The notes under the pieces were generated by a model. It was not told the DNA's origin, ran no database searches, and was given only the letters and a program-made list of their open reading frames with translations. From Candidatus Poribacteria bacterium (GTDB taxonomy: Bacteria > Poribacteria > WGA-4E > WGA-3G), in NCBI GenBank assembly GCA_003635315.1, contig PYJD01000009.1, positions 1 through 64,000 on the forward strand: DNA of 64,000 bases, given 5' to 3'. This document shows, one piece after another, positions 1 through 64,000 of the stretch; the first letter of the stretch is position 1; the number at the start of each line of letters is the position of its first letter. The position numbers and the translations under genes are program-made.

Positions 1-283
1 ACCATAGGCGTCAATTTAGCACATTTCCCTAACATGGTAGGTTCGGTTTGGAACCGAACCGGGTTTTTAGACCCGACCCGTAATGGGAGGATATCTATAA
101 GTAGGTTTCGGTGTCCACAAGACTTCAGAGGATTTTATGGGTTTTACGATTTATTTTTAATATCCAGAGCGGTTCCAAACCGCTCCTACCGGGTCTGGGT
201 TTACGAGGGTTGTTTTTCCTTAAATTGATACCTATGGAGATGTTATAATAAGAACAACTTCAACCATATCAGCGGATATCAAG
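1..283. repeat. Left-edge repeat region
   Basis: No gene is supported here. Bases 2-60 hold the palindrome GGTTCGGTTTGGAACCGAACC and are nearly identical to the reverse complement of 60144-60202. A second palindrome, AGCGGTTCCAAACCGCT, lies near 168-186 and belongs to the same family of paired-arm repeats seen at 17.8-18.1 and 60.2 kb. A TATAAT at 244-249 could be a -10 box for the following receptor gene, but no good -35 box was seen. Confidence 0.75.
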
Positions 284-2344
284 ATGCATTATATTAAAAA
301 AGACACTATAACAAACAGATATACCATCAAAAATCTATTATTCCAATTCCTACTATTCCAAATTCTAAGTTTCGTAAGTATTTCCGCTCAAGTAAATCAA
401 GAACCCGTTGAACTTGAAAAGATTGTTGTAACTCCCGGTAGGTTCATGATTTATGATGGAACTGTACCACAATTGTCTCTCTCCAAGACAGAAATAGAAC
501 AGTTCCCTCTAATTGGTAACGATATAATGCGTTCAGGTCATATTTTTCCCGGTGTTGTCGCCAGTGATTATAGTGCTCGTTTCAGTGTACGTGGAGGAGA
601 AAAGGATGGTGTCTCCGTACGGTTAGATGGAATGGAACTCTATAACCCTTATCATTTACAGGATTTTGGGGGTGCAATATCCATGATTGGTCTAAAGTTA
701 ATACAACGTGCAGATCTTTTGATGGGCGGGTTTCCTGCAGAATATGGTCAGAAGATGTCGGGTGTCTATGACATTACGACCAAATCTCCAAATCCAGATA
801 AGATCTCGGCTAATTTTGGTATTGATCTCATCAATACTACATTATTGTTGGAAGGACCGTTAACTACAAAGGGAACTGATAAAGGTGGATGGCTTCTTTC
901 TGCACGACGAGGTTATATTGACCTTATTCTGGCTCTCATAGATATTGATGAACAATACAAACCACAATATGCTGATGTATACGGTAAGTTTGTTTATCAA
1001 CTAACAAACAACGATACAATTACATTAAATGGGTTATACGGCTGGGATAAAAACCTAATTCGCGTTGATGATATAGACAATAATTTGGAATCGCAATATG
1101 GCAATTCAACCATTTGGATGAAATGGAGACACTCTTTCAACACATCACATTGGTCAGATGTTTATGTCTTTGCTGGGACATCGAGTCAAAATAGAACAAC
1201 TGGAAAAGAAGATTTTGATAATCGGGATTTCCGATTTCTGGGTACAAAGGTGGAATACACTGCTAACATATTAGAGAAACACACCTTACGGTCTGGTTTT
1301 GAGTGGCGGTGGTTATTTGGTGAATATCAATATGATGTCAACGAACGGATCGCTGGTATAGATAAATATAGACCCATTAATGCTAATATTGAAGATAGCG
1401 GGAGCGATATCAAGTTTTTCATACAAGATGAGTGGCAACTTCATTCAAAAGTCGCGCTGAATGTTGGTGGACGATATATTATACAGAACTATCGTGACCC
1501 TGATATACAAACCTATGAAATTAGTCCACGGATTGCCCTTGCAGTACAACCAAAAAAGAACTTAGTATTACGGGGTGCTTGGGGAATTTACCATCAACCT
1601 GTAGATATTATGTCTGTACCTGTCGAAGATGATATACAATCTGTAGGTCGCGCAGAACAAGCGATTCACTATATATTAGGATGTGAATACAATCCAACCA
1701 ACAATTTCCTAATTCGTCTTGAAGGATATTACAAGGAATACGACAATTTGGTAGGTAGACTTAGAGAATTTGGTCGACAAACACAGATCTTTACCTCACC
1801 TGAATCGGCGAATGCAAAAGGATTTGATGTATTTGCTTCCCATGCGGTTTCATCTCAATTTACATGGGGACTTGGGTATGCTTACGGTATCGCAAGAGAA
1901 CAGACAAATGATATATCTATCTATCGACAGAATGATCGACGTCATTCCTTATTTTTAAGTGGGAGTTATCAGATTACAACAAGTTGGCATCTGTATCTTA
2001 GTTGGCGTTTTCATTCAGGTGACCCGAGAACACCACTCGTACACAATCCTGTTACTTTAGATGGCAGTATCATAGCATGTGACAGACAGTTTGATGATGT
2101 ACATTCTGAACGTCTTCCTTCCTACCATAGTCTCGACTTTAGAATAACAAAACGTAGTCCATATAAACGATGGAATCTATCTTGGTATTTCCAAATCCTG
2201 AATCTGTATAACAACACGAATGTAGATCAATATGCCTTCAGTGAAATGCGGGACGAAGATACGAATGAAATTATAGGTTGTGAAATTGGTGAAGAACCCT
2301 TGTTGCCTATACTCCCAACCTTAGGGATGACGATTACATTTTAG
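284..2344 (+). CDS. TonB-dependent outer-membrane receptor
   Basis: This is an outer-membrane active-transport receptor; its ligand cannot be told from the sequence. The 686-residue protein opens with a hydrophobic signal segment (about residues 15-35). A TonB-box-like EKIVVTPGR (about 45-53) and a plug domain (about 60-165, with FSVRGG, LDGMELYNPYH and GGFPAEYG) follow, then a long beta-barrel region. It ends in an aromatic residue (LGMTITF), as barrel proteins usually do. The length is typical of short receptors without an N-terminal carboxypeptidase-like domain. No TonB, ExbB or ExbD gene is in the window. The ATG has only a weak ribosome-binding site, so the exact start is less certain than the family. 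Confidence 0.9.
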   Translation: MHYIKKDTITNRYTIKNLLFQFLLFQILSFVSISAQVNQEPVELEKIVVTPGRFMIYDGTVPQLSLSKTEIEQFPLIGNDIMRSGHIFPGVVASDYSARFSVRGGEKDGVSVRLDGMELYNPYHLQDFGGAISMIGLKLIQRADLLMGGFPAEYGQKMSGVYDITTKSPNPDKISANFGIDLINTTLLLEGPLTTKGTDKGGWLLSARRGYIDLILALIDIDEQYKPQYADVYGKFVYQLTNNDTITLNGLYGWDKNLIRVDDIDNNLESQYGNSTIWMKWRHSFNTSHWSDVYVFAGTSSQNRTTGKEDFDNRDFRFLGTKVEYTANILEKHTLRSGFEWRWLFGEYQYDVNERIAGIDKYRPINANIEDSGSDIKFFIQDEWQLHSKVALNVGGRYIIQNYRDPDIQTYEISPRIALAVQPKKNLVLRGAWGIYHQPVDIMSVPVEDDIQSVGRAEQAIHYILGCEYNPTNNFLIRLEGYYKEYDNLVGRLREFGRQTQIFTSPESANAKGFDVFASHAVSSQFTWGLGYAYGIAREQTNDISIYRQNDRRHSLFLSGSYQITTSWHLYLSWRFHSGDPRTPLVHNPVTLDGSIIACDRQFDDVHSERLPSYHSLDFRITKRSPYKRWNLSWYFQILNLYNNTNVDQYAFSEMRDEDTNEIIGCEIGEEPLLPILPTLGMTITF

Positions 2345-2485
2345 TTGATGTTATACTATTTCTAAATGAAAATGTCTCTTCTTTGTAGCACAAACTGTAT
2401 GAAGAATAAGTAAATATTTCGGGAATCCAGTCTATAAAAATTATCGTTGGGACGGGTTTCCCCGTACCGAATTGGAGATTGTCTG
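2345..2485. repeat. Convergent spacer with partial repeat
   Basis: This spacer separates two convergent genes. It contains a fragment of the window's short element family: an ACTATTTCTAAATGAA end followed by TTTGTAGCACAAACTG, near 2354-2396. A small hairpin (ACGGG / CCCGT, 2452-2465) lies just beyond the sigma-WD40 stop codon. It could help end the leftward transcript, but its T-run is about a dozen bases away, so it is not a convincing intrinsic terminator. Confidence 0.5.
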
Positions 2486-5227
2486 CTACAACCCTACTTC
2501 CCACAAGACAATTGTTCCATTCATACAGCCAGCAGACAACAGTTTTCCGTTAGGAGAAAAGGCAAGACTCACCAACAAATCGCCATGTCCACGCAAATCT
2601 CCGACTTGTTCACACGTCTCTATATTCCAGATACGGACAGCCAAATTGTCATAACCTTCCTCCCACCACGTCGCGCCAGCAATGAAACGACTACAAGGAG
2701 AGAATACAAGTGGTGTTGTTCGCCAGTAATGTGGTTTCGTTTGTGGGATTGAACGCAACGGCGTAAAATCTTCAGCATCATAAATGCGGATTTCAGTCCT
2801 CAACTCAGCAGCAATGAATTTACCACACGGAGAGTAGACAAGTTCTATAGGATCAATAGAATTTTCTATTTCCAACCTATCGATTTCCTGACAAGACTCT
2901 AAATCCCACAGACGCCGAGGTTCATCCCGAGCATAACTTATCAGTCTTTGTCCATCTGGAGAAAACGTTGATACACGACTATCATCAGTATGTCCCTTTA
3001 ACACTAATGGATTATCAGGATCGGTAATATTCCATACATAAATATTACCCATCTCACACCCGACTGCAATTCGATCCCCCATCGGTGAAAATTCGGGACC
3101 ACAATTCCTATCATATACTTCATCCGGTAAAGGAATTTTAGTGATAGGTTGATCGTGTGTCCGAATACGCCATGTTTTATGACGTTCCTCATGATGGCAA
3201 AGTATAACCCGTATCTCACTTGAAGGCATTACCACAAAACTACTTACATAATTATAAAAATAATGTGTGTTTTTATGACTTGTCTTATCTATATCAAAAA
3301 ATTCTAATCCATCAAAAGAAAGTGCTACAAGGTTATGGTCGTCAAGCCAAGCAATTTCAGGTCCAGGATGTAAAAAACTGAGCTCATGCACTACATCAAA
3401 CATAGGAACATCAGTTGTACTTTTACCCTTGTTATTGGTACGGTTTTCATCAGCAGACAATTCAATCAATTTGTTTGTGTATGCTTTCGCTATATCATAG
3501 GAGAACCAATAATTTCCAACACCCATACAGACTTCAAGTGTTTTTTCGTTTGTCTCAACATTCCAGACATCAACAGTATAGTTGGTGAATCCTGGAGCAT
3601 CTTCTGTTTTGTTAGGGTATCTTATAGCGTATAGTTGTCCGGTGTTTGAATAGAATGGATCCTGCACATTCGGAATTAGCTTCTGTACTGTACCTGTAGC
3701 GATCTCCCAAACCAGTAAAGTTTCGTCTTCTGATGCGATGTATTTTCTACAAGGTGAAAAAGCGATTGAGTTTATCCAATTACTATGTTCAGTGAAGTAG
3801 GTGATCTGTTCACTGGTGGCAATATCCCACACTGCGACATCGCTATAAAGTAGTTCATCATCGGTCAAGGTGCCATCAGTTGATGCACCCGCTATAAGAC
3901 GACTGTCCTGTGAAATTTCAAAGGTATTTCCTGCAAACTTAACAACTGGTTTACCTGTCTCCGGATCCCAAACATAGATTTGCTCATCTTCGTCATCTGG
4001 ATTCATAACTTCATTGTCCTTAGAGTATTTCTTGTGATTCCTCACCATCGATGCAAGCAACGATCCGTCTGGTGTAAAAGTAAGTCCCTCAATGTCATTC
4101 GTTTTCCACTTGTGTTCTCCACGATCCATCTGAGCAATCTGTTTTCCCGTGTGAATATCCAACACCCTGACATGTCCTTCTTGATCAGCAACCGCCACCC
4201 ATTTCCCATTGGACGAACACGCAAGACCAGCATACGCATTCTGATCCTCCATTTCAAACACGGTTTCACCTGTTTCTACCTCAACAACCTTGACAGATGG
4301 CGTTACATTACTTAGGATAACCCACTTGCCATCGGGTGAAAAATTGATTCCAACGACTAATCTTCCAATGTGATCCCATAGAGAGATCGGTTTCATTGTA
4401 GCGACATCATACCACCACAGTCCTAATATAGTTGACATTGCAAAATATGACCCATCGGGAGAAAGTTCAACACTTTTAACTTCCCCTTTGCCAAACCGTG
4501 CAAACAACCCTTCAGGTGCACCCCAACTTTCCCCAGTCGGTTCATTCGGATTAACATTAAAAATCGCAGGTCTTCTGTTATTTGACGTTTTACCTGTGTG
4601 AGTCTTTGTAGGTGTGTTTTTCGGTTGAACTATTTTTGATGTCATAGATACTCCTTTTGTGACTTCCGCATCAAATTCCTTTCGTAGAAGTGTCCGGATT
4701 TCCTTTAATTTCGTTTTAACAGTTCCAATAGGTAAATTACACTCGACAGCAATTTCTTTGATGTGCCACGATTCTAAGTAGAACAATTCAGCAACTGAAC
4801 GTACCTTTTGTGGTAGATGATGTATCGCTTCTTTTATATCTGCCATCAGCTGCTTCTCTCTATATCGTGCTGCAGCCTGTTGTTCTATCTGTTCAACAAT
4901 CACAGAATGTTCATGTGGGATTTCATTTCGAGATTGTCTTGTTAATGTGTAATATCGTTTACATGTGTTAAAGGCGATCCGATGTAGCCATGCGCCGAAA
5001 CTCTCTATATTTCTAAGATGAATTATATTTTGCCAAACAGCCACCCAGATGTCGGTGTGTATCTCTTCTGCGTCGAGTTTATGTCTGGAATTCGATCTGA
5101 CTACACCCTTTATCCGTGGCGTCCAGCGTGTAATGAGTTCAGAAAATGCATCCTGATCTCTATTCTGGACGTGTTGAATCAATTCTTCATCTGTGAGATT
5201 ACTCATAGCAACTATATTCTTCCGCAT
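2486..5227 (-). CDS. ECF-type RNA polymerase sigma factor fused to WD40 repeat propeller
   Basis: This is a 913-residue fusion. Residues about 8-80 match sigma70 region 2 (DQDAFSELITRW, FGAWLHRIAFNTCKRYY nearby). Residues about 135-190 match region 4, with the helix-turn-helix IKEIAVECNLPIGTVKTKLK. A basic Thr/Lys-rich linker (about 195-225) leads into roughly 680 residues of WD40-type repeats, recognised by recurring SPDGK/SPCGK turns and ending LWEVGL. No transmembrane segment is seen, so it should be cytoplasmic. ECF factors are normally about 180-200 residues, so the propeller is an added module that may bind a partner or sense a signal; that role is inference. An internal ATG at 5206 with a GGAAG upstream is a possible true start. 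No anti-sigma gene is adjacent. Confidence 0.9.
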   Translation of the reverse strand: MRKNIVAMSNLTDEELIQHVQNRDQDAFSELITRWTPRIKGVVRSNSRHKLDAEEIHTDIWVAVWQNIIHLRNIESFGAWLHRIAFNTCKRYYTLTRQSRNEIPHEHSVIVEQIEQQAAARYREKQLMADIKEAIHHLPQKVRSVAELFYLESWHIKEIAVECNLPIGTVKTKLKEIRTLLRKEFDAEVTKGVSMTSKIVQPKNTPTKTHTGKTSNNRRPAIFNVNPNEPTGESWGAPEGLFARFGKGEVKSVELSPDGSYFAMSTILGLWWYDVATMKPISLWDHIGRLVVGINFSPDGKWVILSNVTPSVKVVEVETGETVFEMEDQNAYAGLACSSNGKWVAVADQEGHVRVLDIHTGKQIAQMDRGEHKWKTNDIEGLTFTPDGSLLASMVRNHKKYSKDNEVMNPDDEDEQIYVWDPETGKPVVKFAGNTFEISQDSRLIAGASTDGTLTDDELLYSDVAVWDIATSEQITYFTEHSNWINSIAFSPCRKYIASEDETLLVWEIATGTVQKLIPNVQDPFYSNTGQLYAIRYPNKTEDAPGFTNYTVDVWNVETNEKTLEVCMGVGNYWFSYDIAKAYTNKLIELSADENRTNNKGKSTTDVPMFDVVHELSFLHPGPEIAWLDDHNLVALSFDGLEFFDIDKTSHKNTHYFYNYVSSFVVMPSSEIRVILCHHEERHKTWRIRTHDQPITKIPLPDEVYDRNCGPEFSPMGDRIAVGCEMGNIYVWNITDPDNPLVLKGHTDDSRVSTFSPDGQRLISYARDEPRRLWDLESCQEIDRLEIENSIDPIELVYSPCGKFIAAELRTEIRIYDAEDFTPLRSIPQTKPHYWRTTPLVFSPCSRFIAGATWWEEGYDNLAVRIWNIETCEQVGDLRGHGDLLVSLAFSPNGKLLSAGCMNGTIVLWEVGL

Positions 5228-5394
5228 AAGAACAACTATCCCGAATTGGTTTTAATTAATAGAGGATGATATATGGGAAAAAAGTTTAAAAATCTGTGTG
5301 GGTAGGACGGTCGTGACCAGGAGATCGCTCATTTAGAATATGAACAGTTGGGAAAGACAACAAAACTATCCCATAACTAACACAAGTCTTTATC

Positions 5395-6789
5395 TTAACT
5401 GACACTATCCTTAAAATCTTGACTCTGAAGACCATAATTCTGCATTCGATGCTGAAGTTGACGGCGTGAAATACCTAACAACTCTGCTGCCTTTGTCTGT
5501 GTACCGTTTGTTTTTGCTAACGCCGCGCACACATACTCTTTAATAATTTCCTCTAACGCTACACCACCTTCAGGTATACCAATCTCAAGTTCAGTTGTTG
5601 GTAGTGAAGTATCAATAATCTCAGGTGGAAGTTCATCTAAGTCAATAGAAGTGGTTTCTGACAATACAAAGATTCTATGTAGGTAGTTTTCTAATTGACG
5701 GACATTTCCGGGCCATTGGAAACGACAGAGAGCTGACATCGCGCGTTGTGTGACCTGTTTTGGCTCAGCATCCACATATTCATCACTAAATTTCTGAATC
5801 AAATAATTGATGAGTAGAGGAATGTCTTCCACACGCTCACGAAGGGGAGGAAGATGGAGTGGAATCACATTTAATCGGAAAAAGAGATCAGATCGAAATG
5901 TTTCATCTTTTACTGCCTCAACAAGCTTCTTATTTGTCGCAGCAATGACACAGACATCTACTTGTATGTTCTGATTACCACCGATCCTCCGTATCTCATG
6001 TTTTTCCAACACATGAAGAAGTGTACTTTGCATTTGAATAGAGATATCACCAATTTCATCAAGAAAAAGGGTTCCAGTATCTGCAATCTCAAAAATACCT
6101 TTCTTCTGTTGTATTGCGTCAGTGAATGCCCCCTTCTCATGCCCAAAAAGTTCACTCTCAATTAAGGTATCAGGAATTGCGCCACAATTAATCGAAACAA
6201 ACGGTTTATCTTTTCTATCACCATGTTCGTGGAGTGCGCGTGCCACAAGACTCTTACCACTCCCCGTTTCACCTGTAATCAAAACCTGTTTCACGCCTCG
6301 GTGAATAACACGAGACATATTCTTATAGAGTTGTTGCATTTTTTCACATTCACCAATTATATCGTCAAAATGTACCTCTGATGACACATCATCTGAATCC
6401 GATTCTCCTGCTGTTAATATACCACGTGTTTCTAATGCTCTATTCACTTCGCGTTTTAACACATCAATTTCAATCGGCTTTTCAAGGTAATAGAATGCAC
6501 CCTCATTTGCAACAAGATCAACAGCATCATTTATTTCAGCGAATGCAGTAATGATTAATACAGGTAATGCAGGATCAACCTTCTTGATTTCTCGCAGTAA
6601 GTCTCGTCCCTCAAATCGTGATGACATCCACATATCACTGATGACGATGTCAATCATCTGTTCTTTTATCTTTTCAAGGGCAGTTTTACTCTCTTCAACT
6701 GTCTCAACATCATGTCCTTCACGTTGTAAGATACGTTGTAATATCTTAAGTTGATCTTGATCGTCATCTACAATCAATATTGATGTCAT
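5395..6789 (-). CDS. Sigma54-dependent response regulator (NtrC family)
   Basis: This is a transcription activator for sigma54 promoters. The 464-residue protein has a receiver domain (1-120; acidic pocket VDDD at 8-10, phospho-acceptor D52 in SDMWM, conserved K104). An AAA+ domain follows, with Walker A GETGSGKS (173-180), the sigma54-contacting GAFTDA loop (220-225) and Walker B LFLDEIGD (241-248). It ends in a Fis-type helix-turn-helix (TKAAELLGISRRQLQHR, about 430-455). All the key residues are present, so it should be functional. It lies 33 bp downstream of the sensor kinase on the same strand and is very likely its cognate regulator. No sigma54 (-24/-12) site was recognised in the window, so the targets are unknown. 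Confidence 0.95.
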   Translation of the reverse strand: MTSILIVDDDQDQLKILQRILQREGHDVETVEESKTALEKIKEQMIDIVISDMWMSSRFEGRDLLREIKKVDPALPVLIITAFAEINDAVDLVANEGAFYYLEKPIEIDVLKREVNRALETRGILTAGESDSDDVSSEVHFDDIIGECEKMQQLYKNMSRVIHRGVKQVLITGETGSGKSLVARALHEHGDRKDKPFVSINCGAIPDTLIESELFGHEKGAFTDAIQQKKGIFEIADTGTLFLDEIGDISIQMQSTLLHVLEKHEIRRIGGNQNIQVDVCVIAATNKKLVEAVKDETFRSDLFFRLNVIPLHLPPLRERVEDIPLLINYLIQKFSDEYVDAEPKQVTQRAMSALCRFQWPGNVRQLENYLHRIFVLSETTSIDLDELPPEIIDTSLPTTELEIGIPEGGVALEEIIKEYVCAALAKTNGTQTKAAELLGISRRQLQHRMQNYGLQSQDFKDSVS

Positions 6790-6822
6790 TATATTATCTC
6801 CACTTATATATTCTTACTTTTT

Positions 6823-8667
6823 CTATTTCCCTGATTCCTCACTATGCTCAACAAAATCAGTATATTCATGATCAATAGTTCTTTTTATAGGTAGAAGAAT
6901 CTTAAATGCTGTCCCCATACCGACTTGACTCTTAACTTCCACTTTGCCCTTATGGGCAGATATTATCTGATGTGAAATCGATAGTCCAAGACCGACACCC
7001 CCATCAGTCTCTTTAGTCGTAAAGTAAGCATCATATATACGTTCCTGATTCTCTTCGGGGATACCTATACCTGTATCACGGATATCAAGCACCGCGAATG
7101 GCATATCACCTATTTCCTCTAAGGTTGTTGTGATGTATATACTACCACCTTTAGGCATTGCCTGAATACTATTCTGTATAAAGTTGAAGATCGTCTGTCG
7201 CATCAACATCTCATCTAACGCTAAATCGGGTAGTTCGGAATTGTAATTGCTAATAATCTGTATTTTTGCCTCTTCAGCAATAAGTACAAATTCAGATATT
7301 ACCGACTCTATTAGATTATTGAGATTTACAGTCTCCAATTTGAGCTTTTGTGGTCGGTTGAGCGTTAAAAATTGTTCAGACGTCTGTCTTAATTCTCCAA
7401 TTTTGTCATCAACAATGTCCAAGAACTCCTTAGCTTCTTCTATATCTTCGGAACTAACATGAGGTTGTGAGAATATATTCTTTAAATGTTGTGCAGTCAT
7501 GCCAATGGAATTTAACGGATTCCGGATTTCGTGTGCAACTCCCGCAGCAAATTGCCCAAGCGCAGCAATCCTTCTGGTATGTGAAGTTTTCAACTGAACA
7601 AACATCCGTACCAAATTTCGTGTTGCTTTCCCTATTTCATCAGAACCGTACCTACGATGTAACATATTTGAAAGATCACCGGATTCAGCCTTTTGAATAA
7701 TATCTGTCATCCGTTCAAGGGGTTTCATAATCAAATGGTTTGTCATAAGGTCAATTAATACTACCAGTAATACCCCAACAATTAGGATAAAGATCGCGTA
7801 TGTTAACAACGAGGAGCGGATGGATTCTTTTATGTATGGTACATCGAAAAAAGCACGGATATATCCTGTGTTTTTAGGACCTATATGAATCCAATATGTA
7901 TTATCTTTTAGCCATAGATGATATATGTCATTATTTTCAGAATCGGTAATAATCCATCTATTATTTTCAGCATCATTTCTTATTGTTGAATCTGGTGATG
8001 GAATTATATCATTTGAAATAAACATCCCCCATAATTCAGCGGAAAACTTACCATTATTTAGTGTCGATTGTGTCTTTTGATAGTCAAACTCAGGTTTTAT
8101 TTCCTCAATAGTAAAATCCATATTACTTGACAGAAGCATACGCCACACTTCAGGAGATAGTTCTTCTAAGGTCGTTGGTGTATTCAGATCTGATTGAGGG
8201 GGTTCCAATTGTTTAGGAGGGATAGTATATTTTGTTACGACTGTAGTTAGATTTTGTCCATCCATCGTATCTATTTTGGAACCAGCTCTCTCAATATGTT
8301 CCATATCCTCTTCATCCAAGAAAAATGTTGCTTCTTCTTGGGTGAGTAGGCTGGATCGGACACCCTTATTTCCTAATGTGACCTGTATGTTCTTAACATG
8401 CTTTATGGTAGGATCTTGTATAAGATTAAAGAGAAGTTGATCAATTCGTTCAAGATTGAAGTTTTGAGAGGACGCAATTTCTGAAACAACAGCATCGCGG
8501 ATTTTATTCTCGACTACTTTCTTTAGAATGGTGCCTTGTTCTGCACCGAACACATATTGCTCACCCATCTCCTTACGTAACCGAATGGTATAAAAAAAGT
8601 AGAAAACAACGAGTACTGCAATAACAGTTAAGTTGATTATTAAAGAATACTTCCACTGCAACCGCAT
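6823..8667 (-). CDS. Membrane sensor histidine kinase
   Basis: The chosen start at 8667 gives 614 residues, lies 2 bp after the glpK stop codon and has GGAG 7 bases upstream. A longer frame starting at 8718 would overlap glpK by 49 bp and lacks this support. Order: TM1 (about 8-26), a roughly 260-residue extracytoplasmic sensor region, TM2 (about 290-309), HAMP, HisKA with AAGVAHEIRNPLNSIG (phospho-acceptor near H379), and HATPase_c with an NFIQNSIQAM N-box, DTGIGIP and GVGLGLSIS. It should autophosphorylate and pass phosphate to the adjacent NtrC-type regulator. The signal is unknown; no PAS domain was recognised, and the periplasmic region has no family I can name. Confidence 0.93.
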   Translation of the reverse strand: MRLQWKYSLIINLTVIAVLVVFYFFYTIRLRKEMGEQYVFGAEQGTILKKVVENKIRDAVVSEIASSQNFNLERIDQLLFNLIQDPTIKHVKNIQVTLGNKGVRSSLLTQEEATFFLDEEDMEHIERAGSKIDTMDGQNLTTVVTKYTIPPKQLEPPQSDLNTPTTLEELSPEVWRMLLSSNMDFTIEEIKPEFDYQKTQSTLNNGKFSAELWGMFISNDIIPSPDSTIRNDAENNRWIITDSENNDIYHLWLKDNTYWIHIGPKNTGYIRAFFDVPYIKESIRSSLLTYAIFILIVGVLLVVLIDLMTNHLIMKPLERMTDIIQKAESGDLSNMLHRRYGSDEIGKATRNLVRMFVQLKTSHTRRIAALGQFAAGVAHEIRNPLNSIGMTAQHLKNIFSQPHVSSEDIEEAKEFLDIVDDKIGELRQTSEQFLTLNRPQKLKLETVNLNNLIESVISEFVLIAEEAKIQIISNYNSELPDLALDEMLMRQTIFNFIQNSIQAMPKGGSIYITTTLEEIGDMPFAVLDIRDTGIGIPEENQERIYDAYFTTKETDGGVGLGLSISHQIISAHKGKVEVKSQVGMGTAFKILLPIKRTIDHEYTDFVEHSEESGK

Positions 8668-8669
8668 TG

Positions 8670-10169
8670 TTACACTCCGACTGCAACATTGGTTAACCTT
8701 TGAATAGAAGTCTGCCATTCACATAATTTCTGGTCACGTTGGTCCATATTCAACTGTGGTGAAAAGACAGTATCTACATTTCTATATTTTTCAAGTTCTT
8801 CACCATTCTGCCATACCCCTGAAGTAATACCTGCAAGATATGCTGCACCGAGTCCTGTTGTCTCAATCTGTGTAGGTCGTTCCACATCTATTCCTAATAG
8901 GTCAGCCTGAAACTGCATGAGGAAATTGTTTGCTACAGCCCCTCCATCTACACGCAATCGCTCAAGACTTATATCAGAATCATCAATCATTGAACGAACA
9001 ACATCCGCAGATTGAAAGGCTATTGATTCCAACGTGGCACGTACAATGTGTTCGTGCGTTGTACCCCTCGTTAATCCGAATATTGCTCCCCTTGCTTCTG
9101 TATCCCAATAAGGTGCACCTAATCCGGTAAAAGCAGGAACAACAACGACACCTGCAGAATCCTTAACCCCCATTGCAATTTCCTCTGTTTCTTCGGCAGA
9201 TTCAATCAATCTCAAACCATCCCTTAACCATTGAATAGCTGCCCCTGCTATAAACACACTCCCTTCCAGTGCATACACAGGTTTTTCATTCAAACTACAA
9301 GCAAGTGTGGTTAATAAGCCTGATTGTGATTCAACCCTTTTTCTACCGGTGTTTAACATCAAAAAACATCCGGTCCCATAAGTGTTTTTCACCATCCCTT
9401 GTTTATAGCAAAGCTGACCAAACAGGGCAGCCTGTTGGTCACCTGCTATACCAGTAATCGGTATCTGTTCTAACGGTTGTATCTTTGCTTTCCCAAAGTG
9501 AGATGCTGATGGACAGATTTCTGGTAGTATGTTTTTTGGTATGTTAAAAATATCTAAGAGTGAATCATCCCAAGTGAGTGAATCAATGTTGAATAATAGA
9601 GTTCGGGAGGCGTTTGTATAATCCGTCTTATGTACCTTACCATCCGTCAATTTCCATAGCAGCCAAGTGTCAATTGTACCAAATGTAAGGTCTCCACGTT
9701 CAGCCTTATCTCTGGCACCATCTACATTGTCAAGTATCCATCCCACCTTCGTTGCTGAGAAATAGGGATCTATCACAAGACCGGTTTTAGATTTAACTTT
9801 TTCTGGGATGCCATCCTGTACGTTAAGCTTAGCACAAATATCAGAAGTGCGGCGGCATTGCCATACAATCGCAGGATAGATAGCCTTCCCTGTATTACGA
9901 TCCCAAATGACGGTGGTTTCACGTTGGTTAGTTATCCCAATCGCTGTGATATTGTTTTTTGTATCTGTATTGTCTAAGACTTCTGCAATCGCTTTTTGGG
10001 TGGCAATCCAAATCTCTTCTGGATCGTGTTCCACCCATCCAGGATGTGGATAATGTTGTGTAAATTCCTGATAACCTTTGGAAACTATATTGCCACAGTT
10101 GTCAACAAGGAGGATTGTCGAACCGGTAGTTCCCTGGTCTATTGAGAGAAGGTAGTCTGAACTTGCCAT
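8670..10169 (-). CDS. glpK: Glycerol kinase
   Basis: This enzyme phosphorylates glycerol with ATP to sn-glycerol 3-phosphate in the cytoplasm. The 499-residue length is canonical for the FGGY kinase family. Signatures include the phosphate-binding IDQGTTGST near the N-terminus, TNQRETTVIWD, a GIAGDQQAALFGQ loop, EGSVFIAGAAIQWLRDGL and GLGAPYWDTEARGAIFGLTRGT. It is the first gene of a tight leftward unit with a sensor kinase (2-bp gap) and response regulator, which suggests linked expression. No glycerol facilitator or glycerol-3-phosphate dehydrogenase is adjacent. The ATG is preceded by a GGAA element. Confidence 0.96.
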   Translation of the reverse strand: MASSDYLLSIDQGTTGSTILLVDNCGNIVSKGYQEFTQHYPHPGWVEHDPEEIWIATQKAIAEVLDNTDTKNNITAIGITNQRETTVIWDRNTGKAIYPAIVWQCRRTSDICAKLNVQDGIPEKVKSKTGLVIDPYFSATKVGWILDNVDGARDKAERGDLTFGTIDTWLLWKLTDGKVHKTDYTNASRTLLFNIDSLTWDDSLLDIFNIPKNILPEICPSASHFGKAKIQPLEQIPITGIAGDQQAALFGQLCYKQGMVKNTYGTGCFLMLNTGRKRVESQSGLLTTLACSLNEKPVYALEGSVFIAGAAIQWLRDGLRLIESAEETEEIAMGVKDSAGVVVVPAFTGLGAPYWDTEARGAIFGLTRGTTHEHIVRATLESIAFQSADVVRSMIDDSDISLERLRVDGGAVANNFLMQFQADLLGIDVERPTQIETTGLGAAYLAGITSGVWQNGEELEKYRNVDTVFSPQLNMDQRDQKLCEWQTSIQRLTNVAVGV

Positions 10170-10570
10170 TTCTTATTTCCAGACGATCATTATGATACCT
10201 ATTTTAGTCATCAGATACCACAAAGTCAAGGTAAATACCTAAGCAATATCTCAAAAAAAATTACAACTAAGACTATTGTAATCAGTCTATTACATCAAAG
10301 ATCATGTTATAGAGTAAAAGTTAAGATCGTATATAGAAAGACCAAAGTTTATTCATTGTCAACAACTGTCTGATTTTTCCGTTGACATTGTAAGGTTCAC
10401 ATGATATTTTAAAACATCAACAAATTAACTGATTTTTGAAAAAACAATTTTGTTAAGTGACTTAATCTTATACATCTAATATTACAAGATTATAGTTACC
10501 ATCCTCTAAATCATGGTTAGTAGTAAAATGAATATATTATATATTTTCAAAATCAGAGAGGAGTAAAATA
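10170..10570. other. AT-rich divergent intergenic region
   Basis: This 401-bp AT-rich spacer lies between the divergent glpK unit and the S55-type gene and should hold promoters for both. Besides the candidate promoter at 10382-10410, I see no gene, RNA or clear operator in it. Confidence 0.7.
10382..10410 (+). promoter_or_regulatory. Candidate sigma70 promoter
   Basis: TTGACA (10382-10387), a 17-base spacer and TATTTT (10405-10410). It points to the S55-type gene, about 160 bases away. The -35 box is perfect and the -10 box moderate. Confidence 0.5.
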
Positions 10571-12460
10571 GTGAAAAAGGTTTTGTTTTGTGCACTCGTA
10601 GTATTTTGTTTCGTTGCAGTCCACTCCAATGCACAAATTGAATGGGACGTAGATAAATTCATGCCTTTATCTGATATTAAACCCGGCATGAAGGGTAAAG
10701 GATATACAGTATTTTATGGAACAAATGCTGAAGAGTTTACCTTTGAAGTTGTCAGCATTATATATAATGACGCATCCCCGGGATGGCATGTGGTATGGGC
10801 AGAAGGGACAAGTGAAAACTTCAAACGTACGGGTGTTGCCGGTGGCATGAGTGGCAGCCCTGTTTATATTGATGGACGACTGATGGGCGCAATTTCTCTT
10901 GGATATTTCAATCAACGAGAACGTTCAAACATCTTTGGTATAACCCCTTTTGAGTTAATGGTGAAAGTTACTGATCATGGTATGAAACCCAACCTACTGT
11001 ATGCAGGAGAACAATTCTTACATATGGGGTCAGAATACGTTAACGAAGGACTCAATATGATTCCTATTCCTGCTAACGAAGAAGGAATAGAGAGAGTTAA
11101 TCGCCATACTTCAGATTCACCAATACATGCTAATATGGGAATGGATTGGAAGATGTCCCAATTGGCTATTCCGGTCACACTACCACGGCTTGATGCAGCA
11201 ACAATGCAACTGCTGAAACCATTCTTTGAAAGAGGAAACATGATGCCTTTACAAGGAATGGGTGGTGGAGGACCAGTTAAAGAGTCTCCTGTTGAAGGTG
11301 GACAAACGGTTGGGACTGAAATGTTACGCGGTGATGTCGCAGGATTCGGATTTGGGACGATTACATACGTTGATAAAGATAAGAAACAATTGCTTGCCTA
11401 TGGACATCCAGCATTTAGCGAAGGACATATTAATCTACCACTTTCGGGTGGTCATGTACATTTCATACTTCCAAGTCGTACACGTTCATCTAAAGTTGCC
11501 TCCGCAACACAACCTATTGGCACTTTAGTACAAGATAGAGTGCCTGCTATTGCAGGAGTAATTGAAGATGTACCTAATACACATCATTATCTACCCGTGT
11601 CTGTAAAGATACAAACATCAGATAATAAAGTTCATGAAAAGTATTATGAAGCAGCACGCGATAAGATGTTTACAGCATTATATGCCTCTTCTGGTATTTC
11701 ATCTCTAATTAGTGCATTGGAATTCAGTGGGAATGATTACACTATTAATGTTAATGCAAAAATTAAACTCAGAGATCAACCGGAATTAGATACCAATGAA
11801 TTAGTGCTAAACAACATCTTTTCTTCATCCGGTTCTCCGGCTTTTAATGCATCACAATTAGTCAGGGGACCTTTAATGGACTTAATTGTAAATCCATATA
11901 CTAAAGTTAGAGTAGATTCGATCAATTTCGACGTTAAAGTTGAGGACAAACGTAAAACCGCCTCAATCTTAACCACTCAAGTTGATAAACAGGTCTACCG
12001 TCCAGGAGAAGAGGTTACTGTAACCCTTAGTATCCGTCCTTACCTTGAGAAACCAAAGACTATGACAGCATCTATTAAAATTCCTGATGATACAACCGAT
12101 GGAATTGTCTTGCTACGTGGAATGAATGCCGGATCATACAGGTTTTGGAGACTCTCACGTGCTCCAGGGAATTTTCAAGCCAAGAATATAAATCATCTGA
12201 TTGAATTGTGGCAGAATGATCGTCAATCTAATACAGACCTTATATTGGAGATTTCTCAACAAAAACCGGGGTTAACGGTTCAAGGACAGGAATTCTCGGA
12301 TCTACCCATATCCGTTATGTCGGTCATGAACACTGGATTGCGTACTGGGGAAAATAGGTACACAAATGGTACAGAATTACAAACTAACTTTGTGAAGACA
12401 GATTATATTATTGTTGGTAGTTTTTCAATTCCTATCGCAATTAATAGTAGTGCTCAATAA
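10571..12460 (+). CDS. Exported SpoIVB/S55-type serine peptidase domain protein
   Basis: The 629-residue protein starts at GTG with an AGGAG site just upstream and carries a signal peptide (MKKVLFCALVV... ending near HSNAQ, residue 21). The S55 signature GVAGGMSGSPVYIDGRLMGA (88-107) contains the SGSP serine motif. A second conserved block, LLAYGHPAFSEG, lies near residue 276 and is also typical of SpoIVB-like domains. The C-terminal third looks like an extracellular all-beta region. Non-sporulating bacteria also carry such proteins, so no sporulation role is implied. It lies 65 bp upstream of a second exported protein on the same strand, and the two may be co-transcribed to the terminator at 14.67 kb. 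Substrate unknown. Confidence 0.85.
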   Translation: MKKVLFCALVVFCFVAVHSNAQIEWDVDKFMPLSDIKPGMKGKGYTVFYGTNAEEFTFEVVSIIYNDASPGWHVVWAEGTSENFKRTGVAGGMSGSPVYIDGRLMGAISLGYFNQRERSNIFGITPFELMVKVTDHGMKPNLLYAGEQFLHMGSEYVNEGLNMIPIPANEEGIERVNRHTSDSPIHANMGMDWKMSQLAIPVTLPRLDAATMQLLKPFFERGNMMPLQGMGGGGPVKESPVEGGQTVGTEMLRGDVAGFGFGTITYVDKDKKQLLAYGHPAFSEGHINLPLSGGHVHFILPSRTRSSKVASATQPIGTLVQDRVPAIAGVIEDVPNTHHYLPVSVKIQTSDNKVHEKYYEAARDKMFTALYASSGISSLISALEFSGNDYTINVNAKIKLRDQPELDTNELVLNNIFSSSGSPAFNASQLVRGPLMDLIVNPYTKVRVDSINFDVKVEDKRKTASILTTQVDKQVYRPGEEVTVTLSIRPYLEKPKTMTASIKIPDDTTDGIVLLRGMNAGSYRFWRLSRAPGNFQAKNINHLIELWQNDRQSNTDLILEISQQKPGLTVQGQEFSDLPISVMSVMNTGLRTGENRYTNGTELQTNFVKTDYIIVGSFSIPIAINSSAQ

Positions 12461-12525
12461 ACACATTACCGGATAAATATTACTCTATAATTATTGAAAG
12501 TGCAGTATAACAGGAGGAATGTTCA

Positions 12526-14637
12526 ATGCACCGTGCGTTTCGTTTTTGTATCTTAATAACAACGGTTTTAATTTATGTAAGTCTCGCTTCAGCTGTGACG
12601 ACTTCGTTATGGGAACAACAATCACGTACAGATTTTGAGGCGGGAGAGATAAAGGATATATCAGTTAGTAGTTTGGGAGATGCAATGTTATCTCTCAAGA
12701 TTGAGGAATTCTCAGAAGTAAAAGAAGCTCAAGTATGGGCGCTGGCTGAAGATTCTGATGGAAATATATATGCTGGAACAGGAACTGAAGGAAAAATCTA
12801 CAAAATCAGTACTGATGGTAAAACAGTATCACTGTATTACGATTCACCCGAGGTAACTATTTATAGCCTCGCAATTACTGCAGATGGTATTCTTTACGCA
12901 GGTACAGGACCTGACGGTCTTATCTATAAAATCACAGATCAAGAGACTCCCCCTAAGACAATACTCAGCAAAGGTGATAAATATGTATGGGCACTGCATT
13001 TAGATGGTGATGGAAACCTATATGCAGCTACCGGTACTGAAGGTAAGATCTATAAAATCACCCCTGACGATGAAGTAAGTGTCTTATTTGATGCAGAAGA
13101 GAAAAACATCACCTCTTTAGTTGCTTCTGATGATGGATTCTATGCTGGTAGTGGTGATAACGGAATCATCTATAAGATTACCCAAGATGGTTCCGCAAAT
13201 GTCGTATATCAAGCAAATGAAAAGGAAATACGAGACCTTGTCATGGACAGTGAAGGCAATGTATATGCATCTGCTATTACTTCTATGCCAGTAGATAGAG
13301 GAAATAGAGCACAAAGTCGAGGTCCGGCTGTTCCAAGTCCACAACCACCAGGTAGCGGTCCACCAAAAGAGAATAAATCGTATATTTATAGGCTTCACCC
13401 TGATGGTACAACTGCACTCGTTTGGACCTCTACAGAACCACTTATCTCATCTGTTGTTCTTGAAAATGATGAACAACTTTTAGTCGGTACTGGAGATAAA
13501 GGGAAGTTGTATCGCGTCAACACCAAAACAGGTGAGTTTGCTGCTATCGGCAAATGTTCAAGTAAAGAAGTGGTTACTATACATCAGATTAAACAAGATG
13601 ATGGAATGAAGACTGTTATCGGTACTGGAAATCCTGGAAAACTCTTTACTGTTACTTCATCCTATGTTGAAGAAGGAACGCTGGAATCTTCGGTTCACAA
13701 CACCCAAAGTCTGTCACGATGGGGCAAACTCTCATGGGAAGCTACTGGTGAAGATGGAACATCCCTTACTTTTTCTACTCGTACAGGGAATACCAGAAAA
13801 CCTGATGATACATGGAATGATTGGTCAGAGGAGTTAACTACTCCTGAAGGTTCACAAATTCCTAATGCTGATGCCCAATATATCCAATGGAAAGCTAAGT
13901 TCACTACTACTGAAGTAGGGAAGACACCTATTCTAAAGAAAGTTGCTCTCGCTTCAGCACAAGCCAATATTGAACCACGGTTCTCCGGAATTAGCATTAA
14001 TACAGGGAGTGGGACTGCCAGTAATACCGGTAGTGCCCAAAGACCTGGACCCCCATCATCTGGTGGTTCAAGTAGAGGATCGTCCCCTGCTACGCCAAAA
14101 AAGTGGAAAGTTGAATGGAAAGTTGCTGACGCAAACAAAGATACCCTTCAATTTAACCTGTATTATAAAGGTGTTGATGAAGACAATTGGAAACTCCTTA
14201 AGAAAGAACTATCCGCCCCCAGTTATGATTGGGATATTACTACCGTGGCTGATGGTAGATACGAGTTGAAAGTAAATGCTACTGATAAATTAAGCAATCC
14301 GGTAGGATGGGATAAATCTGCTGAGAAGATGAGCACACCATTCAATATCGACAATACCGATCCCGCTGTGGGTGATATCGATATTGCTGACAATGGTGAC
14401 GGAAGTTATAAAATCACTTGTAATGTTTCAGATATGATGAATATTGTTGAAAAAGCAGTTTACAAGATTGATAATGATGAAAAATGGAGAGTTATCTTCC
14501 CTGAGGATGGTATTTTCGATTCTAAGGAAGAAAGCCTCCTATTAGAAACTGGCAAATTGACTGACGGTCCACATAGTATTATTATACGTGTCACCGATAG
14601 AGCAAAGAATGTAGCAACTGGACGTGCAAGTTTCTAA
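12526..14637 (+). CDS. Exported beta-propeller repeat protein
   Basis: The 703-residue protein has a perfect ribosome-binding site (AGGAGG, 8 bases before the ATG) and a signal peptide (about 1-24). Residues about 60-380 are repeats of the type DGNIYAGTGTEGKIYKI about 45 residues apart, resembling two-component-regulator-propeller or NHL/SMP-30 blades. A Pro/Gly/Ser-rich stretch interrupts them (about 262-285) and another (about 505-535) precedes C-terminal Ig-like or FN3-like domains. It is probably periplasmic or surface-exposed. No catalytic motif is seen. Its function is unknown; the link to the upstream S55 protein rests on adjacency only. Confidence 0.8.
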   Translation: MHRAFRFCILITTVLIYVSLASAVTTSLWEQQSRTDFEAGEIKDISVSSLGDAMLSLKIEEFSEVKEAQVWALAEDSDGNIYAGTGTEGKIYKISTDGKTVSLYYDSPEVTIYSLAITADGILYAGTGPDGLIYKITDQETPPKTILSKGDKYVWALHLDGDGNLYAATGTEGKIYKITPDDEVSVLFDAEEKNITSLVASDDGFYAGSGDNGIIYKITQDGSANVVYQANEKEIRDLVMDSEGNVYASAITSMPVDRGNRAQSRGPAVPSPQPPGSGPPKENKSYIYRLHPDGTTALVWTSTEPLISSVVLENDEQLLVGTGDKGKLYRVNTKTGEFAAIGKCSSKEVVTIHQIKQDDGMKTVIGTGNPGKLFTVTSSYVEEGTLESSVHNTQSLSRWGKLSWEATGEDGTSLTFSTRTGNTRKPDDTWNDWSEELTTPEGSQIPNADAQYIQWKAKFTTTEVGKTPILKKVALASAQANIEPRFSGISINTGSGTASNTGSAQRPGPPSSGGSSRGSSPATPKKWKVEWKVADANKDTLQFNLYYKGVDEDNWKLLKKELSAPSYDWDITTVADGRYELKVNATDKLSNPVGWDKSAEKMSTPFNIDNTDPAVGDIDIADNGDGSYKITCNVSDMMNIVEKAVYKIDNDEKWRVIFPEDGIFDSKEESLLLETGKLTDGPHSIIIRVTDRAKNVATGRASF

Positions 14638-14666
14638 ATTTCCATCAAAATAATGGATTAAACAAC

Positions 14667-14702
14667 AGAAGGGCAGGTAATTACCTGCCCTTCTCTGTTT
14701 TT
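14667..14702 (+). terminator. Strong intrinsic terminator
   Basis: A perfect 14-bp inverted repeat, AGAAGGGCAGGTAA (14667-14680) and its complement (14681-14694), is followed by TCTG and a T5 run (14698-14702). It sits 30 bases after the propeller gene stop codon and should end the two-gene exported-protein transcript. Confidence 0.9.
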
Positions 14703-14705
14703 GTA

Positions 14706-14855
14706 ATACCATTTCTAATTGATAAACCCTCTTTTTTCTAGCACAAACTTTCAGTTTGTGTCTTCCCTGTTTCATTCCAAATACCATTTCTAAATGAATA
14801 ATTCCCTTTTTTGTAGCACAAACTTTCAGTTTGTGCTTTCCCCATTTCATTTCTA
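14706..14855. repeat. Two tandem copies of the ATACCATTTCTAA element
   Basis: Copies begin at 14706 and 14781 (period 75). Each has an ATACCATTTCTAA end and the hairpin CACAAACT-TTC-AGTTTGTG. They belong to the family also seen at 58309-58421 and 61152-61380. Confidence 0.8.
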
Positions 14856-14977
14856 ACAACCGGTAATGGAACTAAAAATAATAGAAATGCTATTACAAGG
14901 TCTTTGTATATTCTACCCTATAAGAATTCGATATTGGAATTGCTTTGAACCAGGGATTCGACACCGTGATATTAACG

Positions 14978-16339
14978 CTATTCTGTTACTTCAGCAATTG
15001 CCTTATAGGTAATATCCAACAGGGAATCTAATTCCGCTATTGTGATCTGCAATGGTGGCATCAATACAATAGTATTTACCAACGGACGGAGAATCGCACC
15101 ACGTTCGAGCGCAGCCTTGCAAACTCTGATACCCATTTTTTCTTCAAAACGATAGAGAATTCTCCTTTCAGTATTTTCCATTAATTCTATTCCAACAGCC
15201 ATACCACAAGCACGAATATCCCCAACATGATGCAAAGTGTAGAATTCTTCAAGTCTGTCATGTAAGTGCTGTATTGTGGCTTGTACTTTTTTGATAAGAT
15301 CTTCACGTTCAAATATAGCAATATTCTCCAATGCCACTGCACATCCCAATGGATTTCCAGTAAAGGTATGACCATGAAAAAATGTCTTAAGTTCGTGATA
15401 TTCTCCAAGGAAAGCTTCATAGATATCGTCGGTAGTCAAGGTTGCAGCAAGAGGGAGATAACCCGCAGTCAATCCTTTAGCTGTACATAACAGATCCGGA
15501 GATACATCCTCATGTTCACACGCCCACATCCTTCCCGTCCGTCCAAATCCTGTCATGACTTCATCGACGATAAGAAGTGTACCATGCTGTCTCGCCAATT
15601 CCTCGACACCTTTTAAAAACCCTTTTGGAGCAAGTAACATTCCACCTGCGCCTTGTATCAATGGTTCTAAAATGATACCAGCAACACGCCCTCGATTTTC
15701 TATTAGAGCGCGGTTAACCGAATTCAGCCATGCCTCTTTTACTAAAGTAGAATCACAATCTTTTCGTGATGTATAATATACTTCAGGTGCAGTAATTTGG
15801 ACATTTTTAAAGAGAAGAGAATTAAATATACTATGAAAAGTGGGAATACCACCCACACTCATCGCTCCTACCGTATCTCCATGGTATGCATTATCAAAGT
15901 GAATAAAGAGATTCCGTTCGGATTGACCCTTATGTTGCCAATACTGAATGGCAATTTTAAGTGCTATTTCAACAGCCGTGGAACCATTATCTGAATAGAA
16001 TACTTTGTTAAGACCTGATGGTGTAATTGCAACAAGCTTTTTGGCAAGTTTTATGGCGGGGATATTACTATAACCCAGTAATGTTGAATGTGCTATTGCA
16101 TCTAACTGAGTTTTTAAGGCGGAATTTAGATCAGGATGGTTATGTCCATGGATATTCGTCCACATGGATGCTATGCCGTCAAGATATCGATTTCCATCAA
16201 TATCAATCAGGTAAACACCTTCACCACGTTCTATTATTACAGGATCTTCTGTTAGCCAATCCTGCATCTGCGTAAACGGATGCCAGAGATAATTTTTATC
16301 CCATTCAACTAATTTCTCTCTATCCCTTAAGTTTTGCAT
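14978..16339 (-). CDS. bioA: Adenosylmethionine-8-amino-7-oxononanoate aminotransferase
   Basis: This is a PLP enzyme of biotin synthesis that transfers the amino group of S-adenosylmethionine to KAPA, giving DAPA. The 453-residue length is normal. Signatures: LWHPFTQMQDW at the N-terminus, the cofactor-binding YSDNGSTAVEIALKIA, LIVDEVMTGFGRTG, and the PLP lysine in CTAKGLTAGYLPLAATL. The conserved N-terminal Trp block argues for BioA over other class III aminotransferases. The start codon lies 20 bp inside the upstream ferredoxin-fusion gene, so the two are probably translationally coupled. No other biotin gene is in the window. Confidence 0.92.
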   Translation of the reverse strand: MQNLRDREKLVEWDKNYLWHPFTQMQDWLTEDPVIIERGEGVYLIDIDGNRYLDGIASMWTNIHGHNHPDLNSALKTQLDAIAHSTLLGYSNIPAIKLAKKLVAITPSGLNKVFYSDNGSTAVEIALKIAIQYWQHKGQSERNLFIHFDNAYHGDTVGAMSVGGIPTFHSIFNSLLFKNVQITAPEVYYTSRKDCDSTLVKEAWLNSVNRALIENRGRVAGIILEPLIQGAGGMLLAPKGFLKGVEELARQHGTLLIVDEVMTGFGRTGRMWACEHEDVSPDLLCTAKGLTAGYLPLAATLTTDDIYEAFLGEYHELKTFFHGHTFTGNPLGCAVALENIAIFEREDLIKKVQATIQHLHDRLEEFYTLHHVGDIRACGMAVGIELMENTERRILYRFEEKMGIRVCKAALERGAILRPLVNTIVLMPPLQITIAELDSLLDITYKAIAEVTE

Positions 16340-17615
16340 AGTGGACAGGAGACTCTATAGAGAGATCATCGTATGTCCCAGTTTTTGGAACGATGATTTC
16401 AAGCATCCGATTTTGATATTTCGCGTAAAAGTCTTCTGGTTGACACGGTATAGGGAAGATATTTCTAAAACCGTCAGGGAAGGAACTGGTACGACCAACC
16501 ACTTTCTCAAAACGAGGATCGGCAAATTCCATCGGCTTTTTAGGATCCCTCGGAAGTTGCGTTTGAACGGTCACCACACTCTCTAAATTAGGGGAGGTGT
16601 CTTCTGGGGCATAGGGTGAACTGATGGATACTTCATAATCGTAGTGAGGCATTCTGTCTGGGAGGTCGTAAGTGTTTTTGGCTGAAGAATCTGGTACCCA
16701 ACGCGGGAATTCTATTTCAATCCGATAATAATCTGCTAACTCTGAGACGTTATTCACCATTCCATAACGACGGTAACGCTCTTTTATGTCATCCGAATAA
16801 ATAGCACCTTCAGTTTCAACTGCTCCAGGCATTGTTTTTCTTAATCCAACATCATCTTTGACCAAGGTAGAACGTAAACCTATGAGGAGTGGGGTCGCAA
16901 CTAATGAAGCAAACCACCCATATATTGATGCTCCGTAACGTGCATCTTCCACATCTCCTGTTGAAGTCAACTCAGATTTAAAACGAATCATTCCTTCAAT
17001 GATGCCAATAACTATTCCCAAGAAGATCATCAAATTACCAGATGGCGTAAAAAGACCTACTGTTCCCTGCTGCATTCCTATGAAAAAGAGAACAAGGGGG
17101 TATAGAATCAGATTGATAAGAGAGTTAATACCTGTTGAAATGGCTGCACTAAAAATTCGAGGATTACCTGCCATCTCCTCTAATCGCGACTTAAATCCTG
17201 CTGAGAACGCACCTAACAAAGGCTGTCCCAACATCACAATCAATCCGTAGGGCGAACGTAATGAGGATCTGACTGCATCTGGTAACTGAACGAATTCTTC
17301 TGGGATACCTTGTTCTTTTTTCTTTTTAGATTGTCCCGTCTCATCAGTGTCATCATCTGATTCAGGTTTAACAAAGGTCACAAAGAACTTGCTATTTACT
17401 TCTATATACGATTCCCATTCACTCGGAACTTCACTCTCCATAAAGATAGCAGTAACAGGACACGCAGGTTCACACGCTGCACAGTCAATACACACACCCG
17501 GATCAATATACAGTTGGTTTTCACCTTCAGAAGTGTGTATGCAATCCACTGGACACACATCAACACAAGCTGTGTCTTTTACATCAACACAAGGTTCGCA
17601 GATAATATATGCCAT
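16320..17615 (-). CDS. 7Fe-type ferredoxin fused to a multi-pass membrane domain
   Basis: The 431-residue protein starts with a FdxA-like ferredoxin. Its cysteines are C6, C9, C17 and C21 with DVCPVDC, then C42, C45, C48 and C52 in CIDCAACEPACP, a pattern fitting one 3Fe-4S and one 4Fe-4S cluster. A charged linker with a KKKKEQ run (about 110-125) leads to about four hydrophobic segments (about 150-265) resembling a Yip1-type membrane domain, then a soluble tail. FdxA proteins are normally only 80-110 residues. There is no frame break, so the fusion appears real. It could place a low-potential electron carrier at the membrane; partner and role are unknown. It overlaps bioA. Confidence 0.8.
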   Translation of the reverse strand: MAYIICEPCVDVKDTACVDVCPVDCIHTSEGENQLYIDPGVCIDCAACEPACPVTAIFMESEVPSEWESYIEVNSKFFVTFVKPESDDDTDETGQSKKKKEQGIPEEFVQLPDAVRSSLRSPYGLIVMLGQPLLGAFSAGFKSRLEEMAGNPRIFSAAISTGINSLINLILYPLVLFFIGMQQGTVGLFTPSGNLMIFLGIVIGIIEGMIRFKSELTSTGDVEDARYGASIYGWFASLVATPLLIGLRSTLVKDDVGLRKTMPGAVETEGAIYSDDIKERYRRYGMVNNVSELADYYRIEIEFPRWVPDSSAKNTYDLPDRMPHYDYEVSISSPYAPEDTSPNLESVVTVQTQLPRDPKKPMEFADPRFEKVVGRTSSFPDGFRNIFPIPCQPEDFYAKYQNRMLEIIVPKTGTYDDLSIESPVHYAKLKG

Positions 17616-17781
17616 ATCAACATGACTTCCTTTGGAATGTTTATACCACTTATAATATCACAATTAAGCTTAAGATAACAAGCTTCACATCACTATAATC
17701 TAATCTATAGTAACGGAATTCCGTTGTATCAAATCTAACCAGACCAGCGAAAACCCAATGATATTGTTCTTTCATCCTGTA

Positions 17782-17870
17782 ATACCATTTCTAAGAAATA
17801 TTGTGACATATCAACACCATGCACCCAACCCGGTAGGAGCGGTTTGGAACCGCTGCATAGGTGTCAATTT
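17782..17870. repeat. Composite repeat, inverted relative to 60196-60275
   Basis: It begins ATACCATTTCTAAGAAATAT, passes through ACACCATGCACCC, and ends with an AGCGGTTTGGAACCGCT palindrome and CATAGGTGTCAATTTA. The same order with scattered changes is found on the opposite strand at 60196-60275. Confidence 0.85.
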
Positions 17871-17940
17871 AAGGAATTTCTAATGAAATTTGATTGATTT
17901 CTACCCTCTTGTAGGTCGGGTAGAGGAACGAAACCCGACA
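17836..17940. repeat. 105-bp exact direct repeat, copy 1
   Basis: Identical over 105 bases to 18030-18134 (194 bp downstream). It includes the GGAGCGGTTTGGAACCGCT palindrome and ends with a TCGGGTAGAGG...AAACCCGACA arm. The perfect identity suggests a recent duplication. Confidence 0.95.
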
Positions 17941-18029
17941 TGAAACGCCTTTACATGCAGCAAATGTTGTGCTTCACCTACAATTCAACACTACCTACGA
18001 GCACATGTAATCACTAAATTGACGCTTAT

Positions 18030-18134
18030 GGAGCGGTTTGGAACCGCTGCATAGGTGTCAATTTAAGGAATTTCTAATGAAATTTGATTGATTTCTACCC
18101 TCTTGTAGGTCGGGTAGAGGAACGAAACCCGACA
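18030..18134. repeat. 105-bp exact direct repeat, copy 2
   Basis: Second copy of the repeat at 17836-17940, with no differences seen. Copies this close could recombine, with loss or gain of the 194-bp unit. Confidence 0.95.
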
Positions 18135-18280
18135 CGTGTTGATAAGGTCTATCCTATCGGGTTTCGTGCTTCTACTCGAACTACCGTATAAGGTTATATT
18201 ATCAATTAGAAGTGGTATTATAGTAGATAAAATAAATTGAAGAAATATAAAAAACAAACATCACATTTTGTGTAAAACAG

Positions 18281-18309
18281 TTGACATATAAGTAAACATA
18301 CGTTACAAT
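18281..18309 (+). promoter_or_regulatory. Near-consensus sigma70 promoter of element copy A
   Basis: TTGACA (18281-18286), a 17-base spacer and TACAAT (18304-18309). It reads into element copy A rather than into any recognised gene. Equivalent promoters sit at the same end of copies B and C. Confidence 0.75.
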
Positions 18310-18903
18310 AACAGATAGAGAATTACTTTAATACGCATGCTAATACCTAACATAAGTAGAATCAATATGATTAAAGAAAATATATACACAGTTATACAAA
18401 AATCAATAATATCACACATTTTACCTGAGAATTCAGTGTTAAGAAATCCATCAAAAACACTTTTTTATATTTTTACACAAATTCGTAAATTGTCTCTAAA
18501 CATAGGTGGCTACTTACTTAACAGCGAATATACTAAAATAGGGGTGACAGAAAAAAGTTACGATTTCGTAACTTTTTCACATAATAGTAATAGTTTGTTT
18601 ATAAACTGTCCAATACAATCAAATCATCTCAAAAACAACCCAAACGCGCATGCTGCCTCTTTTGTTGTTTGGACTTGGGAACTCACGTTAGAATGCAAGA
18701 AAATCAGAAATATCATGACAGTAGGAATAAAAAATAATCCACAAAAAATACACAAAACTATTGGAATAGAAAAAGAAAAAAATGACACAAAAATCAGCAT
18801 TTTCACAAATTCTCATGTATTCAAAACAGTGTCTCTAAACCCAGTGTAGCACTGGCGGGAGAGGAAAATTACCAATGACACACATTGTGTCAAAAAGTGT
18901 AAC
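18310..18903 (+). ncRNA. Palindromic transcribed element, copy A (candidate structured RNA)
   Basis: Ordered landmarks shared with the copies at 56.1-56.7 and 60.35-60.97 kb: GTTACGATTTCGTAAC (18557-18572) flanked by A and T runs, which looks like an intrinsic terminator; a box reading GATTTTTGTGTC on the other strand (about 18780-18806); the hairpin CCAGTG-TAG-CACTGG (18841-18855); and the hairpin GACACACATTGTGTC (18877-18891) followed by AAAAAGTGTAAC. Stem sequences differ between copies but still pair. Either a roughly 260-nt RNA ending at the first palindrome or a longer transcript is possible. A mobile non-coding element is the alternative reading. Confidence 0.55.
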
Positions 18904-19048
18904 ATTTTAAACAAAAATAAAATATAAATATTACTATCGTTAACTGATAAAAAGGCATAATTATACCTTTGATTTTGCTATGAAAACACCATATTCTATG
19001 GTATACTGCAATTATAGTAAACATTGAAAATAATAACACAAAATCCCG

Positions 19049-19200
19049 GTAGGAGCGATCTCCGAATTGCGATCAAACTGGAACTTGTAGGAGCGATCTC
19101 CGAATTGCGATCAAACCGTATGTTAATCTGTAACTTGTAGGAGCGATCTCCGAATCGCGATTAAACCGTATGATAATCGGGAATCGGAATTCCCCGCCTA
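19049..19200. repeat. Three tandem GTAGGAGCGATCTCCGAATT repeats
   Basis: Copies start at 19049, 19087 and 19137. Each continues into a GCGATCAAAC-like or GCGATTAAAC-like tail, and the first two lie 38 bp apart. The inner GGAGCGATCTCC arms are palindromic. They lie just upstream of hisC and resemble the short intergenic palindromes elsewhere in the window. Confidence 0.85.
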
Positions 19201-19265
19201 CAAGCCAGTATATAGAATTAATTGTATAATCTATCATATATAGGAACCCTGAGCACAAACAAGAA

Positions 19266-20348
19266 ATGTTAAAACCAAATCCAGGTATCGAAACAATAAA
19301 AGCATATCAAGGTGGAAAACCAATTGAAGAGGTTAAAAGGGAACTGGGAATCTCTGACATTATCAAATTGGCTTCAAACGAAAATCCACTCGGTCCGTCT
19401 CCTTTAGCACAACAGGCAATCAAAGAAATATCAACGCAGGTACATTTCTATCCTGATGGAAATGCATTCTATCTTAAAGCAGATTTAGCGAAACATCTTA
19501 ATGTTACCGAAGAACATCTAATACTGACCAACGGTTCAAACGAAGTATTACAGCTCGTAGGAGAAACTTACTTAGGTCCTGGTGACGAGGTAATATATGC
19601 TGAAGGGGCATTTGTCGTATACGGTCTTGTCGCAACTGTTACAGGTGCAACGCCGGTTGTTGTACCAATGCAAAATGATACGCACCATTTACCAGCCATG
19701 GCTGACGCAATAACAGATAAAACCAAAGCAATCTTCATAGCAAATCCAAACAACCCTACTGGAACAATGGTTACTGCTAAGGAAACAGCACATTTTATGG
19801 CACAAGTTCCAGAAGATGTGTTGGTTGTTTTTGATGAAGCGTATTATGAATACGTAACACATCCAGATTATCCACATACACTACCATACGTTATGGATGG
19901 TCGTAATTTCATAATCACTCGAACCTTCTCTAAAATATACGGACTTGCAGGTTTAAGAATTGGGTATGGAATCGCACCACCCGACGTAATCGCAACTATG
20001 AATCCTGTTCGGCAACCATTCAACTGTAATGCTGTCGCACAAGCTGCCGCACGCGCAGCTATCACTGATACTGAATACGTTAAAGAAAGTCAATTGCTTA
20101 ACGAACAAGGTAAGGTGTTCCTATATAATGCATTCGACGATTTAGGTCTTCGTTATATAAAGACTGAAGGGAATTTCATCATGGTTTTTGTTAACCAAGC
20201 TGGAGCAAATATGGCGGAAGCAATGATGAAAAAAGGTGTGATTGTAAGAGCAATGAACAGCTACGGTTATCCTGACGCAATCAGAGTCACTATCGGCAAA
20301 CAGAAGGAAAACGAACGATTCTTCGAAGTCCTCTCTTCACTTATATGA
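19266..20348 (+). CDS. hisC: Histidinol-phosphate aminotransferase
   Basis: A PLP-dependent class I/II aminotransferase that converts imidazole-acetol phosphate and glutamate to histidinol phosphate in histidine synthesis. The 360-residue length fits HisC. Signatures: IKLASNENPLGPSP (about 33-46), ANPNNPTGT for substrate binding, VFDEAYYEY, and the PLP lysine in TRTFSKIYGLAGLRIGYG (about 219-236). Related enzymes act on aromatic or cobalamin precursors, and no other his gene is near, so substrate specificity is less certain than family. It is followed 65 bp later by ispG on the same strand. Confidence 0.88.
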   Translation: MLKPNPGIETIKAYQGGKPIEEVKRELGISDIIKLASNENPLGPSPLAQQAIKEISTQVHFYPDGNAFYLKADLAKHLNVTEEHLILTNGSNEVLQLVGETYLGPGDEVIYAEGAFVVYGLVATVTGATPVVVPMQNDTHHLPAMADAITDKTKAIFIANPNNPTGTMVTAKETAHFMAQVPEDVLVVFDEAYYEYVTHPDYPHTLPYVMDGRNFIITRTFSKIYGLAGLRIGYGIAPPDVIATMNPVRQPFNCNAVAQAAARAAITDTEYVKESQLLNEQGKVFLYNAFDDLGLRYIKTEGNFIMVFVNQAGANMAEAMMKKGVIVRAMNSYGYPDAIRVTIGKQKENERFFEVLSSLI

Positions 20349-20413
20349 ATAAAATAAATTGAAAAACCCAATTCATCAAGTGAACTATTTTTTACTTATA
20401 ACCAAAATTAGCC

Positions 20414-21526
20414 ATGAAAGAATTGATTCAAATAAATAATAGAAAGCCAACCAGAAAAATTATGGTTGGAGATATACCAATAGGTGGCGGTAGTCCAATT
20501 TCTATACAAACTATGACTACCACACTTACCCACGATGTCGATGCAACTCTGGCTCAAGTTGAACGATGTGCTGAAGCAGGTGCACAGATTGTTCGTGTCG
20601 CAGTGCCTGAGGAAAAAGATGCAAATGCATTGTCCACATTGGTAAAACGTTCACCTGTTCCCATAGTCTCAGATATCCATTTCAATTTCAAATTTGCGCT
20701 TGCTGCAGTGGATGCCGGTGTAGCAAAAGTACGTATTAACCCTGGTAATATCGGAAACAAAGAACGTATCGCACAAGTACTCTCTGCTGCTAAATCTGCA
20801 AATATCCCTATCCGTATAGGTGTGAATGAAGGATCACTTGAAAAAGATCTATTGGATAAATATCCTTCACCAACCGCAGAGGCATTAGTTGAAAGCGCAA
20901 TGCGACATGTCAATATCTGTGAAGAACACGATTTTACCGATATTGCTATTTCTGTTAAATCCAGTGATCCAATACGCATGATCAAAGCAAACCGTTTACT
21001 CTCGTCAAAGGTTAACTACCCATTACATCTCGGCGTAACAGAAGCTGGAACACCACGGCGCGCACACGTCAAATCAACACTCGGTATTGGGACATTGTTA
21101 CAAGAAGGTATTGGTGATACCATTCGAATCTCTATTACGGGTGATCCTGTTGAAGAGGTATTAACCGCAAAAGAACTCTTACGTGCACTCGGCATGGCTG
21201 ATGATATTTTAGATGTTATCTCATGTCCTTTCTGTGGACGGGGAGACCCAGAAGCAAATTATGAGAATATCGTGATTGCCGCTGAAGAACTATTGGAGAA
21301 AAATGGCATTAACATACCCGTAGCTGTGATGGGATGTGAAGTCAATGGTCCAGGTGAGACACGAAATGCCAAACTTGGAATACATCTTGGTGGGAAAGAA
21401 CTTGCTGTTCTTAAAGTAGATGGTGAAAAAGTTCGAACATTCCGTGGAAAAGATGAGGTTAATCCAGAATACTTATCCAAGGCATTACTCCAAGCAGCAC
21501 AACAACTACAATTGTCAGAAAGCTAA
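20414..21526 (+). CDS. ispG: 4-hydroxy-3-methylbut-2-enyl diphosphate synthase
   Basis: An iron-sulfur enzyme of the MEP isoprenoid pathway, reducing MEcPP to HMBPP. The 370-residue length is that of the common bacterial form without the large plant-type insertion. The N-terminal TIM barrel has IQTMTTTLTHDVDATLAQV and RINPGNIG. The C-terminal cluster domain carries SCPFCGRG and VMGCEVNGPGE, supplying the cysteines and glutamate of the 4Fe-4S site. It shows the isoprenoid pathway runs through MEP, which fits the uppP gene 4 kb downstream. It needs a flavodoxin or ferredoxin partner; the nearest ferredoxin in the window is the membrane fusion at 17 kb. Confidence 0.96.
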   Translation: MKELIQINNRKPTRKIMVGDIPIGGGSPISIQTMTTTLTHDVDATLAQVERCAEAGAQIVRVAVPEEKDANALSTLVKRSPVPIVSDIHFNFKFALAAVDAGVAKVRINPGNIGNKERIAQVLSAAKSANIPIRIGVNEGSLEKDLLDKYPSPTAEALVESAMRHVNICEEHDFTDIAISVKSSDPIRMIKANRLLSSKVNYPLHLGVTEAGTPRRAHVKSTLGIGTLLQEGIGDTIRISITGDPVEEVLTAKELLRALGMADDILDVISCPFCGRGDPEANYENIVIAAEELLEKNGINIPVAVMGCEVNGPGETRNAKLGIHLGGKELAVLKVDGEKVRTFRGKDEVNPEYLSKALLQAAQQLQLSES

Positions 21527-21573
21527 CTCATTTTGTGAATATTTAATCACTTATTTATATTGGAATATACCCA

Positions 21574-23082
21574 ATGCAGTTCCTGCGTAAAGCTGTTCGA
21601 TCTATAGTTGGACAAATCGTTCTATTCACGATTTTTTTCTTTCTATACCATAAGTTCATAGTATACATCATGCGTGAGACAGGACTCAAGCTTGGAGCTG
21701 TTGGGTATAACGGCGTTTTTACACCGCTCTATGCACCAATAAGACCAGAACTGAGTTGGTGGATCATTCCTGCTGTTCTAATCTGTATCGGGTTCCTATT
21801 TCTCTGTCATAAGTATCTCCTATCCCATAAGGTAAATACTACACAGCTCATTTTAATTGCCATAATTTGCTTCATCGCAATAACAATCAGTGTTACACTG
21901 ATTGATGGATACAATAATGTTGGTAGTGAGGAGGAACCCAATTGGATTCTTGCTCTTCTTGAACCTTATACACGCACAGGATTGGAATATTATGGAGATG
22001 TGCCACGAATTGAAGAGTTAGGTCTGCAAGGTTTTCTACGCGATTTCAGCAAACCCGAACTATTTAATACATTATCAGGACATACCCGAACACATCCTGC
22101 TGGTGGAGTAGTCTTCTTGTGGTTGGTTAGTAAAGTATTTGGGTATAATCTCCTTTCTGCTTCGTTGTGCTCAATCTTTTTCACTGCAATTGTTACCATA
22201 CTCATCTATAAGCTTGGGGTGCATCTTTACGATGAAACAGTTGCGTTATACGCATTACTCCTGTTTCTTATCACACCTAATTTCGTGATGTTTACAGGTA
22301 CATCAATGGACGGTCCCTTTAGTGTATTTCCAATTCTTAGCCTTTATCTATTCTATAAAGCAAGAGAACGAGAGACTAAACCAGACATTGGGTTGGATAC
22401 GTTCCGACCCTACAGTCTTTTAACAGGAATTTCACTTGCCATTGGTATGTTTATGACATATGCAACAGTTGTCATCGGTGTCTTCTTATGTGTCATAGCA
22501 ATATTAGAATATAAACAGTTCAAACAGTATTTGAAAGTCTTAGCATTTGCAGCGGTAGGTTATATAGGGTTCTATGTATTACTATTTATAATTACCGGTT
22601 ACGATCCAATTACCTCAACATGGGCAGCCATAAAAAAAGATGAAGCCGGATTAGGATCAGGTTTTGAAAGTATTGATCGGTTCTTCCATCTGAGTATTGG
22701 AAACCTTTTTGCATTTCTAATTGGTGTAGGTATCCCTATTACTGCTGTTTGGTTCCGTCAAGTCTTAACTACATTCAGCGACTGGAGAAGAAACACTACT
22801 GTAACTGAGGAAGATGCAAGCTCATCAGCAAAACCTTGGTTCTTACGTTTTGAAAAAGCAGATACTTATTTAATTGGATTCTGTATTACCCTATTCTATT
22901 TCACATTTTCAACATGGTTCACAATGGAGGTAGAACGTATCTGGATTTTCATGGTACCGTTCTTCGTTATTCCAGTTGCAAAATTCCTTACAACGCGACC
23001 TCGTTCTGATCTATATTGGGTTGGATGTCTTCTCGTCCTACAACTCATTCTATCAGAAGTATTACTCTATACACATTGGTAG
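21574..23082 (+). CDS. Multi-pass glycosyltransferase, GT39/ArnT-like
   Basis: The 502-residue protein has about ten hydrophobic segments, starting with residues about 15-35. A loop near 165-175 reads GHTRTHPAGG, resembling the HPPG-type motif of polyprenyl-phosphate-dependent GT39/GT-C enzymes. It probably moves a sugar from a lipid-linked donor to an envelope acceptor on the outer face of the inner membrane; donor and acceptor are not determined. It is followed on the same strand by a GT4 glycosyltransferase, a deacetylase and a methyltransferase, together suggesting surface-glycan assembly. Confidence 0.8.
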   Translation: MQFLRKAVRSIVGQIVLFTIFFFLYHKFIVYIMRETGLKLGAVGYNGVFTPLYAPIRPELSWWIIPAVLICIGFLFLCHKYLLSHKVNTTQLILIAIICFIAITISVTLIDGYNNVGSEEEPNWILALLEPYTRTGLEYYGDVPRIEELGLQGFLRDFSKPELFNTLSGHTRTHPAGGVVFLWLVSKVFGYNLLSASLCSIFFTAIVTILIYKLGVHLYDETVALYALLLFLITPNFVMFTGTSMDGPFSVFPILSLYLFYKARERETKPDIGLDTFRPYSLLTGISLAIGMFMTYATVVIGVFLCVIAILEYKQFKQYLKVLAFAAVGYIGFYVLLFIITGYDPITSTWAAIKKDEAGLGSGFESIDRFFHLSIGNLFAFLIGVGIPITAVWFRQVLTTFSDWRRNTTVTEEDASSSAKPWFLRFEKADTYLIGFCITLFYFTFSTWFTMEVERIWIFMVPFFVIPVAKFLTTRPRSDLYWVGCLLVLQLILSEVLLYTHW

Positions 23083-23160
23083 ACAGTAGACATAGTAAAG
23101 TTTGATTTTTACACCCATGTAGTTTCATTCTATTAGAAAATAAACCCTCAGGATAACGAA

Positions 23161-24258
23161 TTGATGCGAATTCTATATGTCATTGATTCTATGACAAGGG
23201 ATGGTGCTGAATCTCAACTGTTAAAAACTTTGGATCGGTTAAAACCTGATGAGTATGAAGTCAGTGTGGTTCTAAGTCGTACTGAAGGAGAGCGAATCAG
23301 AGAACTTACTGCAATCTCATGTGTTCGTGATGTAACCATACTTAACAGTGAAGGTAAAAAAAGAAAAATATTAGAAAATGCATTCACTCTTGGTGGTGTA
23401 ATTAAAGCGATACAACCCGACATTGTACATAGTTGGTTGTGGTATTCAAATTTCCTGACTGGACTTTCACACAGATTGGGACTATGGCGTCGTATTCCAT
23501 TAATCGTTTCGCAGCGTGGGGATTATCATGCAAGATACTCGAAATTCCGACTCTGGATTACAGAGAAGTTCATATATAATCCTGCCGATATTCTCATAAC
23601 AAATTCGCAACAGATCCAACAACTTCTCCAAGATTTATATCCGAACAAAACAATATATAGCATACCAAATATATTGGAACTCCCTACTGAAGAATGGACG
23701 CCAACCCAAAGAGACAGATCAGAGAAGAGCATAGTTTGTGTTGGTAGATTCGCTCCAGAAAAAGGGCATCGATATCTAATTGAAGCTTTAAACCTGTTAG
23801 ACTGTAAGGATCTTCCTTGGCAATGTACTTTTCTCGGTGATGGGGAATTAAAGTCTGAACTAAGTAATCTTGCTGAGAATCTGAATCTGACCGATAAGAT
23901 TTCTTTTCCTGGATTCTGTGATGATGTGTATTCTGTGCTACTACAGGCAGATCTGTTTGTTCTTCCCTCACTTCATGAAGGATCTCCGAATGCATTAATT
24001 GAAGCGATGGGATTAGGATTACCGTGTATTGCATCTGATGTCGGTGGCATTAAGGATTTAATCGTAAATGGAAAAAACGGTATCCTTGTTCCACCCAAAG
24101 ATTCTATTTCTTTATCCGACGCAGTGAAACAATTAATCACGGATTCCAATTATTCTGAGGATTTAGGTAGAAATGCACGTAAAACTATTCAACAAAAATT
24201 CAACAATACAGAATCCATACGAAAATTAGAAGACATCTACAAAAGTGTTATTTTGTAA
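23161..24258 (+). CDS. GT4-family glycosyltransferase
   Basis: A cytoplasmic nucleotide-sugar glycosyltransferase with two Rossmann domains; 365 residues is typical. The C-terminal half has GRFAPEKGHRYLIEALNLL and the donor-binding LPSLHEGSPNALIEAMGLGL ending in SDVGG, with the conserved E-x7-E arrangement of GT4 enzymes. The sugar is not predictable. The downstream deacetylase starts 2 bases after its stop codon, so the two are very likely co-translated. Confidence 0.92.
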   Translation: MMRILYVIDSMTRDGAESQLLKTLDRLKPDEYEVSVVLSRTEGERIRELTAISCVRDVTILNSEGKKRKILENAFTLGGVIKAIQPDIVHSWLWYSNFLTGLSHRLGLWRRIPLIVSQRGDYHARYSKFRLWITEKFIYNPADILITNSQQIQQLLQDLYPNKTIYSIPNILELPTEEWTPTQRDRSEKSIVCVGRFAPEKGHRYLIEALNLLDCKDLPWQCTFLGDGELKSELSNLAENLNLTDKISFPGFCDDVYSVLLQADLFVLPSLHEGSPNALIEAMGLGLPCIASDVGGIKDLIVNGKNGILVPPKDSISLSDAVKQLITDSNYSEDLGRNARKTIQQKFNNTESIRKLEDIYKSVIL

Positions 24259-24260
24259 GT

Positions 24261-25169
24261 ATGAATCCTAATCGACTTACACAATTTGCCAAAAATCTTA
24301 TTGCATTCGTAATCTATTTCCTCGGTATTCCTTGGTTGGTAAGGGAGTGGATATGCCGAAACAAGGTGACAATTCTCCTATATCACGATGTTTCATCAAA
24401 GGTGTTTGAAAAACACATTAAATACCTTATTCGCAATTACAATATCATCAGTTTAGAGTCGCTCGTTACAGCAATTTACAATCAGGACTTTACAGTATTA
24501 TCAAAGAAAAGTGTCGTAATTACGTTTGATGATGGACACATCGACAATTTCAAACTCCTACCTATTTTTCACAAGTATTCCATTCGACCGACAATATATG
24601 TTTGCACACAGATCATCAACACTCACAGACATTTCTGGTTTAAAATAGAAGGTCTATCCAAAAAAGAGAAAGAACATCTCAAGAGAATACCGAATGAGCA
24701 ACGAATTATATATCTAAGAGATCTCTCTAATTTTGAACCTAAGATAGAATATAAGGATAGGCAAGCACTGAATATTGATGAATTGAAACAAATGATGGAT
24801 AGTGTAGACTTTCAACCACATACACAAACCCATCCTATACTACCTAATTGTACGGAACTCGATTGTAAACAAGAGATCCTTGGGAGTAAGACGGACTTAG
24901 AATTGATGTTAGATCTTGATTGTCTACATTTTAGCTATCCTAATGGAGATTATACTGAACGAGAAATAGAATTTGTAAAAGAGTGCGGCTATCGTTCCGC
25001 ACGTACCACAGATATTGGATGGAACACTATTAATACATCACCTTATACACTTAAGGCAATTCCGATTACTGATTCTGCTGGGTACATTAGATTTTGTGCA
25101 GAAATGACTTCAATACCACAACGGTTGGCGAAAATAGTAAATACTTTCTTATGGAGAAGAGTGAAATAA
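24261..25169 (+). CDS. Polysaccharide deacetylase family protein
   Basis: A NodB-type (CE4) deacetylase, 302 residues. It has an N-terminal hydrophobic segment (about 10-28) and the CE4 motif VVITFDDGHIDN, whose second aspartate binds the metal. The HTQTH stretch in FQPHTQTHPIL supplies the metal histidines, and FSYPNGDY lies further on. It probably removes acetyl groups from an envelope glycan made with the adjacent glycosyltransferases. All the main metal-binding residues are present. Its 3' end overlaps the start of the next gene by 19 bp. Confidence 0.9.
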   Translation: MNPNRLTQFAKNLIAFVIYFLGIPWLVREWICRNKVTILLYHDVSSKVFEKHIKYLIRNYNIISLESLVTAIYNQDFTVLSKKSVVITFDDGHIDNFKLLPIFHKYSIRPTIYVCTQIINTHRHFWFKIEGLSKKEKEHLKRIPNEQRIIYLRDLSNFEPKIEYKDRQALNIDELKQMMDSVDFQPHTQTHPILPNCTELDCKQEILGSKTDLELMLDLDCLHFSYPNGDYTEREIEFVKECGYRSARTTDIGWNTINTSPYTLKAIPITDSAGYIRFCAEMTSIPQRLAKIVNTFLWRRVK

Positions 25170-25846
25170 CAAAATGGCACCATGCCTATATTCAAAATGC
25201 TTATAAAGAATTAGCACAAGGATACACAAAAGACCAGATTGATAGGCTTAATATCAATGCATTAGATAAAAAGGTTTTAGATGTCGGTTGTGGTCCAGGG
25301 AATATGCTTGCTGCGTTATCTTCCCATAATCCGAGACTTCTAATTGGAATTGATACGGATAAGATATTTCTTCTATATGCCAGCGAAAAAACTGAAAATA
25401 TCTTAAAACCTACAGCAGCTCACCCATCCTTTCTTCAAGGAACACTACCCACATTACCTTTTCAGGATGAGACTTTCGATCTTGTCACCTGTTTGCTTGT
25501 GATGCCACATGTACCTGACGATGAAATCGCTATTACAGAACTCACGCGCGTATTAAAATACGGGGGTACACTCGCAATTTCAGGACATGGTCTCGGCTTC
25601 CCATTACGTTATCTCAAAAGGTTCAAATTCAAACCATTACAGATGTATCTCGCAACTATAATCTATCGACTTACTGGAAAAAAGTTGATACGCAATACCC
25701 TACAAAATTCAAAGAAGATATGTAACCTCATGGGTCAATTAGGTATGGACATAGATATACAACATCGTAAAAGAGTGTTTGGATGTGTTGCAACCTATTG
25801 GATAAAAGCTACTAAGAGAGAAGCCAATCCTAAGGCTACACAATAA
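25151..25846 (+). CDS. Class I SAM-dependent methyltransferase
   Basis: The chosen ATG at 25151 (MEKSEITKWH) gives 231 residues and a 19-bp overlap with the deacetylase gene. A start at 25094 would add 19 residues and overlap by 76 bp. Motif I is KVLDVGCGPGNMLAAL and the acidic post-motif is LIGIDTD; FDLVTCLLVMPHV follows. This is the Methyltransf_11 type; the substrate is unknown, perhaps a glycan or polyprenyl acceptor given the neighbours. Its last 52 bases overlap the 3' end of uppP on the other strand. Confidence 0.85.
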   Translation: MEKSEITKWHHAYIQNAYKELAQGYTKDQIDRLNINALDKKVLDVGCGPGNMLAALSSHNPRLLIGIDTDKIFLLYASEKTENILKPTAAHPSFLQGTLPTLPFQDETFDLVTCLLVMPHVPDDEIAITELTRVLKYGGTLAISGHGLGFPLRYLKRFKFKPLQMYLATIIYRLTGKKLIRNTLQNSKKICNLMGQLGMDIDIQHRKRVFGCVATYWIKATKREANPKATQ

Positions 25847-26634
25847 TATGAGAAATGTGAGAATCTTCCTCTGTTTAACACAACCAGTAGAAAACGTAAT
25901 GCAATATAACCAACAAGAAATGAAGCCAACATACCACTACCTAATATATAAGGTGAAATAGTCGTTTCTCCAATATCACGAAGTTTAAGTACAACTGCAC
26001 CCAAAATGGCTGGAATGGAGAGAAGAAAGGAATATTCTGCTGCGGTTTTCGCTGGAATTCCCAAAAACAGGGCAAGGGATATGGTTGTTCCTGAACGCGA
26101 AATCCCAGGTGTAATTGCACATCCTTGGGCAATACCAATGATTGGCGCATGCCACGATTGTAATCCTTTACTTCTCGGTTCGCTCTTATCACACTCTCCT
26201 TTTTGAAGTCGTGGTAACTGAAGGATAATTCCCGTTACAATTAACATTAAGCTAACAAGCCATACTTTATCAAAGAACGATTCAAGTTGTGATTTAAACA
26301 ACACAGCTATCAGACCCGTTGGAATAGAACCGAATAGTATTAACCATATAAATCTCAGATCATCAGATGTTTTTACTGTTTGTATTGGATTACGAAGGAA
26401 ACCTGTATTTACAATGCTTGATATGCTGTTGAATAACAGTCTTGTAATAGACTGTCGATAGACAACAATAATAGCTGCTAATGTTCCAACGTGCAGCATC
26501 ACATCAAAAAAAATAAGTGGTTCGTTTAATCCAAGGAAATGTTGGGCTAAGACGAGATGTCCAGAACTACTAATCGGTAGGAATTCGGTTAAGCCTTGTA
26601 AAGTACCCAGAAGAATCGCATCAAAAAATGTCAT
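25795..26634 (-). CDS. uppP: Undecaprenyl-diphosphatase
   Basis: An inner-membrane phosphatase of the BacA family that recycles undecaprenyl diphosphate to the monophosphate carrier for peptidoglycan and glycan export. The 279-residue length is typical. Both catalytic regions are intact: GLTEFLPISSSGHL near the N-terminus and GCAITPGISRSGTTISL at about 170-186. About eight membrane segments are seen. It is convergent with, and overlaps by 52 bp, the methyltransferase of the glycan cluster. Confidence 0.96.
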   Translation of the reverse strand: MTFFDAILLGTLQGLTEFLPISSSGHLVLAQHFLGLNEPLIFFDVMLHVGTLAAIIVVYRQSITRLLFNSISSIVNTGFLRNPIQTVKTSDDLRFIWLILFGSIPTGLIAVLFKSQLESFFDKVWLVSLMLIVTGIILQLPRLQKGECDKSEPRSKGLQSWHAPIIGIAQGCAITPGISRSGTTISLALFLGIPAKTAAEYSFLLSIPAILGAVVLKLRDIGETTISPYILGSGMLASFLVGYIALRFLLVVLNRGRFSHFSYYCVALGLASLLVAFIQ

Positions 26635-26729
26635 ATAAATAGTATAGCAATGTAGAATACAATGAGCAAGATTTTACGCCAAACTATCATAACCGATAAC
26701 TGAATGGTTTTATAAATGTAGGTTGTCAA

Positions 26730-26758
26730 TTGACACTTATACTTTTTTCTGCTACAAT
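26730..26758 (+). promoter_or_regulatory. Near-consensus sigma70 promoter
   Basis: TTGACA (26730-26735), a 17-base spacer and TACAAT (26753-26758). It ends 33 bases before the LamG gene ATG, which also has AAGGAGA upstream. Confidence 0.8.
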
Positions 26759-26791
26759 ATACACAATTAGCTTCTAAATAAGGAGAAAGAC

Positions 26792-27571
26792 ATGCTAAGA
26801 ATACTATTACTGATTAACATCACAATGATGTTATTATTTACATTCACTCATACTGATGCGGTTGAAAAGGAAGACATAGTAGTCTATTACTCTTTCGATA
26901 AACTTGATGGAAAGAAATTCAAGGATAACTCTGGTAATGGTAATGATGCTGAATTATCTGGAAATGGGAAGTTAGTTGATGGGCAGTTTGGAAAAGCAAT
27001 CAACCTTAGTGGCGGGATTGTACAGATGGTTCCAGCGAATGACTTTATCGTTCCTATTGGGGAAAATGGAGAAATTACAATGGAAGCATGGTTCTATCTT
27101 AATGAACATGCAGCCTACGATGGTATCATCTCTATTGAGACTGAAAGTGGAGGATGCTGTGAATTCCGTACTATGGTGAATCCTAATTTCAATCCTTTCT
27201 GGGATGCAGCACACCATGCAGACAAGAGTTTGGGTAATTTCAAGTTTGAATTAAAGGAATGGTATCACTACGTCTTAGTCGCAGATGGCATAGATGGAAA
27301 AATATATGTGAATGGTAAATTCATTGGCTCACAAGTTGAGAATTTTGAGTTCCCAAAATTCAAAAAAGCAGCAATTTACATTGGCGCCGGTGAAAATCCA
27401 AATGTACACCGCGTTGAGGATGCTATTATTGATGAAGTCGTTATTTATTCAAAAGCACTAACTGAAGAGGAAGTGAAAACCTCTATGGAACTTAGCGTTC
27501 CAGGAGTTTTGGCTGTTGAAGCAAGTAATAAACTCGCTGTTACTTGGGCAAAAATGAAGTCTTCATTTTAA
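26792..27571 (+). CDS. Exported LamG/concanavalin-like domain protein
   Basis: The 259-residue protein has a signal peptide (about 1-24, ending near HTDAVEK). It then carries one LamG jelly-roll domain: VVYYSFDKLDGKKFKDNSGN, EAWFYLNEH, the YHYVLVADG-type strand, KIYVNGKFIG and DEVVIYSKALTEEEV. Such domains bind carbohydrate or mediate surface contact; the ligand is unknown. The strong promoter and ribosome-binding site suggest good expression. Laminin-G proteins of this size are common in Poribacteria-like genomes (general knowledge). Confidence 0.88.
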   Translation: MLRILLLINITMMLLFTFTHTDAVEKEDIVVYYSFDKLDGKKFKDNSGNGNDAELSGNGKLVDGQFGKAINLSGGIVQMVPANDFIVPIGENGEITMEAWFYLNEHAAYDGIISIETESGGCCEFRTMVNPNFNPFWDAAHHADKSLGNFKFELKEWYHYVLVADGIDGKIYVNGKFIGSQVENFEFPKFKKAAIYIGAGENPNVHRVEDAIIDEVVIYSKALTEEEVKTSMELSVPGVLAVEASNKLAVTWAKMKSSF

Positions 27572-27608
27572 CTTTTGATATAGTTCACTGGTTGTTGAGA
27601 ATCGGTTT

Positions 27609-28070
27609 ATGAAATTAGGGTTTCTTTCAAGACTATTTGAAGGTGCTTTAAGCATTGAAAAAACATATAATCAATGTGATAAAGCAATAGGTGCTTTGCG
27701 TGCATATAATGAAAATCAACAAAAGGAAAATGCAGCTATTTCTGCAGCTGATAAGGCTGAACTCGATAATACTGTAAACATTGCTATTCAAAATGCTACA
27801 CGTATTATTGAAAAGGAAGGTGAACGAAATTGGCCTGGGGTTTTTCGTGAAATGCACAAGAATTTAGCAAACATCTATTTAGAACTTGATGAATACGATA
27901 AAGTTCGTGAGAAGTGTGAACATCTGCAAGACTATGGAGAAGTTGGTAAATTGGATGCAGAAGAAGTACTCAAGAATCTGAATGAAAGAGAGAATGGAGA
28001 TTCCGATAGTACTCCCGCAGAATCACAACACACTGATTCAAATCCAGATGTTGATGTAGATGCTTCATAA
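27609..28070 (+). CDS. Helical TPR-like protein with acidic tail
   Basis: Not recognised as a named family. It is 153 residues. The N-terminal 115 residues are predicted helical with TPR-like periodicity (MHKNLANIYLELDEYDKV). The C-terminus is a low-complexity Asp/Ser-rich tail (about 128-153). There is no signal peptide, so it is probably cytoplasmic. It lies 38 bp after the LamG gene and 134 bp before the BatA/VWA gene on the same strand. Confidence 0.65.
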   Translation: MKLGFLSRLFEGALSIEKTYNQCDKAIGALRAYNENQQKENAAISAADKAELDNTVNIAIQNATRIIEKEGERNWPGVFREMHKNLANIYLELDEYDKVREKCEHLQDYGEVGKLDAEEVLKNLNERENGDSDSTPAESQHTDSNPDVDVDAS

Positions 28071-28204
28071 TACTTTATCTATATTTCTCAGGTATACATT
28101 TATTAAATTTAATGGTTATTACACAGACAAGGTATATTGACTAAAATCGTTTGGAACTTTGAATCAATTAGATTTAACTAACCCTATCTGTTCCAACTAA
28201 ATAC

Positions 28205-30082
28205 ATGTCATTTCTGAATCCAGCTGCATTTTACCTGTTAGGGGCAATCCCAATTGTGATTGCCCTACACTTTTTGAGGTTACGCAGACAACGTTACCTT
28301 GTTCCAAGTATAATGCTATGGCGTACAGGAGCAGAGGATCAGAAGGCAAATGTACCATTTCAACGTTTACGTAACATATTCCTTCCCTTATTACAAAGCC
28401 TCTTTCTACTAATTATCATCATAAGTGTTGCACGTCCAGCCATCCGGATACCCAGTATAATTCAAGGCAAAATTATCTTCATTATTGACAATTCAGCAAG
28501 TATGTCATCAAAGGAGACAGGACAGACGCGATTGGATATGGCTAAAAAGGAAGTGTTGAGACTCCTTGATGAAATCACCGCAAGTGGCGGAATAATGATA
28601 ATGACCACACATTCCCCAGAACAGTATATACAACAGCCATTCACTATTGATCAAGATAAGTTAAGACAAGCAGTCGAAAACATCAGTCAGACACACGTAG
28701 CAGTGAAATCTACGGGTGTTTTTGACTTCGCAACACGATATTTAGATTCACCACAGGATATAATCTACTATGTGAGTGATTCATTTGAGGACTTGCCAGA
28801 TATATCAACGACAATTGAAAAAATAGTGGTTGGGGAAAAAGCCAATAATATCGGTATTATTCAGTTTGGGGTCGAGAGAATTGACGATCAATATACGATC
28901 TTAGCTGTAATACAAAATTGGACTGATACCGATAAAGAAATTGATACCCAATTAGAGATAGAGGGTGGTAGTGTTATCGCTGATAAACCAGTCTCAATAA
29001 CTGCAGGTAACCATAAATCCATCATCTATTCTATAAATGCTGAAAATTTATCTGGTACGACTATACGTTTAAACCTTATCGGCACAGAAGATGACTTTGA
29101 AGTTGATAATTCTGCATGGGCAATTCTAAATGAAGTTAGACCTTTCAAAATACTACTAATCAGTAATAGAAACCCATCCTTATTAAAAGCACTCTTGCGA
29201 AATTACGGAAACCATGTTGAACTACAAATCATCACAACAGATGAATTTCATGGAATTAGCAATACGGATCTCATCATTTTTGATGGAAATATATCAATTG
29301 AAGACCACCAATTGCACGGATTGGAAACAGACAACTTCATTTTCATCAATTCTGAAAACTTATCATTGATAGAAGCGGATGATTATAAGCCGATCAGTAC
29401 ACCGGTAACCATTACCAGTCAGAATAGGACACATCCAATTATGCAGGAATTATCTATTGTAGGATTGACTATAAAAGAATCCATAAAAAGGGAATTACCT
29501 TTGTGGGGAGAACACTTATTCGCATCTGATCAAACCGAGTTGGTATGGATAGGAATAAAAGAAGATAGGAGGTATTTAGTTTTTGAATTTGATGCTTTTG
29601 ATGCAAATGTCTCATCTTTTTCACTTAGTATCCCAGACGGTCCACTCATGTTCTATAGATGTTTGGAATGGTTTGAATCTAACTGTATGCCAATTAGATC
29701 TATTAATTATAGGAGTGGATTGAGTGATTCATTTCGGACGGGTTTACCGATAAAAATCACCTATCCTGTGGCTCAAGATACGGATTTATATTTAGAGAAA
29801 CCAGATAAGAGCAGGGTTACATTAGGTGATACTATATTCCGTCAAACAGACCAAGTCGGTGTATACACCATATTTGCTGAAGATACACAACTTGGGAGAT
29901 TTGCAGTCAATTTATTGGATGAAACGGAATCCTCTTTAGAATATACTAAGACTGTAGATGGATCTCAAGAGAACACTATTCTGGAACAATTGCAACCAAT
30001 ACAGAAAGAGATTTGGCAATGGACAGCGTTATTCGCTGTTTTCTTGCTCCTGTTCGAGTGGTTCATTTACCACCGTACCTAA
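28205..30082 (+). CDS. BatA-type membrane protein with VWA domain
   Basis: The 625-residue protein begins with the characteristic BatA N-terminus (FLNPAAFYLLGAIPIVIALHF), a second membrane segment (about 58-76), and a von Willebrand A domain with the metal-site motif DNSASMSS (D95). A long beta-rich region and a C-terminal membrane segment (about 600-622) follow. Relatives sit beside MoxR ATPases and DUF58 proteins; neither is present here, so it may be a stand-alone copy or act with partners elsewhere. Its last 54 bases overlap the 3' end of the convergent dockerin-thioredoxin gene. Confidence 0.85.
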   Translation: MSFLNPAAFYLLGAIPIVIALHFLRLRRQRYLVPSIMLWRTGAEDQKANVPFQRLRNIFLPLLQSLFLLIIIISVARPAIRIPSIIQGKIIFIIDNSASMSSKETGQTRLDMAKKEVLRLLDEITASGGIMIMTTHSPEQYIQQPFTIDQDKLRQAVENISQTHVAVKSTGVFDFATRYLDSPQDIIYYVSDSFEDLPDISTTIEKIVVGEKANNIGIIQFGVERIDDQYTILAVIQNWTDTDKEIDTQLEIEGGSVIADKPVSITAGNHKSIIYSINAENLSGTTIRLNLIGTEDDFEVDNSAWAILNEVRPFKILLISNRNPSLLKALLRNYGNHVELQIITTDEFHGISNTDLIIFDGNISIEDHQLHGLETDNFIFINSENLSLIEADDYKPISTPVTITSQNRTHPIMQELSIVGLTIKESIKRELPLWGEHLFASDQTELVWIGIKEDRRYLVFEFDAFDANVSSFSLSIPDGPLMFYRCLEWFESNCMPIRSINYRSGLSDSFRTGLPIKITYPVAQDTDLYLEKPDKSRVTLGDTIFRQTDQVGVYTIFAEDTQLGRFAVNLLDETESSLEYTKTVDGSQENTILEQLQPIQKEIWQWTALFAVFLLLFEWFIYHRT

Positions 30083-30658
30083 AGCATTGTGAATCTTATT
30101 AAGTAATCTCGCTCTTGGCATAGCTCCTTCTATCCTTTCAATTACCTTTCCCTTGTAGAATAGAATATAGGTTGGTGTTCCACGAATATGGTATTCAGCA
30201 GTTTTGAGAGGATTTTCATTTACCTCTAATTTCCCTACATGGAAAACATCACGAAATTCTAATGCAATTCTTGCTATAGTAGGTCTCATGAGAAAACAGT
30301 AGAAACAATATTTGGATTCAAATTCTACTAAAATAGGCAGCTTTACATTCTGTAGTAAATCATCGAATGTTACATCGGTTAATTGTAATGGGATTCCACT
30401 ATATTTACCAAAGTATCCTGCTATCAGAGTTAAATCAAGAATGTCAACACTACCATCTTTATTGACATCCGGATTAGGGAATTGTTCTGCTGATATGTCC
30501 TGACCAAATTTTGAAGCAACATATACCAAATCAAGTATATTTACTATTCCATCTGCATTTACATCGGAATCAAAAAGAGGATCACTTATCTCATCAGCAT
30601 GGAGTAAGGTAACGGGTAAGAGTATAAATAGTATATAAATGTAATTCTTAATTGACAT
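30029..30658 (-). CDS. Exported dockerin-thioredoxin fusion protein
   Basis: The 209-residue protein has a signal peptide (1-21). A type I dockerin follows with two calcium-loop repeats, DVNADGIVNILDLVYVA (32-48) and DVNKDGSVDILDLTLIA (64-80). The thioredoxin-fold domain has a CFYC redox motif (118-121) and the cis-proline in RGTPTYILFYKGK. It should be a periplasmic or exported thiol oxidoreductase. A dockerin usually docks to a cohesin; whether it does here is unknown, and no cohesin was recognised in the window. It lies 2 bases after the E2 gene's coding limit on the same strand, so it may share that transcript. Confidence 0.85.
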   Translation of the reverse strand: MSIKNYIYILFILLPVTLLHADEISDPLFDSDVNADGIVNILDLVYVASKFGQDISAEQFPNPDVNKDGSVDILDLTLIAGYFGKYSGIPLQLTDVTFDDLLQNVKLPILVEFESKYCFYCFLMRPTIARIALEFRDVFHVGKLEVNENPLKTAEYHIRGTPTYILFYKGKVIERIEGAMPRARLLNKIHNALGTVVNEPLEQEQENSE

Positions 30659-30660
30659 AA

Positions 30661-32028
30661 TTAAACGAGTAATAGATATGGGTTCTGTATATATTGAGAA
30701 ATGGTTTGTAGAAACTGTGCGGCAGGAGCTCCATCTACAATACGATGGTCAAAGGTTAAACTAAGTGCCATCATACTCCGAATGACGATATCATTTTCTT
30801 GTACAACCGGTTTCTTTACAATCCTTCCAACACCAAGAATTCCACACTCAGGTGGATTGATAATAGGTGTAAATGCATCAATACCAAAATTACCAAGATT
30901 CGTAAGGGTAAAAGTGCCTCCTTGAAGTTCTCCTGGTGTAAGCTGATTATTTCGTGCTTTCTCTGCGGCTGTCCTGATTAGTTCTGAGATCGTTGCCAAA
31001 CCTATAGTATCAACATTGCGGATTACAGGTACAACAAGTCCATCATCCAACGCAACTGCAACACCGATATTGATATCTTTTAACAGTTCAATTTTTTCAT
31101 CATGAAGTGTTGCATTCAGTCGTGGGTGTTTCTGTAACCCGCTTGAAGTGATTTTAACAATTAAGTCAGTGTAGGTAAGTTTTACTTCTTGTTCCTGTAA
31201 ACTCTCGTTGAACTGTTCCCGTAATTCGACCAATGCTGTTGCATCAACCTCAGTATGTAGGGTGACACTTGCATTTGTCTGAACACTCATTGTCATCCGC
31301 TCAGCGATTATCTTACGGATTCCACTGAATTCAACCAACTCCCCAGGAACAGGTTCAGTAGGAAGTGTTTGTGTTGGTACTTCAGTACTTGCTTGAAGCA
31401 CATCATCTCTAACAACTCTACCATCCGGTCCTGATCCGTCGATAGATGTCAGATCCAGTCCAAATTCTTTTGCTAATCGACGTGCAAGAGGAGAAGCCTT
31501 TATGCGGGTCGATTCGGTATGGGTAGGTCCTATTGTCTCTATATATCGGTGTATATCACTCTCAAGGATTCTGCCACCTGGTCCCGATGCCTTCACTTGT
31601 GAGAGATTGATCCCAAGTTTCTCTGCTAACTGTTTTGCTGCCGGAGATGCCTTAAATGTATCCGTCGTCTGTGTAGTTTCTTGAGGTATTGTTTGCTGTG
31701 TTATGGGTTCTGATATAGACTGATCCGGTTCATCTATCTGTTCTTGATCCTGTATAGTGTCAACTTCAACTCGTTCTACCTCTTCTCCAGGGGCTGCAAT
31801 TATCGCTAATAACGCATTAACTGGAACATCATTCCCCTCTTCAGCGAATAGTTGTGCAATGACACCATCACAAGGGGATTCCTGTTCATGCACAACTTTA
31901 TCGGTTTCGATTTCCAGTATGGGTTGTCCTTCGGTAATGGTATCTCCTTCCTTAACAAGCCATTTCCCGATCTTACCCTTCGTCATTGTCTGATCCATCT
32001 GGAGCATTCTTAGTTCAACAGCCATCAA
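30661..32028 (-). CDS. 2-oxo acid dehydrogenase E2 component (dihydrolipoamide acyltransferase)
   Basis: The 455-residue E2 subunit of a pyruvate- or branched-chain-type dehydrogenase complex. Domains: a lipoyl domain (1-80) with the lipoyl lysine K44 in ETDKV, two successive peripheral-subunit-binding domains (about 128-165 and 178-215, with GPGGRILESDI and GPDGRVVRDDV), and the catalytic core with DHRIVDG near residue 430. Two subunit-binding domains rather than one is less usual. E1 and E3 genes are absent from the window, so the acyl substrate is undetermined. All catalytic residues appear intact. Confidence 0.93.
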   Translation of the reverse strand: MMAVELRMLQMDQTMTKGKIGKWLVKEGDTITEGQPILEIETDKVVHEQESPCDGVIAQLFAEEGNDVPVNALLAIIAAPGEEVERVEVDTIQDQEQIDEPDQSISEPITQQTIPQETTQTTDTFKASPAAKQLAEKLGINLSQVKASGPGGRILESDIHRYIETIGPTHTESTRIKASPLARRLAKEFGLDLTSIDGSGPDGRVVRDDVLQASTEVPTQTLPTEPVPGELVEFSGIRKIIAERMTMSVQTNASVTLHTEVDATALVELREQFNESLQEQEVKLTYTDLIVKITSSGLQKHPRLNATLHDEKIELLKDINIGVAVALDDGLVVPVIRNVDTIGLATISELIRTAAEKARNNQLTPGELQGGTFTLTNLGNFGIDAFTPIINPPECGILGVGRIVKKPVVQENDIVIRSMMALSLTFDHRIVDGAPAAQFLQTISQYIQNPYLLLV

Positions 32029-32099
32029 ATATCTCCTATCTTCTACGAATTCTTTGGACTGTGGTATAGTAATCTTATGCTATGGGTTTATAACAAGAT

Positions 32100-32402
32100 T
32101 TATCTATCCGTAGATTGTTCAATAAGTTCAATGAGTAATTCTACGTTTTCATCTTTTTCAAGAATGAGTGCGACTTTCTGATATTGTTCTCCTTTGAAAA
32201 ATGCCTGTATAAAAGGACTAAAAGCAATCAACAATTGAGATCCCAAAAAATTGAGAGGTTTCCCTGTTTCTAAAAACAGAATTGCAGGTGTAGTCAGATT
32301 CTTACTCACAACCCATTCTGCCAATTTTTCAAGAAGGGCACGTTGTTCATCTTCAGGTATATCGTCAATAACTGTAGGGATGTCTGAATTTTGATTATAC
32401 AT
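32100..32402 (-). CDS. Small conserved-looking cytoplasmic protein
   Basis: Not recognised. It is 100 residues. The sequence reads like a folded helical protein (DIPEDEQRALLEKLAEWVV, TTPAILFLETGKPLNFLGSQ) with no signal peptide or clear membrane span. It sits on the same strand between the oxidoreductase gene and the E2 gene, with 42-71 bp spacings that fit an operon. Low-complexity bias is absent, which favours a real gene. Confidence 0.6.
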   Translation of the reverse strand: MYNQNSDIPTVIDDIPEDEQRALLEKLAEWVVSKNLTTPAILFLETGKPLNFLGSQLLIAFSPFIQAFFKGEQYQKVALILEKDENVELLIELIEQSTDR

Positions 32403-32444
32403 GCCTAATTAACCAAGGAAAACAAACTTCAATACTCTGTAAAA

Positions 32445-33485
32445 TCAAAGGTCTAAGTCACTTAGGTATTCAGTAATATGTTTCGGTTGGCCGTCAACTG
32501 TAGTTTCCATAGCAGCAATTACAAGAACAAAACTTTTAATGTTATCTTCTATCCGAGTATCAGATGGTTTTCCACCTTCTAACCAGTTAAGAAACTCATC
32601 AAAGAGATGCTGGTGGGCATAATATGGAATCCCAGGAGCTTCATATACCTCTTTTTCACCGCCTACACGATGAATAGTTATTTGGTTACCTCCAGCAATT
32701 TCCACTGTACCTTCTTCAAATTCTACGCGGTAGTGTTCACCATTCCAACAATTGGTTATACCTGCAGCAGTACTGTTACCTTCATAAGATGCGTGTACTC
32801 CGTTATCCATACGCATTAAATAATAACCACTTGAGAAATGCTTAAAACTTGACCATTCAGGATTCCATCCAAATCCTACCAAAGTTTCACAATTTCCACC
32901 TGAGAGAAATCTAAGCATATCAAGATGATGTACCGATGCCTCAAATAGAAGACTAAAATCCATATCATGCCGCCAATCAACACCCCAAGATAGATAACGT
33001 CGATAATCACAAGCGTATCTACCAACAATGTGTTGAATACGTCCTAATTTACCTTCCTCCCGAATACGGACTATTTCCTGCTTATTGTTTGCATATCGAT
33101 AGTTTTGAATAATTGCACATGGTAAGCCTGTATTCTGTGACGTGCGAACCATTGCTTTTGCTGCATCTAAAGTATCTGCAATCGGTTTTTCACAGATTAC
33201 AGGCATACCATTCTCCATGGCTGCGATTGCAGCAGGACTGTGAAAGGGAGGTGGTGTTGCAACCCCACAGAAATCAGCTTTGATTTTAGCACATGCTTCG
33301 TTAAAATCCGTGAAGAGTTGAGAGGAATTTAAACCTAATGCTTCACCTTGTGATTTTAGAACCTCTTCCTTAACATCTGCTATACCAACAATTTCTATCC
33401 GGTCATCGAAGTTTGATCTAAAGTTATTTATCCAACCCCCAGCCATTCCACTTCCACCAATCATTAGACATGTGTGTTTTGCCAT
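32445..33485 (-). CDS. Gfo/Idh/MocA-family oxidoreductase
   Basis: An NAD(P)-dependent sugar or cyclitol dehydrogenase, 346 residues. The N-terminal Rossmann fold has GGSGMAGGWINNF in place of the strict GxGxxG spacing. The family EKP motif is intact (VICEKPIADTLDAAKAM, about residue 97), and a C-terminal alpha/beta domain includes SVHHLDMLRFL with a conserved His pair. The substrate cannot be named. It lies 43 bp downstream of the gamma carbonic anhydrase gene on the same strand. Confidence 0.9.
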   Translation of the reverse strand: MAKHTCLMIGGSGMAGGWINNFRSNFDDRIEIVGIADVKEEVLKSQGEALGLNSSQLFTDFNEACAKIKADFCGVATPPPFHSPAAIAAMENGMPVICEKPIADTLDAAKAMVRTSQNTGLPCAIIQNYRYANNKQEIVRIREEGKLGRIQHIVGRYACDYRRYLSWGVDWRHDMDFSLLFEASVHHLDMLRFLSGGNCETLVGFGWNPEWSSFKHFSSGYYLMRMDNGVHASYEGNSTAAGITNCWNGEHYRVEFEEGTVEIAGGNQITIHRVGGEKEVYEAPGIPYYAHQHLFDEFLNWLEGGKPSDTRIEDNIKSFVLVIAAMETTVDGQPKHITEYLSDLDL

Positions 33486-33528
33486 AAAAACTCCTTTTCA
33501 TAGAATCAGGACGCCAATACTTCCATTC

Positions 33529-34047
33529 TTAATCAGATGGTAGACTATCCTGCATTATCTTACCTCGTATTACATAATCATCTTTACCATGTCGGACACG
33601 TTCCAGTTCTTCTTCTTTAACCTCTCGTCGTACTATCGCAGGCACTCCCATTGCAATCGTATCAGCAGGTATTTCTTGACCTTCTCTGACAAGTGTTCCA
33701 GCTGCAACAATAGCGCGCTCACCAATTTTACAACCAGTTAGGAGAATCGCACCCATTCCTATTAATGCTTCATTGCCAATGCTACAACTGTGAAGGATCG
33801 CACTATGTCCAATTGTAACATCATCACCTATGAGACAAGGTATCTCTTTATCCATATGTATCACAGTTCCATCCTGTATATTCGTCCGACATCCAATCTT
33901 TATCGGTTCTAAATCACCACGCAGAACGGTGTTGAACCAGACACTTGAATCTTCTCCAATCGCAACATTTCCAATTATCATTGATCCAGGAGCGACGAAT
34001 ACAGTTGGGTGAACCTCAGGTGTTATTCCTTCATATTTAATTAACAT
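33529..34047 (-). CDS. Gamma carbonic anhydrase family protein
   Basis: A left-handed beta-helix trimer protein, 172 residues. Hexapeptide repeats run throughout (for example SMIIGNVAIG, VTIGHSAIL). The three zinc histidines are in place: GTVIHMD, TIGHS and ILHSC. Members hydrate CO2 or are inactive scaffold or acyltransferase relatives; the intact ligands favour a metal-binding enzyme. It lies 39 bp after the ABC permease gene on the same strand. Confidence 0.9.
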   Translation of the reverse strand: MLIKYEGITPEVHPTVFVAPGSMIIGNVAIGEDSSVWFNTVLRGDLEPIKIGCRTNIQDGTVIHMDKEIPCLIGDDVTIGHSAILHSCSIGNEALIGMGAILLTGCKIGERAIVAAGTLVREGQEIPADTIAMGVPAIVRREVKEEELERVRHGKDDYVIRGKIMQDSLPSD

Positions 34048-34086
34048 AATTTCTATACCAATTATTTCACAAGATATTTATTATAG

Positions 34087-35721
34087 CTAATGTTGGGCAA
34101 CTAATAACTTCCGTATATTACCTAAACCATAAATATATGATATGACGAACACTATGAGGAGAATGATTATCATTAAAATAAATATCAATATATTATTCAT
34201 ATACCATGCTATTACAGGTACGATAACAAATGCAACATCAATTAATAGAGTGAATGAAAATGATAATACTCTGAGAAAAGGTTTCGGTTGATTGTTTAAT
34301 TCAGCCATCCAAGGAAGTGTTCCTATCATCGTATTCATAACACAACCTACAGGTAACGTAATGATAGGTGTTAGTAGTATGAATATTCGATTATGCGTTG
34401 GAATATTGAGTAGAAAAATAGCTATCAATGACCAGAATTCTGCATATATTACAGCACAAAGAAACGCTGTAAGGAATTTACTTGTGAATATCAATTTTGG
34501 TGATATCGGTGCTGTTTTCAACATCCACCAAGTATTGATCTCATCTCGTAGACCATTACAACTAATACCAAAAGTAATCAGTAGACTATAAAGAACTATC
34601 TGGACTGTCAGTATCTCCGACGTATTTGATTCTGATACATTTCCTTGGTACCATAAAACAAGGATATGCACAACCAGGAATAAGGTCAACATGATTATTG
34701 CAATTAACCTACCCGTATGTCTAACATAAATTAGAAAATCCTTCAGTATCATGGATTGGATTTTTCCGCGGAAGAGAGCAACAAAAATACTATTTAGCTC
34801 TGCAGAGGACGTCGTGATGGTACGAGAAGACCTACGTTTGGATTTCAACTGTCGGACATTCTCCCATCCCCGTTTATATATCAAGTGCGCTGTTAACATA
34901 GCTATTCCGAGAGAAAGAACAGTAAAACCGTATACTGCTATACCCCAACTAATACGTTCCCATGTAGATGATTGTGTATTTAAACTGACCAGTATTTGAC
35001 CTATCCATTCATGAGGAGATCTGACAAAAGTTGTTTCTCCGGTCTTTACTGCTGCCCAGTTAAGTATATACTTCTTTATAGGTAGAACATCCGAACCAAT
35101 AAATAATGAAAATGATAATAGAAACCCTACAGACACACTTATAGCTGTTCCAACTATTTTTATAATTGATATAAGTCTGGTTGATGCAAAAAAACGGGCA
35201 ATAACCATCATACTGATAGTTACATAACTCCCTATCATGACAAGCAAGGAGATAGAAATCGGAAAGAGCGTGACATAAAAATGCCAGGGTAATTTGTAGA
35301 TTACACCATATACTACCCAAGGAGGACTTAAGAAACAAAGGATACTTAAGAAACGTGTCGTAGTTATATGAATGAACTTATAACTGAAGATTGCAACAGG
35401 TAGAATTGGAGCTGCATGGAGGATAGTTGTATCAGGGGCTTCGAAAAGAATTCTCAGTGAACTTTCCATTAATTCTTTCGCAACAATTAACACCCCAAAC
35501 AATAAGAAACCATTAATCACATTCAATAGAAGTTTAGAGGGGGCATCGAATGATCGTAGATCTGAGAAAAGAGAATAACCCAAGAATGACAATGCAACGA
35601 CAATTATTATATAGCCAATAAACTTTAGAAGACTTTTTCGCCAAGCTTGTTTGTTGTATTTGAAGTTATTCAACCATCCATGACAATCCGCCTGTATAAG
35701 AATTCTAATGTCTTTTACCAT
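34087..35721 (-). CDS. ABC exporter permease subunit
   Basis: The 544-residue protein has about 12-14 hydrophobic segments, beginning with residues about 30-50, and resembles the ABC-2 / 'putative ABC exporter' type. It carries no ATPase motif. The ATP-binding gene lies 87 bp upstream on the same strand, so the two should form one transporter. The substrate is unknown. The size, larger than a simple ABC-2 half-permease, suggests one or two fused permease halves. Confidence 0.82.
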   Translation of the reverse strand: MVKDIRILIQADCHGWLNNFKYNKQAWRKSLLKFIGYIIIVVALSFLGYSLFSDLRSFDAPSKLLLNVINGFLLFGVLIVAKELMESSLRILFEAPDTTILHAAPILPVAIFSYKFIHITTTRFLSILCFLSPPWVVYGVIYKLPWHFYVTLFPISISLLVMIGSYVTISMMVIARFFASTRLISIIKIVGTAISVSVGFLLSFSLFIGSDVLPIKKYILNWAAVKTGETTFVRSPHEWIGQILVSLNTQSSTWERISWGIAVYGFTVLSLGIAMLTAHLIYKRGWENVRQLKSKRRSSRTITTSSAELNSIFVALFRGKIQSMILKDFLIYVRHTGRLIAIIMLTLFLVVHILVLWYQGNVSESNTSEILTVQIVLYSLLITFGISCNGLRDEINTWWMLKTAPISPKLIFTSKFLTAFLCAVIYAEFWSLIAIFLLNIPTHNRIFILLTPIITLPVGCVMNTMIGTLPWMAELNNQPKPFLRVLSFSFTLLIDVAFVIVPVIAWYMNNILIFILMIIILLIVFVISYIYGLGNIRKLLVAQH

Positions 35722-35808
35722 TTGATACCTAATACTATTCTAAATGAGTATGTGATTTAATGTAGGATTTAAGATACAAGGATTGGATTGAACGATGATC
35801 TACTACCC

Positions 35809-36567
35809 TTACATATCAGAAGTAAGATCAAGAAAAATATCTTCTAACGTCTCTACAGGTTGCTCGTTTGTGTCTACAGTTTGAGAGAGCATTTCCCGTT
35901 TCTGTTTTTGTAGATCAGATAGAGTTCCAACAGCAATTAAACGTCCTTTCGTGATAATGCCTACCCGATCACAAATCCGTTCAGCTATTTCGAGGATATG
36001 TGTTGTCATAAAGACAGTACACCCTTGCTCGCATCTTTCACGCATGATTTCCCTAACAGTTCGTGCACTTCTTGGATCAAGTCCACTTGTTGGTTCATCC
36101 AGAAATAGAATTTGAGGATGATGAATCAGAACGGAAATGAGAAGGATCTTTTTCTGCATACCGTAGGAATATCCTTTAATTTGATCATCAGCAGCATCTG
36201 CCAATTCAAGCAGTTCAAGTAAAGTTCCCATTTCTTTTTCCGCTTCACGTGGTGGAACTTCATACAGATCGGCGATCATCCGTACGAATTGTCTACCCGT
36301 TAATGCCTCATAGAGTTGTGGTGTATCCGGCATGAGTCCGAGTATTGCTTTCGCTTGTAAACTTTCTTCTTGAATATCATAACCAGCGAGAGTCGCTGTG
36401 CCAGAGGTAGGTTGGATTAATCCAGTTAGCATATTGATTGTGGTTGTTTTGCCAGCCCCATTAGGTCCAAGAAAACCAAATATCTCACCAGAATCAACAT
36501 GGAGTTTTAGCGAATTGACAGCACACAATTTACCGTAATTTTTTGTCAAGTTAAAGGTTTCAATCAT
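35809..36567 (-). CDS. ABC transporter ATP-binding protein
   Basis: The chosen ATG at 36567 (MIETFNLTKNYG) gives 252 residues and overlaps the upstream gene's stop by 8 bp. A longer frame from 36618 adds 17 residues with no family match. Walker A is GPNGAGKTTT, the signature region is GYSYGMQKKILLI (variant of LSGGQ), Walker B is ILFLDEPTSGLD, and the switch is MTTHIL. It energises the export permease downstream. The variant signature is common in ABC-2-linked ATPases. Confidence 0.93.
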   Translation of the reverse strand: MIETFNLTKNYGKLCAVNSLKLHVDSGEIFGFLGPNGAGKTTTINMLTGLIQPTSGTATLAGYDIQEESLQAKAILGLMPDTPQLYEALTGRQFVRMIADLYEVPPREAEKEMGTLLELLELADAADDQIKGYSYGMQKKILLISVLIHHPQILFLDEPTSGLDPRSARTVREIMRERCEQGCTVFMTTHILEIAERICDRVGIITKGRLIAVGTLSDLQKQKREMLSQTVDTNEQPVETLEDIFLDLTSDM

Positions 36568-37213
36568 TTTGACTACTGCCAAGAATATCGCGCTTGAGCT
36601 CATCAAGTGCATCATCAATGTTGAAATCAGATTCGTTGTCTTTCGTCTTACTGTTTGCCTTCCTACTTTTCTGTTTCAACATCTTTACCTGTGCTTCAGT
36701 CTTTCTTACTTGATTTTCTGCTTGTTGAAAAGCACTTTTATGGTCTGGCAAACTAAATTCAGATAACACCCTATAGAATTCCGCTTGTGTTTCTGCTTGC
36801 TTTTGACGTATTGATAACGTTTTAGCTTGTTTCAATGCTTTCTGATATGTTTGATAGAAATCAAAGAGATCCGATTTCAATTCAGCAACTACCCTTTCTT
36901 GCTCTTCAATTTGCCGGTTTAATTCATTTATCTTACGTAAATATTCTGATTTCCACCCAGAGTCTGCATTTGCTTCATCATCGCTTATGTTTCCACCTGA
37001 GATCTGTCCTATTCTAAGAAGTTCCTTATATTCATGCTTAAGCCTTTTCTCCTCTGCTATAGCTGTGGCAACAAGGTCTATTCCTTCTGGTATCCGATTT
37101 TTCATATCAGAAAGAGCTTTATCAATCTCTGATTCGTTATTCTCAATATCCTCAAAGAATTGGTCTATACCTTCTCGGATCTTTTCAGACATTTGTTTAA
37201 TCCTATTCATCAT
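36560..37213 (-). CDS. PspA/IM30-like coiled-coil protein
   Basis: The 217-residue protein is almost entirely predicted coiled coil, with heptad patterning through about 40-195 and charged linkers, in the style of PspA/Vipp1 membrane-repair proteins. No signal peptide or membrane span is seen. It is the first gene of the unit and overlaps the ABC ATPase start by 8 bp, so membrane stress and the exporter may be linked. The family call is by pattern, not by an exact motif, and another coiled-coil protein is possible. Confidence 0.65.
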   Translation of the reverse strand: MMNRIKQMSEKIREGIDQFFEDIENNESEIDKALSDMKNRIPEGIDLVATAIAEEKRLKHEYKELLRIGQISGGNISDDEANADSGWKSEYLRKINELNRQIEEQERVVAELKSDLFDFYQTYQKALKQAKTLSIRQKQAETQAEFYRVLSEFSLPDHKSAFQQAENQVRKTEAQVKMLKQKSRKANSKTKDNESDFNIDDALDELKRDILGSSQND

Positions 37214-37387
37214 ATCCCTCCACTTAAATCTTTCAATTCCTTATAATTCCCAATAGTGGCTTTTGAACTAATAGACGCATCTGGAATCGATACATTAACA
37301 ACTATTTCTCCCAATAAATAGAGACATCTTTCCTATAGAAAGATAGAGAATAATGTTGATACTGATATAAAATGTCAATGTATCGAA

Positions 37388-38251
37388 CTATAATAATTTG
37401 TAATCTGCATTTACAAGTTCAACACCAAAAACGGCTAATCTTGCCATAATACTATGGATAGCAGTAAGATTACTATCAATTAAGATTGAGGAACGATTGT
37501 GTTGTGCAGCAGCTTCCCCTAATGTGCCACTACCAGCAAAGAAATCTAAAAGTAAATCTCCGGGTGAGGAATGTATTTTCACAATTCGATTTAGAATTCC
37601 AAGTGGTTTTTGCGTAGGATAACCCGTTTTTTCTTCTCCGTTAGTGCTCACAATGGTATGCCACCATACATCGGTCGGAGTTTTTCCACGAGCAGCTTTC
37701 TCTTTACCTACCAAACCTGGTGCCATATATGGTATCCTGTCCATCTCATCAAAATTGAATGTATAATGTTTTGGACTTTTTGTATACCATAGAATGTTAT
37801 CATGTTTAGCCGGCCAACGAGATTTGGATCTCCCTCCGTAGTCATACGCCCATATAATTTCGTTAATAAAACACTCTCGACCGAATATTTCGTCGAGAAT
37901 TATCTTACAATAATGTACTTCTCGGTAATCAATATGGAGAAAAAAACTACCTTGAGGATGTAGGACACGATATGCTTCTTCAAGACGTGGACGCAAAAAC
38001 TGTAGATATACATCCGAACTTGCAAATTTATCTGAGTAGTGTCGAGTCTCTCCAATGTGAGTTTTATATGTTTTGCCTTGAAATCCTACTCGATCCCCTT
38101 CATCATCTTGTTCGACCTGTATTTCAGTTCGAAATTGATATTTTCCTGTATTAAACGGCGGGTCAATATATATGAGATCTATACTCTCATCAGGAACATA
38201 CTTCTGAAGAATAGTTAGGTTATCCCCGTAATAGAGAGAATGCTTAGACAT
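37388..38251 (-). CDS. Site-specific DNA methyltransferase, beta class
   Basis: An N6-adenine or N4-cytosine DNA methylase, 287 residues. Catalytic motif IV DPPFNTG (about 31-37, in LIYIDPPFNTG) comes first, and the SAM-binding motif I DFFAGSGTLGEAA (about 236-248) near the C-terminus. That order defines the beta class. YPTQKPLGILNRI is the usual block between them. No restriction nuclease is beside it, so it is probably a solitary methylase with a regulatory or protective role; its recognition site is unknown. The target-recognition region lies between the motifs. Confidence 0.9.
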   Translation of the reverse strand: MSKHSLYYGDNLTILQKYVPDESIDLIYIDPPFNTGKYQFRTEIQVEQDDEGDRVGFQGKTYKTHIGETRHYSDKFASSDVYLQFLRPRLEEAYRVLHPQGSFFLHIDYREVHYCKIILDEIFGRECFINEIIWAYDYGGRSKSRWPAKHDNILWYTKSPKHYTFNFDEMDRIPYMAPGLVGKEKAARGKTPTDVWWHTIVSTNGEEKTGYPTQKPLGILNRIVKIHSSPGDLLLDFFAGSGTLGEAAAQHNRSSILIDSNLTAIHSIMARLAVFGVELVNADYKLL

Positions 38252-38533
38252 AGGGACTTATATTCACTTGTATATAGAATAGGTGGATTTGTATCTACTA
38301 CGATTTAATGGTAAAATTGTATCAGAATATGTATAATTTAGCAACCTGATAGTATTGAATGTTGTCCATAATACTTTCGTGAATCACACACAATTTCTTC
38401 AAATTAACAACTATTTTCTTCAACCATTGCTACCAATTTAAGTTATATTATTCTTGACGGTATGTAGTGTTTTATGTAAAATTATGATTGTCTGTTAGTC
38501 TGATTTTGTAGCTGTAATGTCAAAGGAGTAACA
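38252..38533. other. Divergent intergenic region
   Basis: AT-rich spacer between the divergent methylase and ruvX genes. It holds the candidate ruvX promoter at 38454-38482 and nothing else that I recognise. Confidence 0.6.
38454..38482 (+). promoter_or_regulatory. Candidate sigma70 promoter for ruvX-mltG
   Basis: TTGACG (38454-38459), a 17-base spacer and TAAAAT (38477-38482), about 50 bases before the ruvX ATG, which has an AAAGGAG site. Confidence 0.65.
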
Positions 38534-38968
38534 ATGTCTGTTTTATTAGGATTAGATGTCGGTGACGTAAGAATTGGTGTTGCAATTAGTGATATACTTG
38601 GAAGTGGTGCACACCCTCTTTGTACACTGACACGGACAAATCGACAGCGAGATGTTACTGCGATAGGGGATCTCGTTTCGATCCATAATGTAGAACGGAT
38701 TATCATCGGATTACCTGTTTCACTTGATGGAACTCTGGGAACACAAGCTGAAAAGGTACAACAATTTGGCAGTCGTTTATCAAAAACACTCGGTATTACT
38801 GTAGAATACTTTGACGAAAGGTTTACAACATCAGAAGCAGAAGAGATTTTAGATCTAGTAGAAATTGATACAAAAAATAGAAAAAATATTATTGACCAGG
38901 TGTCAGCTGTAATTATCTTAGATGAATATATGCAAGGTAATTCTACAGATAGTCAAGATGAAGAATAA
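38534..38968 (+). CDS. ruvX: RuvX/YqgF Holliday-junction resolvase-like protein
   Basis: An RNase H-fold protein of the YqgF family, 144 residues as expected. It has the opening LLGLDVGDVRIGVAIS with the catalytic Asp, then IIGLPVSLDGTLGTQAEKV and YFDERFTTSEAEEIL. Proposed roles are pre-16S rRNA 5' end processing and junction resolution. It is followed 23 bp later by mltG, a widespread pairing. Confidence 0.94.
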   Translation: MSVLLGLDVGDVRIGVAISDILGSGAHPLCTLTRTNRQRDVTAIGDLVSIHNVERIIIGLPVSLDGTLGTQAEKVQQFGSRLSKTLGITVEYFDERFTTSEAEEILDLVEIDTKNRKNIIDQVSAVIILDEYMQGNSTDSQDEE

Positions 38969-38991
38969 GATAAATCAATAGTCCGCTGTTT

Positions 38992-40086
38992 TTGACGATC
39001 CTACTTAGAGCAGCGTTAAATTGGGGGTCGTCCTTGTTTGTACGGAATATACGTCGAATAATTTCTTGGAAACGATTTCGGAGGTATGCATTATACGGAT
39101 TTGGATGTTTTGCAATCGTTTGCGTAAGCACTATCCTTATTGGAGGATATTACCTGTCTCCACCTTCGACCTCAGAAGATATCGTCTCAGTAACAATTGT
39201 GCCTGGGAGTAATACGACAACAATAGCTAAACGTCTTGCTTCAGAAAATCTAATTCGTAGTCCTTTTGTTTTTAAACTGGCTGTTCGTTATCAAGGTGTT
39301 GGAACACAACTTCGCGCGGGTAAGTATCAACTCAGTCGGGATATGCCTCTTATCCGAATACTTGAGGAACTTAAGAAGGGGCAAATCGAATATCAGACTT
39401 TTACGGTACCAGAAGGTCTTACCGCTACTGCTATTGCTGAACTGTGGGAAAAAACTGGATTGGGAACAGCAGAGGAATTTCAAAATGCCATAGAATTACC
39501 TGTTTTACTTCAGAAGTATATTCCAGAGGGTGTCTCTGCAGAAGGATATTTGTTTCCAAATACCTATAAATTTGCCAAGGGTACTACAGCTGAGACAGTT
39601 GCAAAAATGATGTTGTCTGAATCTGATGCAGTTTGGAACGATTCATTAGCAGAAGAGGCAAAGATATTAGGACTTACACGACATCAAGTGATAACACTTG
39701 CATCTATTATTGGGAGGGAAGCAGGATCTAAAACAGAAATTCCAATTATTTCAAGTGTGTTTCACAATCGACTTAAACAAAATTGGCGATTGCAAGCTGA
39801 TCCAACGGTCCTTTATGCTTTAGGAGATCCCAAACGTCCATTGACACGAGAAGACTTGAAAACTGTTTCACCCTATAACACCTATCTTCATAAAGGTTTA
39901 CCCCCTGGACCTATCGGAAACCCTGGAAAGGCTTCTATTTTGGGGGCACTTAGACCGGAAAAGACTTCATTTTACTACTTTGTAGCAACTGGACCAGGAA
40001 AACACCATTTTTCAAAAACACTTGAAGAACACAATAGGATGAGACGCCAAATTAGACGTAACCGAAACGCATCAAATAATCAATAA
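38992..40086 (+). CDS. mltG: Endolytic transglycosylase MltG
   Basis: An inner-membrane enzyme that cuts nascent glycan strands during peptidoglycan synthesis. The 364-residue frame starts at TTG; an in-frame ATG is not available before the domain. A membrane anchor (about 37-55) is followed by a LysM-like part and the YceG catalytic domain, with AEGYLFPNTYKFAKGTTAE, LASIIGREAG and RLQADPTVLYALGD. By alignment with E. coli MltG from memory, the catalytic Glu (the second of the EKE pair) is kept as the E of GREAG, while the first Glu is replaced by Gly. The end is standard (LPPGPIGNPGKASI). Confidence 0.93.
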   Translation: MTILLRAALNWGSSLFVRNIRRIISWKRFRRYALYGFGCFAIVCVSTILIGGYYLSPPSTSEDIVSVTIVPGSNTTTIAKRLASENLIRSPFVFKLAVRYQGVGTQLRAGKYQLSRDMPLIRILEELKKGQIEYQTFTVPEGLTATAIAELWEKTGLGTAEEFQNAIELPVLLQKYIPEGVSAEGYLFPNTYKFAKGTTAETVAKMMLSESDAVWNDSLAEEAKILGLTRHQVITLASIIGREAGSKTEIPIISSVFHNRLKQNWRLQADPTVLYALGDPKRPLTREDLKTVSPYNTYLHKGLPPGPIGNPGKASILGALRPEKTSFYYFVATGPGKHHFSKTLEEHNRMRRQIRRNRNASNNQ

Positions 40087-40148
40087 AGTATTGATATGGT
40101 AGATCAATAATGAACTAAAATATTCATGATCGGAGTTATTAATCATAC

Positions 40149-41441
40149 ATGGGAAATGTTGAATCTCAACAAACACTTCAGTCTGAAATTACAATTTCTG
40201 GAATAGGATTGATGCTTGGAGAACAAGTTGAAGTAACTGTAAAACCTGCTCCAGTGGATTATGGTATTGTCTTTCAGCGTACAGACATTCCTGGTATACC
40301 AAATGTGAAAGTATGTCCAGAAAATTGGGTGGATGTTATCCCAAGATGTACGAGTTTACAACAAGGAGACGTTACAATTAGTAGCATTGAGCATATCTTA
40401 TCTGCTCTTGCAGGATATAGGATTGATAATGCTATAGTAGAGATGAACGCACAGGAACCACCCGCTCTTGATGGTAGTGCCCTACCTTATATTCAGAAAT
40501 TTCAAGAGGTTGGTTTAGCACAGTCTGATTCTCCTCGTAAATACATTGAAGTATCTGAACCCTTTGCTGTTTGTGAAGATAACAAACAGCTTCTTTTTAT
40601 ACCATCCGATACCTTTGAAGTCACTTTCGCCTATGACCATCCGAATGTTTCTCCGCAGTTCGCAACATGGGAAATGTCAGATGAGAACTATATTAACGAA
40701 ATTGCCCCTGCACGTAGTTTCTGTTTTGAGTCTGAAATTGAAGCATTACAAGCATTAGGAATAGGCAAAGGTGCAAGTTATGACAACGTAGTGGTAGTAG
40801 GAACGGATGGGGAAACAAGTTCGGACCTTAGGTTTTCTGATGAATTTGTACGCCATAAGACGCTTGATCTTATAGGTGATCTTTACCTTGCCGGTTATTT
40901 ACCGAGAGCTCGAGTCGTAGCAATGCGAACTGGACACACATTTCATGCTGAATTTGTGAAAGCTTTGTCAGAGAACGGACTGATTGATTTTAGCAATAAT
41001 GCTGACCAAATAGTTGAAGCACAGGATATCTATCGAATTCTACCACACCGTCATCCAATGTGCCTAATTGATAGAGTTATAGAATATGAAAATGGGAAAC
41101 GGGCTGTCGGAATTAAGAATCTTACGTATAATGAACCAATCTTTGAAGGGCATTTTCCATCACAACCAGTTATGCCCGGAGTATTACAAGTAGAAGCACT
41201 GGCACAACTTGGGGCCTGGTTGTTACTACACGAGATTGGAAAGGAGGATCAACTGGGATATTTTCGTTCCATTACCAATGCCACATTTCGAAGAATGGCT
41301 ATCCCAGGAGATCAACTCAGATTAGAGATTGAGATTGTTCAAAGACGAAGAAATTTAGCGCGTATTACAGGGGAAGTGTATGTAGGTGATGCTCTGGCTA
41401 CCGAAGCAGAATTATCTATTGCACTTGCTTCAGAAGATTAG
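40149..41441 (+). CDS. lpxC/fabZ: LpxC-FabZ fusion: UDP-3-O-acyl-GlcNAc deacetylase / hydroxyacyl-ACP dehydratase
   Basis: A 430-residue two-enzyme protein. Residues 1-285 are LpxC (lipid A synthesis), with zinc ligands H82 in EHILSALAG and H236/D240 in RHKTLDLIGD, and H263/H266 in GHTFHAE. Residues about 290-430 are FabZ (fatty-acid elongation), with LPHRHPMCLIDRV and catalytic H335 and E349 in EGHFPSQPVMPGVLQVEALA. This fusion is known in Bacteroidetes and some other lineages. It balances lipid A and fatty-acid use of hydroxyacyl-ACP. lpxA follows 54 bp later. Confidence 0.96.
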   Translation: MGNVESQQTLQSEITISGIGLMLGEQVEVTVKPAPVDYGIVFQRTDIPGIPNVKVCPENWVDVIPRCTSLQQGDVTISSIEHILSALAGYRIDNAIVEMNAQEPPALDGSALPYIQKFQEVGLAQSDSPRKYIEVSEPFAVCEDNKQLLFIPSDTFEVTFAYDHPNVSPQFATWEMSDENYINEIAPARSFCFESEIEALQALGIGKGASYDNVVVVGTDGETSSDLRFSDEFVRHKTLDLIGDLYLAGYLPRARVVAMRTGHTFHAEFVKALSENGLIDFSNNADQIVEAQDIYRILPHRHPMCLIDRVIEYENGKRAVGIKNLTYNEPIFEGHFPSQPVMPGVLQVEALAQLGAWLLLHEIGKEDQLGYFRSITNATFRRMAIPGDQLRLEIEIVQRRRNLARITGEVYVGDALATEAELSIALASED

Positions 41442-41495
41442 AATCTTCCAATTATACTTTAGTTATATGAAATAATTTGAAAGCAGAGGCAACTT

Positions 41496-42326
41496 TTGAC
41501 ATCTAAAAACATTCACCCAACAGCAATTATTTCACCAAAAGCGGAGTTAGGAGATGGTGTTTCCATCGGACCTTATTCCATTGTTGAAGACCATGCGGAA
41601 ATAGGGGCAAACACTGTCATCGGTCCGCATGTGCAGATAGATAAATGGACGATAATTGGTGAAGATTGCCAAGTTTTCTTTGGTGCATCCCTCGGCAACC
41701 CTCCAAAAGATCTAAAGTATAACGGGTGTCGGAGTTTTGTACGGATTGGGGATCGTAATGTTTTACGCGAATACGTCTCTATTTCTCGGGCAACTTTTGA
41801 AGATGAAGAAACAGTAATTGGTGATGATAATCTATTTATGAATTGGGTTAATATTGCACATGACGCGATTATTGGGAACAGAACGATTATGGCGAATTTT
41901 GCTACTCTTGCGGGTCATGTAACCATTGAGGATGATGTTCGACTTGGTGCTTATGCTGCACTACACCAATTTGTCCGTGTAGGTAAAATGGCGATGGCTG
42001 GCGGGTGCTCAAAAATCGTTCAGGATATACCTCCGTTTGCCTTGTCCGCTGGTCAACCTGCGCGTGTACGTGATCTTAATCGTATAGGTATTAGGACTTC
42101 CCAGATTAATCCGTTATCCAAATTATCATCTGAGACATTTGCTGTTCTCAAAAGAGCTTTCCGTATCTTATTCCGTTCCGGTTTGCCTTTAAAGCATGCT
42201 GTAACAAGAGTCAAAGAAGAAGTAGAGATAGTTCCCGAGGTAGAGTATCTACTCAATTTTATAGAATCATCTAAACGTGGTATCGGTTTCAGCCAACCAA
42301 ATCGATCTGCAAAGGGGGATGGGTAA
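41496..42326 (+). CDS. lpxA: UDP-N-acetylglucosamine acyltransferase
   Basis: First enzyme of lipid A synthesis: it moves the hydroxyacyl chain to UDP-GlcNAc. The 276-residue left-handed beta-helix protein has hexapeptide repeats from residue 10 (AIISPKAELG, VSIGPYSIVE). The catalytic His is in VNIAHDAIIGN, and the C-terminal helical domain carries the usual GIRTSQINPLSKL. The start is TTG with a GAGG site; no better ATG is seen. Its last codons (PEVE..FIESSKRGIGFSQPNR) are duplicated, in diverged form, at 43253-43323 beyond an inserted gene, so the present 3' end may be recombinant. Confidence 0.95.
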   Translation: MTSKNIHPTAIISPKAELGDGVSIGPYSIVEDHAEIGANTVIGPHVQIDKWTIIGEDCQVFFGASLGNPPKDLKYNGCRSFVRIGDRNVLREYVSISRATFEDEETVIGDDNLFMNWVNIAHDAIIGNRTIMANFATLAGHVTIEDDVRLGAYAALHQFVRVGKMAMAGGCSKIVQDIPPFALSAGQPARVRDLNRIGIRTSQINPLSKLSSETFAVLKRAFRILFRSGLPLKHAVTRVKEEVEIVPEVEYLLNFIESSKRGIGFSQPNRSAKGDG

Positions 42327-42392
42327 TTTACCGCAGAGACTTATTTAACGCCTGAAAATTCGGACTGCCGCTGGACACAAACGGAGAAAATC

Positions 42393-43234
42393 ATGGATAC
42401 CATCAATGACTTTACAATAAAACAGAGAAAATATATGCCTGTTTTTCCAAAGGCAGATGGTAAACCGACAATTTATATTGACGGCTATCCTTGTGAGGAC
42501 GATGAACCTATGGCTGAAACCGATTTTCACGCTGAACAGATAATTACGCTCTCCGACCAACTCAAACGATATTTTGCAATCAACGATTTGGTTTACATCG
42601 GTGTTGACAGTTTTATCTATTATAGCGAAGGGGATATCACAAAATGTGTCGTCCCTGATATCTACATCGTCTTTGGTGTTGATAAATACCCACTACGTCG
42701 CAGTTTCTATACGTGGGCAGAAGGAGCAGCACCTGTTGCTGTTTTGAGTTTCTTTCTGATTCGACAGCACATCTGGATCGGCATAGAAAAGTTGCATTGT
42801 ATCTAAATGATATAGGTGTTCAAGAATATTTTATTCATCAACCGGAACTAAAGAAGTCAGCGGAGTTTTATGGGTGGCGGCGAAGTTCATCAGGAGACAT
42901 CGTTGAGATGGATCCAGATGCGGAAGGTGGTTTATTCAGCGAAGTGTTAAATCTCTGGTTTCGGTGGACAGACGATCACAAAACGGACGTAAGACTTTTG
43001 CGTCCGTACCTGCCTGACGGCACTCCGATAACAACTTCTACGGAAGCAGAACACCTTCATTTGCAGGAAAAACATCTCAGAGAGGAAGCGGAAGCGATGG
43101 CAGCAGAAGAAGCAGAACGCAGAGAGGAAGCGGAAGCGATGGCAGCAGAAGAAACAGAACGTAGACGCACGTTGGAAATTGAGTTAGAACAACTTCGTGC
43201 CCAACTCGCTAACGGACAGAACGATACGCTATAA
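42393..43234 (+). pseudogene. Uma2-family (PD-(D/E)XK-like) endonuclease gene, frameshifted
   Basis: Two overlapping frames (42393-42806 and 42713-43234) make up one Uma2/DUF820 protein. The first has the family-typical EPMAETDFHAEQI and VPDIYIVFGV; the second has FLSDSTAHLDRHRKVALYL and GVQEYFIHQP. Adding one T to the T4 run at 42742-42745 restores a continuous frame reading VAVFEFLSDSTAHLD, exactly at the conserved acidic residue. It could be decay or a sequencing error. The start has GGAGAAAATC-ATG. The tail carries a 42-45-bp tandem duplication (two REEAEAMAAEE-type units). A transposition or nuclease role is only suggested for the family. GC content and codons differ from the neighbours, and it was probably inserted at the end of lpxA. 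Confidence 0.8.
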
Positions 43235-43252
43235 GAAAAGAACTCTCAGCAA

Positions 43253-43355
43253 CCCAGAAGTTGAAATCTACTTCAGTTTATTGAAACATCTAAACGTGGT
43301 ATCGGCTTCAGTCAACCAAATCGTCATACGAAAATCCAAGAATAACTTCGACATT
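43253..43355 (+). pseudogene. Decayed second 3' end of lpxA
   Basis: Bases 43253-43323 match the last part of lpxA (42233-42304). Read in one frame, the core gives FIETSKRGIGFSQPNR followed by HTKIQE and a stop codon. Differences from lpxA are mainly synonymous (GGT/GGC, AGC/AGT, CGA/CGT), which points to descent from a once-functional lpxA end; a one-base indel breaks the upstream PEVE part. It marks an ancestral gene end or a donor copy carried in with the Uma2 gene. Confidence 0.75.
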
Positions 43356-43507
43356 ATATTATTTTTCTATAAAATTATTGTTCAAGTTTCTATACCAGTT
43401 TCCTATCCCAATAATTTACCAAATGATTGTTATCTGTAGAATGGATAGAATCGCTTTGCTAAAAAAATAAATGGGATAAAAGACCAAACTACTAAAGGTA
43501 GATATTC

Positions 43508-44401
43508 ATGAATAGAGAAAGTCTTAATCACCTAATAACAGAGGATGAAAGGGAGCATTTTGAAAAACAGGGATACCTTTACATACCAAATGCTCTTTCT
43601 CCTGTTTTGAGGGATCGCTTATTAAATGCAGTGGATAAACTGTATGATGATGCGCTTGCTACTGGTAGAGCCAATCCACAGAATCAATGGGGATACTCGA
43701 ATTTTATTGGAATAGATGATGCGTTCTTGGATCTTGTTGATCATCCAACAACATTACCAAAAGTGTGGGGAATTCTGGGGTGGAATATCTATCTCTATCA
43801 TGCACATCTACATGTAAAACCACCTGCTCCAGAAGATGCACAAGTTGGTGATGGATGGTTGGAATGGCATCAAGATAGTGGTCGTGTCAATATTGAGATG
43901 GAAACCCACCCTCGTCCACGTTTATCCTTGAAGGTGGCGTATTTCCTTACGGATGTTTCTGAACCGGGACGTGGTAATTTCTATATCCGTCCGGGTAGTC
44001 ATTATTCGGATGTACCTTTGCCGGAATCAGAAATCAGTCGGGACCCACGTGAAAAAACTTCTTCAGATATACCTGATGACGCTATTCCAGTATGTGTGGA
44101 ACCTGGAACTGCTGTCTTGTTTGATAGAAGACTTTGGCATTCCCGTAGTCCAAATACCTCAGATATTACACGAAAAGCACTATTCTACGGATATGGATAC
44201 AGATGGATTCGTCCCAAAGACGATATGGTCGTAGAACATTTGTATGAACGGAGTGATCCAATTCGTAGGCAATTACTGGGGGATGCAGTGAAGAACAATG
44301 GTCGATATATTCCTTCAGATGACGATGTGCCGTTGCGTGGTTGGTTGATTGAGCAGTTTGGTGAGAAATCTGTGAATTCGCAAGCACCGCTCGGTACATA
44401 A
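43508..44401 (+). CDS. Phytanoyl-CoA dioxygenase family protein (copy 1)
   Basis: An Fe(II)/2-oxoglutarate oxygenase, 297 residues. The metal triad is visible as H-x-D in EWHQDSG and the distal His in LWHSRSPN; an Arg for 2-oxoglutarate follows in the same block (SDITRKALF). The double-stranded beta-helix core has YFLTDVSEPGRGNFYIRPGSHY. The substrate is unknown; family members hydroxylate fatty acyl-CoA, small metabolites or antibiotics. It sits alone on the plus strand, facing the convergent alcohol dehydrogenase-like gene 8 bp away. Confidence 0.92.
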   Translation: MNRESLNHLITEDEREHFEKQGYLYIPNALSPVLRDRLLNAVDKLYDDALATGRANPQNQWGYSNFIGIDDAFLDLVDHPTTLPKVWGILGWNIYLYHAHLHVKPPAPEDAQVGDGWLEWHQDSGRVNIEMETHPRPRLSLKVAYFLTDVSEPGRGNFYIRPGSHYSDVPLPESEISRDPREKTSSDIPDDAIPVCVEPGTAVLFDRRLWHSRSPNTSDITRKALFYGYGYRWIRPKDDMVVEHLYERSDPIRRQLLGDAVKNNGRYIPSDDDVPLRGWLIEQFGEKSVNSQAPLGT

Positions 44402-44409
44402 TCTGTCTT

Positions 44410-45453
44410 CTAAGGTATCAGACAGACCTTCCCAAAATTCCTTCGCGATTCCAGTAATTGGTGTGCCTTTGCAGCGTGCTTTAAGGGTAGTGTTGAATCA
44501 ATGATTGGGATTAACCTTCGCTGTTCTGCAAGGTGGACAAGTTGCCTGAGTTCTTTAGTCGTTCCCAACGCAGAACCCATGATGGTAAGTTGTTTCTGAT
44601 ACATTTTTCGGATGTTGATTTCTCCAATATTCCCTGTTGTTACGCCACAAGATACAAGCCTTCCATTTTTCGCAAGACTGCTGATACTTTGCTCCCATGT
44701 AGCCGCACCCACATGTTCTAACACCACATCCACGCCACGACCATTTGTCTCCTCAAGTATTACTTCGGAGAAGTCCACATCTTTGTAGTTTATGGTCACA
44801 TCGGCACCATGCTGTTTGGCACGTTCTAATTTCTCCTGCGTACTCGCAGTAGCGAAGATCCGTGCTCCAACAAGTTTGGCTATCTGTAATCCAGCACTTC
44901 CAACACTTCCTCCAGAACCAAGTATCAAAATATCATCACCAGCACTTAATTGTGCTCGTGTTATGAGCATATGCCATGCCGTGAGATAAGCAATCGGTAA
45001 TGCGGATGCTTCAATAAAAGATAAGGTGTCTGTTATTGGAATAGCGTTTTTTGCAGGTGCTTTGACATACTCTGCATACCCACCGTTAGTTTGAAACCCC
45101 AATAATTCTTGGGTATCACACAGGTTCTCATATCCCCTTACACAATCAGAACACACACCGCATGGAATACAGGGAGCAAGTAGAATACGATCTCCAATTT
45201 TGAGATGAGGTTGATTACCAGAAATATCAGCAATTTCACCTGCGATGTCAGAACCGAGGATGTGAGGTGTGCCTGTTTCTTCTAATTTCTGCTTTATCTC
45301 AGGTCGGTCGCGCCGTGCGTGAATGTCAAGGTAGTTGACAGCGCATGCTTTAACTTTAACGAGGATTTCATCGTTGCCAAGAGGAGGATTATCTAACTCT
45401 TGATACTGTAATACTTCAATCTCACCTTGTTCCAAAAACGCAACTGCTTTCAT
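44410..45453 (-). CDS. Zinc-binding medium-chain dehydrogenase
   Basis: An NAD(P)-dependent alcohol dehydrogenase or quinone reductase-like MDR protein, 347 residues. A structural zinc site of four cysteines is in PCIPCGVCSDCVRGYENLC (about 94-112), and the cofactor fold has ILGSGGSVGSAGLQIAKL (about 175-192). The catalytic zinc residues are less clear; the position after AVNYLDIHARRDRP resembles quinone-reductase-like members. Substrate unknown. It is the downstream member of a leftward run with the second PhyH protein, 155 bp apart. Confidence 0.9.
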   Translation of the reverse strand: MKAVAFLEQGEIEVLQYQELDNPPLGNDEILVKVKACAVNYLDIHARRDRPEIKQKLEETGTPHILGSDIAGEIADISGNQPHLKIGDRILLAPCIPCGVCSDCVRGYENLCDTQELLGFQTNGGYAEYVKAPAKNAIPITDTLSFIEASALPIAYLTAWHMLITRAQLSAGDDILILGSGGSVGSAGLQIAKLVGARIFATASTQEKLERAKQHGADVTINYKDVDFSEVILEETNGRGVDVVLEHVGAATWEQSISSLAKNGRLVSCGVTTGNIGEINIRKMYQKQLTIMGSALGTTKELRQLVHLAEQRRLIPIIDSTLPLKHAAKAHQLLESRRNFGKVCLIP

Positions 45454-45608
45454 ACCACATCATCACTTTAGTATTCTCAATTCAGCCATCTTCTCGTCAG
45501 TTTACCCTATACAGATATACACCTTCTCAGACGTATCGTGGCAAACTACTCCCACACACATGCATGTAAGACTTCCTCTATATCCGTAAATAAGGGTTTA
45601 TATTGTTC

Positions 45609-46418
45609 CTACCCGTATGCACCACTACTGAGAAATCCTAAGAGCCTACGGAGTCTTGGGTTTGCATCTTTATAGACGGATTCCGGCATTACGTAATTCA
45701 TAAACGGATTGTATTTATGTCCTACCAGACGGCGTGCATAGGTTATCTGTGTAATGTATCGAGTACGTTGACTTTGATTCGGTCCACCCCGGTGCCATAC
45801 TTGATTGTTGAACATTATCACACTTCCAGCCTTACCGAGATTGTATTGAATGTTGTCTTCCCATTTTGATCCATCAATTGGGTTAGGGGGTGATGCACCA
45901 AATAGGTGTGAACCGGGTATGACTTCTGTTCCCCCATGTTCTACCTCTGTAACATCAGTTAGGTAGTAATTGGCAGTAAATAGGATGACAGGAAGACGAA
46001 CATTCGTTGGCGGTTCACCGTCAGTAACAATATAGTGGGGTGAGTCGTCTTGGTGCCAAGAAGTTATTCCACCACCAGGACGCGTTTGGAAGGAATTGTT
46101 GTGAATAATATGACATTCTCCAGGAATCAGTGCCTCAGCAAATGATACAATTGGTTCAATGTCAAATAACCTTAGGTTTGCTTTACTATGTTCAAACATG
46201 CGATGCGAAAGATGCATGGTAGATTCCATGTTCCCACTGTTTAAACCGTTTGGATTGTTTTTGAGTGCCCATTCTAAATCCTCTCGAAGTTCAGCACAAT
46301 GGTCAGGTGTTAATACATCCTGTAGAAATAAACACCCATCACGGTTGAAGGTTTCAACCCATTCTTGTATCTGTTCTGAACTAACTTCTTGCTCCGACAA
46401 ATAGCGTGTTTCAGACAT
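45609..46418 (-). CDS. Phytanoyl-CoA dioxygenase family protein (copy 2)
   Basis: An Fe(II)/2-oxoglutarate oxygenase, 269 residues. Iron ligands: H-x-D in SWHQDDSPHY and the distal His in VWHRGGPNQSQRTRYITQ, with the co-substrate Arg close by. It differs enough from the gene at 43.5 kb to be a separate subfamily rather than a recent duplicate. Substrate unknown. Multiple PhyH genes per genome are a well-known trait of Poribacteria (general knowledge). Confidence 0.93.
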   Translation of the reverse strand: MSETRYLSEQEVSSEQIQEWVETFNRDGCLFLQDVLTPDHCAELREDLEWALKNNPNGLNSGNMESTMHLSHRMFEHSKANLRLFDIEPIVSFAEALIPGECHIIHNNSFQTRPGGGITSWHQDDSPHYIVTDGEPPTNVRLPVILFTANYYLTDVTEVEHGGTEVIPGSHLFGASPPNPIDGSKWEDNIQYNLGKAGSVIMFNNQVWHRGGPNQSQRTRYITQITYARRLVGHKYNPFMNYVMPESVYKDANPRLRRLLGFLSSGAYG

Positions 46419-46512
46419 GAGAATCTCCTATAATCAGAAATAGGTGGAGTTGGGAACTCCACCTATAAATGTCAACTAATAGCTATAAATATAAAAAGTT
46501 GTATCTGATTTA

Positions 46513-46851
46513 CTAACCCATTGCCGCTGCAACAATGATACCTAATGAAACGAGAACACCAGCCACGGCAATACCCGCAGCGGTATTATTCTCTTCAGCA
46601 ATTTGACGGTTGAGATCATAAGGTGTTGCCATATCAAAAACCTTATATCCGACCATAAGAATGATTAAACCGACAATACTAAAGACGACGACTAATATTA
46701 TATCACGTGTAATGCCCCTTAAGTCAAACATTGAGACTTCTTCAGCCACGGCTTCTTCCTGTGCCCGTACTGTTGTCGTAAATATTGCGAAGACACAGAG
46801 TGATACCATAACAAGACAGAGGGTTGTTGCTACGATTCTTTGCGCTTTCAT
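46513..46851 (-). CDS. DUF350-like small membrane protein
   Basis: The 112-residue protein has a signal peptide (about 1-29), one membrane span (about 50-70), then the DUF350-type block DLNRQIAEENNTAAGIAVAG leading into a last span (about 92-111). DUF350 proteins usually carry two such units, so this is a single-unit version. Function unknown. The ATG has a perfect AGGAGG site; a leader hairpin (CCCGG / CCGGG) lies at 46865-46883. Confidence 0.8.
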   Translation of the reverse strand: MKAQRIVATTLCLVMVSLCVFAIFTTTVRAQEEAVAEEVSMFDLRGITRDIILVVVFSIVGLIILMVGYKVFDMATPYDLNRQIAEENNTAAGIAVAGVLVSLGIIVAAAMG

Positions 46852-46864
46852 GATTCCTCCTGAC

Positions 46865-46883
46865 CCGGTATCTTTTTCCGGGT
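46865..46883 (-). promoter_or_regulatory. Leader hairpin before the DUF350 gene
   Basis: CCCGG and CCGGG arms separated by 9 bases end just before the AGGAGG site on the minus strand. It may affect translation or simply be a stable leader stem; no known riboswitch was recognised. Confidence 0.4.
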
Positions 46884-46986
46884 GATAGTTTTTGTGCCAA
46901 TACTATTGTTGGATGTTTGAATAAGCATGATATTGCATTTTACAACATACATTCTACTTTTCAACAATAACATATAAGATTTTGTA

Positions 46987-49900
46987 TCATTTTACGAGTA
47001 GGAACTGCATTTCAGCAGTTAGATGTTTCTGTTTAATCAGGATTGCGTCCCTCTCCGGTAGATAACGCCATCCAGATGAGACTTCTTCAAGAGAATCAAC
47101 TTCGGGGATGTCAAATGCTGAATCATCCCTATCATCATCACTCTCTGCAACTTGTGTACGGATGTTCGATGGCGGTTGTCCATGTCCGGTTATTAACGTA
47201 TAACTCACCTCATTATCAGCATAATTCAATGTCCACTTAAATTCACCGTTGCGAGATGTATTTGCAACTGTTGGTGTAGCCCCTGAACTGAGATGAATTG
47301 ATCCAGAAATAACTGTTTTTACACAAGGGTCAAGTCCTCGAAGTGTGTAGACATTCACCATAATATCTTCAGGATTTAGATGTGGACCTTTACCCTCGGT
47401 ACAATATCCATAGAACCCATCAGGATATGTTCCTTTCAATTCACCGTCTGTCCACTGTTGATACATTGCACTTACTGTGATACCTTCAGCAATTTTCTGC
47501 CATTTTTCATCTTTGGCGTGCTGATTGAGTCTTTGGAGATAATAAGCATAAACCAATCCATTCCATTGTACAGGCACACCGAGCCAAGAATGTGTAAAAA
47601 AGGTTGTTCCGAATACAGGAATAGATGCATAACGCATTCCTGGACGATCAGGGAGATGCCAATGGTATAAAAATAGCAGACCAACTTGTGCCCAATATTC
47701 TGCTCTTTTCAAATAAGATTTATTACCTAACACTTCATGTGCTTCAACATAAGCCCCAATGGCATGGGCAGCAGCCAGAATATCTGGTTCATATAAGGGA
47801 CATTCCCAAGCTTGTGCACCACGTGGAACAACAAATCGATCCATATATGACAATGCCTTTTTTCCAGCTTCAAGTGATGATTTGTTTCCAGTGATACGAG
47901 CATGTTTCAGGAGTTTCAATGCATTTGATGCACAAGTTCCGAGGACAACATCCCCGTCTGTTCCAAGACCCTTGGTTTGTTCAGTTGTGGGTTGAAAACC
48001 CCAACTACCATCCTCAGACTGTGAATCTAATATAGGATGTATTTCAGATTCATAGTGTTCCATAGCAGCATCTATATGACCATAATAGAATGGAAAATCT
48101 CCATTTAAAATATGACATGAACCGCGGGCAGCCAATCCTTTGGGTCCAGCATCAGCGATGGTCTTCTCTCCAATCTCTTTAACACGTTCTAATACCTCAT
48201 CAGATTTTGTAATTAAGTAGTCATACCACAGCAGATTTGCAAATCCCGGTTCGTTTTGAGAGGACCAATCAACACAATGACGTGATTGCCGTGCTTCCTC
48301 ATCCCAGACAGAATGCATGAATCCGTGTCTGGATAATAATAATTCCTCTTCATCATTCCGTGGTGGTTCAAGAGGTTCAGGTGAACCGTAGGCAGAAGTC
48401 CAATGTGATATAGCATCTAAGATAGATGCATTACCATCAGCAATAATTTCACAATCAATATTGATTGGATGGTCAGGTTTGATCGAATAAGGTTTTTCCG
48501 CGATTAATGTGTTCTCTTTTACCCAGTCTGGTATAGTTGGAATGAAAAGACCCATGAGATGATTTCTTTCTTGATGATACCAGTTAGGAGAGGCAAATGT
48601 AGCAGATAGTGATTGTGCTTCTCCATCCCAACAATGCATTGGATCCCACGCAATACCGACCACAGATTTTTGTATCTCAATTGCCATAACAGGTATAGTG
48701 ATTTTATATGGGTGTGGCACTAATCGATTGTTGAGTGGGGGTGCAGCGTCTCGGGTGTTTGACGAAGGTTCATCATCTTCAAGAAACTCCAATCCGGGAA
48801 AAATGGCTGCCGTTTTCTTTTCGCGAGTGCTTTTATGCCCTGCATAGATTTCTGCAGTTCTGAAAGCCAGTATCTCTCGTTCTCGATCAGTAGATAAGCT
48901 ATATTTTGCTTTGATCCGTTTTACATCATCTGTAAGTATCAACTGTAATTGAAGTGTCCATTTTACTCCATCAGTGTCAGCGTGTTCGCCTGAGATACGA
49001 ATTATGGATTCTCCAAGACTGTTTCCAACCAATTGAACATCATTTGGAATAAAACGGAATTCTTTACTATTGCCTTCAGAAAGATATGTTACCTCTGCAA
49101 TCATCTTTGTAGTGGCAATCTGCTGATATGTACTTCCTCTTGTCACATAAATAGCGATATATTCATATCCAACTTGAGGTGGTTCATTCGATTTATTATT
49201 TTTTCCTTTCCCGTTTTTTGATCGTGATTGATCATCACTATGAACTAATATTAGTCTAAGATGTTTATTTCCGAATACGATGTGCTTATTCTCCATATAT
49301 GTATGGAGTTCAGGAACAACTTGCGCTTCAAGTTTCGGTTGTGCTGGACGTATTTGTATGACACCTCTAATCCGTTCGTCCACTTGATGTGTTCGTGACT
49401 TGAGAGAAATGGAAAAATTCTGATTCGTTGGTCGAGAGACACCGCGTGCATACCACACATAGGTAGCAGTATCCCCAACAGCAAGGGGTTTAAGGTTGTG
49501 GGCATTCCGACCCCGACGTAGTTTTATGTCATTTATGGTGAGACGTGTTTTACTATTTTTCCCAAGTGGACCTATACCAGTGTTTTTAATGGTACATTGA
49601 ACTTCAAATGCTTCCCCTGTAGCAACGACCGCTGCTGTCGAACCGATACTCACTATCTCTAATTTAGGTTGTGCAACATAAAGGGTTAAATCGGTGGGAT
49701 CGGTATCAAACTGATTATAGATATCAGCAGCAATTTCATACGTAGGTGTAAAATCGTCTCTATTGAATTCAAAGATTGCCGTAGTATCTTCAGGAAGGTT
49801 TGTAATGGCAAGTCCACATTGGATCTCTGATGGTTGTGCTTTTTGCTTTCCAGTTTTTTCCTCATGTTCCCCAACATTATTGCGAGTAAGTTTAAGGAGT

Positions 49901-50985
49901 TTCGGCTGACCCCATAATGCCCATGCATAACTACTATTCCCTTCAACCTGACAACGGGTGATAAATGTGAGTTCGACTTGACTATCGGCTAAATGGGTAA
50001 TATCTAAAGTATTTTCATTCCAACTACACTCATTTGATTGGGATTCAAAGAGTTGTTCACCAGAGATCTCAATAGAATAATTGACACCACCAGGGATTTT
50101 TTCTAGATCATCAAACACAACCCCATCACGGAGACCAATGCTGAAATGTAGTATCAGTGATCCATTTTCAGATACGGAAGGTAATGTTAGATTATAAGTA
50201 ATTCGTGAAGTATCATGAGGTGAGGGGTGTTCAAACAGTGAAGGTTTGGTTACCCCTCCAGATGTATCTGCCATATTCGCAGAGATTTGTTCTCCACCTG
50301 AAGTAGAACTTACTTCAAACATTTCAACGAAATCGTATAATAGTTCGCTTTCCCCAAGAGAGTATGGGACTTGAGGGAGGGTTTCTGGAGGTATTTCTTC
50401 TATAACAGGATCGGAGTCTTCCTCTTCGTCTGTCTCTTCCGTTTCTGAAGGTTCGTCTGATTCAAGATGTTCTTCAGATTCAGAGATAACATCATCTGAT
50501 TCATCGGTATCTTGTGATTCATCTATCTCTGACACTTCAATTTCGGATTCCTCTTTATTATCTAATGGATCTTCTATATATATATTCACCAATGGCTCAA
50601 ATTCAATTTGTACTGTATCATTGTCTTCAGATTCTTCTTGTAATTCAGATGGATCTTCTGCATCAGGTGTGTCTTCTATTTCAATCTGTATGTCATTAAC
50701 ATCTATTTCACTATGTTCAGGTAAATCTTCATAATGATGTTCATCTGTATCATCGGTTGAATCTACCTCAATTTCTTCCGTATGAATAGTGTCAGTTTCT
50801 GGATGTGATTCTTCATCATCAGAGGACTCTTCTGTAGTTGCTTCTTCAACAGGTTCTGTAGCTTCAGGATCGGTAGTCTCATCTGAATGTTCAGACTCCG
50901 GTTGTTCTTGATCAACTACCTCCTCCTCGTTTTGATTTTCTTCTTCCATTTTTCCGATGAAAAAATGTTGGAAAAAGGTTAGCAT
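46987..50985 (-). CDS. Giant protein: acidic N-terminus, Ig/CARDB-like middle, alpha/alpha-toroid C-terminus
   Basis: 1332 residues, not assigned to one family. Residues about 10-220 are extremely acidic (Glu/Asp/Ser/Thr-rich, with repeated SESEE-like runs) and probably disordered. A beta-rich middle includes a CARDB-like segment near 470-560 (AFEVQCTIKNTGIGPLG). The C-terminal third (about 850-1240) has helical-barrel features of alpha/alpha-toroid glycan enzymes or cyclases: DWSSQNEPGFANLLWYDYL, SEDGSWGFQP and GAQAWECPLYEPDILAAAHA. A beta domain closes it. No clear signal peptide is seen, although residues 1-12 are hydrophobic. It lies 65 bp downstream of the GH172 gene on the same strand, which suggests a carbohydrate role. 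Confidence 0.75.
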   Translation of the reverse strand: MLTFFQHFFIGKMEEENQNEEEVVDQEQPESEHSDETTDPEATEPVEEATTEESSDDEESHPETDTIHTEEIEVDSTDDTDEHHYEDLPEHSEIDVNDIQIEIEDTPDAEDPSELQEESEDNDTVQIEFEPLVNIYIEDPLDNKEESEIEVSEIDESQDTDESDDVISESEEHLESDEPSETEETDEEEDSDPVIEEIPPETLPQVPYSLGESELLYDFVEMFEVSSTSGGEQISANMADTSGGVTKPSLFEHPSPHDTSRITYNLTLPSVSENGSLILHFSIGLRDGVVFDDLEKIPGGVNYSIEISGEQLFESQSNECSWNENTLDITHLADSQVELTFITRCQVEGNSSYAWALWGQPKLLKLTRNNVGEHEEKTGKQKAQPSEIQCGLAITNLPEDTTAIFEFNRDDFTPTYEIAADIYNQFDTDPTDLTLYVAQPKLEIVSIGSTAAVVATGEAFEVQCTIKNTGIGPLGKNSKTRLTINDIKLRRGRNAHNLKPLAVGDTATYVWYARGVSRPTNQNFSISLKSRTHQVDERIRGVIQIRPAQPKLEAQVVPELHTYMENKHIVFGNKHLRLILVHSDDQSRSKNGKGKNNKSNEPPQVGYEYIAIYVTRGSTYQQIATTKMIAEVTYLSEGNSKEFRFIPNDVQLVGNSLGESIIRISGEHADTDGVKWTLQLQLILTDDVKRIKAKYSLSTDREREILAFRTAEIYAGHKSTREKKTAAIFPGLEFLEDDEPSSNTRDAAPPLNNRLVPHPYKITIPVMAIEIQKSVVGIAWDPMHCWDGEAQSLSATFASPNWYHQERNHLMGLFIPTIPDWVKENTLIAEKPYSIKPDHPINIDCEIIADGNASILDAISHWTSAYGSPEPLEPPRNDEEELLLSRHGFMHSVWDEEARQSRHCVDWSSQNEPGFANLLWYDYLITKSDEVLERVKEIGEKTIADAGPKGLAARGSCHILNGDFPFYYGHIDAAMEHYESEIHPILDSQSEDGSWGFQPTTEQTKGLGTDGDVVLGTCASNALKLLKHARITGNKSSLEAGKKALSYMDRFVVPRGAQAWECPLYEPDILAAAHAIGAYVEAHEVLGNKSYLKRAEYWAQVGLLFLYHWHLPDRPGMRYASIPVFGTTFFTHSWLGVPVQWNGLVYAYYLQRLNQHAKDEKWQKIAEGITVSAMYQQWTDGELKGTYPDGFYGYCTEGKGPHLNPEDIMVNVYTLRGLDPCVKTVISGSIHLSSGATPTVANTSRNGEFKWTLNYADNEVSYTLITGHGQPPSNIRTQVAESDDDRDDSAFDIPEVDSLEEVSSGWRYLPERDAILIKQKHLTAEMQFLLVK

Positions 50986-51050
50986 TATATATCTCCTATG
51001 GTCATTTCTCAGTAGGAAGTAGGTGGTTTATTTATCTTGCCACTGCTTCT

Positions 51051-52172
51051 TCATATTTTCATTTCATCATTGAGAATCAGGTCTGATGTGGGAGTTTGGC
51101 TGGCTTCATCAATTATCCAATTTCCCTCTTCATCTCTCAATACAGGTTTTCGTTGTAAAACTGGGAGTATACTGAAAGGTTTATGCGGTTCGATCTGATA
51201 CCAATATGCAACGGATGATGTCTCGTTGCTAAGATGATTACCGTGACCGTGTTCTATAGTTACCCGTATTTCTTTCTCAAAACGGATTGGATTTTCTAAA
51301 TGATAGACATACGAAGTTTGGTAACCGTTGGTATCGTTTTCGTGTATGGATGAACCGTTATGTGCAAATGCATTCTTTTGCATTCCCCATGCCTGATTGA
51401 GGTAATCCTCAGATCCAGTTCCGTGTAGATCTGGTGGCCATTTATAACCGTCAATCCAAATCATATCATCCCCTTCACCCCACCAGGTCCCTTGGAAATT
51501 GCTGACAGATAGGTTACAACCAATGTAATGTCCCTTACCTTCAGCAGATAAAATTAAGTAATTGGTATCCCATGCAAGACGTTCGGCATTTATGATATTT
51601 GCTTCAGGAGTGTTGACTTGTATTTCATGTCCCCATCCATCACAAGGATTCTCACGATGAAATTGTGCGTGAAAATAAGCAACTTCCTCACTGTGTGAAT
51701 TGGGATAAAGTTCATAATCAACATAGAAGTATTGACGGTGGGATGTATCACCTTCATTGACAAGTTCGATACGAGCCGAACGATTGAACGGCATCTGCAG
51801 ATAACAGTTTAAGGCACAACCTGTATTGAACTGATTGTTGCTATGGGTTGATGCAGAGAACAGCATGGAATCATAAGAGTTGACGATTTCGTTTCCAAGT
51901 CCAAAAAAGTCTCCTAATGGACACAGGACACTTGGATGTTCCTCGTCATCCCAAAACATCTGAATGAGTACATTTCGATAGCCGTTTGGTTGTGTCATCC
52001 AAATGTGGTTGATGCATCCTGGACCATTTATTTTGGCAATGACCCTTGTTTCGCCAGGGGCGATATCCCATGCGTCGTTATTTCGTCCTGTGGTATCCCA
52101 CGAGGATGCACGGAATGATTTAGCGTTTTTTAGATGTGTTAACGAAGACAATAATCCATCAGAATAACTCAT
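51051..52172 (-). CDS. GH172 (DUF2961) family protein
   Basis: A carbohydrate-active enzyme family, 373 residues. Signatures: GPGCINHIWMTQP near residue 50, GTWWGEGDDMIWIDG near 230 and HGTGSEDYLNQAWG near 255. Known members include difructose dianhydride synthase/hydrolases and arabinofuranosidases; substrate specificity here is open. It has no signal peptide, so it acts in the cytoplasm or is exported by an unrecognised route. It is the upstream neighbour of the giant toroid protein. Confidence 0.9.
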   Translation of the reverse strand: MSYSDGLLSSLTHLKNAKSFRASSWDTTGRNNDAWDIAPGETRVIAKINGPGCINHIWMTQPNGYRNVLIQMFWDDEEHPSVLCPLGDFFGLGNEIVNSYDSMLFSASTHSNNQFNTGCALNCYLQMPFNRSARIELVNEGDTSHRQYFYVDYELYPNSHSEEVAYFHAQFHRENPCDGWGHEIQVNTPEANIINAERLAWDTNYLILSAEGKGHYIGCNLSVSNFQGTWWGEGDDMIWIDGYKWPPDLHGTGSEDYLNQAWGMQKNAFAHNGSSIHENDTNGYQTSYVYHLENPIRFEKEIRVTIEHGHGNHLSNETSSVAYWYQIEPHKPFSILPVLQRKPVLRDEEGNWIIDEASQTPTSDLILNDEMKI

Positions 52173-52363
52173 TCACAATATCCTTCTAATTCTCTTGGTA
52201 GTAAAATTAATGTCTTATGATTTCACTATTATACCATATACCTATGGATTTTCAACATCTTTATTAGGGAGTATAATACAGAGAAAGATAGGTCAGAATG
52301 GAAGGAAATGGATAGAAAAAATCGGTAAGATATTCAGTATAACCGATAGCATATCTGCTTAGA

Positions 52364-52576
52364 TTAATTAGAGAGAATATCTTTTAGCCATTCAAGAAGG
52401 TTTGTGTCATTCACAATCCCAATGCTAAAGATGATCGTAAAGAGAATAAGAAACAGTATTGCCACACGTAGGGAGCGTTTGGCAATACTAATCATGAGGA
52501 TTATTATACAGGCTAATAGAATGAAAAGGTACGGTGTGGAACGAAACAGTTCATCCATATCAGATCTTATCTTCAC
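52364..52576 (-). CDS. Small two-span membrane protein
   Basis: Not recognised. A 70-residue frame with two hydrophobic segments (about 13-33 and 36-54) and a short charged C-terminus. A second ATG at residue 7 (52558) is a possible start. It fills the gap between the sugar-isomerase genes and the GH172 gene on the same strand. It could be a real small membrane protein, but a chance frame cannot be excluded. Confidence 0.45.
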   Translation of the reverse strand: MKIRSDMDELFRSTPYLFILLACIIILMISIAKRSLRVAILFLILFTIIFSIGIVNDTNLLEWLKDILSN

Positions 52577-52647
52577 AACCGTATGTAAGATTTATAGAAT
52601 TAATGTCTTATGTGGATATCGCGGATCAGAATCCTCTTCAACAATAA

Positions 52648-53463
52648 CTATGCTGACTGTATGACAACTTCCATCTTTTCCAATCCGATACGTGCGACTT
52701 CTTGTGGGTCATCTTCCCAATAGCTTGGATTGAAGAGTTCTAACGAAATAACACCGGAGTAATCAGCATCTTTTAGTATTGAGATCATCTTTTTTAGATC
52801 AAGGATGCCATCACCCGGATAGACCCGATCAGCATCAGTCTGTTCTGCACGTGCAGGTTCCGCAGGGGCATCGTTGAAGTGGAATACAGCAATTTTATTT
52901 CCAGGAATTCCTTCCATATCCTCAATTTCTCCACCGCCCCGGTAGATATGAAACGGGTCGAGTACGATAGTACTGTCAGGATGATCAGCGACTTCCATCA
53001 CTTTCCATGCATGTTTGACCTGATTCACACCATCAACAAAACCGAGGAATTCCATGGCAGGTTTAACACCAAACTCACGACCAAGTTCAAGCAGTTCACG
53101 GTAGTTTTCACCACCCAATTTCAGATCTGCTATCTCACGGGGTGGACTGGAGATAATATAGGTCGAACCAACGGCTGCAGCTTGTGCCATTTTGATTTTT
53201 GCATCTTCTATTGCATTCTTATGTTCATCCCCTGTTGTATTAAGCCATCCGTGTAATGCAATGACAGTTGGCACTGAAAGTCCATTATCATCAAGTGCTT
53301 TTTTTACATCACTCAGTGAACCACCTTGTTCCTCATATTCTGATAAATCGTTATTCCACAACTCAATTGCAGTATAACCTGTTTCAGCTGCAATTCGAAT
53401 CTTATCCATCAAACTTGCGGGTCTGATCGTACTTGTGTTTAACCCTAATTCAAACTGTGCCAT
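52648..53463 (-). CDS. Sugar phosphate isomerase/epimerase (TIM barrel), copy 1
   Basis: An AP endonuclease 2-like TIM-barrel isomerase, 271 residues. Metal-site features include AMEFLGFVDGVNQ with the conserved Glu (about 140), LDPFHIYRGGG with Asp-His, VFHFNDAPAEPA, and SLELFNPSYW with the final Glu. Members act on sugars, sugar phosphates or inosose-type compounds; specificity unknown. The paralogue-like isomerase gene ends 9 bp upstream, so the two are probably co-translated. Confidence 0.9.
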   Translation of the reverse strand: MAQFELGLNTSTIRPASLMDKIRIAAETGYTAIELWNNDLSEYEEQGGSLSDVKKALDDNGLSVPTVIALHGWLNTTGDEHKNAIEDAKIKMAQAAAVGSTYIISSPPREIADLKLGGENYRELLELGREFGVKPAMEFLGFVDGVNQVKHAWKVMEVADHPDSTIVLDPFHIYRGGGEIEDMEGIPGNKIAVFHFNDAPAEPARAEQTDADRVYPGDGILDLKKMISILKDADYSGVISLELFNPSYWEDDPQEVARIGLEKMEVVIQSA

Positions 53464-53472
53464 ACTCTCTCC

Positions 53473-54273
53473 TTATTTGTTCATCAATGCTTTAATAAAA
53501 CGGACATCAACACGTGCCAGATCAATCACACTGTCAACAGGTTCACCACCATATTCACTATGGAAACTCACGGGACCTGAATAATCTATCCGTTTTAATG
53601 TAGCAAGCGTTGTTTCCCAATCAACGAAACCTTTACCCATACGAACGACTTGTCCGCCACGCATCCCTGGGGAGCGTGCAAGGTCTTTGAAAGCAATTAC
53701 AGCGAGATGGGACTTCACTATGTCAAGTGCCATATTTATCGGTTCACCAACTATGGATAGATGTCCGGTATCAGCAAAAACACCGATATGTTGTGGATCA
53801 AAATCTTTGACTAAGTTCATTACCGCACAGGAATTAAGTCCCATTGAAGTGCCAGAGTGGTTATGAATACATGTCCGAGGACCGTATTTCTCAGAAAGTT
53901 TTGCAAACCCATCAAGTTCAACCCGAATGAAATCGACTTGGTCCCAGTAATCACCATTATCAGCATGCCAATGCCAATATCCTAATTTGATGTTATCGAC
54001 TCCTGCTTCACCGGCTGCGGCGAATACACGTACTGTTTCTTCTTTTGAGGGGTCTAAAAAATCACCAGGGGTTGTGACAAGTGGGATAGATAAACCTGCG
54101 TCTGCAAATTGTTTCGCAGCTGCGGGAAGTTCCTTTGTTGCGTTTTCTGGGTTAACAGGATAGCCTGGACGAACACATAGGTCTGGACCTTCAACCCCTA
54201 CGGATTGTAATGCTGTTATAATCTCTGGAATTTCTAAACCTTCCAGATGTTTTGTGAACATAATAAATTTCAT
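53473..54273 (-). CDS. Sugar phosphate isomerase/epimerase (TIM barrel), copy 2
   Basis: The same superfamily as its downstream neighbour but well diverged, 266 residues. Metal-site features: RTCIHNHSGTSMG, HIGVFADTGHLSI with the Asp-His pair, and SFHSEYGG with the final Glu. It lies between the dehydratase gene (61 bp upstream) and copy 1. The trio suggests a pathway that dehydrates a sugar acid and isomerises related compounds. Confidence 0.9.
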   Translation of the reverse strand: MKFIMFTKHLEGLEIPEIITALQSVGVEGPDLCVRPGYPVNPENATKELPAAAKQFADAGLSIPLVTTPGDFLDPSKEETVRVFAAAGEAGVDNIKLGYWHWHADNGDYWDQVDFIRVELDGFAKLSEKYGPRTCIHNHSGTSMGLNSCAVMNLVKDFDPQHIGVFADTGHLSIVGEPINMALDIVKSHLAVIAFKDLARSPGMRGGQVVRMGKGFVDWETTLATLKRIDYSGPVSFHSEYGGEPVDSVIDLARVDVRFIKALMNK

Positions 54274-54334
54274 AATAGTTATTAGTTGTCAGTTATCAGT
54301 TATCAGTTTGTGAGTGTTTGTGCGTACGATATAT

Positions 54335-55438
54335 TTACCAATCTACAACGGAACCGTCGTCTGGATCGTATGTGATAGGATTCAGCCAGTCATGATCAAT
54401 CTTATCTGCAATTGCATCTTCATCGAGTTCTATACCGAGTCCAGGACCTGTTGGTAATTCAACAAATCCATCTTTAAAGACAAATGGATTTTTTAGGTAG
54501 CCTTCACCAAGTGTTGTATGTTCCTGCATTACAAAGTTTGGGATAGAGGCATCTAACTGAATACATGCTGCTAAAGAAATAGGACCGAGAGGGTTATGTG
54601 GTGCGATCCCACCATAATAGGCTTCTGCCATACCAGCAATGATCCGGACTTCGTTGATTCCACCAGCATGACAGAGGTCAGGTTGTAAAATGGATGCAGC
54701 TTGTTTTTCTAATATTTCACGGAAACCCCATTTAGTAAAGATACGTTCTCCTGTGGCAATTGGTAGGTGTGTACCACGTGCGATTTCTGCCATGACATCA
54801 ACATTTTGACACTGGATCGGTTCTTCTACAAACATCGGTTGGTAAGGTTCCAATGCCTTGATGAGGAGTTTCGCTGTTTGGGGACTAACTGCTCCGTGAA
54901 AGTCGATGGCGAGGTCAACCTCTGTACCTGCTGCTTCGCGTAATGCGGCAAAATGGTCTACTGCTTTATCTACAAAAGCTTTGTTTTCAATAATACGAGG
55001 AGCCCTACCACCTGCGACACCTGTCTTAAATGCTGTAAAGCCTTTATCGATCCACTCTTTAATTCCATCTGGATCACCACCACCTCTATATAGTCTAATC
55101 CTATCCCGTGTAGGTCCACCAAAGAGTTGGTAGACAGGTACATCAAGCGCTTTACCAGCAAGATCCCAGAGTGCTTGTTCCACTCCGCTCAATGCACTTG
55201 TTAGGATAGGTCCTCCACGGTAAAAGGCGTGTCTATACATAGCTTGCCAGTGGTGGACAACCCGTCGTGGATCTTCTCCAATTAGATAGGGTGCAAGTTC
55301 ATCAACAGCTTGTGCACAAGTCTTGGCACGTCCTTCTAAAATAGGTTCACCGAGTCCTACCAATCCTTCATCAGTATGAATTTTCAGAAAAAGCCATCGT
55401 GGTTGTACAAGAAACGTCTCTAATTTAGTTATTTTCAT
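54335..55438 (-). CDS. Galactonate dehydratase-like enolase-superfamily enzyme
   Basis: A mandelate racemase/enolase superfamily dehydratase, 367 residues, close in pattern to E. coli DgoD (RWLFLKIHTDEGLVGLGEP, GRAKTCAQAV, FYRGGPIL). Metal ligands appear intact: Asp in AIDFHGAVSP, Glu in FVEEPIQ and Glu in ATGERIF; the catalytic His pair is seen in DFH and APHNPLGP. It probably dehydrates a D-galactonate-like acid, but the exact substrate is uncertain in this family. It is first in a leftward set with two TIM-barrel isomerases. Confidence 0.9.
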   Translation of the reverse strand: MKITKLETFLVQPRWLFLKIHTDEGLVGLGEPILEGRAKTCAQAVDELAPYLIGEDPRRVVHHWQAMYRHAFYRGGPILTSALSGVEQALWDLAGKALDVPVYQLFGGPTRDRIRLYRGGGDPDGIKEWIDKGFTAFKTGVAGGRAPRIIENKAFVDKAVDHFAALREAAGTEVDLAIDFHGAVSPQTAKLLIKALEPYQPMFVEEPIQCQNVDVMAEIARGTHLPIATGERIFTKWGFREILEKQAASILQPDLCHAGGINEVRIIAGMAEAYYGGIAPHNPLGPISLAACIQLDASIPNFVMQEHTTLGEGYLKNPFVFKDGFVELPTGPGLGIELDEDAIADKIDHDWLNPITYDPDDGSVVDW

Positions 55439-55687
55439 CTGTGGTTCCCTTAGAATGAGAGTGATATTAGAGGTATATATGGTTGAAGGTTTATGCTATC
55501 ATTTTGCTTTCAATTTGTCAATGCATTTCCAGAATTAGCAGGATTATTAATTAATGTGAGTTTGATAAATCAGATATAAAGCGTGCCTACCAAGCGAGAA
55601 TAATTGATTATCCCATTAATACCAATTTTATTTATAGTGAACTTTTGAATGAATTGAACACATCTGTTAAAGGATCTCTGCATATAC

Positions 55688-55822
55688 ATCTAACAGAATG
55701 TGCTACAAACCAGGGCACAATCTAACAGAATGTGGTACAAACACAATCTAACAGAATGTGGTACAAACACAATCTAACAGAATGTGGTACAAAGCGCACA
55801 ATCTAACAGAATGTGCTACTAC
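55688..55822. repeat. Five iterons ATCTAACAGAATGTGSTAC
   Basis: Copies start at 55688, 55720, 55746, 55772 and 55801 (spacings 32, 26, 26 and 29). The inner AATGTGGTACAAAC resembles AATGTGGCACAAAC of the 58-bp unit at 61.2 kb, so the two repeat types may share an origin. Confidence 0.85.
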
Positions 55823-56095
55823 AAAAAATGTCTCATTAATTCAAGGTTTACTATAAATTGCTCACATTAGGAGTGATCATAATAATCTTGATAATGAGAA
55901 TTTAGTGTTTCTTCTGTTCGTAATGGGTAATCATTATTTTGAATATGTAAAAAATAAAAGACGAAGTAATTTTATGCCCGTTACGTATTTGTGAGATACA
56001 TTATTAATTACTATAACGTTAATTTGTTTTGGGTGTCAATCTCCTTTCATGAGTTTCGATTCATAAGTTTAGAATTTGTCGAAAAACGGGAAAAT

Positions 56096-56655
56096 GTTAC
56101 ACTTTTTCCTACATTCTGTAGGATTTATTTTCGATGAAATTATGGCTTTTAGACCAGTGCTGGACTGGGTTTATTACCATTGATTTTGAAGAAAGCACAA
56201 TTATGCATTTTCTGATTTTGTGTTATTTCTGTTTTTGATCTGATTTTTCACATATGTTAATATTATGTTGGCAATTATTAGTTTATAGCTGATAGTTGTC
56301 AGTTGTTGGTTATCAGTTAATTGAATTTCTGAACAAGGTTTTACTGTATATCTCAGGGTCTTTTTTTGAGACATATCTATATATTTTCTGATCCAGAATG
56401 TGTTGAATTTAATTGAGAAAGTTACGATATCGTAACATTTTGCATAATTATCTTTCATTTAGAAATAGTATTATCCTTGATTTTTAGTTTTTCAAGTTTT
56501 TCAAGTTGGTTTTTTAGAATCTCGGTATTTGAAGTGTCTTGCAGTAAGTCTGGCACTGTGTTCATAGCGAATTACTATAAGCAGGTGATTTTTTAAAAAT
56601 TTGAAAAACTTGAAAACTGTGTTCTTGGGTCAATCTGCTATTAACCGAGTAGGGT
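56096..56655 (-). ncRNA. Palindromic transcribed element, copy C (candidate structured RNA)
   Basis: The most diverged copy. Landmarks in the order of copies A and B: GTTACACTTTTT plus hairpin CCTACA-TTC-TGTAGG (56096-56122), hairpin CCAGT-GCTGG-ACTGG (56154-56168), the box CTGATTTTGTGTTATT (56212-56227), and GTTACGATATCGTAAC (56421-56436), here a perfect palindrome. The first hairpin has different stem bases from copies A and B but still pairs, a sign of selected structure. Predicted transcription runs leftward from about 56655. Confidence 0.5.
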
Positions 56656-56661
56656 AACGGG

Positions 56662-56690
56662 ATTGTATAGAATTGTCCGATGTTTATCAT
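56662..56690 (-). promoter_or_regulatory. Candidate promoter of element copy C
   Basis: On the minus strand, ATGATA (56690-56685), a 17-base spacer and TACAAT (56667-56662). The -35 box is weak, but the spacing and the distance to the GTTACG palindrome (226 bp) match copy B. Confidence 0.4.
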
Positions 56691-57035
56691 TTTAGATTTA
56701 GAATTATAATTTATCATAACATAATAGACCTTTGTTATTTATATATCACATTATACATGATGGTATTATAACATATACACAAATGATATTGCAACATAAT
56801 TTTTCACTTATGTTACATTAGATGTTCGTGTATCGATTTTCTTCATTATTTTTTTATCTGAGACGCGGATTTCGAATAATGAATGTGTGGTATTCTGAAT
56901 TGATGTGTAAAATAGAACATATTAATAGTCGTTAAAACATGGTATGGGTTTCAGGGGAATGGTAATATGTGGTAATATATTATTCTACAACAGCGTTAAA
57001 GAAATCAGAATAATAGATGACAAGGAGATCTCGCA

Positions 57036-58242
57036 ATGACTAAAATACATTTTCGAATTTTTATACTAACATCATTTATAATGTTTGCAGTTTTTTTTAC
57101 TTTCATTTGCTTGGGATAGTGAAGCGCAGCAAATGCAGACGACAGTTTCAGGTCGAATAGTTGATATTCAAAAAAATCCTATGTCTGGAATAGAGATTGG
57201 AATCCAACCTATTGATATAACAAAGTCAGATCGGTATCCATCTATTTATGGTGAAATTGCCTTGAGAACCAGAACTGATAGTAATGGAGATTTTTCAATC
57301 TCTGGTATCTCATCAGTTCCAGTTGAATTTAAGCTTCTACCGGTAGATATGGCAAATTATATGATTAAGACTATTGATGTAGGTGGGGTTACCCTGTATT
57401 CCCATAGATATTTCGGTTTTAGTCGGATGCCAATCGGAATTACGAAAGGGCAGCATCTCAAGAACATGCTTTTTACTGTGGAACCTCGTATGAAAATTAG
57501 TGGTCAAATTATATTTAATGATGGAACACCACTCCGTAATAGACCAGTAAAGTTAGACCTAAGACCGTCTTATCTATGGGAGAGTCTTAGAAGTAGGATG
57601 GATGGATCGATAATGACAGATAAAGAAGGATACTTCACTGAGTTCGTTCGTGGTGCTGCAACCTATACATTGTCTGTAGAGTATTTTAATTTATCTGCAT
57701 TTTCAGATCCAATTGTGCTTCAAGATGGAGATCAATATGATAAATTGGTGTTGAAACTCAGTGAGGATACAGGTAAACCAAATAGGCAAATGGTCGATTC
57801 TGACAATGAAGAATTCGATCGATGGAGAGCAATGCAGGAGGTTTGGGTGGTTAACCCTGCAAATGGTCATGCATACAAGACAATACGTTGTAAAAGCTGG
57901 TGGCAAGCAAAGAGAAAAGCTGAGGAGGAAGACGCGTATCTTGTATCTATCAACAATGTTGAGGAACAAAATTGGATAGAAAGTCTGTTTTCTCAGAACG
58001 ATTTCTATTGGATTGGTTTACGACTAACAAGCAAAGGTGAGAAGTGGCATAATAAAGAACAGATAGCATATTCTAACTTTGCTCAAAATACAGAAGTATT
58101 GACATCCAATTCTGAGAATAAGCATGTTGTTTTAGATGCAGCGACAAAGAAATGGATTGGAATTAACAAAGGTAGTCCATTCCAACAATTTGTCCAAGAT
58201 GCAATTATTGAGAAAGATGAAGTTCAAGTAAATTCCGATTAG
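57036..58242 (+). pseudogene. Exported C-type lectin protein, frameshifted in the signal peptide
   Basis: The true start is probably ATG 57036 (GGAG upstream), opening a signal peptide MTKIHFRIFILTSFIMFAVF. That frame stops at 57117-57119. Removing one T from the T8 run at 57091-57098 joins it to the long frame (TTG 57085 onwards), giving ...FAVFLLSFAWDSEAQ. The joined protein would have a CNA-B or carboxypeptidase-regulatory-like domain (SGRIVDIQKNPMSGIEIG), a second such domain (KISGQIIFNDGTPLRNRPVK), and a C-terminal C-type lectin fold (VSINNVEEQNWIESLF, FYWIGLR). The tract could be a sequencing error, a mutation or a phase-variable switch. Paralogue of the next gene. Confidence 0.75.
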
Positions 58243-58308
58243 ATTTGCAGTTTTAGAATGATACATGACCGATATCTTAGCAAATAGTTATACTATGATA
58301 GTATTCTA

Positions 58309-58421
58309 ATACCGTTTCTATTAATTTTTTGTCCATTGCCTATTATTAGAAATGAAGCGGAATGTGGCACAAACTGGAAAGTTTATGCTACAAGAGAGAC
58401 ATCATATATCGGAAATGGTAT
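58309..58421. repeat. ATACCGTTTCT / GGAAATGGTAT terminal-inverted-repeat element
   Basis: A 113-bp element with 11-bp imperfect inverted ends and one copy of the AATGTGGCACAAACTGGAAA unit that is repeated three times at 61.2 kb. It lies just upstream of the next gene's ribosome-binding site and may affect its expression. Confidence 0.8.
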
Positions 58422-58452
58422 AAGTCACTTTCCAACAGTAGGAGATTTTATT

Positions 58453-59817
58453 ATGATTAGCTCAAATTCAATGAAAAACACATGGGTACTTTTTGTATTC
58501 CTCACTATTTATATATTCTTTTGTTATATGAATCTGTGTGTTGCTGATGAATTATCAAGAATAAATGGACGCGTAATTAATATCAATGGTGAACCCGTTG
58601 AAGGGGCATCAATTGTCCTCTTTTCTGTAACACTAAGGGATGGTCGTGTTGTTCCATTACGATTCACTCGTGGGTTAAATTATCCTTCATTTCAACCGAA
58701 ACCTGATGAATTGGATGGTGAACAACTTGATTTTAATGAGATTGAAAAACGGCTTTCAGTAACACCTATGGCAAAAACGGATGCTGATGGACAATTTAAC
58801 ATTAGCAAAGTCTATCAGGGAATGTATCAGATTGGTATTGGCAAAGAGAAAATACCTACTCAAGAGATGCATTTAAGGAACACTGATGTGCAAATATATA
58901 CGATACGGATTGGAGATGCAAAGATATTTCCACAAATGACATCAAGGGCAGAAGAAGATATTGTAATTGGTGTCAAAAATGAAACGAATATTGACGACAT
59001 AGAAATTACTGTAAAATTCCTTAAGCGATTAGAGGGTAAAGTTGTTTACAAAGATGGGATCCCATTTTCAAATAAACGGATTAGTATTTATTTGCGATAT
59101 TCCCAATTAGATGGTACAGGACCCCGTCAATTAAGTGTTACAGGCTCCCGTCAATTAAGTGGTACAGTTGCCACTGATAACGAAGGAAATTTCGTTTATT
59201 ACATTAATCAATCTGGCGTATATACACTATACGCGCGTTATAGGGGACATAATACTGTATCAGGATTTGTAAATATGATAGAGGAAGGTGAATATAACCC
59301 TGTGGTTTTGTCGTTTGATGACATTACTCATAAACAAAGCACTACAGAATTTGCTATGCCAGAAACCCCGATAATGTATTTTGGTGTACTAAATGTATGG
59401 GTCATCAATCCTGAGAATCAGCATCTATACAAGAGAATATCATGTAAGGACTGGGATGATGCACAAGAACAAGCTGCCAAAGAAGATGCTCATCTTGTAA
59501 CAATTAATAGCGAAAGTGAACAGATTTGGCTTGAGGTATTCTTTAAACGCGGTCCGAGTTGGATAGGATTGACTGACATTGAGACAGAAGGTGAATGGAA
59601 ATGGGATACAGGTGAACCGCTTACATATACAAATTGGATTGATGAAGCATGGTATCCAAACGAACTTGAGGATAGCGAGAAGAATTATGCCATCATCTCC
59701 TATGCAGATGGTAAATGGGATGCCATTGGGAGAGGACATCCAGTATGGCAAGATACACGTACAGCAATTATTGAGAAGGATGGATTAAAAGCTAAAAAAC
59801 CTGAGAAAAATCGGTAG
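58453..59817 (+). CDS. Exported C-type lectin domain protein
   Basis: The ATG at 58453 has AGGAG 8 bases upstream and gives 454 residues. A longer frame from 58336 would begin inside a repeat element. Domains: a signal segment (about 7-32), a CNA-B or carboxypeptidase-regulatory-like domain (INGRVININGEPVEGASIVL), a second beta domain (LEGKVVYKDGIPFSNKRISI), and a C-terminal C-type lectin (LVTINSESEQIWLEVFF, SWIGLTDIETEGEWKW, LTYTNW). The middle carries a 24-bp in-frame tandem repeat (TGPRQLS / TGSRQLS, about 59116-59163). It is a paralogue of the preceding gene; the ligand is unknown. Confidence 0.85.
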   Translation: MISSNSMKNTWVLFVFLTIYIFFCYMNLCVADELSRINGRVININGEPVEGASIVLFSVTLRDGRVVPLRFTRGLNYPSFQPKPDELDGEQLDFNEIEKRLSVTPMAKTDADGQFNISKVYQGMYQIGIGKEKIPTQEMHLRNTDVQIYTIRIGDAKIFPQMTSRAEEDIVIGVKNETNIDDIEITVKFLKRLEGKVVYKDGIPFSNKRISIYLRYSQLDGTGPRQLSVTGSRQLSGTVATDNEGNFVYYINQSGVYTLYARYRGHNTVSGFVNMIEEGEYNPVVLSFDDITHKQSTTEFAMPETPIMYFGVLNVWVINPENQHLYKRISCKDWDDAQEQAAKEDAHLVTINSESEQIWLEVFFKRGPSWIGLTDIETEGEWKWDTGEPLTYTNWIDEAWYPNELEDSEKNYAIISYADGKWDAIGRGHPVWQDTRTAIIEKDGLKAKKPEKNR

Positions 59818-59997
59818 CTTGAAGGATTATAATATCATTTCCAAAAGACAATGTCTTTTTATTGTGGCATAAACTGTCAGTTTTGCTTTCCTGTTTCATT
59901 CCTATCAGCTGGTAATGTTGTATTGACATTTTCTATATAAACATATCGTCCCTACCAAATCAACGCCAAATGCGCGAAATCAAGGAATCAACGGTAT

Positions 59998-60078
59998 GAA
60001 TGCCATTTAGGCATTCCCCCCAAATCAACACCGAATCCGCGTGTGGAATTCGGTGGGTATGAATGCCATTAGGCATTC
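59998..60078. repeat. Three-hairpin cluster
   Basis: Hairpin 1 GAATGCC / GGCATTC (59998-60016), hairpin 2 CACCGAAT / ATTCGGTG (60029-60055), hairpin 3 again GAATGCC / GGCATTC (60061-60078). The outer hairpins are near-identical direct repeats preceded by GGTAT. No known element was recognised. Confidence 0.8.
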
Positions 60079-60143
60079 CCCGGGCATTTATCGGGACTGA
60101 AGACGCTCATAAAATGGAATAATCTTCTCAAGTTGACAGCTAT

Positions 60144-60275
60144 GGTTCGGTTTCAAACCGAACCTACCATGTCAGGGAAATGTGCTAAATTTACGCCTAT
60201 GGAGCGGTTCCAAACCGCTGCTACTGGGTGGGGTGCATGGTGTTAATATGTCATAATATTTCTTGGAAATGGTAT
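60144..60275. repeat. Composite repeat related to 2-60 and 17782-17870
   Basis: 60144-60202 is the near-exact reverse complement of 2-60. 60196-60275 matches 17782-17870 in reverse. Both contain AGCGGTT-type or GGTTCGG-type palindromes and the phrase GCTAAATTTACGCCTATGG. The pieces are evidently dispersed repeats that insert or copy as modules. Confidence 0.85.
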
Positions 60276-60351
60276 TAGTATAGAAACCTTCTTTTTTGTT
60301 GGTTTTTCTATTTTCACATATGTAATATTATATGTGTATTATGTTAAAAAT

Positions 60352-60937
60352 GTTACACTTTTTGACACATTGTGTGTCATTAGTAAAACGGCTGTCCGCC
60401 CTGTCACAGACTGTGTTCATCGGTGTTTTTTTTAGAATAGTAAAATTTCTTAAATTGTATGATTTTGTGTCCTTCTTCTATTTTTTCTAAGACCATCTGA
60501 TACATACTTTTGTAATACAATTTCTAAAAAATAATATCTCATTATTATTGAAATATAACCTTTTAGGTTGTTAGCTATTAGATGGTATCTCCAAAAACCA
60601 TCCATTCGGTTTTTTTCTCAGAAATGGTGTAGGTGATGCTGTTGTTTTTAAGATTATTTTGAATGTATTGGATAGTCATTAGAAAGTGTCCTGTTATTTG
60701 TAAAAAGTTACGAAATCGTAACTTTTTTCTGTCACCCCAATTTTAGTATAGTCGCTGTGATGTTAGTATCTGTCAGTGTTTACAGGCAATTTACGAATTA
60801 GATTTAAAAAAACAAAAAAGTACACTTGGTGGATTCCTTCGTAGTACATATCTCATTAATCTTATCATTTAGGTTTGTAGACATCTGAGATTTTATTTTC
60901 ATTTCACAACAACTCTTCATGTGGTGTTTTTATTGTA
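60352..60937 (-). ncRNA. Palindromic transcribed element, copy B (candidate structured RNA)
   Basis: Landmarks: GTTACACTTTTTGACACA...TGTGTC hairpin (60352-60379), hairpin CACAG-A-CTGTG (60405-60415), the box ATGATTTTGTGTC (60460-60472), GTTACGAAATCGTAAC (60707-60722) flanked by A and T runs, then TCTGTCACCCC and TTTTAGTATA (60727-60750), which match copy A almost exactly. Transcription is predicted leftward from about 60937; the first terminator-like palindrome would give an RNA of about 235 nt. Confidence 0.55.
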
Positions 60938-60943
60938 ATATAT

Positions 60944-60972
60944 ATAGTAACATAATAAAAATAGGGTGTCAA
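60944..60972 (-). promoter_or_regulatory. Candidate sigma70 promoter of element copy B
   Basis: On the minus strand, TTGACA (60972-60967), a 17-base spacer and TACTAT (60949-60944). It has the same placement relative to the GTTACG palindrome (222 bp) as in the other copies. Confidence 0.65.
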
Positions 60973-61151
60973 GGAAAAAGTTATATTCTATGATACTATA
61001 GTGAAGTTTTGTCAGAATCGCGGATTTCGCGGATGTGAAACCCTTCCCCTACGATAAGTATATGGACAGGTTTACCAAAACATTTATTGAATCTACATAT
61101 AGTTTGTGCTACAAAAAAGAGAAAGATTCATTTATAAATGGTATAATAGTA

Positions 61152-61380
61152 ATACCATTTCTATTAATTTTTGTCCCATTATCTATTGTTAGAAACGTAG
61201 CGTAATGTGGCACAAACTGGAAAGTTTATGCTACAAGAGAGACATTATATAAATGAAGCGTAATGTGGCACAAACTGGAAAGTTTATGCTACAAGAGAGA
61301 CATTATATAAATGAAGCGTAATGTGGCACAAACTGGAAAGTTTATGCTACAAGAGAGACATTATATATCAGAAATGGTAT
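61152..61380. repeat. ATACCATTTCT / AGAAATGGTAT element with three 58-bp tandem units
   Basis: The 11-bp ends (61152-61162 and 61370-61380) are perfect inverted repeats. Inside are three tandem 58-bp units starting at 61201, 61259 and 61317, each containing AATGTGGCACAAACTGGAAA. The units are almost identical, so the expansion is recent. The element lies 75 bp upstream of the restriction gene. Confidence 0.9.
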
Positions 61381-61454
61381 AAATAGATGTAGATCCCAAT
61401 TCAGAGATCGCGCTTACAAACAATTATCACATCGTCCTTATTGGAACACATTAT

Positions 61455-62039
61455 ATGAACCAAAACCATATCAAATCTGCATTAGCAGAAATGCCGACTG
61501 GCGACCTGTTAGAAGAAACAATTAACTTTCTATCCATTTTAGGTTACCGTAGTGAGAAGAGACTGAAACTTTCTGGAGATATAGACGAGTTTTTTGAACA
61601 ATTCCCAGCACCCAACCCAAACACCAAGACCGAACAAGATTTCCATCAAAACGCAAAATCCGCACATATCATCTTCCAATTTACCGAAGATGAAATCGTT
61701 GATGATCAGCAGCTTCAGTTGCTTGAATCTCCTTCTTTTGATGATAGTAATAACCTATGTTTCCTGTTCTGTGCGGTTGAACTGAAAGATGAAGACTACT
61801 CCCGCACGAAATACTCGGAATTCACACGGGAAATCAATAAGAGATTTTTTGCACCGACTGTTGTATTTTTCCGTGCAGGAGAACATCTGACGATTGCCTT
61901 TGCAGATCGGCGTCCGAGTATAACGGATGCGGATCGTGATGTTTTAGGGCAGGTCACGCTTATCAAAGACATCAGGCTTAATCACACAGAACAAGACCCA
62001 CACCGCGCACATCTGGAAATTCTCTCCGAACTCTCTTGA
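61455..62039 (+). pseudogene. Type IIG restriction-modification enzyme, N-terminal part before a frameshift
   Basis: The first 194 residues of a large Eco57I-like restriction-modification protein. The block CAVELKDEDYSRTKYSEFTR, REINKRFFAPTVVFF and DVLGQVTLIKDIRLNHTE match, from memory, the N-terminal region of long class I SAM-dependent methylase/nuclease proteins, and HRAHLEILSELS is the usual junction to the next part. The frame stops at 62037-62039. Adding one CT to the CTCTCT run at 62031-62036 restores GAA CTC TCT CTT GAC CAG (ELSLDQ) and joins the next feature. So this is one gene split by a dinucleotide indel or a sequencing error. Confidence 0.8.
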
Positions 62040-62040
62040 C

Positions 62041-64000
62041 CAGTGTATTCAGTGGATGAATGACAACAGAAAACCGCAGAACTTTGATGGATTACTCGCT
62101 GCATGGCTCGCAAAACTGAATACAGAAGAACTAAACAAACAATTCTATCGCAAACTATTTACATGGTATGAATGGATAGTTGGCGATGATAATGTCCAGT
62201 TTCCAACAGACGAGAACCGCGTCATCAAACGAGAGGAACATGTCATTCGACTCATCACACGTTTACTCTTCATTTGGTTTATCAAGAAAAAGGGTTTGGT
62301 TGCGGAGGAACTTTTTAACAGATATGAAGTGCTTGAGTTGTTAGAAGAGGATGACCTTGAAGATGGGGATTCCTACTATCGTGTTGTGCTACAAAACCTG
62401 TTCTTCGCTACCTTAAACACTGAAATAGGGAGGCGTAAATTTAGCACTGAAGGCTACACCACTAATCGGGATTTCTCACGATATCGGTACAGAAGACAGA
62501 TGAACGACCCAGACAGACTGCTCTCACTTTTTGCACAAACTCCTTTCATCAATGGTGGTTTGTTTGATTGTTTGGATACTTGGGAAGCAACTGGCGAAAA
62601 TAGTTACCGAATAGACTGCTTTTCTGATAATCAATACCACAGCTTAAGTATTCCTAATCGGGTCTTTTTTGATGAGAAAAGAGGATTGATCCTACTTCTT
62701 CAACATTACAAGTTCACCGTTGAGGAGAACACCCCTATAGATCAGGAGGTTGCACTTGATCCAGAACTACTCGGTAGGGTGTTTGAAAACCTACTCGCAG
62801 CTATCAACCCAGAAACGGGAGAGACTCCACGTAGGATGACAGGTTCCTACTACACACCACGCGCCATTGTTGACTATATGGTAGACGAGGTATTGGTCGC
62901 CTCGCTATCTCAACAGTGTCAACCCACTGAAGACAATGACATCGATTGGGAGGAACGGTTGCACTATCTATTTAATTATGCGAAAGTATCTGATGATGAA
63001 AATGTATGGTTTGACGATCGCGAAACTACGGATATTGTCATGAGCATTTCTCAACTCAAGATATTGGACCCAGCGGTTGGTTCGGGGGCGTTTCCGATGG
63101 GGGTGCTACACAAACTCACACTTGCACTCCGACGACTTGATCCTGATAATACAAAATGGGAAGCACTACAAAAGAGAATTGCTATTGAACGTTCAGAGAA
63201 AGCTTACAACATCCCCAGTCAACAGGAACGTGAAGAGGAACTCAGGGAAATTAGTGAGACGTTTGAGCATTACCGAGACTCTGATTTCGGACGGAAGTTG
63301 TATCTGATTCAGAATAGTATCTTCGGTGTGGACATACAACCGATTGCCTGCCAGATAGCTAAACTCCGATTTTTCATCTCACTTGCGATTGAACAGGAAC
63401 CTGACAGAGATGCAGAGAACTTTGGGATTAAACCGTTGCCGAATTTGGAGACACGGTTTGTTGCTGCGAATACGTTGATAGGTTTCAGCACACAACGCAC
63501 CCTTACGACTGAAAGAGCAGTGGATTTGGAACGAGAACTGCGTGACAACCGGGAACAACATTTCCATGCCACCACACGTAAACGCAAACGTGAATGTAGT
63601 GATGAAGACAAAAGACTCCGCGCAGAATTGGCAACAGAACTACAGGAATTGGGTATGAACACTGCAGATGCAGAGAAAATTGCGGAGTGGGACATCTATG
63701 GCCAAAACGAAAAAGCGGATTGGTTTGACCCAGAATGGATGTATGGCATCACGGATGGGTTTGACGTCGTCATCGGCAACCCACCTTATATTCAACTCCA
63801 AAGAGACGGAGGTAGATTGGCGAATCTGTATCAATCATGCGGATTTGACACTTTCACAAGGATGGGTGACATCTATTGTCTGTTCTATGAAAAAGGACAT
63901 AAGTTGTTAAATGGAACGGGACATCTCAGTTTCATAACGTCTAACAAGTGGATACGAGCGGGATATGGTAAGAAATTGAGAGATTATTTCATATCTTTCA
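62041..64000 (+). pseudogene. Type IIG restriction-modification enzyme, main part (partial, runs off the window)
   Basis: An open frame continues from the frameshift to the last base, about 650 codons with no stop; its first ATG is at 62056. It carries MTGSYYTPRAIVDYMVDE, the SAM-binding motif I LKILDPAVGSGAFPMGVLHK (about 63055-63112), a FGVDIQPIACQIAKLRFF block, and catalytic motif IV VIGNPPYIQLQ (about 63769-63801). This is the gamma-class N6-adenine methylase of Eco57I-type enzymes. The target-recognition and C-terminal regions lie beyond the window. If the upstream frameshift is real, the protein lacks its nuclease-side N-terminus and might act only as a methylase. Confidence 0.85.

Follow-up and report, generated by a model that had tools for sequence, protein, structure and literature searches.

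Dispersed palindromic repeats of a Poribacteria genome as putative solo copies of the leader of a lineage-specific gene

Introduction

Neisserial Correia elements and pneumococcal BOX elements are oriented mobile promoter or riboregulatory repeats, which are modular, lie near genes and can act on their neighbours. The origin of a regulon by the spread of ready-made control elements is, in our view, usually argued from old traces. Work on REPIN/RAYT systems describes many dispersed extragenic palindromic elements, whose sequence groups are tied to specific adjoining genes and whose populations are long-lived (PMC3116915, PMC8049555). Repeats of the kind described here were named in none of the titles listed by literature searches that covered few subscription journals, nor by the terms searched for in the accessible text of a Poribacteria genome paper (PMC3909097).

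The window analysed here, a stretch of 64,000 nt, is part of contig C9 of a 4.33-Mb, 50-contig Poribacteria genome (G000). The comparison set consisted of 145 genomes, 58 of the same bacterial family, including the genus-mate G011, and 87 others. In this lineage, many solo copies coexist with a parent leader and the gene behind it in the same genomes of more than one species, together with signs of per-copy constraint and a sharp placement rule, so that the question of regulon origin becomes testable with one protein and ~145 sites.

Results

Copies in the window

The original prediction had described three copies of a new family of transcribed palindromic elements. Inspection of the sequences found all three, with their landmarks in the claimed order. 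The repeat family stands, whereas the number of three does not, as the genome contains ~145 copies. Copy 2 belongs to family B, unlike copies 1 and 3, which are of family A.

Copy 1 is a family A element at 18228..18970 on the plus strand. Its ends are approximate and were placed near where the shared blocks of other copies begin and end, at the AAATAAATTGAAGAAAT head on the 5′ side and ~75 nt beyond the end hairpin on the 3′ side. The head carries a sigma-70-like promoter (TTGACA-17-TACAAT, 11/12; 18281..18309, +), which is kept in the family A consensus. The 5′ domain (18459..18577, +; limits by eye) is composed of a T-rich strand, a CTNTAAAC hairpin region and A6-GTTACGATTTCGTAAC-T5, where the genome palindrome scan located the 16-bp palindrome GTTACGATTTCGTAAC at 18557..18572. 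The 3′ domain (18802..18915, +), which was folded and which matches the covariance model R1 at 96.9 bits, contains the middle hairpin CCAGTG/CACTGG and the end hairpin GACACA-CAT-TGTGTC, followed by AAAAAGTGTAAC (18877..18903, +; the hairpin itself at 18877-18891). The co-oriented gene on its 3′ side (19266..20348, +) encodes a class I/II aminotransferase (PF00155, Pfam), which is HisC-like by our reading.

Copy 2 (56010..56760, −; approximate ends) is 86% identical over 747 nt to a second family B copy in locus L036. Its palindrome, GTTACGATATCGTAAC, was found by the same scan at 56421..56436, and its 3′ domain (56084..56207, −; 89.2 bits with R1) contains a CCAGT/ACTGG middle hairpin and, within 56096-56125 on the minus strand, the end hairpin CCTACA/TGTAGG beside AAAAAGTGTAAC. 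At its 3′ end lies an outward promoter (TTGACA-18-TATAGT, 11/12; 56010..56039, −) of a type common to most B copies, being present in 12 of 17 B copies versus 4 of 54 A copies and 1 of 58 C copies. The co-oriented gene on the 3′ side (54335..55438, −) belongs to the MR/MLE enolase superfamily (Pfam).

Copy 3 (60301..61030, −; approximate ends) belongs to family A and bears the second head type. It carries a sigma-70-like promoter (TTGACA-17-TACTAT, 10/12; 60944..60972, −), the palindrome GTTACGATTTCGTAAC at 60707..60722 (same scan), a 3′ domain at 60340..60454 (−; 119.4 bits with R1) and, within 60352-60381 (−), the end hairpin GACACA/TGTGTC beside AAAAAGTGTAAC. The gene on its 3′ side (58336..59817, +; Lectin_C) is antisense to the element, which makes copy 3 an exception to the placement rule described below.

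The three palindromes and the end-hairpin stems, one sequence in copies 1 and 3 and another in copy 2, are as had been predicted. The proposed promoters hold for copies 1 and 3, whereas the pair in copy 2 (ATGATA-17-TACAAT, 9/12) is ordinary, and the numbers of promoter-like matches in the three regions do not exceed those in shuffled sequences (7 vs 6.4, 10 vs 11.6 and 4 vs 6.4). For the palindrome, which had been suggested to be terminator-like, the terminator scan gave no site in any of the three copies on the strand of the element. Four sites were called in the surroundings of copy 2, all on the opposite strand (0.2 expected) and including the palindrome and the end hairpin; they span 56107-56436 on the plus strand, where the unit might terminate transcripts that enter from the opposite direction. 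The 3′ domains in the window fold ordinarily (z = −1.7, −1.7 and −1.1).

Copy number and families

Across the genome, the palindromes were found at 65 places with at most one mismatch (0 for the reversed control) and the end motifs at 150 places with at most two mismatches (6 for the control), and BLAST gave at least 74 matching pieces with copy 1 and at least 60 with copy 3. The model R1, built from an alignment of 43 distinct 3′ domains, identified at least 145 copies scoring 71.7-122 bits. Below them is a gap in score, followed by five matches at 37-40 bits (E = 1e-5 to 6e-5), which are 5′ palindrome domains of family A, from sisters of copy 1. Because R1, a 3′-domain model, also matches these 5′ domains, the two domains of the A element are related.

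The copies fall into three related families, A (window copies 1 and 3, with two head types), B (copy 2) and C, which has no match in the window. Common to all three is an ordered 3′ domain consisting of a box ACACAAAATC, the middle hairpin, the end hairpin and AAAAAGTGTAAC, where the box is the reverse of the GATTTTGTGT box of the original prediction. Families A and B also carry the GTTACGAWWTCGTAAC palindrome. Sorting by script of 145 distinct profile matches in the fetched loci gave 59 C, 55 A, 18 B, 7 of G011 and 6 unassigned. The elements are ~350-750 nt long and mosaic, with A heads joined to C bodies, and their number differs greatly among related species. By our reading, a C copy is nested within a B copy (locus L093), in agreement with the view that the copies are mobile. 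Inspection of the aligned ends, of which the left ones are mosaic, showed no terminal inverted repeats or target duplications, and clustering of the ORFs over the loci fetched by then gave no mobile neighbour gene common to the copies. The window contains no Rfam match. When E values up to 3 were allowed in eight loci, the matches were RNase P, next to one of the copies, and a single one below its gathering score; no Rfam family fits the unit.

Other observations were made in the same loci. Tandem units of ~314 nt, each with GTTACGATTTCGTAAC, lie at two contig ends (L090, C12:1-1000; L091, C33:72474-73602), possibly one array split by the assembly, and one of these ends adjoins a paralogue of the leader's gene. 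The window and many loci also contain palindromes of the GGTTCGGTTTGAAACCGAACC type, TGTGCTACA repeats and MITE-like units bounded by TACCATTTCTAAGAAA, one of which seems to have been inserted in many A copies. In G011, the end motif of a family C element precedes the gene for RNase P RNA by ~190 nt on the same strand (L111, 1115-1322).

Placement relative to genes

Of 131 copies in their own genome, G000, 112 point with their 3′ side at a co-oriented next ORF and 12 at an antisense one (112/124, p = 1.7e-21), the ORF being absent or unclear for the other 7; the 5′ side is unbiased (59 vs 55). A co-oriented 3′-side gene was also found for 22 of 23 copies in G011 and for 16 of 19 and 20 of 20 copies in other species, giving 170 of 186 across the species examined. 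These counts omit the three window copies and the copies lacking a 3′-side ORF (7 of 131 in the own genome, 2 of 25 in G011 and 1 of 20 in other species), and include the parent copies in L126 and L286. As R1 had matched the opposite strand of the G007 and G013 units, these were oriented manually by their promoters for the count.

The contexts of the own copies were tandem-sense in 52 cases, tandem-antisense in 6, divergent in 46 and convergent in 3. Other repeats in 464 kb of the genome gave 11, 10, 6 and 7, respectively, in totals that omit one repeat with 13 places, all divergent and possibly a single array, and the sampled gaps of the genome comprised 30 divergent (13.9 kb) and 25 convergent (6.0 kb) ones. 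The difference in placement from the control is significant (Fisher p = 3e-4 and 7e-4), where the divergent and convergent counts matter more than the strand counts, which mean little since the control set is small and some of its repeats are palindromic.

The genes behind the copies include that of the GlyRS alpha subunit behind a C copy (Pfam) and, judging from the N-termini, probably rpsB, nuoA, hisH, purD, ileS and others; they look functionally mixed, so that no coherent regulon is visible. At two closely read loci, the promoter of the downstream gene seemingly lies between the copy and the gene. A ribosome-site-like sequence directly follows the motif in 1 of 129 own copies, which is presumably the parent described below. 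The location of ~145 copies mostly before genes, pointing at them, makes them look like shared gene switches and not like junk DNA.

Pairing and constraint on single copies

In the alignment of 43 domains, the end-hairpin stem appears as GACACA/TGTGTC, CCTACA/TGTAGG and GTCACA/TGTGAC, with 96% of the cells paired. There are 44 double-change cells, compared with 16.8 in shuffled alignments and at most 13 in slid versions, which bears out the claim that pairing survives the change of bases. The two main hairpin types account for 74 and 55 of 180 hairpin-like places, some of which arise by chance. Mismatched pairs are not enriched in G-U (4 G-U vs 19 A-C, and 5 vs 7 in a second count), a weak test of strand, and a DNA palindrome recognised by a dimer would explain the symmetric change just as well. 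Of the structured RNA element originally envisaged, the kept pairing and the promoter-bearing heads are retained; the product need not be a free structured RNA, given the lack of G-U enrichment and the equal fit of a DNA palindrome.

Divergence is distributed unevenly within the element. In 37 nearest pairs of family A copies, divided into three classes, the spacers differ by 8.1, 15.5 and 25.8%, whereas the palindrome block differs at 2/297, 4/270 and 5/431 sites (0.7, 1.5 and 1.2%), so that the palindrome with its flanking A/T tracts differs at 11 of 998 compared sites between nearest copies. Values for the end hairpin block (2.3, 8.9 and 10.5%) fall in between. All six hairpin pairs are kept in 105 of 128 copies and exact AAAAAGTGTAAC in 125 of 132; the alignment A1 was picked by a pattern containing AAAAGTGTAAC, so that the block is bound to be invariant in that alignment, and the less selected count is that of the exact 12-mer in 125 of 132 profile matches. 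The copies thus look individually constrained, a pattern which short gene conversion between copies could mimic.

The type of the end hairpin (P3) was also followed on trees of the remainder of the element, in which SH-aLRT support of at least 80 is found for 20 of 53 and 20 of 45 branches. It changes 17 times in family C (shuffled mean 18.2) and 5 times in family A (mean 4.85). This scatter indicates exchange of a small hairpin module or repeated switching, and changes of P3 as if shuffled would be expected if sites switch between paralogues.

A reading frame of family A passing through the palindrome (VTEKSYDFVTF) was rejected as coding. The three codon positions vary about equally (0.160, 0.151 and 0.156), pN/pS is 0.94, and the indels are mostly not multiples of three. 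Stops make up 112 of 8125 codons in this frame (1.4%) versus 663-745 (8-9%) in the other frames, and its openness is read as a chance property of the consensus.

The parent leader in related genomes

The model R1 reaches 23 of the 58 family genomes, most of them weakly. A second model, R2, constructed from 18 cleaner units of relatives, matches 30 of the 145 genomes, all of which are among the 58 of the family, and none of the 87 others. The units of relatives consist, in order, of a promoter-like sequence (by eye), 100-170 nt, a hairpin CTATAAACCC..GGGTTTATAG, AATTTACAAA, a palindrome, A6, a palindrome, a T-run and an AAGGAG-like sequence. Three helices of these units show 32 double-change cells against 10.9 in shuffled alignments, and there is support for both a-b/c-d and a-d/b-c as alternative pairings, the alternative being nearly as good. 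Three units of G003 and G017 fold very stably (z = −6.5, −6.4 and −5.3), and two other units have z values of −2.1 and −3.4. In the G003 and G017 units, the two palindromes are ~21 bp apart from centre to centre by our count, corresponding to two turns of DNA.

In several genomes, the unit lies directly before the start of one gene. In G000, this parent locus consists of a unit at C16:8833-8956, the lowest-scoring of the 145 R1 copies, and a gene which starts 8 nt further on (C16:8964-9590; L126). R2 matches were found 9-24 nt before the gene for the same protein in G003, G005, G013, G016, G017 and G023, where the G023 gene begins with MKLQEKHKEFAV, so that the unit precedes the gene by 8-24 nt across these seven genomes. 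The middle hairpin of the parent is CTATAAACCC..GGGTTTATAG, accompanied by one or two palindromes, and most parent leaders examined proceed from palindrome to T-run, AAGGAG-like sequence and ATG; those of L091 and L317 differ. The parent leader of G011 carries CCTACA/TGTAGG-AAAAGTGTAAC and that of G000 GTCACA/TGTGAC-AAAAAGTGTGAC. Upstream of the G000 gene, in tandem, lies a second paralogue (C16:8161-8757), which is interrupted by one stop.

The unit and the gene occur together in 27 of the 58 family genomes; 3 have the unit only (G022, G026 and G055, without a detected gene), 16 the gene only and 12 neither (p = 0.006). Neither was found in the searched genomes outside the family. Many short fragments of the N-terminus of the protein, covering its first 24, 33 or 43 residues, were detected in G002, G008, G009 and G014. 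As solo units of G009 run into such a fragment, those solo copies derive from the 5′ end of the gene. Some of the fragments open long reading frames, as if the start of the gene were joined to other sequence.

The linked protein

The product of the parent gene is a lineage-specific protein of ~205-290 amino acids. A search with the G000 protein matches 41 of the 58 family genomes and none of the 87 others, and a profile matches 43 of 84 genomes of the phylum, all within the family. Sixteen members of the protein family align. Fifteen of them match DUF2280 (PF10045) weakly, at best with 2.4e-6, through the N-terminal ~35 residues; the two G023 proteins score 16.2 and 20.4 bits, against the Pfam cut-off of 24, and the G000 protein has no DUF2280 match at E = 0.1. 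A weak match to phrog_546 was obtained for 9 of the 16. None of the 18 families listed by the Pfam scan of the sixteen members is a transposase. In the predicted model (pLDDT 81), long helices come after three short ones at the N-terminus, where a putative HTH would lie. Foldseek gave no match to the predicted fold at E = 0.001 in the PDB or a viral library, and no match was found by sequence in the PDB, by tblastn in phages or by PADLOC.

The type of palindrome mostly goes with the N-terminal type of the encoded protein, as far as the leader and protein sequences suggest. KLTDIV-like N-termini (7 leaders) are accompanied by GTTACAC..GTGTAAC or near variants, TR.EV-like ones by TACC..GGTA, and KPSEIL.NF (5 leaders) by GTTATAAAAACGTAAC; the exceptions are L317 (TACAG..CTGTA) and L091, which has no clear palindrome before the gene. 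As both types follow clades, shared ancestry alone could explain this match.

Discussion

The explanation preferred here, to which we give an even chance, is that the repeats are solo copies of the leader of an autoregulated gene, dispersed before other genes as putative binding or attenuation sites. Within the genomes searched, the parent gene family is confined to a single family of Poribacteria. The solo copies have no ribosome site, sit co-oriented before many other genes and keep their palindromes while their spacers decay. Most likely, the protein recognises the palindromes both in its own leader, which would amount to autoregulation, and in the solo copies. The copies would thereby be the leaders or operators of a single large regulon, in which the two or three palindrome types per genome would be the sites of different paralogues, and they would have spread as non-autonomous mobile DNA. 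We lean towards recognition on DNA rather than on nascent RNA. The symmetric change of half-sites, the lack of G-U intermediates, the ~21-bp spacing of the palindromes and the discrete site types would argue for DNA; an RNA target would be favoured by the stable folding seen in relatives and by the T-run that precedes the ribosome site.

An extension of this explanation, possible yet doubtful in our estimation, is a self-spreading regulatory network, in which a mobile operator-leader of an HTH gene would place copies before genes, some would be recruited and selected, and paralogues would compete for sites that switch type. In a more extreme form, the protein would be a domesticated small terminase and the copies its packaging sites.

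Alternatively, the copies could be passenger DNA, that is, non-autonomous mobile elements without a host function, which insert preferentially beside the starts of genes and in a fixed orientation, their conserved blocks serving transposition only. The nested copy in L093, the joining of A heads to C bodies and the very different copy numbers of related species are what such elements would produce. The low divergence of the palindrome block even in the closest pairs (2/297 where the spacers differ by 8.1%) is unexpected for dead inserts, however, the inspected alignments showed neither terminal inverted repeats nor target duplications, and the small set of other repeats lacks such a bias of placement, so that we consider this explanation unlikely.

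A device acting at the RNA level is rated as about equally unlikely. The unit would be a cis-acting attenuator or structured RNA, in which hairpin 2 with its T-run would terminate transcription conditionally, whether or not a protein ligand takes part. The G003 and G017 units, where a middle hairpin and a long hairpin ending in a U-run just before the AAGGAG-like sequence fold very stably, are in accordance with this, as are the compensatory changes in three helices and the support for both alternative pairings. The copies in the window, on the contrary, fold ordinarily and lack called terminators on the strand of the element, there is no excess of G-U intermediates, the symmetric change of half-sites also suits a dimeric DNA-binding protein, and the palindromes of the G003 and G017 units are spaced by two turns of DNA.

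A domesticated phage-type system, in which the protein is small-terminase-like and the copies are its pac-like packaging or recognition sites, is very improbable. Small terminases bind sites near their own gene, as the protein would do here. Fifteen of the 16 members match DUF2280, which one report places next to the large terminase gene of an Acinetobacter prophage (PMC7760358). On the other side, both G023 proteins score below the DUF2280 cut-off, the bias towards gene starts is left unexplained, no large terminase was matched in G000, and the six such genes of G009 all lie more than 5 kb from the protein genes listed. These six terminase-large-subunit-like genes are on one contig and are 84-100% identical to the query; one of them lies ~620 nt 5′ of the element L210, in divergent orientation.

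A decayed protein-coding transposon read through the palindrome is hardly credible for the elements as they now stand, in line with the original prediction: ~200 codons are nearly open in the A consensus with few stops, against which stand the codon-position, pN/pS and indel results, the closed matching frame in families B and C (our reading) and a conservation that is far from uniform.

The explanation by solo copies of an autoregulated leader can be compared with known systems. The DUF2280 phage proteins, which occupy the position of small terminases, resemble the Poribacteria protein in its N-terminal ~35 residues; the rest of that protein is unrelated by the tools used, no large terminase gene adjoins, and the gene occurs in several copies per genome with a conserved leader. 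As in attenuator leaders with intrinsic terminators, the parent leaders present a hairpin, a T-run and a ribosome-site-like sequence before the start codon. Unlike those leaders, the unit is dispersed as ~145 solo copies and fits no Rfam family.

As in REPIN/RAYT systems, dispersed palindromic elements share sequence with the DNA beside a linked gene. The elements differ from plain REP DNA, as had been proposed, in that they are ~350-750 nt long with the architecture of a leader instead of being short REP doublets, and in that 170 of 186 face a co-oriented gene whereas REPs are random in extragenic space; the linked gene, moreover, shows no tyrosine-transposase match in the comparison of 16 members with Pfam. 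Like Correia and BOX elements, the Poribacteria repeats are modular and lie near genes. In contrast to them, the Poribacteria unit is also the leader of a defined HTH-like gene, with palindromes that change with the product of that gene.
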